This document shows, one piece after another, positions 1 to 60,182 of a stretch of 60,182 nt of DNA. The stretch comes from Alphaproteobacteria bacterium (lineage in GTDB: Bacteria > Pseudomonadota > Alphaproteobacteria > Rhodobacterales > Rhodobacteraceae). Position numbers and translations under genes: made by a program. Every line of letters begins with the position of its first letter. The stretch's first letter is position 1. Location: NCBI GenBank assembly GCA_029289325.1, contig JARFTV010000026.1, positions 1-60,182 on the forward strand, in the 5' to 3' direction. Under the pieces are notes generated by a model. The model was not told the origin of the DNA and did not search any database. It saw only the letters and a list, made by a program, of their open reading frames with translations.

Positions 1-2
1 GG

Positions 3-44
3 TCCCGCGCTCTGGGACAAGGGGGCATGAGGGCGGAAGAGTGA
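3..44 (+). CDS. Possible 3' tail of an upstream gene (partial)
   Basis: The frame is open from the left edge to a TGA at 42-44, giving 13 codons before the stop. The TGA overlaps the GTG start of the TetR gene (GTGA), the arrangement expected for two translationally coupled genes. With so few codons no product can be named, and the open frame may be chance in this GC-rich DNA. Confidence 0.25.
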   Translation, partial: SRALGQGGMRAEE

Positions 45-658
45 ACAGGGTTACCCGTGTACCCCGGGGCGAGGCGCGCGCGCGGCTGATCGAGGCCGCG
101 CGTCGTCTGGTGCGTCACAAGGGCTTTGCCGCGACCAGCGTCGATGACCTGTGCGCTGCGGCGGGCGTGACGAAGGGGGCGTTCTTCCACCATTTTCCCA
201 GCAAGGACGCGCTGGGCGTCGCGTTGATCGACGATTGGACCGAGACGACCGGGGCGATGTTTGCCGCCCATCCCTACAACAGCCTGCCCGACCCGCTGGA
301 TCGGGTTTTCGCCTATCTGGACCTCCGGCGGGAAATCCTGGGACAACCCGTGCCGGAATTCAGCTGCGTCGCGGGAACGACGGTGCAGGAAGCCTATGAA
401 AGCTCGCCCGCGATCCGTGCCGCGGCCGAACGCAGCATCCGTTCGGGCTTTGGCCATGTCCTGCCGCATCTGGAGGCGGCGCTGGCGGCGCATCCGGTGC
501 CGGGGGTGACGGCCGAGGGGCTGGCACAACAGTTCCAGGTCGCAACCCAGGGCGGGATCATCCTTGCCAAGGCGCTGGCCGACCCCGCGCCCGCCCGCGC
601 GGCCTTCGACCATCTGGAGCGTTACCTGCGGCTTCTCTTCGGACGCCCGGCAGTCTGA
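41..658 (+). CDS. TetR/AcrR family transcriptional regulator
   Basis: This 205-residue protein has the size and layout of a TetR repressor. An N-terminal helix-turn-helix occupies about residues 15-60, with the motif GVTKGAFFHHF at 42-52 forming the turn and recognition helix. The remainder is an all-helical ligand-binding region with no residue pattern that names a ligand. The start is GTG at 41; an upstream ATG at 27 is out of frame. A GGAAGA element lies just ahead. No divergent target gene is visible because the window begins here, and the gene does not look co-transcribed with mraZ, since 620 bases separate them. The family call is firm; the ligand and regulon are unknown. Confidence 0.9.
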   Translation: MNRVTRVPRGEARARLIEAARRLVRHKGFAATSVDDLCAAAGVTKGAFFHHFPSKDALGVALIDDWTETTGAMFAAHPYNSLPDPLDRVFAYLDLRREILGQPVPEFSCVAGTTVQEAYESSPAIRAAAERSIRSGFGHVLPHLEAALAAHPVPGVTAEGLAQQFQVATQGGIILAKALADPAPARAAFDHLERYLRLLFGRPAV

Positions 659-697
659 CCCCCGCCCCGACGGGGTGCGGCTTCCGAATCACAGACA

Positions 698-722
698 TGG
701 GAATTCGTGGGAACGGCTGGTC
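698..722 (+). promoter_or_regulatory. Candidate MraZ box 1 (TGGGA repeats)
   Basis: TGGGA at 698-702, TGGGA at 708-712 and TGGTC at 718-722 are each separated by 5 bases, giving an exact 10-bp period. In Escherichia coli MraZ binds direct TGGGN repeats separated by 5 nt ahead of its own operon. The third repeat here is degenerate. The assignment rests on that match and on position upstream of mraZ. Confidence 0.45.
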
Positions 723-822
723 AACCGGCTGTCATCTGGCGGGATTTTCGGTCAGCTTTCCCGTGATCGGCGCGTTATCTGGGGGAATCACCGAATAATC
801 ACGGCCCAGTCGCGGAACTTCA

Positions 823-849
823 TGGGAGATCACGGGACTGTCAATGGGC
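823..849 (+). promoter_or_regulatory. Candidate MraZ box 2 (TGGGA/CGGGA/TGGGC)
   Basis: TGGGA at 823-827 and CGGGA at 833-837 have the 10-bp period expected of MraZ sites. TGGGC at 845-849 follows 12 bases later, so the spacing is imperfect. This cluster is weaker than the other two. Confidence 0.3.
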
Positions 850-924
850 GTGATGATCCCACCACATTTAGCAGTTAAATGGCGCCTGCTTACCTATTTG
901 TAGGGTTCGCGTCCCCGAAATGGC

Positions 925-968
925 CACAAGATGCTGCCTTTCAGCCTTGGCGGACACAAGATCCTGCC
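925..968 (+). repeat. 14-base direct repeat, 30-base period
   Basis: CACAAGATGCTGCC at 925-938 recurs as CACAAGATCCTGCC at 955-968 with one mismatch. The period is 30 bases, about three helical turns, so the two copies would face the same side of the DNA. It lies between two candidate MraZ boxes. The function is unknown. Confidence 0.4.
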
Positions 969-985
969 CGTCTGCACCCAAATTT

Positions 986-1010
986 TCCCTTGCTTTCCCA
1001 TGTGATCCCA
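986..1010 (-). promoter_or_regulatory. Candidate MraZ box 3 (three repeats, minus orientation)
   Basis: Read on the minus strand, TGGGA (1010-1006), TGGGA (1000-996) and AGGGA (990-986) are separated by exactly 5 bases each. This is the best match in the leader to the three-repeat MraZ operator known from E. coli, although its orientation is opposite to the operon. Confidence 0.5.
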
Positions 1011-1278
1011 TGCAGTTTCATCTCACGACGATGCGATGGGCAGTGAAAGTCAGGGGCGGACAAAAGACCCCGAACAAGGCGTAAGGCAGCTTCATACAGG
1101 CAGCCCCTTTCATCGGCGTAACAGATCCGGCGCGCGAGCGAGCAGACATCTCCCCCAGGTGGCGCGCGTAGCTGGACGCCCAGCGATGGGACAGCGGCGG
1201 ATCGGGTAGTGGCAGCAACCCGGTCCGCCTTTTCCATTTCATCGCCCGGGCAGCACGTGGAAATGTAAAGGCCAGGCG

Positions 1279-1782
1279 ATGGCAGAGGCGTTCAGAGGCG
1301 AGTTCTACCAGAAGGTAGACGGGAAGGCGCGGGTCTCGATCCCGGCGGCCTTCCGGGCCGTGCTGAACGCGGACGACCCCCAGAAAGGCGAGAAGGGTGG
1401 AGCGCGGCTCTACATGGTCTACGGCGGCAAGTCTCGGACCTTCGTCGAATGCTATTCCAAGCGTGGGGCGGACCGACTGGCCGAGGATATCGAGACGATG
1501 GAAATGGGCTCGCCCGAGCGGACCCGCGCCGAGCGTGACCTGATCAGCCGCTCGGTCATGGTGGAGATCGACGGCGACGGCCGGATCGTCCTGCCGCAGA
1601 AGGTGCGTGAGAAGATGGGCTTCTCGGGCGATCTGCCGGGCGATGCCGAGGCCGCCTTTGCCGGGTTCACCAACCGGTTCCGGCTGTATCGCAAGGAAGT
1701 CTACGAGGCCGAGCTCGAGGCCGAGGATGACGATGACATCGACCCGCTGATGCTGGTCGGAAAGCACAAGCGGGCGGGGTAG
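1279..1782 (+). CDS. mraZ: Division/cell wall cluster transcriptional regulator MraZ
   Basis: MraZ is the DNA-binding protein that heads dcw clusters and in E. coli represses the cluster. The 167-residue product has the two expected AbrB-like swapped-hairpin repeats: the first around residues 10-25 (VDGKARVSIPAAFR) and the second around 94-112 (IDGDGRIVLPQKVREKMG). The acidic C-terminal tail is typical of alphaproteobacterial versions. The ATG start is preceded by an AAAGG element, and rsmH begins three bases after its stop, so the two are surely co-transcribed. The repeats upstream (698-722, 986-1010) are its likely operators. Confidence 0.96.
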   Translation: MAEAFRGEFYQKVDGKARVSIPAAFRAVLNADDPQKGEKGGARLYMVYGGKSRTFVECYSKRGADRLAEDIETMEMGSPERTRAERDLISRSVMVEIDGDGRIVLPQKVREKMGFSGDLPGDAEAAFAGFTNRFRLYRKEVYEAELEAEDDDDIDPLMLVGKHKRAG

Positions 1783-1785
1783 GTC

Positions 1786-2805
1786 ATGAAGGGTCCGCTG
1801 CCCCGGTCCTCTGAAACTGGCCAATCGTCCGATGATCCCCACATTCCGGTCCTGATCGACGCGATCCTGCGGGAATGTGCGCCGGTCTCGGGACTCTGGC
1901 TGGACGGGACGCTTGGGGCGGGGGGCTATACCCGGGCGCTGCTGGCGGCGGGGGCGGACTGCGTGATCGGCGTGGACCGCGATCCCCTGGCCTTGCAGAT
2001 GGCCGAGTCTTGGGCCGGCGCTTATGGCGATCGGGTGCGGCTGGTGGCAGGGACCTTCTCGGATCTGGACGAACTTGCCGGGGAGCCGCTGGATGGGGTC
2101 GTCCTCGACCTTGGGGTTTCCTCGATGCAGCTTGACCAGGCGGAGCGCGGGTTTTCCTTCATGAAGGACGGCCCGCTGGACATGCGGATGAGCCAGGCCG
2201 GTCCCTCGGCCGCCGATCTGGTGAACAGCGCCGACGAGGGCGTGCTGGCCGACATCCTGTATCACTACGGCGAAGAGCGCGCCTCGCGCCGGATCGCCCA
2301 TGCCATCGTGGCCGCGCGGGCCATGGAGCCGATCACCACGACGGCGAGGCTTGCCGAGATCGTGGCGAAATGCCTGCCGCGTCCGAAACCGGGGCAAAGC
2401 CACCCCGCGACGCGCAGTTTCCAGGCGATCCGCATCGCGGTGAACACCGAATTCCAGGAACTGGCCGAGGGGCTGAACGCCGCCGAGCGCGCGCTGAAGC
2501 CGGGGGGGCTGCTGGCCGTCGTGACCTTCCACAGCCTTGAGGACCGGATCGTCAAACGGTTCTTCCAGCTTGCCTCGGGGCATGAGGCCAACGCCAACCG
2601 CTATGCCCCTGCGAAGGCCGATACCGAGGCCCGGTTCGCGATGGTCACCCGCAAGGCGGTGGCCCCGGATGCCGATGAGGTCGCCCGCAACCCCCGCGCG
2701 CGGTCTGCGAAGCTGAGGGTCGGGCGGCGGACCGATGCCCCGGCGAAGACGCTTGCCCCGGCAGAGCTTGGCCTGCCGGAGATCCAGAAGAAAGGACGCC
2801 GCTGA
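1786..2805 (+). CDS. rsmH: 16S rRNA (cytosine(1402)-N4)-methyltransferase
   Basis: RsmH (MraW) methylates N4 of C1402 in the 16S rRNA decoding centre using S-adenosylmethionine. The 339-residue length fits the family. The SAM-binding motif [11 protein letters not shown] is at residues 40-50, the acidic end of the next strand (GVDRDP) follows, and the conserved [15 protein letters not shown] block is near residue 245. An N-terminal stretch of about 18 residues before [10 protein letters not shown] is longer than in most homologues, so the true start could be slightly downstream, but no better start is obvious. It lies between mraZ and ftsL, its standard place. Confidence 0.96.
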
Positions 2806-2806
2806 G

Positions 2807-3160
2807 ATGCGCCCCGTGCTCTATGTCCTGTCCTTCCTTGCCCTGATCGCGCTGGGCTTTTGGGCCTACCGCGAGAATTACGCCACCCAGGCCGCCCTGA
2901 AAGAGGTGCAAAGCCTGCAACGCCAGATTGCTGGCCTGCGCGAGGCGCTGTCGATCCAGAAGGCGGAATGGGCCTATCTGAACCGCCCCGACCGGCTGCG
3001 CGAGCTTGCCACCGTCAACTTTGACCGCCTCGGCCTGCTGCCGATGGAGCCGGGCCAGTTCGGCAGCGCCGCCCAGGTCTCCTATCCGCGTGCGCGCCTG
3101 CCCGAGATCGACTTCCCCGTGGATGTCCAGGGCCAGGCGTTCGAGGGGGAGGGCCTGTGA
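2807..3160 (+). CDS. ftsL: Cell division protein FtsL
   Basis: FtsL is a small bitopic protein that, with FtsB and FtsQ, activates the FtsWI septal synthase. The 117-residue product has a short cytoplasmic N terminus, one membrane segment at about residues 3-21, and then a coiled-coil-like helix (about 25-60) rich in Gln, Glu and Leu. The ATG at 2807 lies one base after the rsmH stop and is chosen over a longer frame that runs inside rsmH. Its TGA overlaps the ATG of ftsI. The sequence is poorly conserved, so the name rests mostly on architecture and position. Confidence 0.85.
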   Translation: MRPVLYVLSFLALIALGFWAYRENYATQAALKEVQSLQRQIAGLREALSIQKAEWAYLNRPDRLRELATVNFDRLGLLPMEPGQFGSAAQVSYPRARLPEIDFPVDVQGQAFEGEGL

Positions 3161-4950
3161 TGCGCACCCCGCTCCGCCCGCTGGCCCGTATCCTGCAGGC
3201 CCGCGCCGATGGGCTGAACCCTGACCAGATCGAGCGCGAGAACCTGCGCCTCCGCCATGAGGCGATGCGCGAGAAATCCCGTGCCCGGGCCGAATTCCGC
3301 CTGCTGATCCTCTGCGTCAGCTTCGTCTGCGCCTTCGGGGCGATCGGGGCGCGCATGGGGCTGATGGCAGCGACGACGCCGGTCGAGCCCCGCGCCAGCG
3401 CCCCTGGCGCCGAGATCCTGGCGCAGCGCGCCGATATCACCGACCGCAACGGCCGAATCCTTGCGACCAACATGACGACCCATGCGCTTTATGCGCATCC
3501 CAAGGTCATGGTCGATCCCAAGGGCACTGCGCTGAAGCTGGCCGAGATCTTCCCCGACCTCGACCCCGCCGCGCTGGAGCGCCGCTTCACCGACGGGCGC
3601 AGCTTCGTCTGGATCAAGAAGGTGCTGAGCCCCGAACAGATGCAGCTGGTGCACGAGATCGGCGACCCCGGCCTGTTGTTCGGCCCGCGCGAGATGCGGC
3701 TTTATCCGAACGGGACGCTGGCCGCGCATGTGCTGGGCGGCACTTCCTTTGGGGCCGAGGGCGTCCATTCGGCCGAGGTGATCGGCACCGCCGGCATCGA
3801 AAAGGCGCTGGACGCACGGCTGCGCGACCCGGCCCAGGCGGGCAAGCCACTGATCCTGTCGCTGGATCTGTCGATCCAGGCTACTGTCGAGGAAGTGCTC
3901 CATGCCGGCATGACCATGCTGAACGCCAAGGGCGCGGCGGCGATCCTGATGGATGCTCGGACCGGGGAAATCATCTCGCTCGTCTCGCTGCCGAACTTCG
4001 ATCCGAACGACCGTCCGAACCCGCTGGTCGACAAAAATGCCGAACCCGGTGACAGCCCGCTGTTCAACCGGGCGGTCCAGGGGGTGTATGAGCTTGGCTC
4101 CACCTTCAAGATCTTCGCGGCCGCGCAGGGGATGGAACTGGGGCTGGTGGGGCCGGAGACGCTGGTCGACGCGAATGCGCCGATGATATGGGGCCGCCAC
4201 CGGATCAAGGAATTCGAGGGCAAGAACTATGGCCCGCTGCTTTCGGTCACCGATGTGATCGCCAAATCCTCGAACGTGGGCACGGCGCATATCGCCCTGA
4301 TGATCGGACCGCTGCGCCAGCAGGCCTTTCTGAAGGCGCTGGGCTTTTTCGAACCAACCCCGCTTGAACTGATCGAGGCTCCGGGCGCACGGCCACTGAT
4401 CCCGAAGAAATGGCCCGAGATCGTCACGATCACCACCTCTTACGGCCATGGCATGTCGGCCAGCCCGATGCATCTTGCGGCTGCCTATGCCGCCATCGCC
4501 AACGGCGGGGTGATGATCAAGCCCACCCTTCTGAAACGGGAGGGCGCGACCACCGGTGTCCGCGTGATGAGCGAGGCGACGGCGATGGAATCGGTCAAGA
4601 TGCTGCGCCGCGTGGTGACCGAGGGCACGGCCTCGCTGGCCGAGGTTCCCGGCTATGAGGTCGCGGGCAAAACCGGGACGGCGGACAAGCCAAAGAAGAC
4701 GGGCGGCTATTATGACGACAAGGTGATCAACACCTTCGCTTCGGTCTTCCCCGCTTCGAACCCGCAATATGTGCTGATCGTGACGTTGGACGAACCGCTG
4801 GACAACACGCTTTCCCAGGCTCGGCGGACTGCTGGCTGGACCGCGGTGCCGGTCGCCTCCGAGATCATCCGCCGCGTCGCGCCCCTGATGGGTCTGCGAC
4901 CGAAACTTGAACCCCCGGCAGTGGATGCGGTAACAGCCGCCAGCAACTGA
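3160..4950 (+). CDS. ftsI: Septal peptidoglycan transpeptidase FtsI (PBP3)
   Basis: FtsI cross-links septal peptidoglycan together with the glycosyltransferase FtsW. The 596-residue class B PBP has an N-terminal cytoplasmic part, a membrane anchor near residues 45-68, a dimerisation domain, and a transpeptidase domain with STFK (nucleophile Ser about 314), SSN (about 370-372) and KTGT (about 504-507). All catalytic motifs are intact. The ATG at 3160 overlaps the ftsL stop (ATGA-type coupling); a GTG three bases earlier is an alternative. The partner ftsW is not in this window. Confidence 0.96.
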   Translation: MRTPLRPLARILQARADGLNPDQIERENLRLRHEAMREKSRARAEFRLLILCVSFVCAFGAIGARMGLMAATTPVEPRASAPGAEILAQRADITDRNGRILATNMTTHALYAHPKVMVDPKGTALKLAEIFPDLDPAALERRFTDGRSFVWIKKVLSPEQMQLVHEIGDPGLLFGPREMRLYPNGTLAAHVLGGTSFGAEGVHSAEVIGTAGIEKALDARLRDPAQAGKPLILSLDLSIQATVEEVLHAGMTMLNAKGAAAILMDARTGEIISLVSLPNFDPNDRPNPLVDKNAEPGDSPLFNRAVQGVYELGSTFKIFAAAQGMELGLVGPETLVDANAPMIWGRHRIKEFEGKNYGPLLSVTDVIAKSSNVGTAHIALMIGPLRQQAFLKALGFFEPTPLELIEAPGARPLIPKKWPEIVTITTSYGHGMSASPMHLAAAYAAIANGGVMIKPTLLKREGATTGVRVMSEATAMESVKMLRRVVTEGTASLAEVPGYEVAGKTGTADKPKKTGGYYDDKVINTFASVFPASNPQYVLIVTLDEPLDNTLSQARRTAGWTAVPVASEIIRRVAPLMGLRPKLEPPAVDAVTAASN

Positions 4951-4962
4951 CGGGGGCTTCAC

Positions 4963-6444
4963 ATGGCGGCGCGCATGATACGGCTATCCGACCTCGGGTT
5001 GACCGCCCGGGCCGGACGCGACCCGACGCTCTCGGGCCTGACGGCGGACAGCCGCGCGGTCCGGTCAGGGATGCTGTTTGCCGCCCTGCCGGGAACTTCG
5101 GTCCACGGGGCCAGCTTCATCCCTGCGGCGCTGGAGCAGGGCGCGACTGCGATCCTTACCGATGCCGAGGGCGCGCGCATGGCCGCCGCGACGCTGGCCG
5201 ACAGTGACGTGGCGCTTGTCGTGGCCGAGGATCCCCGCGCCGCGCTGGCCGGCGCCGCCGCGCTGTGGTTCGGCGCGCAGCCGGCGACGATGGTCGCGGT
5301 GACCGGGACCAACGGCAAGACCTCGGTTGCGACCTTCACCCGGCAGATCTGGGCCGCTCTTGGACATGCGGCGATCAACATCGGGACGACGGGGATCGAA
5401 GGGGCGTGGACCGCGCCGTCCTCGCATACTACGCCCGATGCGATCACGCTGCAAAAGCTCCTCGCCGCTGCGGCGCGGGACGGCGTGACCCATGCCGCGA
5501 TGGAGGCGTCCTCGCACGGGATCGACCAGCGGCGGCTTGATGGCGTGCGGCTTGCAGCGGCGGGCTTCACCAACCTGACGCAGGACCACCTCGACTACCA
5601 CGGCACGATGGAGGCCTATTTCCAGGCCAAGGCGCAGCTTTTCACCCGGCTTCTGCCCGAGGACGGGGTTGCCGTCATCAACCTTGACGGCGCGCGCGGC
5701 GATGACATGGCAGAGCTTGCGCTTGCACGAGGCCTGCGGGTGCTGACCGTGGGCAAGGGGCCGGGCGCCGACCTTCAGATCGCCGCGACCCGGCCCGATG
5801 CGACGGGTCAGGAGGTCCGCTACCTCTGGCAGGGGCGGGCCTTCCAGACGCGGCTTGGTCTTATCGGCGCCTTCCAGGCCGAGAATGTGGCGGTGGCCGC
5901 GGGCCTCGTGATCGCGGCCGGCGAGGCGCCCGAAGCCGTCCTTGGGGTCGTCTCCCGTCTGACCGGAGTGCGCGGCCGGATGCAGCTTGCCGCGACGCGA
6001 AGGAATGGGGCGGCGGTCTATGTGGATTATGCCCATACGCCTGACGCAATCGAGACGGCGCTTGTCGCACTCCGCCCGCATGTGATGGGCCGGATCATCG
6101 TGGTCTTCGGCGCGGGCGGCGACCGCGACCGGACCAAGCGGCCGCTGATGGGCGCGGCAGCCAGGGCCCACGCGGACGTGCTTTACGTGACCGATGACAA
6201 CCCACGCACCGAGGACCCGGCCTCGATCCGTGCGGCGATCCTGGAAGCCTGCCCCGAGGCGCATGAGGTCGGCGACCGGGCCGAGGCGATCCTGCGCGCG
6301 GTCGATGCGCTTTTGCCCGGCGATGCGCTGCTGATCGCGGGCAAGGGCCATGAAAGCGGGCAGGTGATCGGCACCGACGTCTATCCCTTCGACGATGTGG
6401 AACAGGCTTCGGTCGCGGTGGCCGCACTGGATGGGGTGATCTGA
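4963..6444 (+). CDS. murE: UDP-MurNAc-L-Ala-D-Glu:meso-diaminopimelate ligase
   Basis: MurE adds the third residue of the peptidoglycan stem peptide with ATP hydrolysis in the cytoplasm. The 493-residue protein has the ATP loop GTNGKT at 115-120 and the motif DNPR at 412-415, which in known MurE enzymes marks meso-diaminopimelate rather than lysine specificity. It therefore predicts a DAP-type wall. The start chosen is the ATG at 4963; an in-frame ATG at 4975 is equally possible. The gene follows ftsI by 12 bases and precedes murF by 2. Confidence 0.97.
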   Translation: MAARMIRLSDLGLTARAGRDPTLSGLTADSRAVRSGMLFAALPGTSVHGASFIPAALEQGATAILTDAEGARMAAATLADSDVALVVAEDPRAALAGAAALWFGAQPATMVAVTGTNGKTSVATFTRQIWAALGHAAINIGTTGIEGAWTAPSSHTTPDAITLQKLLAAAARDGVTHAAMEASSHGIDQRRLDGVRLAAAGFTNLTQDHLDYHGTMEAYFQAKAQLFTRLLPEDGVAVINLDGARGDDMAELALARGLRVLTVGKGPGADLQIAATRPDATGQEVRYLWQGRAFQTRLGLIGAFQAENVAVAAGLVIAAGEAPEAVLGVVSRLTGVRGRMQLAATRRNGAAVYVDYAHTPDAIETALVALRPHVMGRIIVVFGAGGDRDRTKRPLMGAAARAHADVLYVTDDNPRTEDPASIRAAILEACPEAHEVGDRAEAILRAVDALLPGDALLIAGKGHESGQVIGTDVYPFDDVEQASVAVAALDGVI

Positions 6445-6446
6445 TT

Positions 6447-7880
6447 GTGTGGATCTCATCTGAAGCCTCCACGGCGACCGGCGGGCGGGCGACGCAGGCC
6501 TGGGCGGCCTCTGGCGTCTCGATCGACACGCGCAGCCTGCAACCGGATGACTTGTTCGTGGCGCTAAAGGATGTGCGCGACGGCCACGACTTCGTCGCGC
6601 AGGCGTTGGAGAAGGGCGCGGCGGCGGCGCTGGTCAGCCGCATCCCCGAGGGCGTGACGCCGAACGCGCCGCTGTTGATTGTCCCCGATGTGCTGCAGGC
6701 GCTCGAGGCGATGGGCGCCTTTGCCCGCGCCCGCACCAGGGCGCGGGTGGTTGGCGTCACCGGCTCGGTCGGCAAGACTTCGACCAAGGATATGCTGCGC
6801 GCGATCCTCTCCGGCCAGGGCAGGACCCATGCGGCCGAGGCGAGCTACAACAACCACTGGGGCGTGCCGCTGACGCTGGCGCGGATGCCAGCCGATGCCG
6901 ATTTCGCAGTGATCGAGATCGGGATGAACCACCCCGGCGAGATCGCGCCGCTGGCTCGGCTGGCACAACTGGACGCGGCGATGGTCACCACCGTCGCGCC
7001 CGCGCATCTGGAGGCTTTCGACAGCATCGAGGGCATCGCGCATGAGAAAGCCTCGATCTTCGACGGGCTGAGGCCGGGCGGCACCGCGATCTTCAATGCC
7101 GATATCGCCACGACCGCGATCCTGCGCGCCAAGGCGCTGGCGGTCGGTGCGCGAACGGTCGCCTTCGGCACCGTCGAGGGCGCGGACTATCGCCTTCTCG
7201 AGGCCCGGATCGCCGAGGAGACCACCGTCTGTCAGGCCCTGCGCGGGGATCAGCCGCTGCTTTTCAAGGTCTCCTCTCCCGGCCGCCACTTCGCGCTGAA
7301 CGCGCTTGGCGCACTGGCCGTGGCCGAGGCGCTGGGGGCCGATCCGATGATCGCCGCGCATGATCTGGGCCGCTGGGTCCCGCCGGCTGGCCGGGGCCAG
7401 CGCGAAAGGATCGTGCTCGACCTTGTGGAAGAGACCTATTTCGACCTGATCGACGACGCCTTCAACGCCAACCCTGCCTCGATGGCTGCGAGCCTTGACA
7501 TGCTGATCGCCGCGAAACCGACAGACGGCATCGGTCGCGTAGGCGGCGGCCGCCGGATCGCGGTTCTGGGCGATATGCTGGAACTGGGACCGACCGAGGC
7601 GGAGCTTCACGCCGCGATTGCACGCCACCCGCGCCTGGAAGCCGTGCATGTGATCCACTGCGTCGGCCCCCGGATGCGCGCGCTTCACGGGGCGCTGCCC
7701 CGCCACCAGCGCGGTGACTGGGTCGAGACGGCGGCCGACCTCGCGCCCCGCGCCCGGAGCCTGATCGACGCGGGGGATATCCTGCTGGTCAAGGGCTCGA
7801 AAGGATCGAAGGTTAGCCTGGTCGTTGACGCCCTGCGCAAAATGGGGCAGGGCGGCGCTCCCAAGGAAGGAACTGCGTAA
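6447..7880 (+). CDS. murF: UDP-MurNAc-tripeptide:D-alanyl-D-alanine ligase
   Basis: MurF completes the UDP-MurNAc-pentapeptide by adding D-Ala-D-Ala. The 477-residue protein carries the Mur ligase ATP loop GSVGKTS at about 106-112, the central ligase strands (EIGMNHPGEI about 153-162) and a C-terminal domain with LGDMLELG. The start is GTG, two bases after the murE stop; no ATG lies nearby. The mraY start abuts its stop directly, so the genes are tightly coupled. Confidence 0.96.
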   Translation: MWISSEASTATGGRATQAWAASGVSIDTRSLQPDDLFVALKDVRDGHDFVAQALEKGAAAALVSRIPEGVTPNAPLLIVPDVLQALEAMGAFARARTRARVVGVTGSVGKTSTKDMLRAILSGQGRTHAAEASYNNHWGVPLTLARMPADADFAVIEIGMNHPGEIAPLARLAQLDAAMVTTVAPAHLEAFDSIEGIAHEKASIFDGLRPGGTAIFNADIATTAILRAKALAVGARTVAFGTVEGADYRLLEARIAEETTVCQALRGDQPLLFKVSSPGRHFALNALGALAVAEALGADPMIAAHDLGRWVPPAGRGQRERIVLDLVEETYFDLIDDAFNANPASMAASLDMLIAAKPTDGIGRVGGGRRIAVLGDMLELGPTEAELHAAIARHPRLEAVHVIHCVGPRMRALHGALPRHQRGDWVETAADLAPRARSLIDAGDILLVKGSKGSKVSLVVDALRKMGQGGAPKEGTA

Positions 7881-8963
7881 ATGTTCTACTGGCTGGCCGA
7901 TTTCTCCGATGGCGGCGGCATCCTAAACCTGTTTCGCTACATCACGGTCCGCGCCGGCGGTGCCTTCGTCACCGCGCTGGTCTTCGGCTTCCTCTTCGGC
8001 CGCCCGCTGATCGACCTTCTGCGGCGGAAACAGGGTAAGGGTCAGCCGATCCGCGACGACGGGCCGCAATCGCATCTGTCGAAAGCGGGAACGCCGACGA
8101 TGGGAGGGCTCCTGATCCTCTCGGCGCTGATGGTCTCGACGCTGCTCTGGGCGCGGCTGGACAATCCCTTTGTCTGGATCGTGATCCTGGTGACCCTGGC
8201 CTTCGGACTGATCGGCTTTGCCGACGACTTCGCCAAGGTCACGAAGCAGAACACCAGAGGCGTTTCGGGCAAGCTGCGCATGGGTCTTGGCCTGCTGATC
8301 GCGGCGCTGGCAAGCTTTGCGGCCGCGATGTTCCATCCGGCGGATCTGACGAACCAGCTTGCCTTTCCGTTCTTCAAGGATGCGCTCCTGAACCTTGGCG
8401 TCTTCTTCGTGCCCTTCGGGATGATCGTAATCGTCGGGGCTGCCAATGCCGTGAACCTGACCGACGGCCTCGATGGCCTGGCAATCATGCCGGTGATGAT
8501 CGCGGGCGGGACCCTTGGGATAATCGCCTATGCAGTGGGCCGGGTCGACTTCACCAACTATCTTGACGTCCACTATGTCCCCGGCACCTCGGAACTTCTG
8601 GTCTTCGCGGCCGCGCTTTTCGGCGGCGGGCTAGGCTTCCTGTGGTACAACGCCCCCCCGGCGGCGGTGTTCATGGGGGACACCGGCTCGCTTGCTCTGG
8701 GCGGCGCCCTGGGCGCGATTGCGGTCTGCACCAAGCACGAGATCGTGCTTGCGATCGTCGGCGGCCTCTTCGTCGTCGAGGCCCTGTCGGTGATCATCCA
8801 GGTCCTGTACTACAAGCGCACCCGGAAGCGCATTTTCCTGATGGCGCCGATCCACCACCATTTCGAGAAGAAGGGCTGGGCCGAGCCTCAGATCGTGATC
8901 AGGTTCTGGATCATCAGCCTGATCCTGGCGATGATCGGCCTCGCCACGCTGAAAGTCAGGTAA
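7881..8963 (+). CDS. mraY: Phospho-N-acetylmuramoyl-pentapeptide transferase
   Basis: MraY transfers phospho-MurNAc-pentapeptide to undecaprenyl phosphate, making lipid I in the inner membrane. The 360-residue protein is hydrophobic throughout, with about ten membrane helices. It shows the conserved Asp pair in GFADDFAKV (about residues 113-121), the NLTDGLDG loop near 192-199 and the HHHFEKKGW motif near 324-332, all part of the Mg2+/nucleotide site. The ATG follows the murF stop with no gap. A 28-bp palindrome lies five bases after its stop. Confidence 0.97.
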
Positions 8964-8967
8964 ATTG

Positions 8968-8995
8968 GTAGGGTGGGCGATATCGCCCACCCTAC
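8968..8995. repeat. REP-like palindrome, copy 1
   Basis: This is a perfect 28-bp palindrome with left arm GTAGGGTGGGCGAT and its exact complement to the right. A nearly identical palindrome occurs at 24280-24307 and a degenerate one at 40214-40238, so it is a dispersed intergenic element. Transcribed, it would form a tight hairpin directly after mraY and could attenuate or stabilise the 3' end of that message. Confidence 0.85.
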
Positions 8996-9052
8996 GCTTG
9001 TCCCGGGCGGTGCAGCGACTCGTGCGGGGCATCGCGCCTTCCCTTGAAGCAA

Positions 9053-9071
9053 TGTTTCCCAAAAAGAAACA
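9053..9071. promoter_or_regulatory. Dyad upstream of LysM-SBP gene
   Basis: TGTTTC (9053-9058) and GAAACA (9066-9071) form an inverted repeat around the A-rich 7-base centre CCAAAAA, about 100 bases before the LysM-SBP start. It has the shape of a repressor or activator operator. No regulator can be assigned. Confidence 0.3.
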
Positions 9072-9170
9072 CGCGCCCTGATTTCCTTGTTTCTGCCACA
9101 AGTCCGCAGAAGTATCGGCCCATTTCCCGCCATTCTTCTGCCTCAAGAAATCGAATTCAGGGAGATAACC

Positions 9171-10256
9171 ATGCCGATCCTCACCCCCCGGGTGGCCTTG
9201 TCCGCCCTCGCGCTCCTCGCCGCGCTGCCTGCCGCCGCGCAGGATGCCTGTACCACCTACACGGTCAAGGCGGGCGACACGCTCGGCAACATCGCCTTCG
9301 CCGCCTATGGCTCCTACAACTACCAGATGATCTTCAACGCCAACCGTGATGCGCTGGCAGGTAATTTCAACAATCTCCCCGCCGGGCTCCAGCTGATCCT
9401 GCCCTGCGAGGACGGCCGCCTTACCGCCGACAGCCAGCTTTCTGGCGTCATCGCCGCCGAAACCGCCCGGCAGCAGGCGACCCGGTCCGCCGACCGGCCC
9501 TATGCGCCGGCGCTGAAATTCGTCACCTCGAATGACTGGAAGCCCTTCACCGACCAAAGCCTGCCCGGCGGCGGCATCTATGTGCAGATGGCCGCCACCG
9601 CGATGCAGCGCGGCGGCAACGACCGCGACTACAAGATTTCTTATGTCGACGACTGGGGCTCGCATATCGAGACGCTGCTGCCGAGCAATGCCTTCGACAT
9701 GTCGATCGCCTGGTCGCGGCCCGACTGTTCGCGCATCGACCTTCTGGGCGAGTTCGCGGTCAAGATGTGCACCGAGTTCGAGTTCTCGCTGCCGATCTAC
9801 GAGGTGGCCTATTCCTACCACACGCTGAACGACAGTGCTTATGCCAACGCCCGCAGTTTCAGCGAATATACCGGGGCGCGGATCTGTCGACCCGAGGGCT
9901 GGCCGACCTCCGACCTTGAGGTCGAAGGTCTCTCCGCCCCGGCCGTGACCTTCGTCCAGCCGAAAAGCCCGATGGACTGCGCCAGACTGCTGCTCGCTGG
10001 CGAAGTCGATCTTTATTCCATCGAGATCGAGACTTCGACCGCGAACTTCGAGTCACTGGGCGCGACCGACAAGGTCTATCTGAACCCCGCACTGGCCACC
10101 TTCAACACGCATCACCTCGTGGTCTCGAAGCGCAATCCGCGTGCGGCCGAATACATGACCATGGTCAACCGCGGCATCGCAGAGATGCGCGAGACCGGGG
10201 AATGGTATGACGTGGTCGCCACCGGCCTTGCCGCCTGGAACAAGTCGCAGGAGTAG
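9171..10256 (+). CDS. Secreted LysM + SBP_bac_3 fusion protein (paralogue 1)
   Basis: The product is predicted to be periplasmic: a signal peptide (about 1-23, cleavage after an AAA-type site) is followed by a LysM module (about 27-79) beginning YTVKAGDTL, and then a family 3 solute-binding domain (about 108-355) ending GEWYDVV. LysM domains bind peptidoglycan, and SBP_bac_3 domains bind amino acids or small peptides. Six cysteines conserved in its two paralogues suggest three disulphides. The ATG has an AGGGAG ribosome site; the longer frame upstream lacks a signal sequence. It lies between mraY and murD, where no transporter gene is present. A role in binding wall fragments is inference only. 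Confidence 0.85.
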   Translation: MPILTPRVALSALALLAALPAAAQDACTTYTVKAGDTLGNIAFAAYGSYNYQMIFNANRDALAGNFNNLPAGLQLILPCEDGRLTADSQLSGVIAAETARQQATRSADRPYAPALKFVTSNDWKPFTDQSLPGGGIYVQMAATAMQRGGNDRDYKISYVDDWGSHIETLLPSNAFDMSIAWSRPDCSRIDLLGEFAVKMCTEFEFSLPIYEVAYSYHTLNDSAYANARSFSEYTGARICRPEGWPTSDLEVEGLSAPAVTFVQPKSPMDCARLLLAGEVDLYSIEIETSTANFESLGATDKVYLNPALATFNTHHLVVSKRNPRAAEYMTMVNRGIAEMRETGEWYDVVATGLAAWNKSQE

Positions 10257-10313
10257 CCTTTCCCTTTCCCGCTTCCTCCCCTATCCCTGTCCCCGTGCAA
10301 GAGGGGGGCAGGG

Positions 10314-11714
10314 ATGATCCCGGTGAAGGGTTACAAGGGCGCGAAGGTGGCGGTCCTCGGTCTTGGCCGGTCGGGCCTTGCCACGGCAGCCGCGCTGCGG
10401 GCGGGTGGGGCTGAGCCCCTCCTCTGGGACGACAGCCCCGAGGCGCGCCAGAAGGCCGAGGCGGAGGGTTTCATCCTCACTGACCTGACCCGCAACGCCG
10501 CGCTTGAGGGGGTGGCCTGCCTGGTGACCTCGCCCGGCATCCCGCATCTTTACCCTACGACGAACCCGATCATCGCCCGCGCGCTGGAACTGGGGATCCC
10601 GGTCGACAATGACATCGGCCTCTTCTTCCAAAGCGCCGCCGGCGGTGACTGGGCCGAGATGGAGACCCCGCCGAAGGTGGTCGCCGTCACCGGCTCGAAC
10701 GGCAAGTCCACGACGACCGCGTTGATCCACCATATTCTTGAGGTCGCCGGTCGCCCGACGCAGATGGCGGGCAATATCGGCAAGGGCGTCCTGTCCATCG
10801 ATCCGCCCCGGGACGGCGAGGTTGTGGTGCTGGAGCTCTCCTCCTACCAGACCGAATTGGCCCGCGCGCTGACCCCCGATGTGGCGGTCTTCACCAACCT
10901 TTCGCCCGACCATCTTGACCGGCACGCTGGGATGGGCGGCTATTTCGCCGCAAAGGCGCGGCTCTTCACGATGGGCGGCCCCGACCGCGCCGTGATCGGC
11001 GTGGATGAGCCCGAGGGCCGCTTCCTCGCCGGTCAATTGGCGCAAGGCCCGCAGGATGACCGGGTGATCCGCATGTCCTCGGGTCAGAAGCTGGAGGGCT
11101 TCGGCTGGTCGGTCTTCGCGCGCAAGGGGTTTCTCTCGGAATGGCGCAAGGGGCGGCAGGTCGCGAGCATCGACCTGCGTGAGGTCAAGGGCCTTCCCGG
11201 CGCGCATAACCACCAGAACGCCTGCGCCGCCTATGCGGCCTGCCGGGCACTCGGGATCGCGCCCAAGCTGATCGAGGGCGCGCTGCACAGCTTCGCCGGG
11301 CTTCCCCACCGCAGCCAGCTGGTGGGCGAGCGGGCCGGGGTACGCTTCATCAACGACTCGAAGGCCACCAATGTCGACAGCGCCGCCAAGGCCCTGCAGG
11401 CCTTCCCGAAGATCCGCTGGATTGCCGGGGGCTTGGGGAAGGAAGGGGGGATCGCCGGGCTGAAGCCGTTTCTCGGTCCGGTCGTGAAAGCCTACCTGAT
11501 CGGCCATTCGGCCCGCGACTTCGCCCTGCAACTTGGCGAGACCCCGCACGAGATCTGCGAGACGATGGACCGCGCCGTCACCCGCGCGGCGCAAGAGTCA
11601 GAACCGGGCGAGGTGGTGCTACTGGCCCCAGCCGCTGCCAGCTTCGACCAGTACCCCAACTTCGAGAGACGCGGCGAGGATTTCACCGCCCGCGTTCGCG
11701 CCCTGATCGGCTGA
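10314..11714 (+). CDS. murD: UDP-N-acetylmuramoylalanine:D-glutamate ligase
   Basis: MurD adds D-glutamate to UDP-MurNAc-L-Ala. The 466-residue protein has an N-terminal Rossmann domain ([10 protein letters not shown], residues 16-25), the ATP loop GSNGKST at about 127-133, the LSSYQTE block near 176-182 and the C-terminal NDSKATN motif near 345. The ATG at 10314 is preceded by a G-rich ribosome site (AGGGGGG). It is the last dcw gene in the window; the usual next genes (ftsW, murG, murC) are absent and the complex I operon follows instead. Confidence 0.96.
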
Positions 11715-11776
11715 TCCGCCCCCTTCATGCTGGGAAAAATTCGCGGGGAGTTCGACGGGCAACGCGCCCCCCCCCG

Positions 11777-12085
11777 TCAGCCGGGGAGGAGGCGCAGGCC
11801 CGACGAGAGGACGGACTTGCGCGGATGCGGTCCACCTGGCGAGGTCGTCATGCCGCTCCGCAGAGCGTCAGCATGAGCGTGCAGCCGGCCCCCCGTAGAG
11901 CCGGGCCCCCCGTAGAGAATGGGCGGGTCGACTGGCGCGACGCGGGGATGCCGGACGGGATCGGGCCGCAGCGCGCTCCAATTTGCGATTCGCGTGGCCA
12001 ATGCGTCCTGATCGATGCTGCAGCTGCCCGCCTTGACCGGGAGGTCGACCAGAAGGGCAGGCATGGCGGCGGGCGGGTCGAGCAT
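11777..12085 (-). CDS. Hypothetical 102-residue protein in the murD-nuoA gap
   Basis: The product is not recognised. The ATG at 12085 has a strong AAAGGAG site about 8 bases upstream, the best argument that it is translated. The protein is rich in Pro, Gly and Ala, and has no membrane segment or known motif. A longer version from 12139 would add a Cys-rich leader (CGAC, then CP). The rest of the 11715-12260 gap holds only a short tandem repeat of a CCCCCCGTAGAG unit near 11887-11918. It could be a real small gene, a decayed fragment left at the breakpoint after murD, or chance. Confidence 0.3.
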   Translation of the reverse strand: MLDPPAAMPALLVDLPVKAGSCSIDQDALATRIANWSALRPDPVRHPRVAPVDPPILYGGPGSTGGRLHAHADALRSGMTTSPGGPHPRKSVLSSGLRLLPG

Positions 12086-12260
12086 CGGGCAGGCTCCTTT
12101 CTCGCGGGGACAGGCCCCGCACTCTTTCTGCATCTGCATGGCCCCGATTTCCCCCGGCTTCGGTTGACCGCGCCGGGGGGGCAGAGTAAACGGGCACCGA
12201 GACGAAGCGGGCCGTCAGAGTCCGCCTGCTCGCATGTCGCCAGCATCAAGGAGCCCCCTC

Positions 12261-13150
<890 letters not shown>

Positions 13151-13154
13151 CCCC

Positions 13155-13760
13155 ATGTCGGAAGCCCTGCGCGAACTGGCCGCCCTGATCGAGCTGAAGC
13201 AGCCGGAGGCCGTGCATTCCAGCGCTGTCGCCTTCGGCGAGCTGACGCTGGTCGTCGATCTTGCCCATCTGGAGGCTCTGGTCGAATTCCTGCGCGATGA
13301 CGCGGCCTGCCGGTTCTCGACGCTGGTGGACATCACGGCGGTCGACCATCCCGAACGCCCGGCGCGTTTTGATGTGGTCTATCATTTCCTGTCGATGTAC
13401 CGGAACCACCGCATTCGCCTGAAGGTCGCGGTGCGCGAGGAGGACATGGTTCCCTCGCTGGTGGACCTGCACCCGAGCGCCAACTGGTTCGAGCGGGAGG
13501 TCTTTGACATGTTCGGGATCCTCTTTTCGGGCCACCCGGACCTGCGGCGCATCCTGACCGACTACGGCTTCCGGGGCTATCCGCTGCGCAAGGACTTCCC
13601 GACCACCGGCTACACCGAGGTCCGGTATGACGAGGCGCTGAAGCGCGTCGTCTATGAGCCGGTGAAACTGGTGCAGGAATACCGGATGTTCGACTTCATG
13701 TCCCCGTGGGAGGGGGCGGAATACATCCTTCCGGGTGATCAGAAGGCGGAGGGCAAGTGA
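13155..13760 (+). CDS. nuoC: NADH-quinone oxidoreductase subunit C
   Basis: This is the 30-kDa peripheral-arm subunit, which contacts NuoD near the quinone pocket and binds no cofactor. The 201-residue product contains the signature block [10 protein letters not shown] (about 114-123) and [19 protein letters not shown] further on. It is separate from nuoD, as in alphaproteobacteria and mitochondria, not fused as in E. coli. It starts 4 bases after nuoB; its stop overlaps a GTG of the nuoD frame. Confidence 0.96.
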
Positions 13761-13762
13761 CG

Positions 13763-14998
13763 ATGGACGGCGATATCCGCGTGAACACCTATGACGACGG
13801 CTCGACCGATTTCGAGACCGGCGAACAGCGCATCCGCAACTTCAACATCAACTTCGGTCCGCAGCATCCCGCCGCGCACGGTGTGCTGCGTCTGGTCCTC
13901 GAGCTTGACGGCGAGATCGTCGAACGCTGCGACCCGCATATCGGGCTCCTCCACCGGGGCACCGAGAAGCTGATGGAAAGCCGCACCTACCTGCAGAACC
14001 TGCCCTATTTCGACCGCCTCGACTATGTGGCGCCGATGAACCAGGAACATGCCTGGTGCCTGGCGATCGAGCGTCTGACGGGCGTGCAGGTTCCGCGGCG
14101 GGCGAGCCTGATCCGGGTGCTCTATTCCGAGATCGGTCGGATCCTCAACCATTTGCTGAACGTGACCACTCAGGCCATGGACGTGGGCGCGCTGACGCCG
14201 CCGCTCTGGGGCTTTGAAGAGCGCGAGAAGCTGATGATCTTCTATGAGCGCGCTTGCGGGGCGCGGCTGCACGCGGCCTACTTCCGGCCGGGGGGGGTGC
14301 ATCAGGATCTGCCGCCGCAGTTGATCGACGATATTGACGCCTGGGCGGAACAGTTCCCGAAGGTGCTAGATGATATTGACGGCCTTCTGACGGAAAACCG
14401 CATCTTCAAGCAGCGCAACGCCGACATCGGCATCGTGACCGAAGATGACATCCAGAAATGGGGTTACTCCGGGGTCATGGTGCGCGGATCGGGCCTGGCC
14501 TGGGACCTACGGCGCGCGCAGCCTTATGAGTGCTACGACGAGTTCGACTTCAAGATACCGGTCGGCAAGAACGGCGACTGCTATGACCGCTATCTCTGCC
14601 GGATGGCCGAGATGCGGGAATCCACGAGCATCATCCGTCAGGCCTGTGCCAAGCTGCGGGTGGAAATGGGTGATATCCTGGCCCGCGGCAAGATCACTCC
14701 GCCGAAGCGGGGCGAGATGAAGACCTCGATGGAGGCTCTCATCCATCACTTCAAGCTGTACACCGAGGGCTTCCACGTCCCGGCCGGCGAAGTTTATGCC
14801 GCGGTTGAGGCGCCGAAGGGTGAGTTCGGGGTCTATCTGGTCGCCGACGGCACCAACAAGCCCTACCGCGCCAAGATCCGCGCGCCGGGGTATCTGCACC
14901 TGCAATCCATGGATTACATCTGCAAGGGCCACCAGCTGGCCGACGTTTCGGCAATCATCGGCACGATGGACGTCGTGTTCGGGGAGATCGACCGCTGA
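13763..14998 (+). CDS. nuoD: NADH-quinone oxidoreductase subunit D
   Basis: NuoD (49-kDa subunit) forms much of the quinone cavity and derives from the large subunit of NiFe hydrogenases. The 411-residue product has [15 protein letters not shown] near the N terminus, with the His in the quinone site, [12 protein letters not shown], and a C terminus ending DVVFGEIDR as is standard. The ATG at 13763 is preferred, with GGAGGG upstream; a GTG at 13757 overlapping the nuoC stop is possible. Its TGA overlaps the ATG of the next small gene. Confidence 0.97.
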
Positions 14999-15156
14999 TG
15001 CCCGACGTGACGATCAACCTCTGGACCCTGATCCTCGGCGCGGCCTCGGGCCTGGCCGGGGTGCTTGGGGCACGGATGGGCAATCGTCTTGTCATGGGCG
15101 CCATCATCGGCGCCGTCACCGCCGCAATCCTGACCATCGCCAGGGGATTTATCTGA
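14998..15156 (+). CDS. Small glycine/alanine-rich membrane protein between nuoD and nuoE
   Basis: This 52-residue frame starts at an ATG overlapping the nuoD stop (ATGA) and ends 3 bases before nuoE, so it is firmly built into the operon. The product has two short hydrophobic stretches (about 8-24 and 32-47) rich in Gly and Ala with GxxxG-like spacing, separated by RMGNR, suggesting a helical hairpin in the membrane. Paracoccus nqo clusters are known to contain unidentified small frames among the structural genes; whether this is one of them needs comparison. The function is unknown. Confidence 0.65.
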   Translation: MPDVTINLWTLILGAASGLAGVLGARMGNRLVMGAIIGAVTAAILTIARGFI

Positions 15157-15159
15157 GCC

Positions 15160-16335
15160 ATGCTCCGCCGACTCCATCCCGAACAGCCCGCAAGCTTTGC
15201 CTTCACTCCGGCGAACCTGGAATGGGCCAAGGGCCAAATCACCAAATACCCCGAGGGTCGTCAGGCCAGCGCGATCATCCCGCTTCTGTGGCGCGCGCAG
15301 GAACAGGAAGGCTGGCTAAGCCGTCCGGCGATCGAATATGTCGCCGAGATGCTGGGCATGGCCTATATCCGTGCCCTGGAAGTGGCGACCTTCTACTTCA
15401 TGTTCCAGCTTCAGCCGGTTGGCACGGTCGCACATATCCAGATCTGCGGCACGACCTCCTGCATGATTTGCGGCGCCGAGGATCTGGTCGCCGTCTGCAA
15501 GGAGCTGATCGCGCAGACCCCTCATACCCTGAGCCGTGATGGCAAGTTCAGCTGGGAAGAGGTCGAATGTCTGGGCGCCTGTGCCAATGCGCCGATGGCC
15601 CAGATCGGCAAGGATTATTACGAGGACCTGACCGCCGAAAAGCTGCGTGACCTTATCGCGCGGTTCTCCGTCGGGGATGTGGCCAGGCCCGGACCCCAGA
15701 ACGGACGCTATGCTTCGGAGCCGGCGGGCGGGTTGACCAGCCTCAAGGAGCATGAGGCGGGCCGCGATGCCTATAACGCCAGCGTGCGCCGGGCGGTGGA
15801 CCTGGCCGATACGGTGAAGCGGATCGACGGAACCGAAGTGCCGCTCACGACCCCTTGGCTGGGCCGGCCCGCCGCGCCAAAACCGGCACGCGGCAAGGCT
15901 GCCGAGCCCAAGCCCGCCGCGGGCGCCCCGGCCGACGCCACCGGCGCCACGGTGCAGGAGGCCAAGGCCTCGTCACGCGGCAAGCCGAAGTCCGAGGGCA
16001 ATGCCCCGAACGCCACTCCGGCCGCGACCCCCGAGGCGCGGGTGCCGGCGGCGGAAGATACCCGTCCGGCGGGCCTCTCCGCGCCGCGCGACGGCAAGGC
16101 GGATGACCTGAAGCGGCTCACCGGGATCGGGCCGAAGCTGGAGGCGCTGTGCCACAAGCTGGGCTTCTTCCATTTCGACCAGATCGCGGGCTGGACTACC
16201 AATGAACTGGCCTGGGTCGACGCCAATCTTGAGGGGTTCAAGGGCCGGGCCTCACGCGACAACTGGGTTGGACAGGCGAAGATCCTGGCAGCGGGCGGCT
16301 CGGCCGAAGAGGCCGAACGCGCGGCGAAGGAGTAA
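15160..16335 (+). CDS. nuoE: NADH-quinone oxidoreductase subunit E with C-terminal extension
   Basis: NuoE (24-kDa subunit) holds a [2Fe-2S] cluster next to the FMN subunit NuoF. Ligands are Cys96, Cys101, Cys137 and Cys141. The usual protein ends near residue 165; here 391 residues are present. After the core comes a Pro/Ala/Lys-rich linker (about 220-315) and then a compact domain (about 318-380) containing [18 protein letters not shown] and [10 protein letters not shown]. The same domain ends the next gene (16387-16920) and, from memory, the C-terminal extension of alphaproteobacterial ribosomal protein L21. It resembles a helix-hairpin-helix fold. Extended NuoE proteins are typical of this lineage; the role of the tail is unknown. 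Confidence 0.95.
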
Positions 16336-16386
16336 GTAAGGACGGAAACTGGCCCTTTGGGCTGCGGAGAAAGGGGAAGGACGGCG

Positions 16387-16920
16387 ATGCACAGAGCTGA
16401 GAACGTGAATGCCCCTTGGCTTGGGGGATTTGTCATCGGAGGCGCGGCCGGTCTGGTCGGCTTCGCGGTGCTGGTCGTGCTGGGTGACTTCGACCTCTTC
16501 CCTGCAGCAGCGATGGCGGGCGTGGTTGCCACGGTCGTCGGGCTGATCCTGGGCCTGCCTTGGGGCACCGCAGAGCCGGCTGTCTATCTGGACCTTTCCG
16601 CGAAGGGCCATGCGACGACGGCGGCCGCTCCGGTCGCGACCGGGCCGCTGCGGCTGACGGCGCCGCGCAACGGTGTGGCGGACAACCTGCAGGAGCTTGA
16701 GGGCGTTGGCCCGGCTATGGAGAAGCTGGCTAACGAGCTTGGCTTCTACCACTTCGACCAGATCGCCGCCTGGACCGATGCCGACGTGGCATTGGTCGAT
16801 GCCGAGATGAAGGGATTCAAGGGCCGGATCCTGCGTGACCGCTGGGTGTCGCAGGCCCGGATCATCGTGACCGAAGGGCTTGAAGCGTTCCGTGAACGCG
16901 CCAAGACCAACAACTATTGA
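16387..16920 (+). CDS. Two-helix membrane protein with NuoE-type C-terminal domain
   Basis: The 177-residue product has two membrane helices (about 12-33 and 38-58) followed by a short linker and a C-terminal domain (about 98-160) with LEGVGPAMEKL, FYHFDQIAAWT and FKGRILRDRWVSQA. That domain closely matches the tail of NuoE encoded just upstream, suggesting duplication or joint binding to a partner. The ATG at 16387 follows AAAGGGGAAGGA; an upstream TTG in frame lacks this. Lying inside the nuo operon and membrane-bound, it may anchor or assemble complex I. That is inference. Confidence 0.75.
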   Translation: MHRAENVNAPWLGGFVIGGAAGLVGFAVLVVLGDFDLFPAAAMAGVVATVVGLILGLPWGTAEPAVYLDLSAKGHATTAAAPVATGPLRLTAPRNGVADNLQELEGVGPAMEKLANELGFYHFDQIAAWTDADVALVDAEMKGFKGRILRDRWVSQARIIVTEGLEAFRERAKTNNY

Positions 16921-16925
16921 GGCCT

Positions 16926-17153
16926 ATGGTGCAACCGCGCCCCACTCCTGCCGACCTTGCGCGCGCCCGAAAGTCGCGGACGGTCGGCATCGTCCTGGCC
17001 GGGACGATCATCCTGTGGATGGGGGCGCAATGGCTTGGGGGCCAAATGGGCTGGGAGGCGCGCTACGTCTTCCTGTTCGACCTGGCCGCCATCGCCGCGT
17101 TTCTGTGGGCGTTGGTGGTGACGTATCAGATCTGGCGCGGACGCCGGGGTTAG
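16926..17153 (+). CDS. DUF5337-like small membrane protein
   Basis: This 75-residue protein has a charged N terminus (DLARARKSR) followed by two membrane helices (about 20-36 and 46-67) and a short basic tail. It matches what I recall of DUF5337, a family found in complex I operons of Rhodobacterales. The ATG at 16926 lies five bases after the previous stop; a TTG start overlapping that gene would add three residues. The function is unknown; co-transcription with nuoF is near certain from the 9-base gap. Confidence 0.7.
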   Translation: MVQPRPTPADLARARKSRTVGIVLAGTIILWMGAQWLGGQMGWEARYVFLFDLAAIAAFLWALVVTYQIWRGRRG

Positions 17154-17162
17154 GAAGACGAG

Positions 17163-18458
17163 ATGCTCAAGGATCAGGACCGCATTTTCACCAACCTCTA
17201 CGGGATGCATGACCGCAGCCTGAAGGGCGCTATGAAGCGCGGGCATTGGGACGGCACGGCCGAGATCATCAAGCGCGGCCGCGACACGATCATCGAGCAG
17301 GTGAAAGCCAGCGGCCTGCGCGGGCGCGGTGGGGCAGGTTTCCCCACGGGCCTCAAGTGGTCGTTCATGCCGAAGCAGTCGGACGGGCGGCCGTCCTATC
17401 TGGTGATCAACGCCGACGAGTCGGAACCTGGCACCTGCAAGGACCGCGAGATCATGCGGCACGACCCCCACACGCTGATCGAGGGCGCGCTGATCGCCTC
17501 TTTCGCGATGGGGGCGAACACCTGCTACATCTACATCCGCGGCGAATACATCCGCGAGCGTGAGGCGCTGCAGGCTGCCATCGACGAATGCTATGACGCG
17601 GGCCTGCTGGGCAAGAACGCGGCCAAGTCGGGCTGGGACTTCGACCTCTACCTGCACCACGGGGCAGGGGCCTATATCTGCGGCGAGGAAACCGCACTGT
17701 TGGAAAGCCTTGAAGGCAAGAAGGGGATGCCCCGGATGAAGCCGCCGTTCCCGGCGGGCTCGGGCCTTTACGGCTGCCCGACGACGGTGAACAACGTGGA
17801 ATCCATCGCTGTCGTCCCGACGATCCTGCGCCGCGGGCCGGAGTGGTTCGCCTCCTTTGGGCGGCCGAACAACACCGGGACCAAGCTCTTCGGCATCTCG
17901 GGCCATGTGAACAACCCCTGCGTGGTCGAAGAGGCCATGTCGATCCCGCTGAAGGAACTGCTGGAACGTCACTGCGGCGGGGTTCGTGGCGGCTGGGACA
18001 ACATCAAGGCGGTGATCCCCGGCGGGTCCTCGGTGCCGCTTCTGACCAAGGCGCAATGCGACGACGCGATCATGGACTTCGACTGGCTGCGCGAGCAGCG
18101 GTCGGGTCTGGGGACGGCGGCTGTCATCGTGATGGACAAGTCGACCGATGTCATCAAGGCGATCTGGCGGCTGTCGAAGTTCTACAAGCATGAAAGCTGC
18201 GGCCAGTGCACGCCCTGCCGCGAAGGTACGGGCTGGATGATGCGCGTCATGGATCGTCTGGTGCGCGGCGAAGCGGAGGTCGAGGAGATCGACATGCTGC
18301 TGTCGGTGACCAAGCAGGTCGAGGGTCACACGATCTGCGCCCTTGGCGATGCGGCCGCCTGGCCGATCCAGGGCCTGATCCGCGCCTTCCGCGACGAGAT
18401 CGAGGACCGGATCAAGGCCAAGCGCACCGGCCGCATCAGCGCGGTCGCCGCTGAGTGA
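17163..18458 (+). CDS. nuoF: NADH-quinone oxidoreductase subunit F
   Basis: NuoF (51-kDa subunit) oxidises NADH with FMN and carries [4Fe-4S] cluster N3. The 431-residue product has the glycine-rich nucleotide/FMN loop [13 protein letters not shown] near residue 56, the acidic [11 protein letters not shown] block, and the cluster ligands Cys346, Cys349 and Cys352 ([11 protein letters not shown]) plus Cys392 (TICALGD). It is full length. Its TGA overlaps the ATG of the following small lipoprotein gene, showing tight coupling. Confidence 0.97.
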
Positions 18459-18703
18459 TGCGCATGGCGCTGGCCCTCTCGGTCACCTTGGCGCAGGCCG
18501 CCTGCGTGGCGACGGCTCCGTCCGTTCCCGCAGAGCGCGGCCCTATGCGGGTGACAAACGGGGGCCAGCCCTTCCAGATGTGGGAGGGCGCGCTTGCCCG
18601 TAAGTCGGCGGATGCGGCCTGCGGCGGCAAGGTCCGCGTCTCGATCTATGACCGTTTTGACCGTGCGACAGGCGAATGGGTCTACCCGGAGGGCTGTGCA
18701 TGA
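18458..18703 (+). CDS. Small putative lipoprotein between nuoF and nuoG
   Basis: The 81-residue product starts with a hydrophobic signal stretch ending in a lipobox-like LAQAAC, with the Cys at residue 16, so lipidation is plausible. The mature part has two further cysteines (in AACGG and near the C terminus in EGCA) that could pair in the periplasm. No family is recognised. The ATG overlaps the nuoF stop (TGATG). It is one of several extra genes in the nuo operon. Confidence 0.6.
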   Translation: MRMALALSVTLAQAACVATAPSVPAERGPMRVTNGGQPFQMWEGALARKSADAACGGKVRVSIYDRFDRATGEWVYPEGCA

Positions 18704-18801
18704 CGCTCTCTGGTCACAAGGGCCTGATGCGGGCGGTTTGTCATGGCATATCAGGGGGTCTTGCCCCCATCTCCTGGGCACGAGCAGCCAAGGAGGCCCT
18801 G

Positions 18802-19206
18802 ATGCGCCCGTTCATTCTGACCCTGACCCTGACCGCAGCCCTTGCCGCCCCGGCCCATGCGCTGGTGCCGATCAACGAAGAGCCGGTGATCCGCGAGCGG
18901 CTGTTGCAGGGCTTCATCGGCGACGCCATTGCCGACAACTGCCCGACGATCGAGGCCCGCAAGCTGCGCGCACTCGGCGAGTTGAGCAACCTTCGCGATT
19001 ATGCCCTGAAGCAGGGCTATTCGTCCTCGGTGGTGCGCGAGTTCGTCACCTCGGACGTGGAGAAGGCGAAGTTCAAGGCCGAAGCGGCGGAATGGCTGAA
19101 GGCCAAGGGAGCCGAGCCGGGCCAGACCGAGGCCTACTGCGCCATCGGCAAAGAGGAAATCGCGAAGGAAAGCCTCATAGGCTATCTTCTGAGGTCGAGA
19201 CGATGA
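18802..19206 (+). CDS. DUF5333-like secreted protein
   Basis: The 134-residue product begins with a clear signal peptide (about 1-20, AHA before LVPINEEP) and continues as a mostly helical, charged domain with two cysteines (in DNCPTIE and AYCAIG). It resembles DUF5333, a Rhodobacterales family I associate with complex I operons. The ATG at 18802 has a perfect AGGAGG at 18791-18796, five bases ahead, which rules out the longer upstream frame. The function is unknown; export to the periplasm suggests it is not part of the NADH-oxidising arm. Confidence 0.7.
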   Translation: MRPFILTLTLTAALAAPAHALVPINEEPVIRERLLQGFIGDAIADNCPTIEARKLRALGELSNLRDYALKQGYSSSVVREFVTSDVEKAKFKAEAAEWLKAKGAEPGQTEAYCAIGKEEIAKESLIGYLLRSRR

Positions 19207-19268
19207 CCTCGACGACGGATAAGGAATGCGCGGCCCGGTGCGGTCGCAGGCAAGGGACGGCGGAGTAG
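19203..19268 (+). CDS. Very short frame overlapping the preceding stop
   Basis: An ATG at 19203 overlaps the preceding TGA (ATGA) and opens a 21-codon frame with two cysteines, ending four bases before nuoG. The coupling geometry is suggestive, but length and composition give no support. It may only serve re-initiation on the way to nuoG, or be chance. Confidence 0.2.
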
Positions 19269-19272
19269 GGCC

Positions 19273-21294
19273 ATGACCAACCTCAAGAAAATCAACATCG
19301 ACGGGATCGAGGTCGAGGTCGATGGCGCGATGACGATCATCCAGGCGGCGGAAGTCGCGGGGATCGAGATCCCGCGCTTCTGCTATCACGAGCGCTTGTC
19401 GATCGCGGGCAACTGCCGGATGTGCCTTGTCGAGGTGGTCGGTGGCCCGCCGAAGCCCGCCGCCTCTTGCGCGATGCAGGTCCGCGACCTGCGGCCGGGA
19501 CCGGAAGGCCAGGCCCCTGTCGTCAAGACCAAGTCGCCGATGGTGAAGAAAGCCCGCGAAGGGGTGATGGAGTTCCTGCTCATCAACCACCCGCTGGATT
19601 GCCCGATCTGCGACCAGGGCGGCGAGTGCGACCTTCAGGACCAGGCGATGGCCTACGGCGTGGACTTCAGCCGCTACCGCGAGCCGAAGCGCGCCTCCGA
19701 GGACCTGAACCTTGGCCCGCTGGTCAAGACCGCGATGACGCGCTGCATCTCCTGCACCCGCTGCGTGCGCTTCACGACCGAGGTCGCGGGGATCACCCAG
19801 ATGGGCCAGACCGGCCGGGGCGAGGACAGCGAGATCACCAGCTATCTGAACATGACGCTGGATTCGAATCTGCAGGGCAACATCATCGACCTCTGCCCGG
19901 TGGGGGCGCTGACGTCCAAGCCTTACGCTTTCACCGCGCGGCCCTGGGAGTTGACCAAGACCGAGACGGTGGACGTGATGGACGCTTTGGGCTCGTCGAT
20001 CCGGGTCGACACCAAGGGTCGCGAAGTGATGCGCATCCTGCCGCGCAACCATGACGGCGTGAACGAGGAATGGATCAGCGACAAGACCCGTTTCGTCTGG
20101 GACGGCCTGCGTCGCCAGCGCCTCGACGTGCCCTATGTGCGTGAGAACGGGCGCTTGCGGAAAGCCACCTGGGCCGAGGCGCTGACCCGCGCGGCCGAGG
20201 CGATGAAGGGCCGGAAGGTTGCCGCTCTGGTCGGCGATCTGGCCCCGGTCGAGGCGGTGTTCAGCCTGAAACAACTGGTCGAAGGCTTGGGCGGCACCAT
20301 CGAATGCCGTACCGATGGGGCGAAGCTCGTGGCGGGCAACCGCTCGGCCTATGCCGGCACGGCGCGGATCGAGGATATCGACACGGCGGGCGGAATCCTC
20401 CTGATCGGGACCAATCCCCGGATCGAGGCTCCGGTCCTCAACGCCCGCATCCGCAAGGCCTGGCTGAACGGGGCGGTCGTCGGCCTGATCGGACAAGCAG
20501 CCGACCTGACCTATGACGTGCACCACATCGGCGCCGACCGTGCCGCGCTGGCCGAGCATGTGAAGACTGCCGAGGCTGCGCCTCCTGATGCCAAACCCGG
20601 CGTTGTCATCGTCGGCCAAGGCGCGATCAACGAGGCTGATGGCGAGGCGGTGCTTGCTCATGCCATGCGGATCGCCGAGTTGCGCGGTGCGAAGCTTCTG
20701 ATCCTGCACACTGCGGCGTCGCGCGTGGGCGCGATGGACGTGGGCGCGGTCACCGAGGGCGGTCTTGCCGCAGCCACCGAAGGGGCGGAGGTGATCCACA
20801 ACCTCGGTGCCGATGAGGTCGAGATCGCAGCCGGGCCCGTCGTGATCTATCAGGGCAGCCACGGCGACCGGGGCGCCAGCCGTGCCGACATCATCCTGCC
20901 TGCCGCCGCCTGGACCGAGGAAAACGGGCTGTTCGTCAACACCGAGGGCCGGCCGCAACTGGCCTTCCGGGCGGGCTTTGCGCCGGGTGAGGCGAAGGAA
21001 AACTGGGCAATCCTCCGGGCACTCTCGGCCCAGCTTGGGGCGCAGCTTCCCTGGGATTCGCTGGCGCAACTCCGCGCCGCGCTGGTCAAGGCGCATCCGG
21101 TCCTTGGCCGTGTCGACGAGGTGGCGGAGAACCCGCTGCAGCCGGTAGAGATGAAGCACCTGGGCAAGGCGGATTTCCGCAATGCGATCAAGGATTTCTA
21201 TCTGACGAACCCGATCGCGCGGGCTTCCTCGGTGATGGCCGAGCTGTCGGCGATGGCCAAGGCGCGCGCGACCCCCGCATTGGCGGCAGAGTAA
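19273..21294 (+). CDS. nuoG: NADH-quinone oxidoreductase subunit G
   Basis: NuoG (75-kDa subunit) carries the chain of iron-sulphur clusters N1b, N4 and N5 in the peripheral arm. The N-terminal ferredoxin domain has Cys37, Cys48, Cys51 and Cys66; the His/Cys motif [17 protein letters not shown] follows, and then [11 protein letters not shown]. The rest is a molybdopterin-oxidoreductase-like domain that binds no cofactor. At 673 residues it is shorter than the E. coli protein and matches alphaproteobacterial and mitochondrial forms. Confidence 0.97.
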
Positions 21295-21297
21295 GCC

Positions 21298-21702
21298 ATG
21301 CAGCACCCGCTGACACTGCTGGCGACCCTTGGCACCGCGACCGCGGCGCTGGGGGCTTGCGCGCCTGCCGGAGAGGTGTCAGAGGGTCGCGGCCAGCCGG
21401 TGTACGAAGGGATACAGACGATCCTCCTGGACGACGACCTGGTCAGCTTTTCGCTTGCCATGCGCGGCGTGAAGAACCGGGGAGAGGTTGAGGCCTACGG
21501 GCGCTGTGCGGCGGCGCAATATGCGCTGGATCGGAGTTACGGGTTCGCGCGCCACGTGCGGACCATCGTGAAGAAGGAAGGCGGGGCATGGTACGGGGAC
21601 GCGGTCTATCTGATCTCGCTCGGCCTGCCCGAGGGCCTGCGCACCATCGACGCCGAAGTGGTGGCGGTGGAATGCGCAGAGCTTGGAATACCGACGGTTT
21701 GA
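21298..21702 (+). CDS. Hypothetical lipoprotein-like protein between nuoG and nuoH
   Basis: This 134-residue frame starts three bases after nuoG and ends 15 bases before nuoH. The N terminus is hydrophobic and reaches a lipobox-like LGACAP, with the Cys at residue 21, so it is likely an exported lipoprotein. Two more cysteines occur in YGRCAAAQYA and VECAELG. I recognise no family. Position alone ties it to complex I; it could be a lineage-specific assembly or periplasm-facing factor, or just a passenger. Confidence 0.6.
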   Translation: MQHPLTLLATLGTATAALGACAPAGEVSEGRGQPVYEGIQTILLDDDLVSFSLAMRGVKNRGEVEAYGRCAAAQYALDRSYGFARHVRTIVKKEGGAWYGDAVYLISLGLPEGLRTIDAEVVAVECAELGIPTV

Positions 21703-21717
21703 GGATGAGGGACTGAC

Positions 21718-23252
<1,535 letters not shown>

Positions 23253-23256
23253 GCCA

Positions 23257-23667
23257 ATGACCGACGACCTCGCTAAGATGTTCGCCGCCTGGATGGAGCA
23301 GGGCCAGAAGATGGCCAGCGCCTTCATGCCGGGCATGGAGAATTTCGACGCGAAGGCGATGGAAAAGTTCTTTCCGGCCATGCCGAAGGAACTGCTGGAA
23401 ATGTGGTTCGGCAAGACCTTCAACCCCGAAGGCCTTGATGCCCGGACGCGGTTCCTGGTGACCATCGCGGCCCTGACCGTGCTGGGTCCGGTAGGAGAGC
23501 CGCAGCTGCGGCTGACGATCAAGAACGGGTTGGCCGCCGGGGCCACCAAGCGCGAGATCGCGGAAGTGATCTGGCAGATGTCCATGTTCGGCGGGTTGCC
23601 CGCCATGCAGAAGGCGCTTGAGATCGCGCAAGCCGTCTTTGCAGAGACCGAGGAGAAAGACGCATGA
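23257..23667 (+). CDS. Carboxymuconolactone decarboxylase (CMD)-family protein lacking cysteines
   Basis: The 136-residue product has the helical CMD/AhpD-like core (about 65-128): RFLVTIAAL, then [23 protein letters not shown]. AhpD-type members use a CxxC pair to reduce disulphides; here there are no cysteines at all, so that chemistry is excluded, and a decarboxylase role is unsupported. The ATG at 23257 is four bases after nuoI and the stop overlaps the nuoJ start, so it is embedded in the operon. It is most simply a structural or assembly protein for complex I (inference). The longer frame starting inside nuoI is a shadow. Confidence 0.75.
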
Positions 23668-24278
23668 CCGTCTTCAGCTTTGCCTTCTACATGTTCGCCG
23701 TGATCACGGTGGCGTCGGGTCTGATGGTCACCCTGTCGCGGAACCCGGTGCACTCGGTCCTCTGGCTGATCCTGGCTTTCCTGTCGACCTCCGGCCTCTT
23801 CGTCATGCTGGGCGCCGAGTTCGTGGCGATGCTTCTGGTCATCGTCTATGTCGGCGCGGTGGCGGTGCTTTTCCTCTTCGTCGTGATGATGCTGGACATC
23901 GACTTTGCCGCGCTGAAGGGGGAGCTGGCACGCTACATGCCGCTGGGCCTCCTCATCGGTGTGGTCCTCATGATGCAGGTCGCGATCGGCGTGGGTGTCT
24001 GGCAGGTGGCCGACGGGGCCGAGGGCCTGCGCCAGGCTGTGGCTCTGGCCCCCGATCAGGTGGAGAACACCCGGGCGCTCGGCCTGCTGATGTATGACCG
24101 CTACTTCTTGCTGTTCCAGCTTGCCGGCCTGATCCTTCTGGTCGCAATGATCGGCGCGATCCTTCTGACGCTGCGCCACCGCAAGGATGTGAAACGGCAG
24201 AACGTGCTGGCCCAGATGTGGCGCGATCCGGCGAAGGCGATGGAGCTCAAGGACGTCAAGCCCGGTCAGGGTCTCTGA
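23664..24278 (+). CDS. nuoJ: NADH-quinone oxidoreductase subunit J
   Basis: NuoJ (ND6) is a five-helix membrane subunit of the proton-pumping arm. The 204-residue product shows the conserved [18 protein letters not shown] segment (third helix, about 57-74), which contains the flexible helix important for coupling. The ATG overlaps the stop of the CMD gene. Directly after the stop lies a 28-bp palindrome, so unlike most junctions in the operon nuoJ and nuoK are 78 bases apart. Confidence 0.96.
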
Positions 24279-24279
24279 C

Positions 24280-24307
24280 GTAGGGTGGGCAATATTGCCC
24301 ACCCTAC
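24280..24307. repeat. REP-like palindrome, copy 2, between nuoJ and nuoK
   Basis: This is a perfect 28-bp palindrome with left arm GTAGGGTGGGCAAT and the exact complement to the right. It differs from copy 1 only in the centre. It begins one base after the nuoJ stop codon and lies inside the nuo operon message, where it would form a 14-bp stem that could act as an RNase barrier or processing signal. Confidence 0.85.
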
Positions 24308-24356
24308 CGGGTGGGTCACGAAATTCGGGCCGATAGAGCCCAAGAGGGAACGAGAG

Positions 24357-24662
24357 ATGGTGGGACTTGAACATTACCTGACGGTGGCCGCGGCGCTGTT
24401 CGTCATCGGGATCTTCGGGATCTTCCTGAACCGGAAGAACGTGATCGTCATCCTGATGTCTATCGAATTGATGCTTCTGGCGGTCAACATCAACCTCGTC
24501 GCCTTCTCTTCCTTCTCGGGCGATCTGGTGGGGCAGGTCTTCACCATGTTCGTCCTGACCGTGGCCGCCGCCGAGGCTGCCATCGGTCTTGCCATCCTTG
24601 TCGTGTTCTTCCGCAACCGCGGCACGATCGAGGTGGAAGACGTGAACGTGATGAAAGGCTGA
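24357..24662 (+). CDS. nuoK: NADH-quinone oxidoreductase subunit K
   Basis: NuoK (ND4L) is a three-helix membrane subunit with two conserved glutamates in its helices, visible in the [16 protein letters not shown] and [12 protein letters not shown] segments. The product is 101 residues, the normal length. The ATG at 24357, preceded by AGAGGGAACGAG, is chosen; a longer frame from 24285 starts inside the palindrome and would add a spurious N-terminal MGNIAHP peptide. nuoL begins 7 bases downstream. Confidence 0.96.
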
Positions 24663-24668
24663 CGACCG

Positions 24669-26903
24669 ATGGAAACGATCATCCTCCTTGCGCCTCTGGT
24701 CGGGGCCATCATCTGCGGTTTCGGCTGGCGCCTGATCGGCGAAAAGGCCGGGCAGGTCATCACCACCGCGCTGGTCTTCCTCGCCGCCGCGCTGTCCTGG
24801 CAGATCTTCCTGACCTTCGACGGCGAGACGCAGCGCGTGGTCCTGCTCCGCTGGATCGAATCCGGCACGATGGGCAGCGAATGGGCGATCCGGCTGGACC
24901 GGCTGACCGCGATCATGCTGGTCGTCGTGAACTCGGTCTCCGCGCTCGTCCACCTCTATTCTTTCGGCTACATGGCCCATGACGACAACTGGCACGAGGG
25001 CGAGCATTACAAGGCCCGCTTCTTCGCCTATCTGTCGTTCTTCACCTTCTCGATGCTGATGCTGGTGACCTCGGACAACCTGGTCCAGATGTTCTTCGGC
25101 TGGGAAGGCGTGGGCGTCGCCTCCTATCTCCTGATCGGCTTCTACTACCGCAAGGCATCGGCCAACGCGGCCGCGATGAAAGCCTTCATCGTGAACCGCG
25201 TCGGCGACTTCGGCTTTGCGCTGGGGATCTTCGCGCTCTTCTACCTCACCGACTCCATCCGCTTCGACGACGTCTTCGCTGCCGCTCCGGCGCTGGCCGA
25301 AACGAACCTGACCTTCCTCTGGGGCGAGTGGAACGCTGCGAACCTCGTGGGCGTCCTGCTGTTCATCGGCGCGATGGGCAAATCGGCGCAGCTCTTCCTC
25401 CACACCTGGTTGCCGGACGCGATGGAGGGCCCGACGCCCGTTTCCGCGCTGATCCACGCGGCGACGATGGTGACCGCGGGGGTGTTCCTCGTCTGCCGCA
25501 TGTCGCCGGTCTATGAATACGCACCCGACGCGCTGACCTTCATCACCGTCCTCGGCGCGCTGACCGCCTTTGTCGCGGCGACGATTGGCCTTGTGCAGAA
25601 CGACATCAAGCGTGTGATCGCCTATTCGACCATGTCGCAGCTCGGCTACATGTTCGTGGCGGCCGGTGTGGGCGTCTATTCGGTGGCGATGTTCCACCTC
25701 TTCACCCACGCCTTCTTCAAGGCGATGCTGTTCCTTGGCGCCGGCTCGGTGATCCACGCGACCCACCACGAACAGGACATGCGGAACTATGGCGGCCTGC
25801 GGAAAAAGATCCCGCTGACCTTCTGGGCCATGCTGATCGGCACGCTGGCCATCACCGGCGTGGGCATCCCGCTGACGCATTACGGTTTCGCCGGCTTCCT
25901 GTCGAAGGACGCGGTGATCGAAAGCGCCTGGGTCGGCTCGGGCTTCGCCTTCTGGCTTCTGGTCGTCGCCGCCTGCTTCACCAGCTTCTACTCCTGGCGG
26001 CTGATGTTCCTGACCTTCTTCGGGGAAAGCCGGGCGCATGGGCATGGCCATGATGGCCATGGCCACGGCCATGACGACCACGGCCACCATGAGCCGCATG
26101 AAAGCCCGATGGTCATGCTGATCCCGCTCGGCGTCCTTGCGCTGGGGGCGATCTTCTCGGGGATGCTTTGGTACAAGGTCTTCTTCGGTGACGAAACCGC
26201 CGTCCGCGACTGGTTCGGGATGGAACAGGTCGCCCATGGCGAGGCCCATGAAGAGCCCCATGGCGAGGTCGCCGCGGTCTCGACCGAGGGTGAGACGATC
26301 GTCGCCGACGGCGGCGCCACGACCGAGGCCACTCCGGCCCCGGAGCAGGTTGCCGAGGCCCATGCCGCAAGCGCCGCGCCGAAGGGTGCGCTGGTGATGC
26401 TGCCCTTCACGGCCGACGAGCAGGCCGTGGTCGACAGCCGCCTCGACGCGGACAAGGTGGCGAAATCCGACCACGCGCCCACGACCATGATCAATGCCGC
26501 GCATCTCGTGCCGACCTGGGTCAAGGTCTCGCCCTTCATCGCGATGCTGATCGGTTTCGCAGTGGCCTGGCTGTTCTACATCAAGGACCCCAGCCTGCCG
26601 CGTCGCCTCGCCGCGCAGCAGCGCCCGCTCTACCTGTTCCTCCTGAACAAGTGGTATTTCGACGAGCTTTACGACTGGATCTTCGTCCGTCCGGCCAAGT
26701 GGCTGGGGGCCTTCCTGTGGCGGAAGGGCGACGGCAAGGTGATCGACGGTTCGCTCAACGGGATTGCGATGGGGATCATCCCCTTCTTCACCCGCCTCGC
26801 AGGCCGTGCGCAGTCCGGCTATCTGTTCCACTACGCCTTCGCGATGGTGCTGGGGATCGTCATCCTCGTCACCTGGATGACGCTGTTCGGCGGCGCGAAG
26901 TAA
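24669..26903 (+). CDS. nuoL: NADH-quinone oxidoreductase subunit L with histidine-rich insert
   Basis: NuoL (ND5) is the distal antiporter-like subunit of complex I with a long lateral helix. The 744-residue product carries the conserved [21 protein letters not shown] block (about 237-257) and lysine/histidine residues of the proton path. It is clearly longer than the E. coli protein. The surplus lies between the last core helices: a His/Gly/Asp-rich stretch at about 457-479 with repeated GHGHD units, and an acidic Glu/Ala/Pro-rich linker at about 515-575, before the C-terminal helix region. The insert is probably solvent-exposed and could bind metal ions; this is unproven. Confidence 0.96.
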
Positions 26904-26915
26904 GGGCGCGGTATC

Positions 26916-28469
26916 ATGGAAAACCAGCTTCTCTCGATCATCACCTTCCTGCCGCTGGTCGCGGCGATCATCCTTGCGCTCTTCATGCGGGGTGACGATG
27001 CGGCGGCCCGCAACGGGGCGAAGTGGCTTGCGCTCTTCACCACCTCGGCGACCTTCGTGATCTCGCTTTTCGTGCTCTTCCGCTTCGACCCGTCCAACAC
27101 CGGCTTCCAGTTCGTGGAAGAGCGGCAGTGGATCCTGGGTCTGAGCTACAAGATGGGTGTCGACGGGATCTCGGTTCTGTTCGTCATGCTGACGACCTTC
27201 CTCATGCCGATCACGATCTGGTCGTGCTGGACGGTCGAGCATCGCGTGAAGGAATACATGATCGCCTTCCTTGTGCTCGAGACGCTGATGCTTGGCGTCT
27301 TCTGCGCGCTGGACCTGGTGCTGTTCTACCTCTTCTTCGAGGCGGGCCTCATCCCGATGTTCCTGATCATCGGCATCTGGGGCGGCAAGGACCGCATCTA
27401 TGCGGCGTTCAAGTTCTTCCTCTACACCTTCCTCGGTTCGGTCCTGATGCTGGTCGCGATGATTGCGATGTATCTGGATGCCGGGACCACGGATATCGTG
27501 CGGCTTCTGGCGCATGATTTCGGGTCGGAGACCTTCAGCCTCCTCGGCTTCCAGGTCATGGGCGGGTTGCAGACCATGCTCTTCCTGGCCTTCTTCGCCA
27601 GCTTCGCGGTGAAGATGCCGATGTGGCCGGTCCATACCTGGCTGCCTGACGCCCACGTTCAGGCGCCGACGGCGGGGTCCGTGGTGCTGGCGGCGATCCT
27701 GCTGAAGATGGGTGGCTATGGCTTCCTGCGCTTCTCTCTGCCGATGTTCCCGGTCGGTGCGGATGTCATGGCGCCGCTGGTCCTGTGGATGAGCGCGATC
27801 GCCATCGTCTACACCAGCCTTGTCGCGCTGGCGCAGACCGACATGAAGAAGCTGATCGCCTATTCCTCGGTGGCCCACATGGGCTATGTGACGATGGGGA
27901 TCTTCGCGGCGAACCAGCAGGGCATCGACGGCGCCATCTTCCAGATGATCAGCCACGGCTTCATCTCGGGCGCGCTCTTCCTGTGCGTGGGCGTGATCTA
28001 TGACCGGATGCACACCCGCGAGATCGATGCCTATGGCGGCCTCGTGAACCGGATGCCCGCCTATGCGCTGGTCTTCATGTTCTTCACCATGGCCAATGTC
28101 GGCCTGCCGGGCACCTCGGGCTTCGTCGGTGAGTTCCTGACGCTGATGGGCATCTTCCAGGTCAACACCTGGGTCGCCGCCGTGGCTGCGACGGGCGTGA
28201 TCCTCTCGGCCGGCTATGCGCTCTGGCTGTACCGCCGGGTGGTCTTCGGCGACCTGATCAAGGAGGCGCTGAAGTCGATCACCGACATGACGGCGCGCGA
28301 GAAGGCGATCTTCGCGCCGCTGATCGCCATGACCCTGATCCTTGGCGTCTATCCCAGCCTGGTGACCAATATCATCGGCCCCTCGGTCGAGGCGCTGATC
28401 ACCGACTACCACGCCGCGCTGCCCGCACAGGGCACCGAGCTGGCCCTGAACGAAGGACATTCGGAATGA
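26916..28469 (+). CDS. nuoM: NADH-quinone oxidoreductase subunit M
   Basis: NuoM (ND4) is the second antiporter-like membrane subunit. The 517-residue product has about 14 helices, the conserved Glu of the [20 protein letters not shown] segment (about 135-154), and the [20 protein letters not shown] block near 230-250 with the pumping lysine. Its stop overlaps the nuoN start (ATGA). It is of full length and ordinary composition. Confidence 0.97.
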
Positions 28470-29902
28470 CTTCCGCCGATTTCCAGACCCTGATGCCCGA
28501 GATCCTTCTGGCCGGCTATGCCATGGCCGCGCTGATGGTTGCGGTCTATACCACCAAGGACCGGCTGGCCCCGTTGCTGGTCTGGCTGACGGCGGGCCTC
28601 TTCGTGGCGCTGGCGCTTTATATCGGCGGTGCCGGTGCCGGACAGCGGCTCGTCTTCAACGGCCTCTTCGTCGACGACCCCTTCGCGCGCTTCGCCAAGG
28701 TGACGATCCTCCTGTCTGCCGCTGCCGTGCTGGTGATGAGCCAGGACTACATGACCCGGCGCGAGCTGCTGCGCTTCGAATATCCCGTCCTCGTCACGCT
28801 GGCGGTGATCGGGATGATGGTCATGGTTTCCTCGGCGGACCTGATCACGCTCTACATGGGGTTGGAACTGCAATCCCTCTCGCTCTACGTCGTGGCATCG
28901 CTGCGCCGGGACAGTGCGAAATCCTCCGAGGCCGGGCTCAAGTATTTCGTCCTTGGCGCGCTCTCCTCGGGTCTCCTGCTTTACGGTGCCTCGCTGGTCT
29001 ATGGCTATGCCGGGACAACCCAGTTCGCGGGCATCCTTTCGACTGTTCAGGACGGCGTGCCGCTTGGACTGCTCTTCGGCCTCGTCTTCATGCTGGCGGG
29101 CCTCGCCTTCAAGGTCTCGGCCGCGCCCTTCCACATGTGGACGCCGGATGTGTATGAGGGTTCGCCGACCCCAGTGACCGCCTTCTTCGCCACCGCGCCC
29201 AAGGTCGCGGCCATGGCCCTGATCGCCCGTCTGGCGCAGGATGCCTTCGGCGGCATTCCAGGCCAGTGGGGACAGGTGCTGGCGGCGCTCGCGGTGGCCT
29301 CGATGTTCCTCGGTGCCGTGGCGGCCATCGGCCAGCGCGACATCAAGCGGCTGATGGCCTATTCCTCGATCGCCCATATGGGCTACGCGCTGATTGGCCT
29401 GTCGGTCGGCACCGCCTATGGCGTGCAGGCTACGCTGATCTACATGGCGATCTACGTCACGATGAACGTCGGCACCTTCGCCTTCATCCTGTCGATGGAG
29501 CGTGACGGACGCCCCGTCAGCGATATCGCCGGCCTGAACCAGTTCGCCAGGAAAGAGCCCCTGAAGGCGCTGGCCATGCTGGTCCTCCTGTTCAGCCTTG
29601 CCGGTGTGCCCCCGATGGTCGGCTTCTTCGGCAAGTTCTACGTCCTGAAAGCCGCCGTGGACGCGGGCTGGGTCTGGCTCGCAGTCGCCGGTGCCATCGC
29701 TTCGGTCATCGGTGCCTTCTACTACCTCCGCATCGTCTACTTCATGTACTTCGGCGCGGAGCAGGAACCCGTGGACAGCCGCATGGCGCCGGTCCAATGG
29801 GTCATGCTGGTCGGTGTGGCGGCGATCATGGTGCTTGGCGTGATCAATCTCTTCGGCATCGAACCTGCGGCAGCAGTCGCAGCGCAAGCGCTTGTCCGGT
29901 GA
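28466..29902 (+). CDS. nuoN: NADH-quinone oxidoreductase subunit N
   Basis: NuoN (ND2) is the third antiporter-like subunit, closest to the quinone module. The 478-residue product has about 14 helices, with the [14 protein letters not shown] motif (about 130-143), [16 protein letters not shown] and the [20 protein letters not shown] block. It closes the complex I operon; the birA start codon lies inside its last codons. Confidence 0.97.
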
Positions 29903-30638
29903 TCGCGGGGCAGGGCGCATTTCCCTGCCCGAGATCGACAGCACCAATGCCGAGGGCTTCCGGCGGGCCGCCAGCCTGTCGGGCCCGACCTGGATCGTCG
30001 CGGGCCTGCAAACCGCGGGCCGCGGCCGTCGCGCGCGGCCGTGGACCAGCCCGCTCGGCAATTTCCACGGCACGCTGGTCCTGAAGCCGACCGAACCGCC
30101 CGAGACGGTCGCCCTCCGCTCCTTCGCCGCCGCCTTGGCCCTGCGCGACGCGCTGGTCGAGGTCACAGGCCTGCCGCAAAGCTTCGCGCTGAAATGGCCG
30201 AACGACGTTCTCTGCAACGGCGGCAAGCTGGCCGGGATCCTGTTGGAGAGCCAGGGCCTGGGCAGTCCCGATCCGGTCCTCTGCATCGGGATCGGCGTCA
30301 ACCTGATCGCTGCCCCCGACGCCGCCCAGGTCGAAGCCGGGGCGGTCCCGCCCGTCTCGCTCCTTCAGGAAACTGGCCTTCGCATCACGCCAACGGCGTT
30401 CCTCGACGCTCTCGCCCCCGCCTACGCCCGCTGGGAAGTGGTCTTCGCCGCCCAGGGTTTCGCCCCCCTGCGCACGGCTTGGCTGGACCATGCAGCCCGC
30501 TTGGGTGAGGTGATCCGCGCCCGCACCGGCTCGGAGACTCGGGAAGGCGTCTTCGAGACGATCGATACGCAGGGCAACCTGATCCTGCGCACCGCCCATG
30601 CCAGGCTTGCCATCCCCGCCGCCGAGGTGTTCTTCTGA
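29892..30638 (+). CDS. birA: Biotin--[acetyl-CoA-carboxylase] ligase (no HTH)
   Basis: BirA activates biotin with ATP and attaches it to the carboxyl carrier protein. The 248-residue product has EIDSTNAE (about 14-21), the biotinyl-AMP loop [11 protein letters not shown] (about 42-52) and [17 protein letters not shown] near 98-114. The N-terminal DNA-binding domain of E. coli BirA is missing, so it is a group I enzyme, not a repressor. The TTG at 29892, overlapping nuoN by 11 bases, is the only start that keeps the whole first strand; there is no in-frame ATG or GTG nearby. The nuoN-birA-coaX-rnj order is common in alphaproteobacteria. Confidence 0.9.
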
Positions 30639-30661
30639 CCTCTGCCTGCATTCTCTGTCCC

Positions 30662-30706
30662 CGAATATCCCACGGGGGGCCGGGGGTGTGAAACCCCCGG
30701 TCCGCC
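30662..30706. repeat. Hairpin in the birA-coaX gap
   Basis: CCGGGGG (30680-30686) and CCCCCGG (30694-30700) form a 7-bp GC stem around TGTGAAA. There is no T-tract, so it is unlikely to be an efficient intrinsic terminator. The flanking CCGAATATCCC resembles, in inverse orientation, the GGGGATATTTGGG of the element at 48741-48779, which suggests a dispersed intergenic motif. Confidence 0.4.
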
Positions 30707-30728
30707 GCTGAACCCCGAGACCACGCCC

Positions 30729-31502
30729 ATGCTTCTTGCCATCGACTGCGGCAACACCAACACCGTCTTCTCGATCTGGGACGGCAAGTGCTTTCTGGCC
30801 ACCTGGCGCATCGCCACCGACCACAAGCGCACGGCGGATGAATATTTCGTCTGGCTCTCCAGCCTGATGACGCTGACAAGCATCAGGGCCGAGATCACCG
30901 AGGCGATCATCTCCTCCACCGTCCCCCGCGTGGTCTTCAACCTCCGCGTCCTCTGTGACCGCTACTTCAACTGCCGCCCGCTGGTCGTCGGCAAGCCCGA
31001 CTGCAGGCTCCCCGTCGCTCCCCGGGTCGATCAGGGCACCACGGTCGGCCCTGACCGGCTGGTCAATACCGTAAGTGCACATGACCGGCACGGGGGCGAC
31101 CTCATCGTCGTCGATTTCGGCACCGCCACCACCTTCGACGTGGTCGACGCCGACGGCGCCTATATCGGCGGGGTCATCGCGCCCGGCGTGAACCTCTCGC
31201 TCGAAGCGCTCCACATGGCAGCGGCCGCATTGCCGCATGTCGATGTGGCAAAGCCCGCGAAGGCCATCGGCACGAATACGGTGGCCTGCATGCAGTCCGG
31301 CGTGTATTGGGGCTATGTCGGTCTCGTCGAAGGTATCGTCCGCGAAGTGCGGAGGGAGCGGGACCGGCCGATGAAAGTCGTCGCGACCGGGGGCCTCGCC
31401 TCCCTTTTCGCGCAGGGAACCGAGCTATTTGACAGCATCGAGGACGATCTGACCATGCATGGCCTCGTTCTGATCAACGACTACAACAAGGAACACGCAT
31501 GA
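30729..31502 (+). CDS. coaX: Type III pantothenate kinase
   Basis: CoaX phosphorylates pantothenate, the first step of coenzyme A synthesis. The 257-residue protein belongs to the ASKHA fold: DCGNTNTVFS at residues 5-14 is the phosphate-1 loop, GPDRLVN near 103-109 binds pantothenate, and DFGTATTFD near 125-133 is the phosphate-2 loop. A type III enzyme is insensitive to CoA feedback. The stop overlaps the rnj start (ATGA). Confidence 0.95.
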   Translation: MLLAIDCGNTNTVFSIWDGKCFLATWRIATDHKRTADEYFVWLSSLMTLTSIRAEITEAIISSTVPRVVFNLRVLCDRYFNCRPLVVGKPDCRLPVAPRVDQGTTVGPDRLVNTVSAHDRHGGDLIVVDFGTATTFDVVDADGAYIGGVIAPGVNLSLEALHMAAAALPHVDVAKPAKAIGTNTVACMQSGVYWGYVGLVEGIVREVRRERDRPMKVVATGGLASLFAQGTELFDSIEDDLTMHGLVLINDYNKEHA

Positions 31503-33169
31503 ACCGCCTCATCTATCTTCCCCTCGGCGGCGCCGGCGAGATCGGCATGAACTCCTATGTCTACGGCTACGGGCCAAAGGGGAAAGAGCGGCTGATCCTC
31601 GTCGATCTCGGCGTGGCCTTTCCGGACATGGACACCTCGCCCGGCGTGGACCTGATCCTGCCCGATGTCAGCTGGCTCCACGACAAGCTGGACCGGCTGG
31701 AGGCGATCTTCATCACCCACGCGCATGAAGACCATATTGGCGCCCTGCCGCATCTCTGGCCGCAACTGCAGAAGAAGGTCTATGCCCGCCGCTTCACCGC
31801 CACGATCGGCGGGCTCAAGTTCGAGGAGGCGGGTCTGCCGCTGGACCAGATCGTCGCCGTCGAGCCGAGGCCGCATACGGTCGAGGTCGGGCCCTTCAAG
31901 GTCCAGTTCGTCCCCGTCTCGCATTCGATCCCCGAAAGCTCGGCGCTGGTCATCGATACCCCCGCAGGGCGCATCTTCCATTCCGCCGACTTCAAGATCG
32001 ACCACGCCCCCGTGGTCGGTGAGGCATGGGATGACGCGCGCTTCGCCGAGATCGTCGCGGAAAAGCCGGTCAAGGCGATGACCTGCGATTCCACCAACGT
32101 CTTTTCCACCCATGCCGGTCGTTCGGAATCCACCCTGGCCGAGCCCCTGACCCAGTTGATCCGGGGCTGCACCGGCATGGTGGTGGCGACGACCTTCGGC
32201 TCGAACGTCGCGCGGCTGAAGACGCTGGCCGAGGCCGCGCGGGCCGCCGACCGCACGATCTGCGTGCTCGGCCGGTCGATGAAGCGGATGTTGCTGGCGG
32301 CAGAGCAGGCGGCGGTGATGTCCGGTTTCCCAACGACCGTGACCCCGGAAGAGGCGCTGGAAGTGCCGCGGCGGAACCTGATGTTGCTTGTCACCGGGTC
32401 GCAGGGGGAACGCCGGGCCGCGAGTGCTCAGTTGAGCCGCGGCAAGTATCTCGGACTTGAGATGCGGGAAGGCGACACCTTCCTCTTCTCCTCCAAGACC
32501 ATTCCGGGCAACGAACGTGACGTGCTGCGGGTCTGGAACGCGTTTTCCGAGATGGGCGTTCAGGTGATCGACGATCAGGGCGGCAAGTACCATGTCTCGG
32601 GCCATGCCAACCGGCCCGACCTTGAACATGTGCACCGGCTGATCCTGCCCGACATGCTGATCCCGATGCATGGCGAACACCGGCACCTGTCGGAACATGC
32701 CCGGATCGCCACCGAAAGCGGCATCGCCGCCGCGGTGGCGCCGAACGGGACCATGCTGGACCTGACCGGCGACGTGCCCGAGGTGGCCGAATATGTCGAA
32801 ACCGGCCGCGTCTATCTGGACGGGACCGCTCAGGTCGGCGCGCTGGACGGGGTGATCCGCGACCGGATCCGCATGGCGCTGAACGGCCATGTGCTGGTCA
32901 CAGTGATCCTGGATGAGGCTGAAGAGCCGATGGGTGAGCCCTGGGTCGAGCTCATGGGCCTGCCCCCCACCGGCCGGGGTGGCCGGGCGCTGGCCGAGAC
33001 GCTCGAAGGCGATCTGGCGCAGGTTCTGGACCGTCTGGGCCGCAAGGTTCTGGCAGATGACGACAAGCTGGAGGAGGAGCTTCGCCGCGTCGTGCGTCAG
33101 GTCTCGGTCGAGGAGATCGGCAAGAAGCCCGAAGTCACCGTGGTGATCAGCCGCCTGGTCGCGGAATAG
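31499..33169 (+). CDS. rnj: Ribonuclease J
   Basis: RNase J is a metallo-beta-lactamase-fold enzyme with 5'-3' exonuclease and endonuclease activity on RNA. The 556-residue protein has the zinc motif HAHEDH at residues 74-79, the beta-CASP region with CDSTN (about 199-203), and HVSGHANRPDLEHV near 364, and a C-terminal dimerisation domain. The ATG overlaps the coaX stop. The end of this long operon is marked by a hairpin at 33201-33228 facing the convergent helicase gene. Confidence 0.95.
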   Translation: MNRLIYLPLGGAGEIGMNSYVYGYGPKGKERLILVDLGVAFPDMDTSPGVDLILPDVSWLHDKLDRLEAIFITHAHEDHIGALPHLWPQLQKKVYARRFTATIGGLKFEEAGLPLDQIVAVEPRPHTVEVGPFKVQFVPVSHSIPESSALVIDTPAGRIFHSADFKIDHAPVVGEAWDDARFAEIVAEKPVKAMTCDSTNVFSTHAGRSESTLAEPLTQLIRGCTGMVVATTFGSNVARLKTLAEAARAADRTICVLGRSMKRMLLAAEQAAVMSGFPTTVTPEEALEVPRRNLMLLVTGSQGERRAASAQLSRGKYLGLEMREGDTFLFSSKTIPGNERDVLRVWNAFSEMGVQVIDDQGGKYHVSGHANRPDLEHVHRLILPDMLIPMHGEHRHLSEHARIATESGIAAAVAPNGTMLDLTGDVPEVAEYVETGRVYLDGTAQVGALDGVIRDRIRMALNGHVLVTVILDEAEEPMGEPWVELMGLPPTGRGGRALAETLEGDLAQVLDRLGRKVLADDDKLEEELRRVVRQVSVEEIGKKPEVTVVISRLVAE

Positions 33170-33200
33170 CCTGTCCCATCGCTCGTCGATGATTTCGTCA

Positions 33201-33228
33201 CTCCTCGCCGGGGTTCCCCGACGAGGAG
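33201..33228. terminator. Hairpin between convergent rnj and RNA helicase genes
   Basis: CTCCTCG (33201-33207) pairs with CGAGGAG (33222-33228), and inside it CGGGG (33209-33213) pairs with CCCCG (33216-33220) around a TT loop, a 12-bp stem with one mismatch. No T-run follows on either strand, so it may act with Rho or as a 3'-end stabiliser serving both transcripts. Confidence 0.6.
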
Positions 33229-33248
33229 GCCAAGTCGAAAAAGGAAGA

Positions 33249-34820
33249 TCAGCCTTCGGTGGCGGTGCTTTCCTCGACCTCTTCGGTCGGCGCGCCCTTG
33301 AGCGCGAAGCTCCGCAGGATGAAGTCCGGCACATGATCGCCCATGCCGATCACCGCCGGCCCGAGGTCGCGGTCGCGACGGTGGTCGCGACGGTCGTCCC
33401 TAGGCTCGCGACGCTCGCCACGGTCATCGCGGCGGCGTTCGCCCCGCTCGGCGCGGGGTTCGCGACGCTCTTCCCGGCGCGGTTCGCGGGCCGGTTCTTC
33501 GGCTTCGACTTCGGCCTTGGGCGTAGCGACCAGCGGCTCCATCGGGGCCACTTCATCATGCGGCTTGACCGGGCGCTCGCGATCACGCTCGCGGCCCCGG
33601 CTGCGCTCCCGCCCCTTGCGTTCGTCGCGCGGGGCGCGGTCCGGGCGGCTGTCGGCGGTCGAGGGCTCGAACCCTTCGGGCAGCGTGCCACGCGGGATCT
33701 CGGCCTTGATCAGGCTCTCGATCGCCTTCAGGTACTTTTCATCCGAAGGCACGGCGATGGTAAAGGCCTTGCCCAGACGCCCCGCCCGGCCGGTCCGGCC
33801 GATACGGTGGACGTAATCCTCGGGATGCGAGGGCACGTCGAAGTTGAACACATGGCTCACCGCCGGGATATCCAGCCCCCGTGCCGCCACATCCGAGGCG
33901 ACCAGAAGGTGCAGCGTCCCGTCGCGGAACGCGTCCAGCGTCTTCATCCGTTCGGACTGCGCAAGGTCGCCGTGGATCGGAGCGGCATTGAACCCGTGCG
34001 ATTTCAGCGACTTGGCCACCACATCCACATCCATCTTCCGGTTGCAGAAGATGATTGCGTTGGTGCAGGCCTCACCCTCGGCCTTGATCAGCCCGCGCAG
34101 AACGGCGCGCTTGTCGGCAAAGCTGCGGTCCTTGCGCACCGGGGTGACCTCGATCAGGCTTTGCGTGATCGTGGTCGAGGTTGTCGCCTGCCGCGCCACC
34201 TCGATCTTGGCCGGGTTGGTCAGGAAGGTGTTGGTGATCCGCTCGATCTCGGGCGCCATGGTGGCGCTGTAGAACATCGTCTGGCGGGTGAAGGGGGTCA
34301 GCTGGAAGATGCGCTCGATATCCGGGATGAACCCCATGTCGAGCATCCGGTCTGCCTCATCCACCACCATGATCTGAACGCCGGTCAGCAAGAGCTTGCC
34401 GCGTTCGAAATGGTCCAGCAGGCGGCCCGGCGTGGCGATCAGCACGTCGACGCCGCGGTCGATCAGCTTGTCCTGTTCGCCGAAGGCGACGCCGCCGATC
34501 AGCAGGGCCTTGGTCAGCTTGGTGTGCTTGGCGTAGATGTCGAAGTTCTCGGCCACCTGCGCGGCGAGTTCCCGCGTCGGCGCCAGCACCAGGCTGCGCG
34601 GCATCCGGGCGCGGGCGCGGCCCTGACCCAGAAGCGTGATCATCGGCAGCGTGAAGCTTGCCGTCTTGCCGGTGCCGGTCTGGGCGATGCCAAGCACATC
34701 GCGGCCTTTCAGGGCCTCGGGGATGGCCTGCGCCTGAATCGGGGTGGGGGTTTCGTAGCCAGCTTCGGTGATGGCCTGCAGCACGCGCGGGTCCAGCGCG
34801 AGATCGGAGAATTTGGTCAT
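33249..34820 (-). CDS. DEAD-box ATP-dependent RNA helicase (RhlE-like)
   Basis: The 523-residue protein unwinds short RNA duplexes with ATP. All core motifs are present: Q-motif region (GYETPTPIQAQAIP), AQTGTGKT at 46-53, PTRELA near 81, DEAD at 154-157, SAT near 185, ARGLDIP and HRIGRTGR in the second RecA domain. After residue 375 follows a tail of about 100 residues rich in Arg, Glu and Asp (RRDDRGERRE), likely RNA- or degradosome-binding. It resembles RhlE more than other families, but the exact orthologue is uncertain. The leader forms a hairpin covering its ribosome site (34821-34868), suggesting translational control. Confidence 0.93.
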   Translation of the reverse strand: MTKFSDLALDPRVLQAITEAGYETPTPIQAQAIPEALKGRDVLGIAQTGTGKTASFTLPMITLLGQGRARARMPRSLVLAPTRELAAQVAENFDIYAKHTKLTKALLIGGVAFGEQDKLIDRGVDVLIATPGRLLDHFERGKLLLTGVQIMVVDEADRMLDMGFIPDIERIFQLTPFTRQTMFYSATMAPEIERITNTFLTNPAKIEVARQATTSTTITQSLIEVTPVRKDRSFADKRAVLRGLIKAEGEACTNAIIFCNRKMDVDVVAKSLKSHGFNAAPIHGDLAQSERMKTLDAFRDGTLHLLVASDVAARGLDIPAVSHVFNFDVPSHPEDYVHRIGRTGRAGRLGKAFTIAVPSDEKYLKAIESLIKAEIPRGTLPEGFEPSTADSRPDRAPRDERKGRERSRGRERDRERPVKPHDEVAPMEPLVATPKAEVEAEEPAREPRREERREPRAERGERRRDDRGERREPRDDRRDHRRDRDLGPAVIGMGDHVPDFILRSFALKGAPTEEVEESTATEG

Positions 34821-34868
34821 TAGCGTCCTATGGATGCGGTATCGGACCGCATGGATGATGGGACGCTA
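34821..34868 (-). promoter_or_regulatory. Structured leader sequestering the helicase ribosome-binding site
   Basis: Read on the minus strand, TAGCGTCC (34868-34861) can pair with GGACGCTA (34828-34821), which abuts the ATG. Inside, ATGCGGT (34852-34846) pairs with ACCGCAT (34840-34834) around CCGAT. The AGGA Shine-Dalgarno element (34829-34826), five bases from the ATG, is mostly within the outer stem. This nested fold would hide the ribosome site. An RNA helicase is a natural candidate to open its own leader, and cold would favour the folded state. The pairing is seen; the regulation is inference. Confidence 0.55.
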
Positions 34869-34917
34869 GTTTCCGGGCGCCCCGGCGTCTCGGCCCGTGA
34901 TGGCCGCGCTTGTGCCC

Positions 34918-35595
34918 TTAGCGCAAAAGCGCCCAGGGGTCAAGGTTGCCGGGTCTTGCGGCCCCAGGCTGCCAGCTTGGCCGGTCTTCGTCGCGACTTA
35001 GGACGGGTCGCCATCCGGCCCGCATCACCTTGACCAGCGGCTCCGGAGTAAGGACCGGGTGCTGCCCTTCGGGTAGGGGTCTTGCGCTGCCATAGCCCTC
35101 AAAGCTCCACGGACGGGCGGAACCCTGCCAGACCAGATGCGGTATGCCCTTCCACAGGAAGAACACGCCGTCGGGCGCGTCATCGACTGTCCCCAATGGC
35201 CGCAGCCTTTGCCGGGAGGCCCTGTCCCAGCGCGCGGAATGCAGGACGGCATCCATTTCCCTGGCGCGGACGGCGGTTCCAAAGGCCCGCGTCCATGCGG
35301 CGGCAAAGTCCTTTGCGACGGCGCGACGGCACTCGAAGCAGGGGCGGTGCCCGGCGGCACAGGCGACGGCCTCATCCGTGAAGAACAAGGGTGTATAGCG
35401 GCCCGGCTGGTCGTGTGGGCGAGGTACTCCCCCGGGGCGCAGATTCAGCGTGCAAGTGATCCAGGCCTTGCCGACGAAAGCGCGCCGGATCACGCCAGCC
35501 TCGTCATGCAGACAGCCCCGGTTGCCCATGAAGATGCCTTGCGCCGGGTGGGCGGCAAGAGTGCCGTCCGGCCTGACGCGATTGGTCCGCGTCAC
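34918..35595 (-). CDS. Conserved hypothetical protein with Ada-like Cys motif, coupled to prfC
   Basis: This 225-residue protein is not assigned a function. A GTG start at 35595 overlaps the prfC stop (GTGA), so the two are translated in tandem. It has ten or so Trp residues and a segment FFTDEAVACAAGHRPCFECRR (split here at about residues 71-91) that recalls the zinc-binding region of Ada-type DNA repair proteins (FF..EA.A..GFRPC..CR), with further cysteines in NRGCLHD and ITCTLN. A zinc site is therefore plausible. The longer frame upstream lies within prfC and is not used. The role is unknown. Confidence 0.7.
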   Translation of the reverse strand: MTRTNRVRPDGTLAAHPAQGIFMGNRGCLHDEAGVIRRAFVGKAWITCTLNLRPGGVPRPHDQPGRYTPLFFTDEAVACAAGHRPCFECRRAVAKDFAAAWTRAFGTAVRAREMDAVLHSARWDRASRQRLRPLGTVDDAPDGVFFLWKGIPHLVWQGSARPWSFEGYGSARPLPEGQHPVLTPEPLVKVMRAGWRPVLSRDEDRPSWQPGAARPGNLDPWALLR

Positions 35596-37187
35596 ACCAT
35601 CATTTCCTTGGTCGCGGTCAGCTTCACCGACGGGTAGTCGCGGACCACCCGGTCGATATCCCACTGGAGGCGCGTCAGGAACACGAGATCCCCGTCGCTG
35701 TCATGCGCGATATGGCCCTTGTTGACGTTCACGAGCTTCTCGATCTCGGCCTTGTCGCCGGAAATCCAGCGCGCCGAGGTGAAGTTCGACCCCTCGAAGC
35801 GCACGGGAAGCGAGTATTCCTGCTCGATCCGGCTGGCCAGTACGTCGAATTGCAGGGCCCCCACGACGCCGACGATGTAGCCCGAGCCGATCATCGGCTT
35901 GAAGACCTTGGCGGCCCCTTCCTCGGCGAACTGGGTCAGCGCCTTTTCCAGATGCTTGGCCTTCATCGGGTCCAGCGCGCGGATGGATTGCAGGAGTTCC
36001 GGCGCGAAAGAGGGGATGCCGGTGAACCGCAGGTTCTCGCCTTCCGTCAGCGCGTCCCCGATGCGCAGCTGCCCGTGGTTCGGGATGCCGATGATGTCAC
36101 CCGCCCAGGCTTCCTCGGCCAGCTCGCGATCGGCGGCAAGGAAGAGGACCGGGTTCGTAATCGACATCGGCTTCTTCGACCGGACATGATGCAGTTTCAT
36201 CCCGCGCTCGAAGTGGCCGCTGGCCAGACGGACAAAAGCCACCCGGTCGCGGTGCTTGGGGTCCATGTTGGCCTGGACCTTGAAGACAAAGCCGGTGACC
36301 GCGGGCTCGGAAGGGTCGACCTGACGTTCCGCGGCTTTCTGCGGTTCCGGTTCGGGCCCGAACTCGCCGATGCCGTCCATCAGCTCCTTCACTCCGAAGG
36401 AGTTGATCGCCGAGCCGAACCAGATCGGCGTCATCGAACCGTTCAGGAAGGCGGCGCGATCGAAGGTGGGGAGGAGTTCTCGCGCCATCTCAAGCTCTTC
36501 GTGGAACTTGGCCAGCAGCTCTGGGGGGATGTGCTCGGCCAGTTTCGGGTCGTCGACCCCGGAAATCTGGATGGATTCCGCCACGCGGTTGCGGTCGGCG
36601 CGGTCCATGATCTCCAGCCGGTCGTGCAGAAGGTCATAGGCGCCCACGAAATCCCGTCCCGATCCGATCGGCCAGCTTGCGGGCGTCACGTCGATCGCCA
36701 GGTTTTCCTGGATCTCGTCGATGATGGAAAAAGTGTCCCGGCTTTCGCGGTCCATCTTGTTGCAGAAGGTCAGGATGGGCAGGTCGCGCATCCGGCAAAC
36801 CTCGAACAGCTTGCGCGTCTGGCTTTCCACGCCCTTAGCCCCGTCGATCACCATGATCGCCGCGTCCACGGCAGTCAGCGTGCGATAGGTGTCCTCGGAA
36901 AAGTCGCTGTGGCCGGGCGTGTCCACCAGGTTGAAGCGGTAGTGCCGGAAGTCGAAGCTCATCGCCGAAGCCGAAACCGAGATGCCCCGGTCCTGCTCCA
37001 TCTTCAAGAAGTCCGAGCGCGTGCGCCGCGCCTCGCCCTTGGCGCGGACCTGCCCGGCCATCTGGATCGCGCCCCCGAACAGAAGGAACTTTTCGGTCAG
37101 CGTGGTTTTCCCGGCGTCGGGGTGCGCGATGATCGCGAAGGTCCGGCGGCGGGCGATTTCGGGCGGAAGGGGGGCACGGTTCGACAT
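35592..37187 (-). CDS. prfC: Peptide chain release factor 3
   Basis: RF3 is the GTPase that recycles RF1 and RF2 from the ribosome after termination. The 531-residue product has the G1 loop AHPDAGKTTLTEK (21-33), DTPGHSDFSEDTYR (G3), NKMDRE (G4), domain II and a C-terminal domain. The start is the ATG at 37187 (MSNRAPLPP) with GGGGAG ahead; the upstream in-frame residues have no ribosome site. The following gene overlaps its stop. Confidence 0.96.
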   Translation of the reverse strand: MSNRAPLPPEIARRRTFAIIAHPDAGKTTLTEKFLLFGGAIQMAGQVRAKGEARRTRSDFLKMEQDRGISVSASAMSFDFRHYRFNLVDTPGHSDFSEDTYRTLTAVDAAIMVIDGAKGVESQTRKLFEVCRMRDLPILTFCNKMDRESRDTFSIIDEIQENLAIDVTPASWPIGSGRDFVGAYDLLHDRLEIMDRADRNRVAESIQISGVDDPKLAEHIPPELLAKFHEELEMARELLPTFDRAAFLNGSMTPIWFGSAINSFGVKELMDGIGEFGPEPEPQKAAERQVDPSEPAVTGFVFKVQANMDPKHRDRVAFVRLASGHFERGMKLHHVRSKKPMSITNPVLFLAADRELAEEAWAGDIIGIPNHGQLRIGDALTEGENLRFTGIPSFAPELLQSIRALDPMKAKHLEKALTQFAEEGAAKVFKPMIGSGYIVGVVGALQFDVLASRIEQEYSLPVRFEGSNFTSARWISGDKAEIEKLVNVNKGHIAHDSDGDLVFLTRLQWDIDRVVRDYPSVKLTATKEMMV

Positions 37188-37288
37188 GACGCTCCCCATA
37201 GCTTGCGCGGGGCTTGCCCGCAACAGATGCGCGTCTTGCCCTTGCGGCTTTGGCTGCTAGGCTTGCGCCAAATCAGGAGGGTTTGCAG

Positions 37289-38065
37289 ATGGATCTGGGG
37301 ATTGCGGGAAAACGGGCGCTGGTCTGTGCCTCGTCGCGGGGGCTGGGCCGGGGCTGTGCCGAGGCCTTGGCCGAGGCGGGCGTAAACCTCGTCATGAACG
37401 CCCGCGGCGCCGAGACGCTGGAGGCCGCGGCCGCCGAGATCCGGGCGCGGCACGGGGTCGATGTGGTGACCGTGGCGGGCGACATCACTTCGGATGCGGG
37501 CCGCGCGGCGGTGCTGGAGCACGGCCCCTTCGACATTCTCGTCAACAACGCCGGCGGTCCGCCCCCCGGCCAGTGGACCGACTGGTCGCGTGAGGATTTC
37601 ATAAAGGCGCTGGACGCAAACATGCTGACGCCGATCGCGCTCATGCAGGCGGTGCTGCCGGGGATGATGCAGCGCGGCTGGGGCCGGGTGGTCAACATCA
37701 CCTCGGTTTCGGTCAAGTCGCCGATCGCGGCCCTCGGCCTGTCGAACTCGGCCCGGGCGGGGCTGACCGGATTCGTCGCTGGAACCTCGCGGCAGGTGGC
37801 CGGGAAGGGCGTCACGATCAACAACCTCCTGCCCGGAATCCATGCCACGGACCGCGCCCTCGCCCTTGACGGCGCGGTGGTCAAGGCGCGCGGGATCAGC
37901 ATGGAACAAGCGGTCGAGGAACGCGCGGCGACCATTCCCGTCGGCCGCTACGGTACCCCGGCCGAATTCGGCGCGACCTGCGCTTTCCTCTGCTCGCAGC
38001 ACGCGGGCTTCATCGTCGGGCAGAACATCCTTCTGGATGGCGGCGCTACCAACGCGACGCTGTGA
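37289..38065 (+). CDS. SDR family oxidoreductase with altered catalytic motif
   Basis: The 258-residue protein has the Rossmann fold of short-chain dehydrogenases: the cofactor loop reads ASSRGLGRG (about 15-23), and NNAGGPPPGQW follows near 86. The catalytic YxxxK is replaced by SxxxR (Ser152, Arg156 in LSNSARAG), so ordinary SDR chemistry is doubtful. This matches a known subgroup annotated as 3-oxoacyl-ACP-reductase-like with imperfect tetrads. The ATG at 37289 has AGGAGG at 37275-37280. Its end overlaps the convergent membrane protein gene by 20 bases. Confidence 0.88.
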   Translation: MDLGIAGKRALVCASSRGLGRGCAEALAEAGVNLVMNARGAETLEAAAAEIRARHGVDVVTVAGDITSDAGRAAVLEHGPFDILVNNAGGPPPGQWTDWSREDFIKALDANMLTPIALMQAVLPGMMQRGWGRVVNITSVSVKSPIAALGLSNSARAGLTGFVAGTSRQVAGKGVTINNLLPGIHATDRALALDGAVVKARGISMEQAVEERAATIPVGRYGTPAEFGATCAFLCSQHAGFIVGQNILLDGGATNATL

Positions 38066-38537
38066 CCGCGCGCGGCTTGGGGCGGCCGGGGTCAAGGATG
38101 CCCAGCAGGAAAAGCGCCGCCCCGCCGCCGATCCACGCCCAGCCGCCGGGCCCCAGCACGTCAGAGGCAAGGTCGAACAGGCGGCTGGCCTCGTCCGTCG
38201 TCCATTGCGGCTCGACGATGCCCAGCGTCTCACGCGCCCGCCAGACCAGCAGGCCGGCAAGTCCCACCACGGAGGCGCCGGTCAGGAAGGCGAGCGAGCG
38301 CCGCTCGGCCCCGAAGATCGACAGCAGCAGGAACAGCCCGGCCAGCAGGAACGACACGAGAAAGGCCAGCACTTCGGGCGGGGCGTCGCGGAGGTAAGCC
38401 TCGATCGCCGCGCGGTCGAAGCTGGGCAGCGCCTCCCAAGGGGTGAGGTTCGCGCCAAGCGGGGTGGCGACCCAGGGTAGGAACAGGCCCGCAAGCATGG
38501 CAACGGAACAAAGCAGCGCAATCTGGCGAAGCAACAT
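38046..38537 (-). CDS. Hypothetical four-helix membrane protein
   Basis: This 163-residue frame has four hydrophobic segments (about 5-24, 58-77, 84-102 and 133-150), an extracytoplasmic-looking loop between the first two (containing LTPWEALPSFD) and a basic C terminus. I recognise no family. It converges on the SDR gene, with which it overlaps by 20 bases at the 3' end, and diverges from the ABC ATPase gene. The reading frame ends cleanly and hydrophobicity is regular, so it is probably real. Confidence 0.65.
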   Translation of the reverse strand: MLLRQIALLCSVAMLAGLFLPWVATPLGANLTPWEALPSFDRAAIEAYLRDAPPEVLAFLVSFLLAGLFLLLSIFGAERRSLAFLTGASVVGLAGLLVWRARETLGIVEPQWTTDEASRLFDLASDVLGPGGWAWIGGGAALFLLGILDPGRPKPRAVTASRW

Positions 38538-38578
38538 GGCCGGGACCTTCCGGGAATTGAGGACAGTGAAGCGTTAGC

Positions 38579-38613
38579 GGCGCATTTTGGGCAAAACGTG
38601 GACAGTTTGCGCC
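38579..38613. promoter_or_regulatory. Dyads in the divergent promoter region
   Basis: Between the membrane protein gene and the ABC ATPase gene, TTTTG-GG-CAAAA (38585-38596) is a short perfect dyad, enclosed by GGCGCA (38579-38584) and TGCGCC (38608-38613). The AT-rich tracts are unlike the surroundings. It may be an operator in a divergent promoter; no regulator can be named. Confidence 0.3.
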
Positions 38614-38700
38614 AATTTTGCGGTCGTCCGTCGCGGAAGGGGCGGTTGTCGCGACGGCGGGGCGCTGTTAGAGGAAACCTGACGAAAAGTCTTGGATACC

Positions 38701-39783
38701 ATGCCCGATAGTACGCCCCTCCGCCTTGAGGTCCAACATGTCAGCCGCGCCTTCGGGGGACGGCGGGTGGTGGACGACGTCTCGTTGCAGGTCGCGGCGG
38801 GGCAGGTGACCTGTCTTCTCGGCCCCTCGGGCTGCGGCAAATCCACCACGCTGCGGATCATCGCGGGGGTGGAGCGGACGGATCAGGGCGAGGTCCGGAT
38901 CGACGGGCGGCTGGTGGCGGGCGGCGGGGTGCATGTCCCGCCCGAGGCGCGCTCGGTCGGCCTGATGTTCCAGGATTTCGCGCTCTTCCCGCATCTGACC
39001 GTGGCCGAGAACGTGGGTTTCGGCCTGCGCGCCGACCGGGCGGAAAAGGCGCGGCGCGTCGGGGAACTGCTGGAGAAGGTGGACCTCGCCGGTTTCGGCC
39101 CCAAGCACCCGCATGAGCTTTCGGGGGGCGAGCAGCAGCGCGTCGCCCTGGCCCGGGCGCTGGCCCCAAGGCCGCGCGTGATGCTGATGGACGAGCCCTT
39201 CTCGGGCCTCGACAACCGCCTGCGGGATGGCATCCGGGACCGGACGCTGGAGCTTCTGAAGGAAGAGGGTGCGGCGGTCCTGCTGGTCACGCATGAACCC
39301 GATGAGGCAATGCGGATGGCCGACGAGATCGCCCTGATGCGCGCGGGCCGGATCGTGCAGAAGGGCGCGCCCTACAACGTCTATAATGCCCCGGTCGACC
39401 GGGCGGCCGCGGCGTTCTTCAGCGATATCAACGTAATCCGTGGCGTCTCCCGCGGTGCGCTGACCGAAACGCCCTTCGGTGCCTTCCTGACGCCCGGCCA
39501 TGCCGACGCGGCAGAGGTCGAGATCGTGATCCGCCCGCAGCACCTCCGGATCGACTTCGACCGGAACGGCCGCGGCCCCAACCCGACGCCGCAGGACGGG
39601 GTCCCGGCCCGGGGAACGGTGCTGCGCAGCCGGTATCTGGGCCGCGAAAGCCTTGTCGATTTCGCGATGGATTTCGAAGGGGCAAAGCTTACTGCCAGCG
39701 TGCCGGGGGTCTTCCTGCCAAGGGCGGGTACGGTCCTCTGGCTGATGATCCGACGCGAGCGCTGCTTCGTCTTCGGGGTCTGA
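38701..39783 (+). CDS. ABC transporter ATP-binding protein (FbpC-like), orphan
   Basis: The 360-residue ATPase has Walker A GPSGCGKST (41-49), the Q-loop, signature LSGGEQQRVA starting at residue 140, Walker B VMLMDEP near 161 and a C-terminal TOBE-like region (about 270-360). The layout is that of ferric iron/spermidine/molybdate-type importers of the FbpC/PotA kind. No permease or binding protein gene is next to it, so the substrate is unknown and the partner subunits must lie elsewhere. The ATG at 38701 is used; a TTG nine bases upstream is unlikely. Confidence 0.9.
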   Translation: MPDSTPLRLEVQHVSRAFGGRRVVDDVSLQVAAGQVTCLLGPSGCGKSTTLRIIAGVERTDQGEVRIDGRLVAGGGVHVPPEARSVGLMFQDFALFPHLTVAENVGFGLRADRAEKARRVGELLEKVDLAGFGPKHPHELSGGEQQRVALARALAPRPRVMLMDEPFSGLDNRLRDGIRDRTLELLKEEGAAVLLVTHEPDEAMRMADEIALMRAGRIVQKGAPYNVYNAPVDRAAAAFFSDINVIRGVSRGALTETPFGAFLTPGHADAAEVEIVIRPQHLRIDFDRNGRGPNPTPQDGVPARGTVLRSRYLGRESLVDFAMDFEGAKLTASVPGVFLPRAGTVLWLMIRRERCFVFGV

Positions 39784-39844
39784 CGCGTAAACAGCCAGGT
39801 CCCGACGTTTTGCCGGGCTCCAATGGATCTTGCATCCGCGCCCA

Positions 39845-40198
39845 TCAGCCCTCGGTCTCGATCCCGGATTGCGGCAGCAGCGTCGCGACCTTGTACAGCA
39901 GGCTCTTCGCCGCCTTCGCCCGCGGATTCCCCTCCTGACCGACATGGCGCAACCCTTCGACCAGAGCCTCCAGTTCCTCCGACGTCAGCATGGTGGGCGG
40001 CAGCATCAGCGGCGAGCGCAGGATATAGCCCAGACCCCGCTCGCCCTCGACCGGCAGGCCGGTGGCCGCCAGCATCTCCATGTCGCGCCAGATCGTGCGG
40101 GTCGAGACGCCAAGCCGCCCGGCCAGCTCGGCCGCGGTGTGCAGCCGCCCGTCGCGCAGGACCTGGACGATGTCGTAAAGGCGGGCATCGCGTTTCAT
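39845..40198 (-). CDS. YafY/DeoR-type HTH regulator lacking the WYL half
   Basis: The 117-residue protein has an N-terminal winged helix (about 1-60: TAAELAGRLGVSTRTIWRDM) of the HTH_11 type, then LPPTMLTSEELEALVEGLRHV. Relatives of this kind are usually about 230 residues with a C-terminal WYL sensor; that part is missing, and only 61 bases separate its stop from the ABC gene, so there is no room for a remnant. The ATG at 40198 has GGAG upstream. It may be an intact minimal regulator or a decayed gene. The dyad at 40238-40257 is a likely autoregulatory site. Confidence 0.75.
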   Translation of the reverse strand: MKRDARLYDIVQVLRDGRLHTAAELAGRLGVSTRTIWRDMEMLAATGLPVEGERGLGYILRSPLMLPPTMLTSEELEALVEGLRHVGQEGNPRAKAAKSLLYKVATLLPQSGIETEG

Positions 40199-40213
40199 GG
40201 ATGTCTCCGGGGA

Positions 40214-40238
40214 TAGGGTGAGCAAATTGCCCACCCTA
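40214..40238. repeat. REP-like palindrome, copy 3 (degenerate)
   Basis: TAGGGTGAGCAA and TTGCCCACCCTA form an imperfect palindrome that matches the 28-bp elements at 8968 and 24280 with one arm mismatch and a shifted centre. It lies in the leader of the HTH regulator, between its start codon and a candidate operator. Confidence 0.7.
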
Positions 40239-40257
40239 CTGACAAAATACTGTCAGT
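40238..40257. promoter_or_regulatory. Candidate operator ACTGACA-N6-TGTCAGT
   Basis: A perfect 7-bp inverted repeat, ACTGACA (40238-40244) and TGTCAGT (40251-40257), surrounds AAATAC. It sits 40 bases upstream of the HTH regulator start, in the divergent region shared with tatA, and has the size of a winged-helix dimer site. Autoregulation is the simplest reading. Confidence 0.5.
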
Positions 40258-40371
40258 AGACTGCCCCCTGCAAGCCCGAACGCACTTGGAACCGGGGGGG
40301 CAGGAGGCGTATCTGAGGATCAGTCAAGCACCAAGGGCCCCATCGGGGGCGCGAGAATCGGAGAATACGCC

Positions 40372-40584
40372 ATGTTCAACAACATCGGTCTGCCGGGGCT
40401 TCTGCTGATCGCGGTCGTGGTCCTGGTCCTGTTCGGCAAGGGCAAGGTCAGCTCGCTCATGGGTGAGGTCGGCAAGGGCATCACCGCCTTCAAGAAGGGC
40501 GTGGGCGACGGCAATGCCGAGATCGAGGCCGCCAAGGCCGACGCCGCCAAGGACGTGACCCCGTCCGAGAAGGACAAGGTCTAA
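40372..40584 (+). CDS. tatA: Sec-independent translocase subunit TatA
   Basis: TatA oligomerises to form the translocation patch for folded proteins with twin-arginine signals. The 70-residue product has an N-terminal membrane helix (about 5-20), the conserved FG hinge (LFGKGKVS) and an amphipathic helix, then a charged tail. GGAG precedes the ATG. It is the first gene of tatABC, with tatB 25 bases downstream. Confidence 0.95.
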
Positions 40585-40609
40585 CACAAGACCTCGCGGG
40601 GGACGCAAG

Positions 40610-41149
40610 ATGGATCTGAGCTGGTCCGAGCTTCTGGTTGTGGGCATCATCGCGCTGATCGTCATCGGCCCGAAGGACCTGCCCGGCATGTTCCGCGAGC
40701 TGGGCCGGTTCACCGCCAAGGTCCGCTCGATGGGGCGTGAGTTCAGCCGCGCGATGGAGGCGGCCGCGAAGGAAACCGGCGTCAAGGACGTGGCGGATGA
40801 CCTGAGGAAGGCGACCTCGCCCAAGACCATGGGCCTCGACGCGGTCAAATCCGCCGCCGACAAGTTCGAGAAATGGGATCCGCTGAAGGGCACGACCGCG
40901 ACCAGCAAGCCGGCGACACCGCCGCCAGCCGCCGCAGCCGCAACGGCGGCAGCCTCGGTCGCCGCCACCGCCCCGGCCGGATCGGCCACGGCGGCTCTGG
41001 CCGCCGAGGTGGCGGCAAAGAAGGCGACCTCCGCCGAAATGGCCGCCACCCTGCGCGAGACCCGCAGCCCCGCGGCCGAGGACCCCTCTGCCGTGGTCCG
41101 GGGCGGCCGGGTCCGCAAGCGCGCAGCCGGGACAGGTGACGAGGAATGA
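40610..41149 (+). CDS. tatB: Sec-independent translocase subunit TatB
   Basis: TatB forms the signal-peptide receptor with TatC. The 179-residue product has the N-terminal helix with the conserved Glu in LSWSELLVVGIIALIVIGPKDLP, an amphipathic helix (FRELGRFTAKVRSMGREFSR) and a low-complexity Ala/Pro/Thr tail that varies between species. Its stop overlaps the tatC start (ATGA), supporting coupled expression. Confidence 0.95.
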   Translation: MDLSWSELLVVGIIALIVIGPKDLPGMFRELGRFTAKVRSMGREFSRAMEAAAKETGVKDVADDLRKATSPKTMGLDAVKSAADKFEKWDPLKGTTATSKPATPPPAAAAATAAASVAATAPAGSATAALAAEVAAKKATSAEMAATLRETRSPAAEDPSAVVRGGRVRKRAAGTGDEE

Positions 41150-42048
41150 CCGCCAAGGACGATATCGACGAAAGCTCTGCCCCGCTGGTCGAGCATCTGA
41201 TCGAACTGCGCAACCGGCTCATCTGGTCCGTCGGGGCCTTCCTGGTCGCGATGATCCTCTGCTTCGTCGTGGCCGAGCGGATCCTGACCTTCCTGCTCAC
41301 CCCGATCGAACAGGCGATGCGCGCGCTGGGTGATCCGAACCCGGTGATGCAATACACCGCGCCGCAGGAATACTTCTTCACCCTGGTCCATATCTCGGTC
41401 GTGTCCGGGCTGATGGTCAGCTTTCCGGTGATCGCCTATCAGCTCTGGCGTTTCGTGGCTCCGGGCCTTTACCGCAGCGAGAAGCAGGCCTTCCTGCCGT
41501 TTCTCGTCGCTTCGCCGGTCCTGTTCCTGCTGGGCGCGGCCTTTGCCCATTACGTCGTGACGCCGATCGCGATGAACTTCTTTCTGGGTTTCGCCGATGC
41601 CTTCTCGGTGGTGACGGCGTTGCTTCCCGGCCTCTCTGCGATCCCCGGTGCCGATCCAGGCACCCCGGTCCCGGCCTCCTCGACCGAGGGGATCAACATC
41701 GTCTTTCAGGGCAAGGTGAACGAGACGCTGGACATCAGCCTCAAGCTGATCCTTGCCTTTGGCCTCTGCTTCCAGCTCCCGGTCCTTCTGACGCTCATGG
41801 GCAAGGCAGGGCTGGCCACTTCGGCCGGGCTGGCGGCGATGCGGCGCTATGCGATCGTGGTCATCCTGATCGTCGCCGCGCTGGTGACCCCGCCCGATGT
41901 GATGAGCCAGTTCATCCTCTTCTTCGCGGTCTATCCCCTGTATGAGGTCTCGATCTTCATGATCCGGCGGATCGAGAAGCGCCGCGAGGCCGAACTCCGG
42001 GCCGAAGGGCTGTGGGACGAGGACGAGGAAGGCGAGGGCAAGGCGTGA
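41146..42048 (+). CDS. tatC: Sec-independent translocase subunit TatC
   Basis: TatC recognises the twin-arginine signal peptide. The 300-residue protein has six membrane helices, the N-terminal LVEHLIELRNRL motif whose Glu contacts the signal, and FVAPGLYRSEK in the first periplasmic region. A longer acidic C terminus (DEDEEGEGKA) is present. A GTG start of the next gene overlaps its stop. Confidence 0.96.
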   Translation: MTAKDDIDESSAPLVEHLIELRNRLIWSVGAFLVAMILCFVVAERILTFLLTPIEQAMRALGDPNPVMQYTAPQEYFFTLVHISVVSGLMVSFPVIAYQLWRFVAPGLYRSEKQAFLPFLVASPVLFLLGAAFAHYVVTPIAMNFFLGFADAFSVVTALLPGLSAIPGADPGTPVPASSTEGINIVFQGKVNETLDISLKLILAFGLCFQLPVLLTLMGKAGLATSAGLAAMRRYAIVVILIVAALVTPPDVMSQFILFFAVYPLYEVSIFMIRRIEKRREAELRAEGLWDEDEEGEGKA

Positions 42049-42884
42049 CCGACCCCCTGGACCGTATCGCGGCCGCGCTGGAGCGTCTGGCCCCCGCCCC
42101 CATGCCCGCGCCCGACTTCGGGGCCGAGGCTTTCGTCTGGCACACCCAGCCCGACCGGCTGGATCCGGTGCAGCATGTGTCGCGCGTGGACCTGTCGCTG
42201 CTGGTCGGCGTCAATCGCTCCCGTGACACGCTGCTGGAAAACACCCGGCATTTCGCGGCCGGCCTCCCGGCGAACAACGCGCTTCTCTGGGGCGCGCGGG
42301 GGATGGGGAAATCCTCTCTTGTGAAGGCGGTCCATGCCCAGGTGCGCAGTGAAGGGTACGACCTCAAGATCGTCGAACTCTCGCGTGAGGATCTGCCCTC
42401 GGTCCAGCGCCTTCTGGCGCATCTGCGGGCCGCGCCGCATCGCTTCCTTCTTTTCTGCGACGACCTTTCCTTCAGCCATGACGACCAGCATTACAAATCG
42501 CTGAAAGCGGTGCTCGATGGCGGGATCGAGGGGCGGCCGGCGAACGAGATCCTCTATTCCACCTCGAACCGCCGCCACCTGATGCCGCGCGACATGATCG
42601 AGAACGAACGCTCCACCGCGATCAACCCCGGTGAGGCGGTGGAAGAGAAGGTCTCGCTCTCGGACCGGTTCGGCCTCTGGCTTGGCTTCCACCCCTGCTC
42701 CCAGGACGAATATCTGGAGATGATCCGGGGCTATTGCGCCGCGCATGGGGTCAATGTGCCTGACGAGCGGCTCCATGCCGAGGCGGTGGAATGGCAGGCG
42801 ACGCGGGGCGGACGCTCGGGCCGGGTGGCCTGGCAGTTCTTCTGCGACCTTGCCGCGCGTGAGGGGGTGCGGATCCGCCTGTAG
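42045..42884 (+). CDS. DUF815-type P-loop ATPase
   Basis: The 279-residue protein has a Walker A loop GARGMGKS (83-90), a Walker B-like FLLFCDDLSF near 130-139, and the conserved SNRRHLMPRDMIENE block near 180-195, which together identify the DUF815 family of AAA-like ATPases. The biochemical role of this family is not established. The GTG start overlaps the tatC stop (GTGA), so it is translationally coupled to Tat; a chaperone or quality-control role for Tat substrates would be speculation. Confidence 0.88.
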   Translation: MTDPLDRIAAALERLAPAPMPAPDFGAEAFVWHTQPDRLDPVQHVSRVDLSLLVGVNRSRDTLLENTRHFAAGLPANNALLWGARGMGKSSLVKAVHAQVRSEGYDLKIVELSREDLPSVQRLLAHLRAAPHRFLLFCDDLSFSHDDQHYKSLKAVLDGGIEGRPANEILYSTSNRRHLMPRDMIENERSTAINPGEAVEEKVSLSDRFGLWLGFHPCSQDEYLEMIRGYCAAHGVNVPDERLHAEAVEWQATRGGRSGRVAWQFFCDLAAREGVRIRL

Positions 42885-42935
42885 GCCGCCATCCGGCTTG
42901 CGGGCGATCATCCGACACCTTAGCCCTGTCTCATC

Positions 42936-44219
42936 ATGCTTACCGAAATTCTGGTCATCCTGGCCCTGATCGTGCTGAACGGCGTGCTCGCCATGTCCGA
43001 GCTTGCCATCGTCAGCGCCCGGCCCGCCCGTCTGAAGCCGCTTGAGGGCAAAAGCCGCGGCGCGCGGCTGGCCCTGCGCCTGGCCGAGGATCCGGGCCGG
43101 TTCCTCTCGACCGTGCAGATCGGCATCACCGCCGTCGGCATCCTCTCCGGCGCCCTGTCCGGCGCCACGCTGGGCCTACGGTTCCAGGGCTGGCTGGTCG
43201 GGCAGGGCGTCTCGCCCGACTGGTCGGCGACGCTGGGCGTCGGCGGCGTGGTCGTGGCAATCACCTATGTCAGCCTGATCGTCGGCGAGCTGGTGCCGAA
43301 ACAGCTTGCGCTGCGCAATGCCGAGGCGGTGGCGATCCGGGTCGCTCCGGCGATGGTGCTGTTGTCGGTCATCGGCGCGCCTCTCGTCTGGCTGCTGGAC
43401 CGCTCGGGCAAGTTCGTGCTCTGGCTCCTCCGCCAGCGCGGCGCAAGCGCCAGCCGGGTGACCGAGGAAGAGGTCCATGTCCTTCTGGCCGAGGCGCATG
43501 AAGGGGGCGTGCTGGAAACGGAAGAGCGCGAGATGATCACCGGGGTCATGCGCCTTTCCGACCGTACCGCGCGCGCCGTGATGACCCCCCGGCACGAGGT
43601 GGAGATGCTGCCGCTTGATGCGACGGGGGCCGAGGCCGTTGCCGCCATCCGCCGCGTCGCCCGGCCGCGGATGCCCGTCGCCAATGCCGAGGGCGAGGTG
43701 GTGGGGATTGTCCTCTTGACCGAGGCGTTTCAGGTCGTCTCCCGCCGCGAGACCCTGTCAATCAAGGCGCTGGTGCGCGAGGTCCCCGTGGTCTCTGACC
43801 AGGCCGAGGCGCTGGATGTGCTGGAGATCCTGCAGAAATCCGAACATCAGCTGGCGCTGGTCTATGACGAATATGGCGATTTCGAAGGCATCCTGACCAC
43901 CGGCGATGTGCTGGAGGCGATCACCGGCGCGGTCGCGGCCTCTGAAGCCGACGAACCCGCAATGGTCGCCCGGGACGAGGGCGGCTGGCTGGTCGCGGGC
44001 TGGATGCCGGTGGATGAATTCTGCGACAAGCTGGGCCTGCCGCAAGAGATGGCGGGCCATTACGACACGGTCGCGGGGCTGATCCTGCACCAGATGGGCC
44101 AGATCCCCGACCTTGGCGCCAGCTTCACGGCCGAAGGCTTCCGCTTCGAGGTGATCGACCTCGATGGCCGACGCATCGACAAGATCCTCGTGACCCGGAT
44201 CGGCGGCTATCAGGGCTAG
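42936..44219 (+). CDS. CNNM/CorC (hemolysin-like) transporter-associated protein
   Basis: The 427-residue protein has an N-terminal DUF21 membrane domain (about 1-190, 3-4 helices), a CBS-domain pair (about 205-325, including TARAVMTPRHEV and LALVYDEYGDFEGILTTGDVLEAI) and a C-terminal CorC/HlyC transporter-associated domain (about 340-425). Such proteins are linked to Mg2+/Co2+ handling; the older name hemolysin is misleading. It starts 51 bases after the DUF815 gene. Downstream, a strong hairpin separates it from the convergent nlpD-like gene. Confidence 0.9.
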   Translation: MLTEILVILALIVLNGVLAMSELAIVSARPARLKPLEGKSRGARLALRLAEDPGRFLSTVQIGITAVGILSGALSGATLGLRFQGWLVGQGVSPDWSATLGVGGVVVAITYVSLIVGELVPKQLALRNAEAVAIRVAPAMVLLSVIGAPLVWLLDRSGKFVLWLLRQRGASASRVTEEEVHVLLAEAHEGGVLETEEREMITGVMRLSDRTARAVMTPRHEVEMLPLDATGAEAVAAIRRVARPRMPVANAEGEVVGIVLLTEAFQVVSRRETLSIKALVREVPVVSDQAEALDVLEILQKSEHQLALVYDEYGDFEGILTTGDVLEAITGAVAASEADEPAMVARDEGGWLVAGWMPVDEFCDKLGLPQEMAGHYDTVAGLILHQMGQIPDLGASFTAEGFRFEVIDLDGRRIDKILVTRIGGYQG

Positions 44220-44225
44220 GGCAAA

Positions 44226-44248
44226 AGGGTGCGCCGCAAGCGCACCCT
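44226..44248 (-). terminator. Intrinsic terminator for the surE-pcm-nlpD transcript
   Basis: AGGGTGCGC (44226-44234) and GCGCACCCT (44240-44248) form a perfect 9-bp stem with a 5-base loop. On the minus strand the stem is followed by TTTTGCC, fitting an intrinsic terminator shortly after the nlpD-like stop. It may also slow the convergent CNNM transcript. Confidence 0.75.
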
Positions 44249-44255
44249 GCGCCGC

Positions 44256-45425
44256 TTACTGCAGATAGGTCATCGGATCGAAGCTCTCCTTCGAGGTGTT
44301 GCGCACCTCGAAATGCAGGAAAGCCGGATCGCCCGCCGCCACCGTGCCGATCGTCTGGCCACGGGACACCTGGTCGCCCTTCTTCACGCTCACCCCGCCC
44401 ACGCCGACATAGACCGTCAGCAGGTTGTTGGCATGGCGCAGGATCACGATCCCCTTGCCCGTCGTGTCCGACGAGATCACCGTCACCGTCCCGGCATCCG
44501 CCGCCTTGACCGGAGTTCCCGGCGCCGCGGCGATGTCGATGCCCTGGTTCGTGCGGCGGTCATAGCCCCGGATGATCTTGCCCGAGACTGGCATCACCAT
44601 CTTCGCCGCCGAGGCCGCCGTCGCCTGCCCGCCCAGATCGGGCGAGGGCGGGGTGGCCTTGGGCGTCGCCGCCGCCACCTCGGGCTTTTCCGCCGGCAGG
44701 GGTTTCGCGGCCGAGGGCGGCTCGGGGGTGGGGGATCCGGCTCCGGGCGGGGTCGGCACGGGCTCGGGGTTCGGCGCGGGCGCGGTCGCGATCGGGATGA
44801 TCAGGGTCTGCCCTTCGCGCACCGCCATGTCGGCGCCAAGCTGGTTCCAGTCGGCCAGCGCCTTGGCCGAGACATTGTAGGTCCGGGCGATGGTAAAGGC
44901 CGTCTCGCCCCTGGCGACGCGGTGGGTCAGCGGCTGGCCCGCCACCGGCCGTGACGCGGCGGGGGAGGCCGCAACCGGGGTCGGACCGGCATTGTCCAGC
45001 GCCGTGGTGGCGATGGAGGTAATGTCGATCGGCCCCGTCGCGGGCGCGCTTGCCACCATGGTCGGCTGCGGCACGGCCGACACGCGCGACGGCAGAAGCA
45101 GAAGCTCCCCCTCGCGCAGGGGGTCGGTCGGGCGCAGCGCGTTGGTCTGGGCAAGCTGGGTCGCGTTCAGCCCCAGGCGGCTGGCCATCGAGGCCACCGT
45201 ATCGCCCCGGCGCGCCTTGGCGAGCTGATAGTCCGGATAGGACAGGATGCCATTCGCATCCGCCGTCGGCGCCGCCGCCGTGGCCTGCCGCGCCGCATCT
45301 GCCGTCGCGCCGTTCCCGGAGCGCAGGTCCCAGTCGAGGTCGCTGCTGTTCATGCAGGCGGCAAGCGCCAGCGTGCTTGCGCCCAGGACCAGAAGCCCCC
45401 GCAGTCTGCCGTAGGAAATCCGCAT
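44256..45425 (-). CDS. nlpD: NlpD-like lipoprotein: two LysM modules and a degenerate M23 domain
   Basis: The 389-residue product has a lipobox LALAAC (Cys24), LysM modules at about 66-112 and 168-211, a Pro/Ala linker, and a LytM/M23 domain at about 280-385. The zinc ligands are incomplete: the first His of the HxxxD motif is absent (NQGID) and the HxH motif reads FLH. This matches NlpD/EnvC-type activators of cell wall amidases rather than active endopeptidases. The surE-pcm-nlpD order supports the name. The ATG at 45425 is used; a GTG six bases upstream is possible. Confidence 0.88.
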   Translation of the reverse strand: MRISYGRLRGLLVLGASTLALAACMNSSDLDWDLRSGNGATADAARQATAAAPTADANGILSYPDYQLAKARRGDTVASMASRLGLNATQLAQTNALRPTDPLREGELLLLPSRVSAVPQPTMVASAPATGPIDITSIATTALDNAGPTPVAASPAASRPVAGQPLTHRVARGETAFTIARTYNVSAKALADWNQLGADMAVREGQTLIIPIATAPAPNPEPVPTPPGAGSPTPEPPSAAKPLPAEKPEVAAATPKATPPSPDLGGQATAASAAKMVMPVSGKIIRGYDRRTNQGIDIAAAPGTPVKAADAGTVTVISSDTTGKGIVILRHANNLLTVYVGVGGVSVKKGDQVSRGQTIGTVAAGDPAFLHFEVRNTSKESFDPMTYLQ

Positions 45426-45474
45426 CGTCACCGCCTCATCACGCCTGCCGGCTGCCCCGGTTCTGGGCAGCAGT

Positions 45475-46146
45475 CTACTCGGACCCTAACCCTTCCACCA
45501 GCGGAACGAAACGCACTGGGCGAAGTTCTTCGTAATCAAATCCCCGTGCGTTGCGGGTGACCTTGATCAGACTTTGCACGGCATCCGACTGGCCGACCGG
45601 CAGAACCATGATCCCGCCGGGCTTCAATTGTTCCAGCAAGGGGCCCGGAGGGTCCTCGGCCGCCGCTGTCACGAGGATCCGGTCGAAGGGCCCCTGATCC
45701 GGCAGTCCAAACGAGCCATCGGCCGCAATGGCGGTGATGTTGGTGATGTCGAGTTGACGGAACAGCTCCCCCGCCTCACGCACCAGGCGGCGGTAGCGGT
45801 CCACGGTGTAGACCCGCCGCGCCAGATGCGCCAGGATCGCGGCCTGATACCCCGACCCCGTGCCCACCTCCAGCACCGTGTCGCGCGGGCTGACCTGCAG
45901 GGCCTGCGTCATCAGCCCCACGACCGAAGGCTGGCTGATCGTCTGACCACAGGCGATGGGCAGCGGCATGTCCTCATAGGCACGGTCGGCGAAGATGCCG
46001 CGCACGAACAGGCCGCGATCGACTTTTTCCATCGCGGTCAGGACGCGCGTATCGGTCACGCCACGGGAACGGAGGGCAAAGAGAAAGCGCATCTTGCGTT
46101 CGGCAAGCTCGTCGGAGGCGAAGGGGTCCTCCGGTCCCGCCGTCAT
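45475..46146 (-). CDS. pcm: Protein-L-isoaspartate O-methyltransferase
   Basis: Pcm repairs isomerised Asp/Asn residues by SAM-dependent methylation. The 223-residue protein has the motif [13 protein letters not shown] (GTGSGY at 95-100), [13 protein letters not shown] near 67-79 with the catalytic Ser, and [10 protein letters not shown]. Its ATG overlaps the surE stop; the two genes form the usual stress-survival pair. The N-terminal 15 residues are less conserved. Confidence 0.95.
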
Positions 46147-46928
46147 CCCAGCCGGGCCTCTAGATCGGTCAGAAGGTCATGTGCGGTCAGGTCGGCGCGC
46201 ATCGGTGTGATCGAGATATATCCGTCCAGGTTCACCGCGGCGTCCGTTCCGGGCAGCGTGGGCGTGTGCTGCGGGCCGCCCTTGATCCAGAGGAAACGCC
46301 TGCCCGAGGGCGAGATATGCGGCTCGACCGAAAAGGCGGTGTCGCGGCGATAGCCCTGCGGGGCGACCTTCATCCCCCGCGTGGCCGAGGCGGGCAGGGG
46401 CGGGAAGTTGACGTTGTAGAAGCTGCGATAATCGCCCTCGGTCCACAGCCCCCGGTCCAGAAGCGCGCGGACCACCGACGCCCCATGCACCCGCGCGCTT
46501 TCGAACGGGTCTGCAAGGCGCGCATTGTCGGGCCCGAAGAACTGCGACAGCGCGATGGCCGGCACGCCCTGCAGCGCCGCCTCCATCGCCCCGCCGATGG
46601 TGCCGGAATAAAGCACGTTCTCGGCCGCGTTGTTGCCCCGGTTGACGCCCGAGAGCACAAGGTCGGGCTTGGCCCCGTCCAGCACGTCATAGATCGCGGC
46701 CAGCACGCAGTCGGCCGGGCTGCCCTCGGCGGCAAAGCGGCGCGGGGCCAGTTCCGCGATCATCATCGGGTGGGTATAGCTGATGCAATGGCCGACGCCC
46801 GACTGTTCAAAGGCCGGTGCGACGGTCCAGACCTCGCCCTCCGGCCCCGCGATCGCGGTGGCGATTTCGGTCAGGACCTGCAGCCCCGGCGCGTTGATGC
46901 CGTCGTCGTTGGTGATCAGGATGCGCAT
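46143..46928 (-). CDS. surE: 5'-nucleotidase SurE
   Basis: SurE dephosphorylates nucleoside 5'-monophosphates with a divalent metal. The 261-residue product begins [16 protein letters not shown], with metal-binding Asp8 and Asp9, and has [18 protein letters not shown] near 94-111, including the metal-site Asn. It is the first gene of the minus-strand surE-pcm-nlpD group and diverges from the amino acid ABC transporter; the 125-base gap between them must hold both promoters. Confidence 0.95.
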
Positions 46929-47053
46929 GGGTCCCCCGTGTCCGCCTCCTGCTTAGACGAGCCGCCCCCAGCCTTCAAGGCGCGATGCCGCCGGCGCAAG
47001 GAAAGGCTTGCATGGGCCAGAATTGCACGCTCATATAACAAGGCGGGGGGCAC

Positions 47054-47818
47054 ATGACGACAGACAGGCCAGAGGCAATACGGGTCGAGGATCTTCACAA
47101 GAGCTTTGGCGCCCATGAGGTGCTTAAAGGGGTATCGCTGACGGCGCGCGAAGGCGATGTGGTGGCGATCATCGGCGGTTCGGGCTCGGGCAAGTCCACC
47201 ATGCTGCGCTGCATCAATTTCCTCGAAACGCCCAGTTCCGGCCGGATCATCGTGGCCGGGGAGCCCGTGGCGATGCGGGCGGATGGCACCCCCGCCGACC
47301 GCCGCCAGATCGAGAGGATCCGCCAGTCGCTGGGGATGGTCTTCCAGAGCTTCAACCTCTGGACCCACCGGACGGTGCTGGAGAACCTGATCGAGGTGCC
47401 GGTCCATGTGCTGAAACTGCCGAAGGACCAAGCCATCGCCCGGGCCCGCAGCCTCCTCGCCCGCGTGGGCCTGGCCGAGAAGGAGGGGGCCTATCCGGCC
47501 TTCATGTCCGGCGGCCAGCAACAGCGCGCGGCCATCGCCCGGGCGCTGTGCATGGAACCAAGGGCCATGCTCTTCGACGAGCCGACCTCGGCGCTGGACC
47601 CCGAGCTTGTGGGCGAGGTCCTCCAGGTGATCCGCGGCCTCGCCGACGAAGGCCGCACGATGATCCTCGTGACGCATGAGATGAAGTTCGCCCGCGAGGT
47701 CGCGGACCATGTCATATACCTCCACAACGGCCGGATCGAAGAGGAGGGCCCGCCCGACCAGCTGTTCGGCGCGCCGAAATCCGACCGGCTGAAACAGTTT
47801 CTGAAATCCGTCGCCTGA
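47054..47818 (+). CDS. Polar amino acid ABC transporter, ATP-binding protein
   Basis: The 254-residue ATPase has Walker A GGSGSGKST (41-49), the FQSFNLWTHRTVLEN Q-loop segment typical of HisP/GlnQ-type importers, MSGGQQQRAAIARAL, Walker B with LFDEPTSALDPE, and LVTHEMKFAREV. It begins a four-gene operon for uptake of a polar, probably cationic, amino acid. A G-rich ribosome site precedes the ATG. TTGCAT at 47008-47013 and TCATAT at 47031-47036, 17 bases apart, are a weak promoter candidate. Confidence 0.93.
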   Translation: MTTDRPEAIRVEDLHKSFGAHEVLKGVSLTAREGDVVAIIGGSGSGKSTMLRCINFLETPSSGRIIVAGEPVAMRADGTPADRRQIERIRQSLGMVFQSFNLWTHRTVLENLIEVPVHVLKLPKDQAIARARSLLARVGLAEKEGAYPAFMSGGQQQRAAIARALCMEPRAMLFDEPTSALDPELVGEVLQVIRGLADEGRTMILVTHEMKFAREVADHVIYLHNGRIEEEGPPDQLFGAPKSDRLKQFLKSVA

Positions 47819-47845
47819 ACGGCGGAGCAACAACAGGAGAGACCC

Positions 47846-48613
47846 ATGAAACTTCGTTCCCTCGCCGCCGCGCTGATGCTGATGGCCGCCCCCGTCGCTG
47901 CGCAAGAGGTCAAGATCGGGATCGCGGCCGAACCCTATCCCCCCTTCACCAGCCCCGACGCCGCCGGCAACTGGGTCGGCTGGGAGGTGGACATCATCAA
48001 CGCCGTCTGCGCCGCGGCCGAGCTGCAATGCGTGATCACTCCGGTTGCCTGGGACGGGATCATCCCGGCACTGACCGCCGGCCAGATCGACGCGATCATG
48101 AACTCGATGTCGATCACCGAAGAGCGGCTCAAGACGATCGACTTCTCCGACAAGTACTACAATACCCCGACCGTGGTCGCGGTCGCCAAGGGCTCGGGCA
48201 TCCAGCCCACGGCCGAGGGGCTGGCGGGCAAGGTCATCGGGGTCCAGGTGGCCACGATCCATGAGGCCTATGTGAACAAGCACTTCGCGGACAGCGCGGC
48301 CGAGATCAAGGTCTACCAGACACAGGACGAGGCGAACCAGGACCTCGCCGCCGGCCGGATCGACGCGACCCAGGCCGACAGCATCGCGCTGGAGGACTTC
48401 ATCGCCTCGGACACCGGCGCGGCCTGCTGCGAGATCGCGGGCGCCGTGGCGGATGACCCGGAGGTGCTGGGCCTTGGCGTCGGCGCGGGCCTGCGCAAGG
48501 GCGAGGACGAGCTGAAGGCCAAGATCAACGCCGGTATCGCCAAGATCCGCGAGGACGGGACCTACGACGAGATCACCGCCAAATACTTCGCCTCGTCGAT
48601 CTACGGCGAATGA
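47846..48613 (+). CDS. Polar amino acid ABC transporter, substrate-binding protein
   Basis: The 255-residue product has a signal peptide (about 1-19) and a single SBP_bac_3 domain: IGIAAEPYPPFTSPDAAG, WEVDIINAVC, LTAGQIDAIMNSMSITEERL and DFSDKYYNTP. The YPPF and SMSITEER elements are typical of lysine/arginine/ornithine/histidine-binding proteins. A ribosome site (AGGAGAG) precedes the ATG. Unlike the three LysM-SBP proteins of this window it has no LysM and sits beside its permeases. Confidence 0.92.
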   Translation: MKLRSLAAALMLMAAPVAAQEVKIGIAAEPYPPFTSPDAAGNWVGWEVDIINAVCAAAELQCVITPVAWDGIIPALTAGQIDAIMNSMSITEERLKTIDFSDKYYNTPTVVAVAKGSGIQPTAEGLAGKVIGVQVATIHEAYVNKHFADSAAEIKVYQTQDEANQDLAAGRIDATQADSIALEDFIASDTGAACCEIAGAVADDPEVLGLGVGAGLRKGEDELKAKINAGIAKIREDGTYDEITAKYFASSIYGE

Positions 48614-48797
48614 TCGCTGGCCGTAACCCGGCCCCTGGCGGCCCGGCCTCCTTGTGGGTCGGGACGCCTTTCATATTGAGCGGCTTGCGCCGCACGCCTT
48701 TTGTCTCGCCTCTGCTCGCCAGGGGCGCGCAACCGGCTCGGGGGGTCGCCTCCGGCGGGGATATTTGGGAAGGGAAAATGTTCGGGGTGGGGCGGGC
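48614..48797. repeat. Intergenic spacer with GC-rich repeat-like element
   Basis: This 184-base gap splits the transporter operon between the binding protein and the first permease. It holds no gene. Near its end the string CGCCTCCGGCGGGGATATTTGGG (split: CGCCTCCGGCG at 48750-48760, GGGATATTTGGG after it) has the look of a dispersed element common in Rhodobacterales intergenic DNA, and resembles an inverted form near 30662-30682. A short hairpin CGCC-TCCG-GCG is possible. Confidence 0.4.
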
Positions 48798-49532
48798 TTG
48801 CTGAGTGGTGCGCTGTTGTCGTCGACGCTGGACCTCCTGGCGCTGAACCCGCCCGGCTGGGGGGCAGTGCTGCTTTGGGGGCTCTGGAATTCGGTGCTGA
48901 TCGCCGCCGGAGCCTTCGCACTGGGTCTGGTGATCGGGACACTTGGCGCCTATGGCAAGCTGTACGGCGGCCCGGTCACGAAGGACCTCCTGGCGGTCTA
49001 CACCACCGTGGTCCGGGCGGTGCCCGAGCTGATCCTGATCCTGATCCTTTATTTCGCCGTCACTGATGCGATGAACCAGGGTCTTGTCGCGCTGGGCCGT
49101 GAGAAGGTGCAGATTTCCGGCCTGGTCGCGGGGATCCTTGTCCTTGGCGTCGTTCAGGGCGCCTATGCGACCGAGGTCCTGCGCGGCGCGATCCTTGCGG
49201 TTCCCTCCGGCCAGATCGAGGCCGCCCGGGCCATGGGCATGTCGCCCCTCCTGCTCGCACGGCGGGTGACGCTGCCCCTGATGCTGGCGCTGGCGCTGCC
49301 GGGGCTGGCCAACCTCTGGCTCATCGCGACCAAGGATACGGCGCTTCTCGCCGTCGTGGGCTTTGCCGAGCTGACCCAGTCCACCCGACAGGCGGCCTCG
49401 ACCACCAAGGCCTTCTTCACCTTCTACGCCGCCGCCGGCGTGCTGTATCTTGGCGTATCCATCCTCTCGACCCTGGCCTTCGCCTGGGTGGAGCGACGGG
49501 CCCGGCGGGGGCAAAGGCCGGTGTCAGGATGA
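48798..49532 (+). CDS. Polar amino acid ABC transporter, permease 1
   Basis: The 244-residue membrane protein belongs to the HisQ/HisM family: VRAVPELILILILYF is the conserved early segment, and the EAA loop reads QIEAARAMGMSP, where the ATPase docks. About five helices are seen. There is no ATG near the expected N terminus; TTG at 48798 is the best in-frame choice, with a G-rich stretch ahead, while the longer frame runs back into the spacer and has no membrane character. The stop overlaps the ATG of permease 2. Confidence 0.85.
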   Translation: MLSGALLSSTLDLLALNPPGWGAVLLWGLWNSVLIAAGAFALGLVIGTLGAYGKLYGGPVTKDLLAVYTTVVRAVPELILILILYFAVTDAMNQGLVALGREKVQISGLVAGILVLGVVQGAYATEVLRGAILAVPSGQIEAARAMGMSPLLLARRVTLPLMLALALPGLANLWLIATKDTALLAVVGFAELTQSTRQAASTTKAFFTFYAAAGVLYLGVSILSTLAFAWVERRARRGQRPVSG

Positions 49533-50308
49533 TCCGCGCGCTTCTGATCCCGCGCCGGCTGGTGATGCTGGCGATCCTGATGGTCATCGTCGCGCTGGTG
49601 GCGATCTATGGCCGCTGGGACTGGCTGGGCAATCCGAAATACCAGGCGCTGATCGTCCGGGGGATCGGCAACACGCTGATCCTGCTGGTCCTCACCATGG
49701 CGATCGGCATGGCGCTGGCGATCCCCCTCGGCCTCGCCCAGGCGGTGGGGCCCTGGTATCTGGCCTATCCCGCCCGGGCCTTCTGCTCGGTGATCCGGGG
49801 CACGCCGCTGCTGCTTCAGCTCTTCCTTCTGTATTACGGGATCGGCAGCCTTTTCCCCGGAATTCCCGGCATCCGGGACAGCTGGGCCTGGCCCTATCTG
49901 CGCGACGCCTGGTATTACGCGGTCCTCGGCCTGTCGCTTTCCGTCGCGGGCTATGAGGGTGAGGTGATGCGCGGGGCCTTCCGCGCGGTGCCGCATGGCC
50001 AGCTTGAGGCCGCACGGGCGATGGGGATGCCGCGTCTCACCATCTTCCGCCGGATCTGGCTGCCGCAGGCGCTGCACCGCGTCCTGCCGACGCTTGGCGG
50101 TGAAACCGTGCTGCAACTGAAGGCCACGCCGCTGGTGGCGATGATTACCGTCGTCGACATCTACGCCGTGGCCAGCCGCGTCCGGTCCGAGACGCTGATC
50201 ACCTACGAACCGCTGATGCTGCTTGCGGTCGTCTACATGGCGATCACGGGTGTGATCGTGCTGATCTTCCGCTGGTTCGAGAACCGGGTGCCGCAGCGCG
50301 TGGCCTAG
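49529..50308 (+). CDS. Polar amino acid ABC transporter, permease 2
   Basis: The 259-residue protein is the second HisM-like permease. IRGTPLLLQLFLLYYGIG near 87-104 and the docking loop QLEAARAMGMPRLTIFRRI near 155-173 are diagnostic. It starts at an ATG overlapping the permease 1 stop. Its last four bases overlap the end of the convergent YiiX-like gene. With the ATPase and binding protein it completes the importer. Confidence 0.92.
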   Translation: MIRALLIPRRLVMLAILMVIVALVAIYGRWDWLGNPKYQALIVRGIGNTLILLVLTMAIGMALAIPLGLAQAVGPWYLAYPARAFCSVIRGTPLLLQLFLLYYGIGSLFPGIPGIRDSWAWPYLRDAWYYAVLGLSLSVAGYEGEVMRGAFRAVPHGQLEAARAMGMPRLTIFRRIWLPQALHRVLPTLGGETVLQLKATPLVAMITVVDIYAVASRVRSETLITYEPLMLLAVVYMAITGVIVLIFRWFENRVPQRVA

Positions 50309-50964
50309 TCGAAGGTGGAATGGATCCGCTGCAACCGTTCGTCCTCGGCCAGGGCGCGGGGGGTGAGGATCGGTTCTTCCGCAATCCGCGCGAGGCAGTC
50401 CTGCGCGTCCCGCGCCTGTCCCTTGTCGCAGGCGGGGTGGCTTTGCCAGCGCGCCTCGACCAGCTTCAGCGCCTCGGTGGCGGCAAGGTCCAGATCCCCC
50501 AGGCGTTCGGTCTGCCCAAGTTCCAGCCCCAGCGCGTCGCGGAAGGCGATCTGCACCAGCTCGCTGCAGTAAAGCGCCTCGGGCGAGGCATGGAACCACG
50601 GATCATAGGGCTTGCCGAACTGGTGGCGGGCGGCCTCGGCCACCTTGCGCGCCTCAAGCTCGGTCAGGCCGTCCAGCCGGTAGACGGCAATCTTCCGGTC
50701 CCGGCCGCGGTCGATCCACTGCGAAATCGGCGTGGCGCGGGTGGTGGCCGCAGCCTCCAGCACCACAAGCGCGCCCGAAGCGTCGAAGTCCACAATTCCG
50801 ACATGGGTATAGGGGCTGCCGGTCGCCTCGAGGATCGCGGTGGACTGATCCGAGCCCGAGGTCTGGAAGATGAGGTCGCCCCGGCGCAGGGTCGGAAGGT
50901 CCTGGGCCAGTGCGGGACCGGCCATCAGGGCAAGGGCAATGGCAAGGGTCAGGCGCGGAGGCAT
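50305..50964 (-). CDS. YiiX-like (NlpC/P60 superfamily) secreted hydrolase
   Basis: The 219-residue product has a signal peptide (about 1-20, ALA before QDLP) and the permuted papain-like fold of YiiX/YebB proteins: RRGDLIFQTS, HVGIVD with His54, and YCSELV with Cys133 as presumed nucleophile. The C-terminal part (about 165-219) contains a Cys pair (ACDKG, DCLAR) that could form a disulphide. Members are thought to be amidases or endopeptidases acting on envelope substrates; the substrate here is unknown. It lies downstream of iolB on the same strand but 130 bases away. Confidence 0.8.
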   Translation of the reverse strand: MPPRLTLAIALALMAGPALAQDLPTLRRGDLIFQTSGSDQSTAILEATGSPYTHVGIVDFDASGALVVLEAAATTRATPISQWIDRGRDRKIAVYRLDGLTELEARKVAEAARHQFGKPYDPWFHASPEALYCSELVQIAFRDALGLELGQTERLGDLDLAATEALKLVEARWQSHPACDKGQARDAQDCLARIAEEPILTPRALAEDERLQRIHSTFD

Positions 50965-51079
50965 GGGCGATCCCTGGGCTGTTGCCAGTCAGGATAAGGC
51001 CCGGTCCGCAGGCAGCCAAGGGTTAAGACTTCCTGAACGGAAAATGGCAAGCCCTTGGAATCGAAGGACAGTCCGGATT

Positions 51080-51094
51080 TGTCCACGGTGGACA
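51080..51094. promoter_or_regulatory. Perfect dyad TGTCCAC-G-GTGGACA
   Basis: TGTCCAC (51080-51086) and GTGGACA (51088-51094) form a 15-bp near-perfect palindrome three bases after the iolB stop (minus strand) and about 115 bases upstream of the YiiX-like gene. The one-base centre favours a protein-binding operator over an RNA hairpin. No regulator is known. Confidence 0.35.
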
Positions 51095-51096
51095 GA

Positions 51097-51903
51097 TCAG
51101 GCGTCGCGCTGGGCGATCCAATCGTGGTCGGGATCGTTCTGGAAGCGCCACTTCCGGATCGGTCCTGCCATGACGTTCAGATAGTACATCTCATAGCCAT
51201 AGGGGGCCCCGCAGGGATGGTGCCCTTTCGGGACCAGCACGACATCGTGGCTTTTCACCGCCATCGTCTCATCCAGCAAGCCGTCCTCGGTATAGACCCG
51301 CTGGATCCCGAAGCCCTGACCGGGGTTCAGGCGGTGATAATAGGTCTCTTCCAGATAGGTCATACGGGGGAAGTCGTCCTCGTCATGCCGGTGGCTGGGA
51401 TAGCTGGACCAGTGTCCCGCCGGGGTGAAGACCTCGGTCACGAGGAGGCTGTCGGCGACCTCGCGCCCCTCCATCGCGATGTTGTTGACGTGGCGGGTGT
51501 TGGTCCCCTTGCCGCGCGGGGTCAGCTCGATCCCCTCCGGTCCCAGTCGCCGGGCGGGGTGGTTGCCCTGGCCGGGGGCCTTGCAGATCCCGATGGTGCA
51601 GGCGGTGGTCGCCTCGGCCCGCCAGTCCTGCCCGTTCGGGACATAGAGGCAATGCGGTGGGGTCTTTTCGAAGACATCCATCCGGTCCCCCATCTCGCCC
51701 CAGTCCTTTCCGGCGGCCTCGACCTTGGCCTTCCCTTCGACGATGACCAGGATCACCTCCTGGTCTCCCGTCATCTCCTCGGCCACGTCGCCCGGTTCCA
51801 GCCGGTAGAGGGTGAAGCCGACATAGCCCCAGCCTGCGCTTTCGGGCGTGATCTCATGCACCTTGCCGCGGGTGCCGGTCGGGTGGCGGAGGAGGTCGGG
51901 CAT
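51097..51903 (-). CDS. iolB: 5-deoxy-glucuronate isomerase
   Basis: IolB isomerises 5-deoxy-D-glucuronate to 2-deoxy-5-keto-D-gluconate in myo-inositol breakdown. The 268-residue bicupin has SSYPSHRHDEDD (about 166-177) and the following metal-binding His/Glu residues (YLEETYYHRL, GHHPCGAPYGYEMYYLNV). It is the last gene of the iolC-D-E-B group read on the minus strand, 11 bases after iolE. Confidence 0.95.
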   Translation of the reverse strand: MPDLLRHPTGTRGKVHEITPESAGWGYVGFTLYRLEPGDVAEEMTGDQEVILVIVEGKAKVEAAGKDWGEMGDRMDVFEKTPPHCLYVPNGQDWRAEATTACTIGICKAPGQGNHPARRLGPEGIELTPRGKGTNTRHVNNIAMEGREVADSLLVTEVFTPAGHWSSYPSHRHDEDDFPRMTYLEETYYHRLNPGQGFGIQRVYTEDGLLDETMAVKSHDVVLVPKGHHPCGAPYGYEMYYLNVMAGPIRKWRFQNDPDHDWIAQRDA

Positions 51904-51914
51904 CGGCAGGTCCT

Positions 51915-52826
51915 TCAGGCGGGGCGGGAGTGGTCGATCTGGAGGCCGGCCTTGGCGCAGACCTTCAGGATATGTTCGTAGCCCAGCTTCGAATACTCGT
52001 AGGGTTGGGCCTTGGCCGGGTCCTGCTCGGCCTCGACCACGATCCAGCCGTTGTAATCCATCGCCTTCAGCTTGTCGGCTACGGCCTGGAAGTCGATGCA
52101 GCCGTCGCCGGGCACGGTGAAGGCCCCGGCGATCACGGCGTCAAGGAAGCTGCGGTTGTTCTCGCGAACGTCCCGGACGACCTCGGGACGGATATCCTTG
52201 AAGTGGACGTGGTGCACCCGGTCCGCCCAGCGGTCCAGCACCCGCATCACGTCGGCCCCGCCAAAGAGCAGGTGCCCGGTGTCGAAGAGGAGCTTCACGT
52301 CCGCGGTAGAGCCGTCCATCAGCGCGTTCACGTCGTCTTCGCTTTCGATGAACGAGCCCATGTGGTGATGGTAGGCCAGCGTCACGCCCTGATCCGCCAT
52401 CCACTTCGCCAGCTCCGACAGTTTCGCGCCATAGGCCCGCACATCGGCGGCCGCGAATTTCGGACGATTGTTCACCGGGACGGCGATGTTGCCCTGCACG
52501 GTGTTCGAGCATTCCGCATAGACGATGCAGGGGGCCTTGAGGGCCGCGAACTGCTCCACCTGCTGGCGCACGGCCTCGATCTCGGTCTTGATGTCGTTGA
52601 CCAGAAGGTTGCCCGAGCACCAGCCGCCGCAGAGGTAGAGGCCATTGGCGTTCAGGTAGCTGCGCAGCCCCTCGGTGTCGGCGGGCATTCGGCGGCCGCG
52701 TTCGACGCCGGTATAGCCGATCTCGCGCGCCTCGCTGAGGGCCTGCTCCATCGTGTAGGCTGCGGTCAGGTCCGGCAGGTCGTCGTTCTGCCAGGAGATG
52801 GGAGAAATCCCGATCTTCACGCTCAT
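51915..52826 (-). CDS. iolE: Myo-inosose-2 dehydratase
   Basis: IolE dehydrates 2-keto-myo-inositol to 3D-3,5/4-trihydroxycyclohexane-1,2-dione. The 303-residue TIM-barrel protein begins VKIGISPISWQNDDLPDL, has AYHHHMGSFIES near 150, LLFDTGHLLFGG near 178 and HVHFKDIRPEVV near 205; these His, Asp and Glu residues bind the metal. It is co-directional with iolD, separated by 10 bases. Confidence 0.95.
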   Translation of the reverse strand: MSVKIGISPISWQNDDLPDLTAAYTMEQALSEAREIGYTGVERGRRMPADTEGLRSYLNANGLYLCGGWCSGNLLVNDIKTEIEAVRQQVEQFAALKAPCIVYAECSNTVQGNIAVPVNNRPKFAAADVRAYGAKLSELAKWMADQGVTLAYHHHMGSFIESEDDVNALMDGSTADVKLLFDTGHLLFGGADVMRVLDRWADRVHHVHFKDIRPEVVRDVRENNRSFLDAVIAGAFTVPGDGCIDFQAVADKLKAMDYNGWIVVEAEQDPAKAQPYEYSKLGYEHILKVCAKAGLQIDHSRPA

Positions 52827-52836
52827 TCGTCAGTCC

Positions 52837-54663
52837 TCAATTCAACAGCCACTGGGCCTTGACGCCCGCTTCATAGCCCTTGCGGGCCTTGTTCACTTCT
52901 TCCCGGTCCGAAACCTCGGGGACGGCCACATCCCACCAGTGTCCGCCCGCGCCGGTGCCGGGGGCCGGATCGGTGTCGATCACGATCACGGTCGGGATCG
53001 TCGCCGTCTTGGCCTTCTGCATCTCGGCCTCCAGCTCGGCGATGCTTGCAGCCTTCACCGCATTTGCCCCCATCGCGCGGGCATGGGCGACGAAATCCAG
53101 GTCAGCCTCGTTCACGTGATAGCTGTCGCGCAAGAGGTTGTTGAACGGCGCGCCGCCAGTGGCCTGTTGCAGCCGGTTGATGCAGCCATAGCCGCGGTTG
53201 TCGGTCAGGACGACGGTGAAGGGGATGCCCATCATCACGGCAGTCGCGAGTTCCGAGTTCGCCATCATGTAGCTGCCGTCGCCGACCATGCAGATCACGT
53301 CGCGCTGGGGCTGCGCCATCTTGATCCCCATGGCCCCTGCAATCTCATAGCCCATGCAGGAGAAGCCGTATTCCATGTGATAGCCGCCCTGCGCCGCGCG
53401 CCACAGGACATGGAGCGCGCCGGGCATGGTGCCGGCGGCGCACATGATGATCGACTGCTTCCCGGCATTGCGGTCCACCGCGCCGATCACCTGCGCGTCG
53501 GTCGGCAGTTCGTTGGTCCTGGGGGCGGCGAACAGGGCGTCGGTGGTCTGGAACCACTTGGTCCGCGCGCTGAAGTCCGGGTCTGCGAAGCGGTGCTGCC
53601 CCAGGGCGGCGCTGATCTTTTCCAAGGCCACTTTCGCATCCGAAACAAGCGGTTGCGCTGCGCGCTTATGGGCGTCGTAGCCGTGGATGTTGATCGAGAG
53701 GAGCTTGCGGTTCGGCGCGCTGAACACGGTCCAGGAGCCGGTGGTGAAGTCCTGGAAGCGGGTGCCGACGCCGATCACCAGATCGGCCTTTGCCGCCAGT
53801 TCGTTGCCGCAGCCGGTGCCGGTGACGCCGGGCGAGCCGAAGTGGAGCGGCTCCTCCCAATCCACCGCGCCTTTCCCGGCCTGGGTTTCCACGAGGGGGA
53901 TGTTGTGCGCCTTGGCGAAGTCGAGAAGCGTCTGCTCTGCGCCGGAGTAGAGGACGCCCCCGCCCGCGACGATCAGCGGGGTCTTTGCGGCCTTGATCGC
54001 CGCCACCGCGGCCTCAAGCTCGCGCTGGTCGGGTTCGGGGCGGCGAATGTGCCAGACACGCGGTTCGAAGAATTCGACCGGGTAGTCGTAGGCTTCCGCT
54101 TGCGTGTCCTGGCAGAAAGCAAGGCAGACCGGGCCGCAGTTCGCCGGGTCGGTCATGACGCGCAGCGCGCGGGGCAGGGCGGTCAGGATATGCTCGGGGC
54201 GGCTGATGCGGTCGAAGTAGCGGACCACGGGGCGGAAGCAGTCGTTGGCCGAAACGGTCGCGTCGTCGAAATCCTCGATCTGCTGCAGCACCGGGTCGGG
54301 GGCGCGGCTGGAAAACACGTCGCCGGGGATGAACAGGACCGGCAGGCGGTTGACATGTGCCAGCGCGGCGGCGGTGACCATGTTGGTTGCCCCCGGCCCG
54401 ATCGACGAGGTCACGGCCATCGCCTTCCGCCGCCCGTTCGCCTTGGCATAGGCGATGGCGGCATGGGCCATGGTCTGTTCGTTCTGCCCGCGCCAGGTTG
54501 GCAGGACGTCACGGTGGGCGTGCAGCGCCTCGCCGAGGCCCGCGACATTGCCGTGGCCGAAGATCGCCCAGACGCCCTCGATGAAGCGGGAGCCGTCCTC
54601 GGCCTGCTGGACCGAAAGCCAGCGGACAAGGGCCTGCGCGGCGGTGAGGCGGATGGTGGTCAT
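52837..54663 (-). CDS. iolD: 3D-(3,5/4)-trihydroxycyclohexane-1,2-dione acylhydrolase (TPP-dependent)
   Basis: IolD opens the ring of the diketo inositol intermediate using thiamine diphosphate. The 608-residue product has the TPP-enzyme N domain with the catalytic Glu region, the central domain, and the C domain with VGDGSYMMANSELATAVMMG, the GDG...N thiamine diphosphate/Mg2+ motif. The start is the ATG at 54663 overlapping the iolC stop; upstream in-frame sequence is antisense to iolC and is not used. Confidence 0.95.
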   Translation of the reverse strand: MTTIRLTAAQALVRWLSVQQAEDGSRFIEGVWAIFGHGNVAGLGEALHAHRDVLPTWRGQNEQTMAHAAIAYAKANGRRKAMAVTSSIGPGATNMVTAAALAHVNRLPVLFIPGDVFSSRAPDPVLQQIEDFDDATVSANDCFRPVVRYFDRISRPEHILTALPRALRVMTDPANCGPVCLAFCQDTQAEAYDYPVEFFEPRVWHIRRPEPDQRELEAAVAAIKAAKTPLIVAGGGVLYSGAEQTLLDFAKAHNIPLVETQAGKGAVDWEEPLHFGSPGVTGTGCGNELAAKADLVIGVGTRFQDFTTGSWTVFSAPNRKLLSINIHGYDAHKRAAQPLVSDAKVALEKISAALGQHRFADPDFSARTKWFQTTDALFAAPRTNELPTDAQVIGAVDRNAGKQSIIMCAAGTMPGALHVLWRAAQGGYHMEYGFSCMGYEIAGAMGIKMAQPQRDVICMVGDGSYMMANSELATAVMMGIPFTVVLTDNRGYGCINRLQQATGGAPFNNLLRDSYHVNEADLDFVAHARAMGANAVKAASIAELEAEMQKAKTATIPTVIVIDTDPAPGTGAGGHWWDVAVPEVSDREEVNKARKGYEAGVKAQWLLN

Positions 54664-56564
54664 GCTTTGGCTCCTTCGCGTGCCTTGTCCCACAGGGCGG
54701 CAAGGCGGGCATATCGGTCGGACATCTGCGCGATCGCCTCGGCATCGGTCATCTCGCCCTTCAGCCAGGCGCGGGCGGCCTCCCCAAAGATCGTGCGGCC
54801 GATGGCAAAGCCTTTCACAAGCGGCTGTTTCGCCGCAAGGGCCAGCGACGCGGCAAGCGCGGCTTCGCTGGCGTCGAGGCCGAGGACAACCACGCCGCGC
54901 GTGTGCGGGTCGTTCCGGGTGATCGCGGTGCAGGCGTTTTCCCAGGCGGCATCGGTGGTGAAGGGTTCCAGCTTCCACCAGTCGGGGTAGACGCCAAGAT
55001 CGTAGAACCGCTGGATGATCCGGGCAGAGGTGTCGTCGTCGGTCGGGCCGACCTTCGACGGGATGATCTCCAGCAGCATCTCAAGCCGGTTGCGGCGGCA
55101 GGCGTGGAACAGGCGGCGGACAGTGTCCTCCTGCTCGGCCCGCAGCGCCGGATCGTCATCGGGGTGGGTAAAGCACAGGACCTTGACCACATGCTCCAGC
55201 GGCCATTCCTGAAGGCCGCCGAAGTCGGGCCCCAACTCTGGCTCAAGGCTCAGGGGGCGTGAGCCCGGCCATTCGACGGGCCGCCCGATCCAGAGGCCGG
55301 TCCCGGCGGCCCGGAACAGTGCGTCGCGGCCGAGGCGGCTGTCGCAAAGGATGCCATAGCCGGGTTTGCCGCCTGCCACCCGCAGGGCGGCTTGGAGGCA
55401 AAGCTCCTTGAAGGCGCCGATCTTCGCGGGCGTCGCGCCCTCCATCTGCTCCAGCTGCATCCGGTGGTCGAAGGCGAAGACGCGCATCGTGGACCAGTCC
55501 TTGTGGCGGTTGGTCGCCCAATGGACCTGCTCCAGCGCCGGATCCTTGCGCAGCGCGGGGGTGACGACGCCGCGGTTCAGGAAGAACTGAAGCTCCTCCC
55601 ACGAGGGATAGGCCGGGGTGCAGCCATGGCGGGATACGGCGAAGGCGCCGCAGGCATTGGCGTATTTCAGCGCCACGGGCCAGGGTTCGCCATCAAGCCA
55701 ACCTTTCAGCAGCCCCGACATGAACCCGTCGCCCGCGCCGAGGACGTTGAACACCTCGATCGGGAAGCCGGGGCCGGTTTCGCCATCGTCGAGGGAGTCC
55801 GGGATCGCGCCGGTGAAGGCGACTGCGCCCATCGGGCCGCGCTTGCACACAAGGGTGGCGTTCGACACCTCCCGCACGGCACGCAGGGCGGCGATGGTGT
55901 CAGTGGTGCCACCGGCGATGTGGAACTCTTCCTCTGTACCGACGATGAGGTCGAAGTAATGCAGCGTAGATTGCAGCTTGGCGGTGACCTGCGCGGATTC
56001 GATGAACCGGCTTTCCCCGTCGCCGTGACCCGCAAGCCCCCAGAGGTTCGGGCGGTAGTCGATATCCAGCGCGGTCTGGAGCCCGTGCTTGCGCGCCAGG
56101 GTCAATGCCTTGAGGACGGCGGCCTCGGTCCGGGGGTGGCTGAGATGCGTACCGGTGGCGACGACCGACCGCGCCTCTGCGATGAAGGCTTCGTCGATGT
56201 CCTCCTCGCACAGCGCCATGTCGGCGCAGTTTTCCCGGTAGAAGATCAACGGGAATTGCTTGTCGTCGCGGATGCCGAGAAGGACGAGGGCGGTCAGCCG
56301 CTCGGGGTCGGTCTTGACGCCGCGCACGTCGACACCTTCGCGGGCCAGTTCCTCGCGGATGAAGCGGCCCATGTGTTCGTCGCCGACCCGGGTGATCAGG
56401 GCGGATTTCAGGCCCAGCCGCGCGGTCCCCGCCGCCATGTTGGTCGGCGAGCCGCCGATATACTTCTGGAACGACCCCATATCCTCAAGCCGTCCGCCGA
56501 TCTGCGCGCCGTAAAGGTCGACCGAAGACCGACCGATGGTAATGACATCAAGTGTGCGGGGCAT
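54660..56564 (-). CDS. iolC: 5-dehydro-2-deoxygluconokinase fused to DUF2090 domain
   Basis: IolC phosphorylates 5-dehydro-2-deoxygluconate. Residues 1-330 are a PfkB kinase, with the GGSPTNMA substrate region (37-44) and GAGDGF at 276-281 (catalytic Asp279). Residues about 340-634 form a DUF2090 domain, a TIM-barrel aldolase-like unit with AFDHRMQLEQM, WKLEPF and RGVVVLGLDA. Such fusions are often annotated as kinase plus 5-dehydro-2-deoxyphosphogluconate aldolase, which would combine the IolC and IolJ steps; the aldolase activity is not proven by sequence. It heads the iol operon and has a GGAA-N6-TTCC site just upstream. Confidence 0.94.
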   Translation of the reverse strand: MPRTLDVITIGRSSVDLYGAQIGGRLEDMGSFQKYIGGSPTNMAAGTARLGLKSALITRVGDEHMGRFIREELAREGVDVRGVKTDPERLTALVLLGIRDDKQFPLIFYRENCADMALCEEDIDEAFIAEARSVVATGTHLSHPRTEAAVLKALTLARKHGLQTALDIDYRPNLWGLAGHGDGESRFIESAQVTAKLQSTLHYFDLIVGTEEEFHIAGGTTDTIAALRAVREVSNATLVCKRGPMGAVAFTGAIPDSLDDGETGPGFPIEVFNVLGAGDGFMSGLLKGWLDGEPWPVALKYANACGAFAVSRHGCTPAYPSWEELQFFLNRGVVTPALRKDPALEQVHWATNRHKDWSTMRVFAFDHRMQLEQMEGATPAKIGAFKELCLQAALRVAGGKPGYGILCDSRLGRDALFRAAGTGLWIGRPVEWPGSRPLSLEPELGPDFGGLQEWPLEHVVKVLCFTHPDDDPALRAEQEDTVRRLFHACRRNRLEMLLEIIPSKVGPTDDDTSARIIQRFYDLGVYPDWWKLEPFTTDAAWENACTAITRNDPHTRGVVVLGLDASEAALAASLALAAKQPLVKGFAIGRTIFGEAARAWLKGEMTDAEAIAQMSDRYARLAALWDKAREGAKA

Positions 56565-56593
56565 GGAAAGGTCCTGACGAGTCGGATGGGTCG

Positions 56594-56609
56594 TGGAACG
56601 TTTATTCCA
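56594..56609. promoter_or_regulatory. Candidate IolR operator upstream of iolC
   Basis: TGGAACGTTTATTCCA is an inverted repeat TGGAA-N6-TTCCA, 30 bases before the iolC start. GGAA-N6-TTCC is the site reported for the RpiR-type repressor IolR of Sinorhizobium. A second copy precedes the RpiR-type gene here (57487-57502). The position suits repression of iolCDEB transcription. Confidence 0.75.
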
Positions 56610-56630
56610 TTTTTCCGAGTCGGGGAAGCA

Positions 56631-57449
56631 TCAAGTTTCACGCCGTGAGGCGACGGCAAGGGCTAGCGACAGGGCCAGGGCAATGGCCGCCGAAAGCGAG
56701 CGGAAAGCCCCGAAGTCGATCTCGGTCACCGTCAGGATTGTGTTCCCAAGGGGGGCAAGGGCGGTGGCGGGCGGGTCGGTGAGCACGACCACCGGCAGAC
56801 CCCGGTTGCGTGCCTCGCGGGCCAGGGCGTGCGTTTCCTCGGAATAGGGGGCGAAGGTGATGGCGAGCAAGGCATCGCCGTCCCGAAGGGTGGAACGCTG
56901 GCCTAGGCCGGCCACCCCGTCATGCAGCACGGTCGGAACCCCCAGCTTGTCGAAGACATAGGCCAGGTAAGACGCCACGGGGAACGAGCGTCGGAAACCC
57001 GCCAGATGGATGGTCCGCGCGGCAGACAGGGTGGAAACGGCTTGATTCAGGGCGGATTCGTCAAGATTCTGCGCCAAGGCTTCCATCGACTGGCGGCCCG
57101 CCTCGACAAACTCTGCGACAAGGGCGGCCGGCTGGTCCGCCCCCCCGGCCTTCAGATTGGCCAGCCGGGTGGCATAGTCCGGCGGAGCGGTGGAAAGCGC
57201 CTCGCGGAACAGCCGCTGCATTTCGGCATAACCGGAGAAGCCCAGAAGCTGGCAGAAGCGCATCACGGCCGAGGGCGGCACGCCGGCACCCTGGGCGATC
57301 TGCGCGACGGTGGACAGCGCAATCCTGTCGGTGTGGCGTGCCAGGTGGTCCGCGCATTGCTGCAGGCGCAGGGGCAGGTGGCCGCTAAGTGCCATGAGCC
57401 GGTTGCCGAATTCTTCGACCGATTGCGGGGGGCTGGGGGTATCGGGCAT
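56631..57449 (-). CDS. iolR: RpiR-family regulator, probable inositol repressor IolR
   Basis: The 272-residue protein has an N-terminal HTH_6 domain (about 10-85: TVAQIAQGAGVPPSAVMRFCQLLGFSGY) and a C-terminal SIS sugar-phosphate-binding domain (about 125-260: IHLAGFRRSFPVASYLAYVF, DALLAITFAPYSEET). It lies directly upstream of iolC on the same strand. Matching GGAA-N6-TTCC dyads precede both it and iolC, as expected for an autoregulated IolR. The ATG at 57449 is preferred; the longer frame would include the operator and terminator. Confidence 0.9.
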   Translation of the reverse strand: MPDTPSPPQSVEEFGNRLMALSGHLPLRLQQCADHLARHTDRIALSTVAQIAQGAGVPPSAVMRFCQLLGFSGYAEMQRLFREALSTAPPDYATRLANLKAGGADQPAALVAEFVEAGRQSMEALAQNLDESALNQAVSTLSAARTIHLAGFRRSFPVASYLAYVFDKLGVPTVLHDGVAGLGQRSTLRDGDALLAITFAPYSEETHALAREARNRGLPVVVLTDPPATALAPLGNTILTVTEIDFGAFRSLSAAIALALSLALAVASRRET

Positions 57450-57486
57450 CGGGGTCCTGCGCTGCTGCTTGGGCCAGCATAGCAGA

Positions 57487-57502
57487 TGGAACGGATGTTC
57501 CA
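57487..57502. promoter_or_regulatory. Candidate IolR operator upstream of the RpiR-type gene
   Basis: TGGAACGGATGTTCCA is an inverted repeat TGGAAC-N4-GTTCCA about 38 bases before the regulator start. It shares TGGAA-N6-TTCCA with the site at 56594-56609, supporting autoregulation by the RpiR-type protein. Confidence 0.75.
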
Positions 57503-57522
57503 ACAGAGGATTACGCAGCAAG

Positions 57523-57550
57523 AAGCCCCGCGCCTTTCGGCGCGGGGCTT
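57523..57550 (-). terminator. Intrinsic terminator after LysM-SBP paralogue 2
   Basis: AAGCCCCGCGCC (57523-57534) and GGCGCGGGGCTT (57539-57550) form a perfect 12-bp stem with a four-base loop (GAAA on the minus strand), followed on that strand by CTTCTTG. It begins 17 bases after the stop of the LysM-SBP gene and separates it from the RpiR-type gene. Confidence 0.85.
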
Positions 57551-57567
57551 GTGTCAATCCGTCAGGC

Positions 57568-58662
57568 TTACTGGCTGAGCTTGTTGTATTCGGCCAGGCC
57601 GGTGGCGACGATGTCGTACCATTCGCCGGATTCGCGCATCTCGGTGATGCCGCGGTTCAGCATGGCGATGTAGACGCGGCCGCGCGGATTGCTCTTCGAC
57701 GTGAGGAAGTGGTAGTTGATGAAGGTCGCCAGCGCCGGGTTCGGCAGCACGCGGTCCGTCGCGCCCAGTTCCTCGAAGTTGCGCGTCGCGGTCTCGGATT
57801 CGATCGAGTAGAGATCGACCTCACCGTTCAGCAGCATCTGGGCACATTCCTGCGGGCTTTTCGGGTGGACGTAGGTCACCACAGGCTCGACCAGACCCTG
57901 CACTTCCAGATCGCTGATCGGCCAGGCTTCGGGGCGGCAGATCCGGGCGCCGGCGTAATCGCCGAAGGCACGGGCGTTGGCATATTTGCTGTCCGCCAGC
58001 GTGTTGAAGGCATAGGCGGTTTCATAGATTGGCAGCGAGAAGTCGAATTCGGTGCACATCCGGATCGAGAACTCGCCGAGCAGGTCGAGCTTCGAGCAGT
58101 CCGGAGCTTCCCAGGCGATCGATACGTCGAAGGCACCCGAAGGCAGCAGGACGTCGATATGGGCCATCCAGTCATCGACATAGGAGACTTCGTAGCCACG
58201 GTCGTTGCCGCCGCGCTGCATGGCAGTGGTGGCCATGCGGGTGAAGATGCCGCCGCCCGAAAGGCTTTCGTCGGTGAAGGGTGCCCAGTCGTTCGAGGTC
58301 ACGAACTTCAGCGGCGGCTCATAGGTCTGGTTCCGCCGCGTATTCGTGGCCTGACGCGCGGTTTCCGCCGCGATCACCGCGTTGAGCTGGCTGTCTGCGG
58401 TCAGACGGCCGTCCTCGCAGGGCAGGATCAGTTGCAGACCCGGGGGCAGGTTGTTCGGGTTCGAGGCCAGCGCGTCGCGGTTGGCGTTGAAGATCATCTG
58501 GTAGTCATACGACCCATAAGCCGCCTGGGCGATCGTGCCGAGCGTGTCTCCGTCGCGCACGGTATAGGTGGTGCAGGCCTCTTGCGCCGCAACGACGCCG
58601 GGCACCGCCAGCATCATCGCCGCAAGAGTGATGGAACGGGTCTTGAGGGATGCACGATTCAT
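57568..58662 (-). CDS. Secreted LysM + SBP_bac_3 fusion protein (paralogue 2)
   Basis: The 364-residue product has a signal peptide (about 1-26, ending VVAAQE), a LysM module (about 30-82) starting YTVRDGDTL, and an SBP_bac_3 domain (about 112-360). It aligns end to end with the protein at 9171-10256, sharing blocks such as LKFVTSNDW, QRGGNDR, YVDDW, DLLGEF, SLPIYE, GARICRPE and NPALATF, and the same six cysteines. The ATG at 58662 has AAGAGGA about 10 bases ahead. It has its own terminator. No permease is adjacent. Binding of peptidoglycan and of an amino-acid-like ligand is inferred from the domains only. Confidence 0.87.
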   Translation of the reverse strand: MNRASLKTRSITLAAMMLAVPGVVAAQEACTTYTVRDGDTLGTIAQAAYGSYDYQMIFNANRDALASNPNNLPPGLQLILPCEDGRLTADSQLNAVIAAETARQATNTRRNQTYEPPLKFVTSNDWAPFTDESLSGGGIFTRMATTAMQRGGNDRGYEVSYVDDWMAHIDVLLPSGAFDVSIAWEAPDCSKLDLLGEFSIRMCTEFDFSLPIYETAYAFNTLADSKYANARAFGDYAGARICRPEAWPISDLEVQGLVEPVVTYVHPKSPQECAQMLLNGEVDLYSIESETATRNFEELGATDRVLPNPALATFINYHFLTSKSNPRGRVYIAMLNRGITEMRESGEWYDIVATGLAEYNKLSQ

Positions 58663-58885
58663 TTCGACTGGTCCTCTTGTCGGCATTGGCGGGTAATCTG
58701 ACGGTCACGATAGCGAAACAATGATCTCCACTTCCGTCAGAAAGCCGTGGTTAAGTGGCACGATTAAGGCAATTCGGTGGATTCACGGTCGCAAATCCTG
58801 CGGGCGTAAAGGGTTGATCGGGGAATACGGCGCAGGCCGTTGCCCACGGCGAAACACGGGGTCGATCTGGGGGAAACGGACCCGA

Positions 58886-60001
58886 TCACTGGCCGCGCAG
58901 GTCGCGGGAAAGGGCGCTCGAGACGATCTCGTACCACTCTCCGGAGTCGTACATCTCGATGATGCCCTCGTCGAACTTTGCCAACATGTCGACGGCCCGG
59001 AGGTTCGACTTGTGGGCGATGATATGCAGGCTGGTCAGCGTCGCCAAATGGGGGTTCTGCTCTACCTGCTTGACCGCGCCCAGCTGGGCGATCAGCGAAT
59101 CGCCCACCTCGGCGTCGATCGAGACCACGTCGACGCGGTCCGCCAGCAGCGCCTCGAAACAGTCGCTCGCCCGGTCGGGGCGAGTCAGCTGGATCTGGCC
59201 GGCGGAAAGGCCGTTCGCCTCAAGCACGCTGGTCGGATAACCCTCGGGCCGGCAGATCCGCTTGCCCAGAAGGTCGGTGTATTTGGTGGCCGCGATCAGC
59301 TCGTTGTCGCGCAGCGTGAAGAAGCCGTCGACGATTTCCACGAAGGGGGCGGAGAAGACGAAATTCTCGCAGCGGAAAAGGTCGCCGGCGGTCAGAGTTT
59401 CGGGCGCGTCGCAATTGGGGCGAAGCCAGGGATAGCTGAGATCGTAGGCCAGCGAAGGCAGGAGCGCATCAAGATGGGCCTGCCAGTCATTGATGAAGGT
59501 CAGGCTGTAGGGAATCGACGGGTCGGCGCGGAAGACGGCCATTTCCACCAGCTGCGTGAACATCCCGCCGCCGGGCAGGCCTTCGTCGACATAGGGCGCG
59601 AAGTTGTTGCCAGTGACGATCCGCACGGTGAGTTGCGGCGCCGGATCGTTGCCGGCGGGTTGGGTGGCAGCAGCCGGGGCCGCGGCCGGGGCAAGCTCGG
59701 CCGCGGCGGGTTCGGCGGCGGCGGTCTGAAGCTGCGTGTCGGACGGCGGGCTCTGGCCTTCTGCGCAGGGCAGGCGCAGTTCCATGCCGATCTCGATATG
59801 GTCGGCCTTGGCCCCGATCACCTGGATATTCGCCTCATAGATAAGGCGGTAGAGGTCGGGGTTGCCATAGGTGCTGCGGGCGATGAAGCGCAGGTTGTCC
59901 CCGGCCTTGACCAGATGGGTGCCGCAATCCTGCGCCAGGGCCGACCCGCCCATCAGCGTCAGCGCCGTGCATCCCAAGGCGAGCATCTTCGCGGTCTTCA
60001 T
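58886..60001 (-). CDS. Secreted LysM + SBP_bac_3 fusion protein (paralogue 3, divergent)
   Basis: The 371-residue product is a more distant member of the same family. A signal peptide (about 1-23, ALA before QDCG) is followed by a LysM-like module (about 27-78), an Ala/Pro-rich linker (about 85-115) absent from the other two, and an SBP_bac_3 domain (about 120-365) with LPGGGMFTQ, RICRPEGYPTS and GEWYEIV. The six cysteines are kept. The ATG at 60001 has AAGGAGA close upstream. It lies 223 bases upstream of paralogue 2 on the same strand, so the pair arose by duplication or acts together. Confidence 0.85.
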   Translation of the reverse strand: MKTAKMLALGCTALTLMGGSALAQDCGTHLVKAGDNLRFIARSTYGNPDLYRLIYEANIQVIGAKADHIEIGMELRLPCAEGQSPPSDTQLQTAAAEPAAAELAPAAAPAAATQPAGNDPAPQLTVRIVTGNNFAPYVDEGLPGGGMFTQLVEMAVFRADPSIPYSLTFINDWQAHLDALLPSLAYDLSYPWLRPNCDAPETLTAGDLFRCENFVFSAPFVEIVDGFFTLRDNELIAATKYTDLLGKRICRPEGYPTSVLEANGLSAGQIQLTRPDRASDCFEALLADRVDVVSIDAEVGDSLIAQLGAVKQVEQNPHLATLTSLHIIAHKSNLRAVDMLAKFDEGIIEMYDSGEWYEIVSSALSRDLRGQ

Positions 60002-60060
60002 GGCAGAGTCTTCTCCTTGCGGCGGTCGCATCCGGACGGTCGTTGGCAGGGTGATGGAAA

Positions 60061-60083
60061 GGATCGCGCGGTCAGCGCGATCC
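60061..60083 (-). terminator. Hairpin at the end of the right-edge gene
   Basis: GGATCGCGC (60061-60069) and GCGCGATCC (60075-60083) form a perfect 9-bp stem with a 5-base loop. On the minus strand it overlaps the stop codon of the partial gene and is followed by TTTCC, so it probably ends that transcript before paralogue 3. Confidence 0.6.
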
Positions 60084-60182
60084 GGTTTCGGGGGGGCGGG
60101 CCAGCCGAAGCAGCGCGCGGTCCAGAGCGGCGACAAGATCGTCAAGGTCCCCATTCGGCGGCAGATCCCCGGCACCAAGCGG
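60072..60182 (-). CDS. 3' end of an unidentified gene (partial)
   Basis: Reading from the right edge on the minus strand, 36 codons run to a TGA at 60074-60072. The residues (DLDDLVAALDRALLRLARPPE near the end, split here) look like a genuine amphipathic C-terminal helix. The frame and the hairpin overlapping its stop suggest a real gene whose main part lies beyond the window. The product cannot be named. Confidence 0.5.
   Translation of the reverse strand, partial: PLGAGDLPPNGDLDDLVAALDRALLRLARPPETGSR

Follow-up and report, generated by a model that had tools for sequence, protein, structure and literature searches.

SBP1, a secreted protein encoded between mraY and murD, is probably a relocated duplicate of its paralogue SBP2 and a member of a family of LysM-tethered receptors that would serve a Ser/Thr kinase pathway. 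The gene lies in the window, by which we mean the whole analyzed stretch of 60,182 nucleotides, from a Rhodobacteraceae genome to which Tabrizicola soli and T. aquatica are the closest named species. Because SBP1 appears to be a displaced copy of a family that sits beside a kinase elsewhere, a part in kinase sensing is likelier than a part in wall building. The preliminary description had proposed a wall-held periplasmic sensor working from within the lipid II operon. The general idea of such a sensor survives and is strengthened by paralogues linked to a Ser/Thr kinase, but a role tied to the lipid II operon is not upheld.

Domains and fold of SBP1

SBP1 occupies an open reading frame in the gap between mraY and murD, and the features that define it are as follows.

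7881-8963, + strand: mraY, the left edge of the variable slot
9171-10256, + strand: SBP1, secreted LysM plus family 3 SBP protein of 361 amino acids, an open reading frame in the mraY-murD gap
9258-9404, + strand: LysM domain of SBP1, residues 30-78, between C27 and C79 (Pfam and profile)
9513-10229, + strand: SBP domain (type II periplasmic binding) of SBP1, residues 115-353 (AF2 model, Foldseek and profile)
10314-11714, + strand: murD, the right edge of the variable slot

That a secreted protein with LysM and SBP_bac_3 domains is encoded between mraY and murD had been proposed from the sequence, and the reading frame, its position, the profile search and the fold all agree. A putative signal peptide, MPILTPRVALSALALLAALPAAAQD, was seen by eye as had been claimed, and no lipobox was seen by eye. 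When SBP1 was compared with Pfam as a single sequence, LysM fell just under its curated cut-off (E 0.0017; 18.7 bits against 20.9) and SBP_bac_3 scored 15.0 bits (E 0.021; cut-off 26.4). With a profile of 50 relatives searched against the PDB, both domains were recovered, LysM through Kbp (E 3.2e-13) and the SBP domain through those of GlnPQ (E 2.4e-12). Moreover, an AF2 model of SBP1 (pLDDT 69.1; pTM 0.53) had as its top PDB match by Foldseek the arginine-binding ArgBP structure 6svf (E 1.2e-13), with modest TM-scores of 0.34 by query and 0.47 by target, and other chains among the matches listed reached up to 0.71 by target. Also among the matches were 3h7m, a histidine kinase sensor domain, and the VFT2 domain of BvgS. 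SBP1 therefore has the type II periplasmic binding fold of family 3 SBPs by Foldseek and profile, and it has a LysM domain by profile.

The SBP1 family departs from its structural relatives in several ways. The fold is common to ArgBP, LAO, the GlnPQ substrate-binding domains and the histidine kinase sensor domains of 3h7m and BvgS, but the SBP1 family adds a LysM domain and invariant cysteines, and W181, which the profile register places near the pocket hinge, sets it apart from the amino-acid SBPs. C79 is kept in all 110 aligned relatives and C27 in 98 of them, and four cysteines of the SBP domain (C186, C200, C239 and C270), kept in 110 of 110, probably form disulfides. MltF is also a wall-associated protein with an SBP_bac_3 domain, but a Pfam scan of nine SBPs matched no lytic transglycosylase domain, and we rejected an MltF-like enzymatic reading on that ground. 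Pairwise dN/dS for SBP1 was 0.13-0.17 among three Tabrizicola genomes (G000, that of the window, G001 and G007), and thus SBP1 is under purifying selection. For comparison, dN/dS in the same three genomes was 0.12-0.20 for SBP2 and 0.08-0.14 for murD.

A variable site between mraY and murD

The mraY-murD junction in Tabrizicola is a variable site. An SBP1-type gene was present in 12 of 32 Tabrizicola genomes, some of them incomplete, and lay at the junction in 11 of 31, with G018 and G021 counted across contig breaks. The remaining copy, in genome G026, lies at the home locus of the family, between SBP3 and SBP2; G026 has no mraY match and was left out of the junction count. The other 20 genomes have mraY and murD on one contig with no SBP1-type gene between them. 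The distance from mraY to murD ranges from 76 bp to 6.5 kb in Tabrizicola and varies across the family too. Among the 29 Tabrizicola genomes with both genes on one contig, the gap was at most 300 bp in 5, 301-700 bp in 1 and more than 700 bp in 23, and SBP1 was found in 9 of these 23 long gaps and not in the other 14. Across the family, 139 genomes were drawn and 112 could be paired (the window's included), giving gaps of at most 300 bp in 63, 301-700 bp in 18 and more than 700 bp in 31, a few of which are inflated by partial matches. Besides LysM-SBPs, the 20 Tabrizicola gap regions that we read by eye hold open reading frames resembling a methyltransferase, a gamma-glutamylcyclotransferase, a VWA protein and an acyltransferase. 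Moreover, a second LysM-SBP lineage, which the tree separates from the SBP1 clade, occupies the slot in G010 and G015. As the slot varies and admits both other genes and a second LysM-SBP lineage, its position carries little functional meaning, and location there is not to be read as function. We therefore rejected a functional coupling of SBP1 to mraY or murD.

Between mraY and SBP1 lies one further feature.

8968-8995, strand not assigned: perfect palindrome of 28 bp between mraY and SBP1, the arms of which recur at 24280-24307

RNA folding of 8950-9010, which covers the palindrome, gave -31.1 kcal/mol (z -4.1), and a scan of 8900-10400 for sigma-70 promoters and terminators found nothing. 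With the palindrome following mraY, a single transcript with mraY is not evident. We note that another genome has the arms behind its own mraY match (L078, from G020) and that one arm was found in L062.

These observations bear on whether SBP1 is a sensor or capture protein for wall turnover that lies in the lipid II operon for a functional reason. The protein has the LysM and SBP domains that such a role would call for, selection maintains it, and 11 Tabrizicola genomes have it in the same position. The presence of the G010 and G015 lineage in the slot might also be taken to favor wall turnover, as the tree forces two gains or losses. The slot, however, accepts other genes, the home locus of the family is elsewhere, and the palindrome separates SBP1 from mraY. 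Moreover, the gene order is confined to Tabrizicola among the genomes compared: in one genome from each of 18 other genera (those with both mraY and an SBP-domain match among the matches listed), the SBP-domain match was, as judged by eye, more than 400 kb from mraY or on another contig in 18 of 18. A conserved order of mraY, LysM-SBP and murD across the order, which the preliminary description would have expected, was thus seen in 11 of 31 Tabrizicola genomes and 0 of 18 other genera, and homologues proved to be scattered without cell wall context. We consider it very unlikely that the wall operon accounts for SBP1, and the claim that a wall-turnover sensor was built into that operon falls with the variability of the slot, the other genes inserted there and the location of the family home.

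The region beyond murD differs as well. In the window, nuo genes come after murD (11714-12234), nuoA-E had no match in the examined stretches of the named relatives (L061-L069), and in G001 (L265) other open reading frames come after murD. Thus, the dcw cluster is broken after murD in different ways.

SBP2, SBP3 and the origin of SBP1

SBP2 and SBP3, two further family members of the genome, are encoded at the opposite end of the window from SBP1.

57568-58686, - strand: SBP2, a LysM-SBP paralogue with 70% identity to SBP1, located at the home locus
58886-60001, - strand: SBP3, a LysM-SBP paralogue with 39% identity to SBP1 (start codon assigned by eye)
54660-57557, - strand: iolC-like gene and rpiR-like regulator gene that come after SBP2 (named by reading the sequence)
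60002-60182, - strand: region upstream of SBP3 to the contig end (181 bp), the position of the kinase in relatives

In Tabrizicola, a gene for a Ser/Thr kinase with a membrane-like segment precedes the SBP3-SBP2 pair, and in most cases rpiR- and iolC-like genes come after the pair. The kinase was found in 15 of the 16 other home loci fetched (G001, G002, G004-G007, G010, G013, G020, G021, G026-G028, G030 and G031), and the remaining locus, G029, is cut by a contig end. These 15 comprise 10 of the 11 loci L182-L192, L066 (G026) and L070 (G013), plus G006, G021 and G030; at L066 the contig end leaves the C-terminus of the kinase. The window's contig, C79, ends within the corresponding region. 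Its genome has five strong kinase matches, the best of which stops 79 bp short of the end of contig C48 (89962 bases), and the other four lie elsewhere. There is no overlap between the contig ends of C48 and C79, so that adjacency of kinase and SBP3 in this genome is one that we infer, and the kinase at the end of C48 would fit as the missing neighbor of SBP3.

SBP1 appears to descend from the home locus. In a tree of 99 rows, the ten copies in the slot and the home copy of G026 form an SBP1 clade (support 100/100) that is sister to 24 SBP2 rows (support 99/98), 22 of which are encoded beside SBP3, the kinase or rpiR, with the rows of G029 and G030 at contig ends. As the branching at the base of the SBP1 clade is unresolved in that tree, duplication at home followed by a move is the simplest story rather than a proven one. 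SBP2 would have been duplicated at the home locus and one copy transferred to the mraY-murD slot, where selection would have retained it. A quick tree of 107 rows placed 42 of 44 kinase-linked SBPs, among which the window's SBP2 and SBP3 were rated kinase-linked by inference, in two clades. The SBP3-type clade was kinase-linked in 19 of 19 rows and the SBP2-type clade in 23 of 26, the other three being SBP1 and two orphan copies, L244 and L250. Two further kinase-linked rows, L162 and L163, fall among kinase-less relatives and so outside both clades, and a separate clade comprises 39 kinase-less rows. We also note a separate clade of LysM-SBP tandem pairs that lack a kinase in the stretch (L168, L169, L171-L173, L223-L228, L230-L232, L238, L240, L242, L256, L261 and L262).

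The ligand pocket divides the paralogues. In amino-acid SBPs, an Arg holds the ligand carboxylate and an Asp the ligand amino group, and two codons of SBP1 correspond to these places.

9765-9767, + strand: M199 codon of SBP1, the place of the ligand-carboxylate Arg (profile alignment, by eye)
10023-10025, + strand: E285 codon of SBP1, at the ligand-amino Asp position (register taken by eye from the conserved D280)

We take M199 to be the place of R77 in LAO, and E285 is presumably that of D161. With the register drawn from distant profile alignments over 110 aligned rows, the Arg position is Met in 11 of 11 SBP1 and 24 of 24 SBP2 rows and Arg in 25 of 25 SBP3 rows, and the Asp position is Glu in all 35 SBP1 and SBP2 rows and Asp in 25 of 25 SBP3 rows. 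Arg is kept in 23 of 39 other family members, and 11 distant members keep Arg and have Asn for Asp in 9. Thus, the pair that holds an amino acid in family 3 SBPs is present in SBP3 and absent from SBP1 and SBP2. The preliminary description, which a pocket lacking the residues for amino acid or peptide ligands would contradict, is thus contradicted in part, by SBP1 and SBP2 but not by SBP3. The SBP3-SBP2 pair looks like one canonical amino-acid receptor and one changed receptor, with SBP1 of the changed type.

Loss of the canonical residues in 35 of 35 SBP1 and SBP2 rows might instead mean that SBP1 binds no ligand and serves a structural or chaperone role, with the SBP fold only as a scaffold. 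The replacements, however, are themselves invariant, and 109 of 110 rows retain W181 and 105 retain R240, a pattern to be expected of a maintained site. A scaffold role seems quite unlikely. Alternatively, SBP1, SBP2 and SBP3 might be orphan amino-acid scavengers that serve ABC permeases encoded elsewhere. Their closest folds are amino-acid SBPs, SBP3 keeps the Arg/Asp pair, and an amino-acid ABC operon was recognized by eye in the window (47054-50308). ABC ATPase matches (25-38% identity) also lie some kilobases from many kinase-linked loci, and an ABC permease match lies near two kinase-less loci, L170 and L172. Unlike for periplasmic amino-acid SBPs, however, no cognate permease was found for the SBP1 family: the ABC operon has its own LAO-like SBP (47846-48613; E 7.2e-52), and the window's two permeases match none of the loci compared at E 1e-6. 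Moreover, a LysM tether and tandem pairs behind a kinase are ill suited to a free shuttle, and both SBP1 and SBP2 carry the Met and Glu replacements. Scavenging is unlikely, and we favor receptors of a kinase pathway.

The kinase-linked cassette

Linkage of LysM-SBPs to a kinase extends beyond Tabrizicola. The LysM-SBP family profile finds 50 of 196 genomes of the order, in 20 of 87 genera. We scanned 60 loci outside Tabrizicola, 59 of them distinct (one locus of G132 entered twice) and chosen from the matches rather than at random, and found a Ser/Thr kinase gene upstream on the same strand in 20, among which L155 and L163 have only the kinase ectodomain, at a contig edge. The 20 loci span 12 genera, and nine come from a single genus, g44. 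An FHA protein is encoded in 13 (five genera) and a PP2C phosphatase in 14 (six genera), and five of the 12 further genera with kinase-linked SBPs have both. The order STPK-FHA-PP2C-SBP-SBP(-SBP) recurs in 12 of the 20, where the genes are tightly packed, with -178 to +178 bp from each stop to the next stop-bounded open frame. By tblastn, 11 of the 20 have genes for dynamin-like GTPases upstream of the kinase (Dynamin_N, E 1.4e-10 in L252, 6.7e-10 in L249 and 1.2e-11 in L243), and nine of these 11 loci belong to g44. In G391, a single run comprises STPK, three SBP, FHA, PP2C and dynamin-like genes. Kinase loci L200, L243, L245, L247 and L254 have three or four tandem LysM-SBP genes, and thus the receptor set expands readily. 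In the window's genome, FHA and PP2C genes and matches to the dynamin-like proteins (26-48% identity) lie together on another contig (C118; L264, 6893-13990), apart from the kinase and the SBPs.

The cassette proteins resemble known signaling components at a distance. The kinase has a Pkinase domain (E 2.8e-32), after which 21 of 21 kinases have a hydrophobic window of 19 residues (mean hydropathy 1.99-2.77) and then 293-457 further residues. On hydropathy, the kinase is predicted to span the membrane and to have a C-terminal ectodomain, the AF2 model of which had a pLDDT of 32.6. Neither PASTA nor TPR domains were matched by Pfam in the three kinases scanned (L154, L070 and L252), and a PASTA kinase model matched at E 2.9e-43 with a score of 148.7 against a cut-off of 450. 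The PP2C phosphatase resembles Stp1 (E 1.3e-47, below the model cut-off). The FHA protein resembles FhaB (E 1.9e-9) and OdhI (E 1.6e-6), both below cut-offs, and a KTTFLG stretch precedes the FHA domain in 12 of 13 FHA proteins; that of the window's genome reads KTRVLGF in place of KTTFLGF. GarA and OdhI are FHA proteins and kinase substrates in the actinobacterial GlnH-GlnX-PknG system, which the weak match of the cassette FHA protein to the OdhI model brings to mind; in that system PknG is a soluble TPR kinase and GlnX a 4HB membrane protein.

How the pathway would work can be proposed from these parts. A kinase-linked set would consist of one SBP3-type and one or more SBP2-type receptors, encoded behind the membrane-segment Ser/Thr kinase and anchored on peptidoglycan by LysM. 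SBP3 would take an amino-acid-like ligand, and SBP2 and SBP1, with their altered pocket, would take another ligand or act as coreceptors. The kinase ectodomain, perhaps by contact with the SBPs, would read the ligand state and set phosphorylation of the FHA protein, for which the KTTFLG stretch may be relevant, and the PP2C phosphatase would reverse it. Dynamin-like GTPases would possibly provide an output at the membrane. Limits on the proposal are that SBP1 itself is beside the kinase in G026 only and that 40 of the 60 loci outside Tabrizicola have no kinase within the fetched stretch, to which L162 and L163, outside the two clades, may be added. When the neighbors of the 40 kinase-less loci were clustered, no common partner emerged that could be distinguished from antisense frames or synteny between close species. 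We note that at two such loci, L169 and L171, a protein with one strong hydrophobic stretch precedes the LysM-SBP pair and a large adhesin-like open reading frame lies nearby, as read by eye.

Among known systems, a close analogy is with GlnH-GlnX-PknG of actinobacteria, in which a Ser/Thr kinase is proposed to take its input from a solute-binding protein (PMC6069109). The LysM-SBP family may work in a similar way, as an analogue rather than an established member of that system, and coencoding of an SBP with a Ser/Thr kinase holds for SBP2 and SBP3 in relatives. In contrast to that system, the cassette kinase itself has the membrane-like segment, the receptors are tandem and LysM bearing, PP2C and dynamin-like GTPases are encoded nearby, and the family is alphaproteobacterial. 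Ser/Thr kinases fused to a solute-binding domain, such as gi 21223285 of Streptomyces coelicolor (PMC1262709), similarly tie SBP sensing to a kinase, but they do so in one polypeptide, whereas the cassette encodes separate proteins with LysM. The cassette also shares a membrane-segment Ser/Thr kinase, an Stp1-like PP2C and an FHA partner with the PASTA kinases (PknB/Stk1) but differs from them in the unmatched PASTA repeats, and the wall-binding part would act in trans as the LysM-SBP. Perhaps, then, tandem wall-anchored LysM-SBPs of the Rhodobacteraceae signal the presence of an amino acid or wall fragment to an FHA switch and dynamin-like GTPases by way of a transmembrane Ser/Thr kinase, as a Gram-negative, in-trans counterpart of the PASTA kinases in which SBP1 is a mobile extra receptor. 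We hold this fuller scheme tentatively, at somewhat less than an even chance. If it is true, a mobile extra receptor would widen the range of ligands. Because candidate receptors, kinase, FHA partner and phosphatase are encoded in a compact gene set, the question is directly testable in environmental bacteria.

The combination of a kinase and dynamin-like GTPases near the cassette might alternatively mark an island for anti-phage defense or envelope stress, with the SBPs as triggers. Consistent with defense, the L154 kinase matched PADLOC models PD-T4-6 (E 1.6e-46) and mad6 (E 3.3e-40). The NCBIfam MADS6 score, however, was 149.8 against a cut-off of 460, and the PASTA kinase model scored alike. 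Thus, the PADLOC matches may reflect general kinase similarity. Moreover, SBP1, the FHA protein and the PP2C had no PADLOC match at E 0.001, and we consider an island of this kind a highly improbable reading of the cassette.

No description of a LysM-SBP/kinase cassette or of Tabrizicola LysM proteins was found in the openly accessible literature, and Dshi_2138 is described as an abundant LysM protein of vesicles (PMC7901474). Finally, a gene for monomeric isocitrate dehydrogenase (Pfam IDH) lies beside the cassette in L252 (10083-12293), and six further loci from the genus of L252 have IDH-related open reading frames, an association of interest given the OdhI-like FHA protein.
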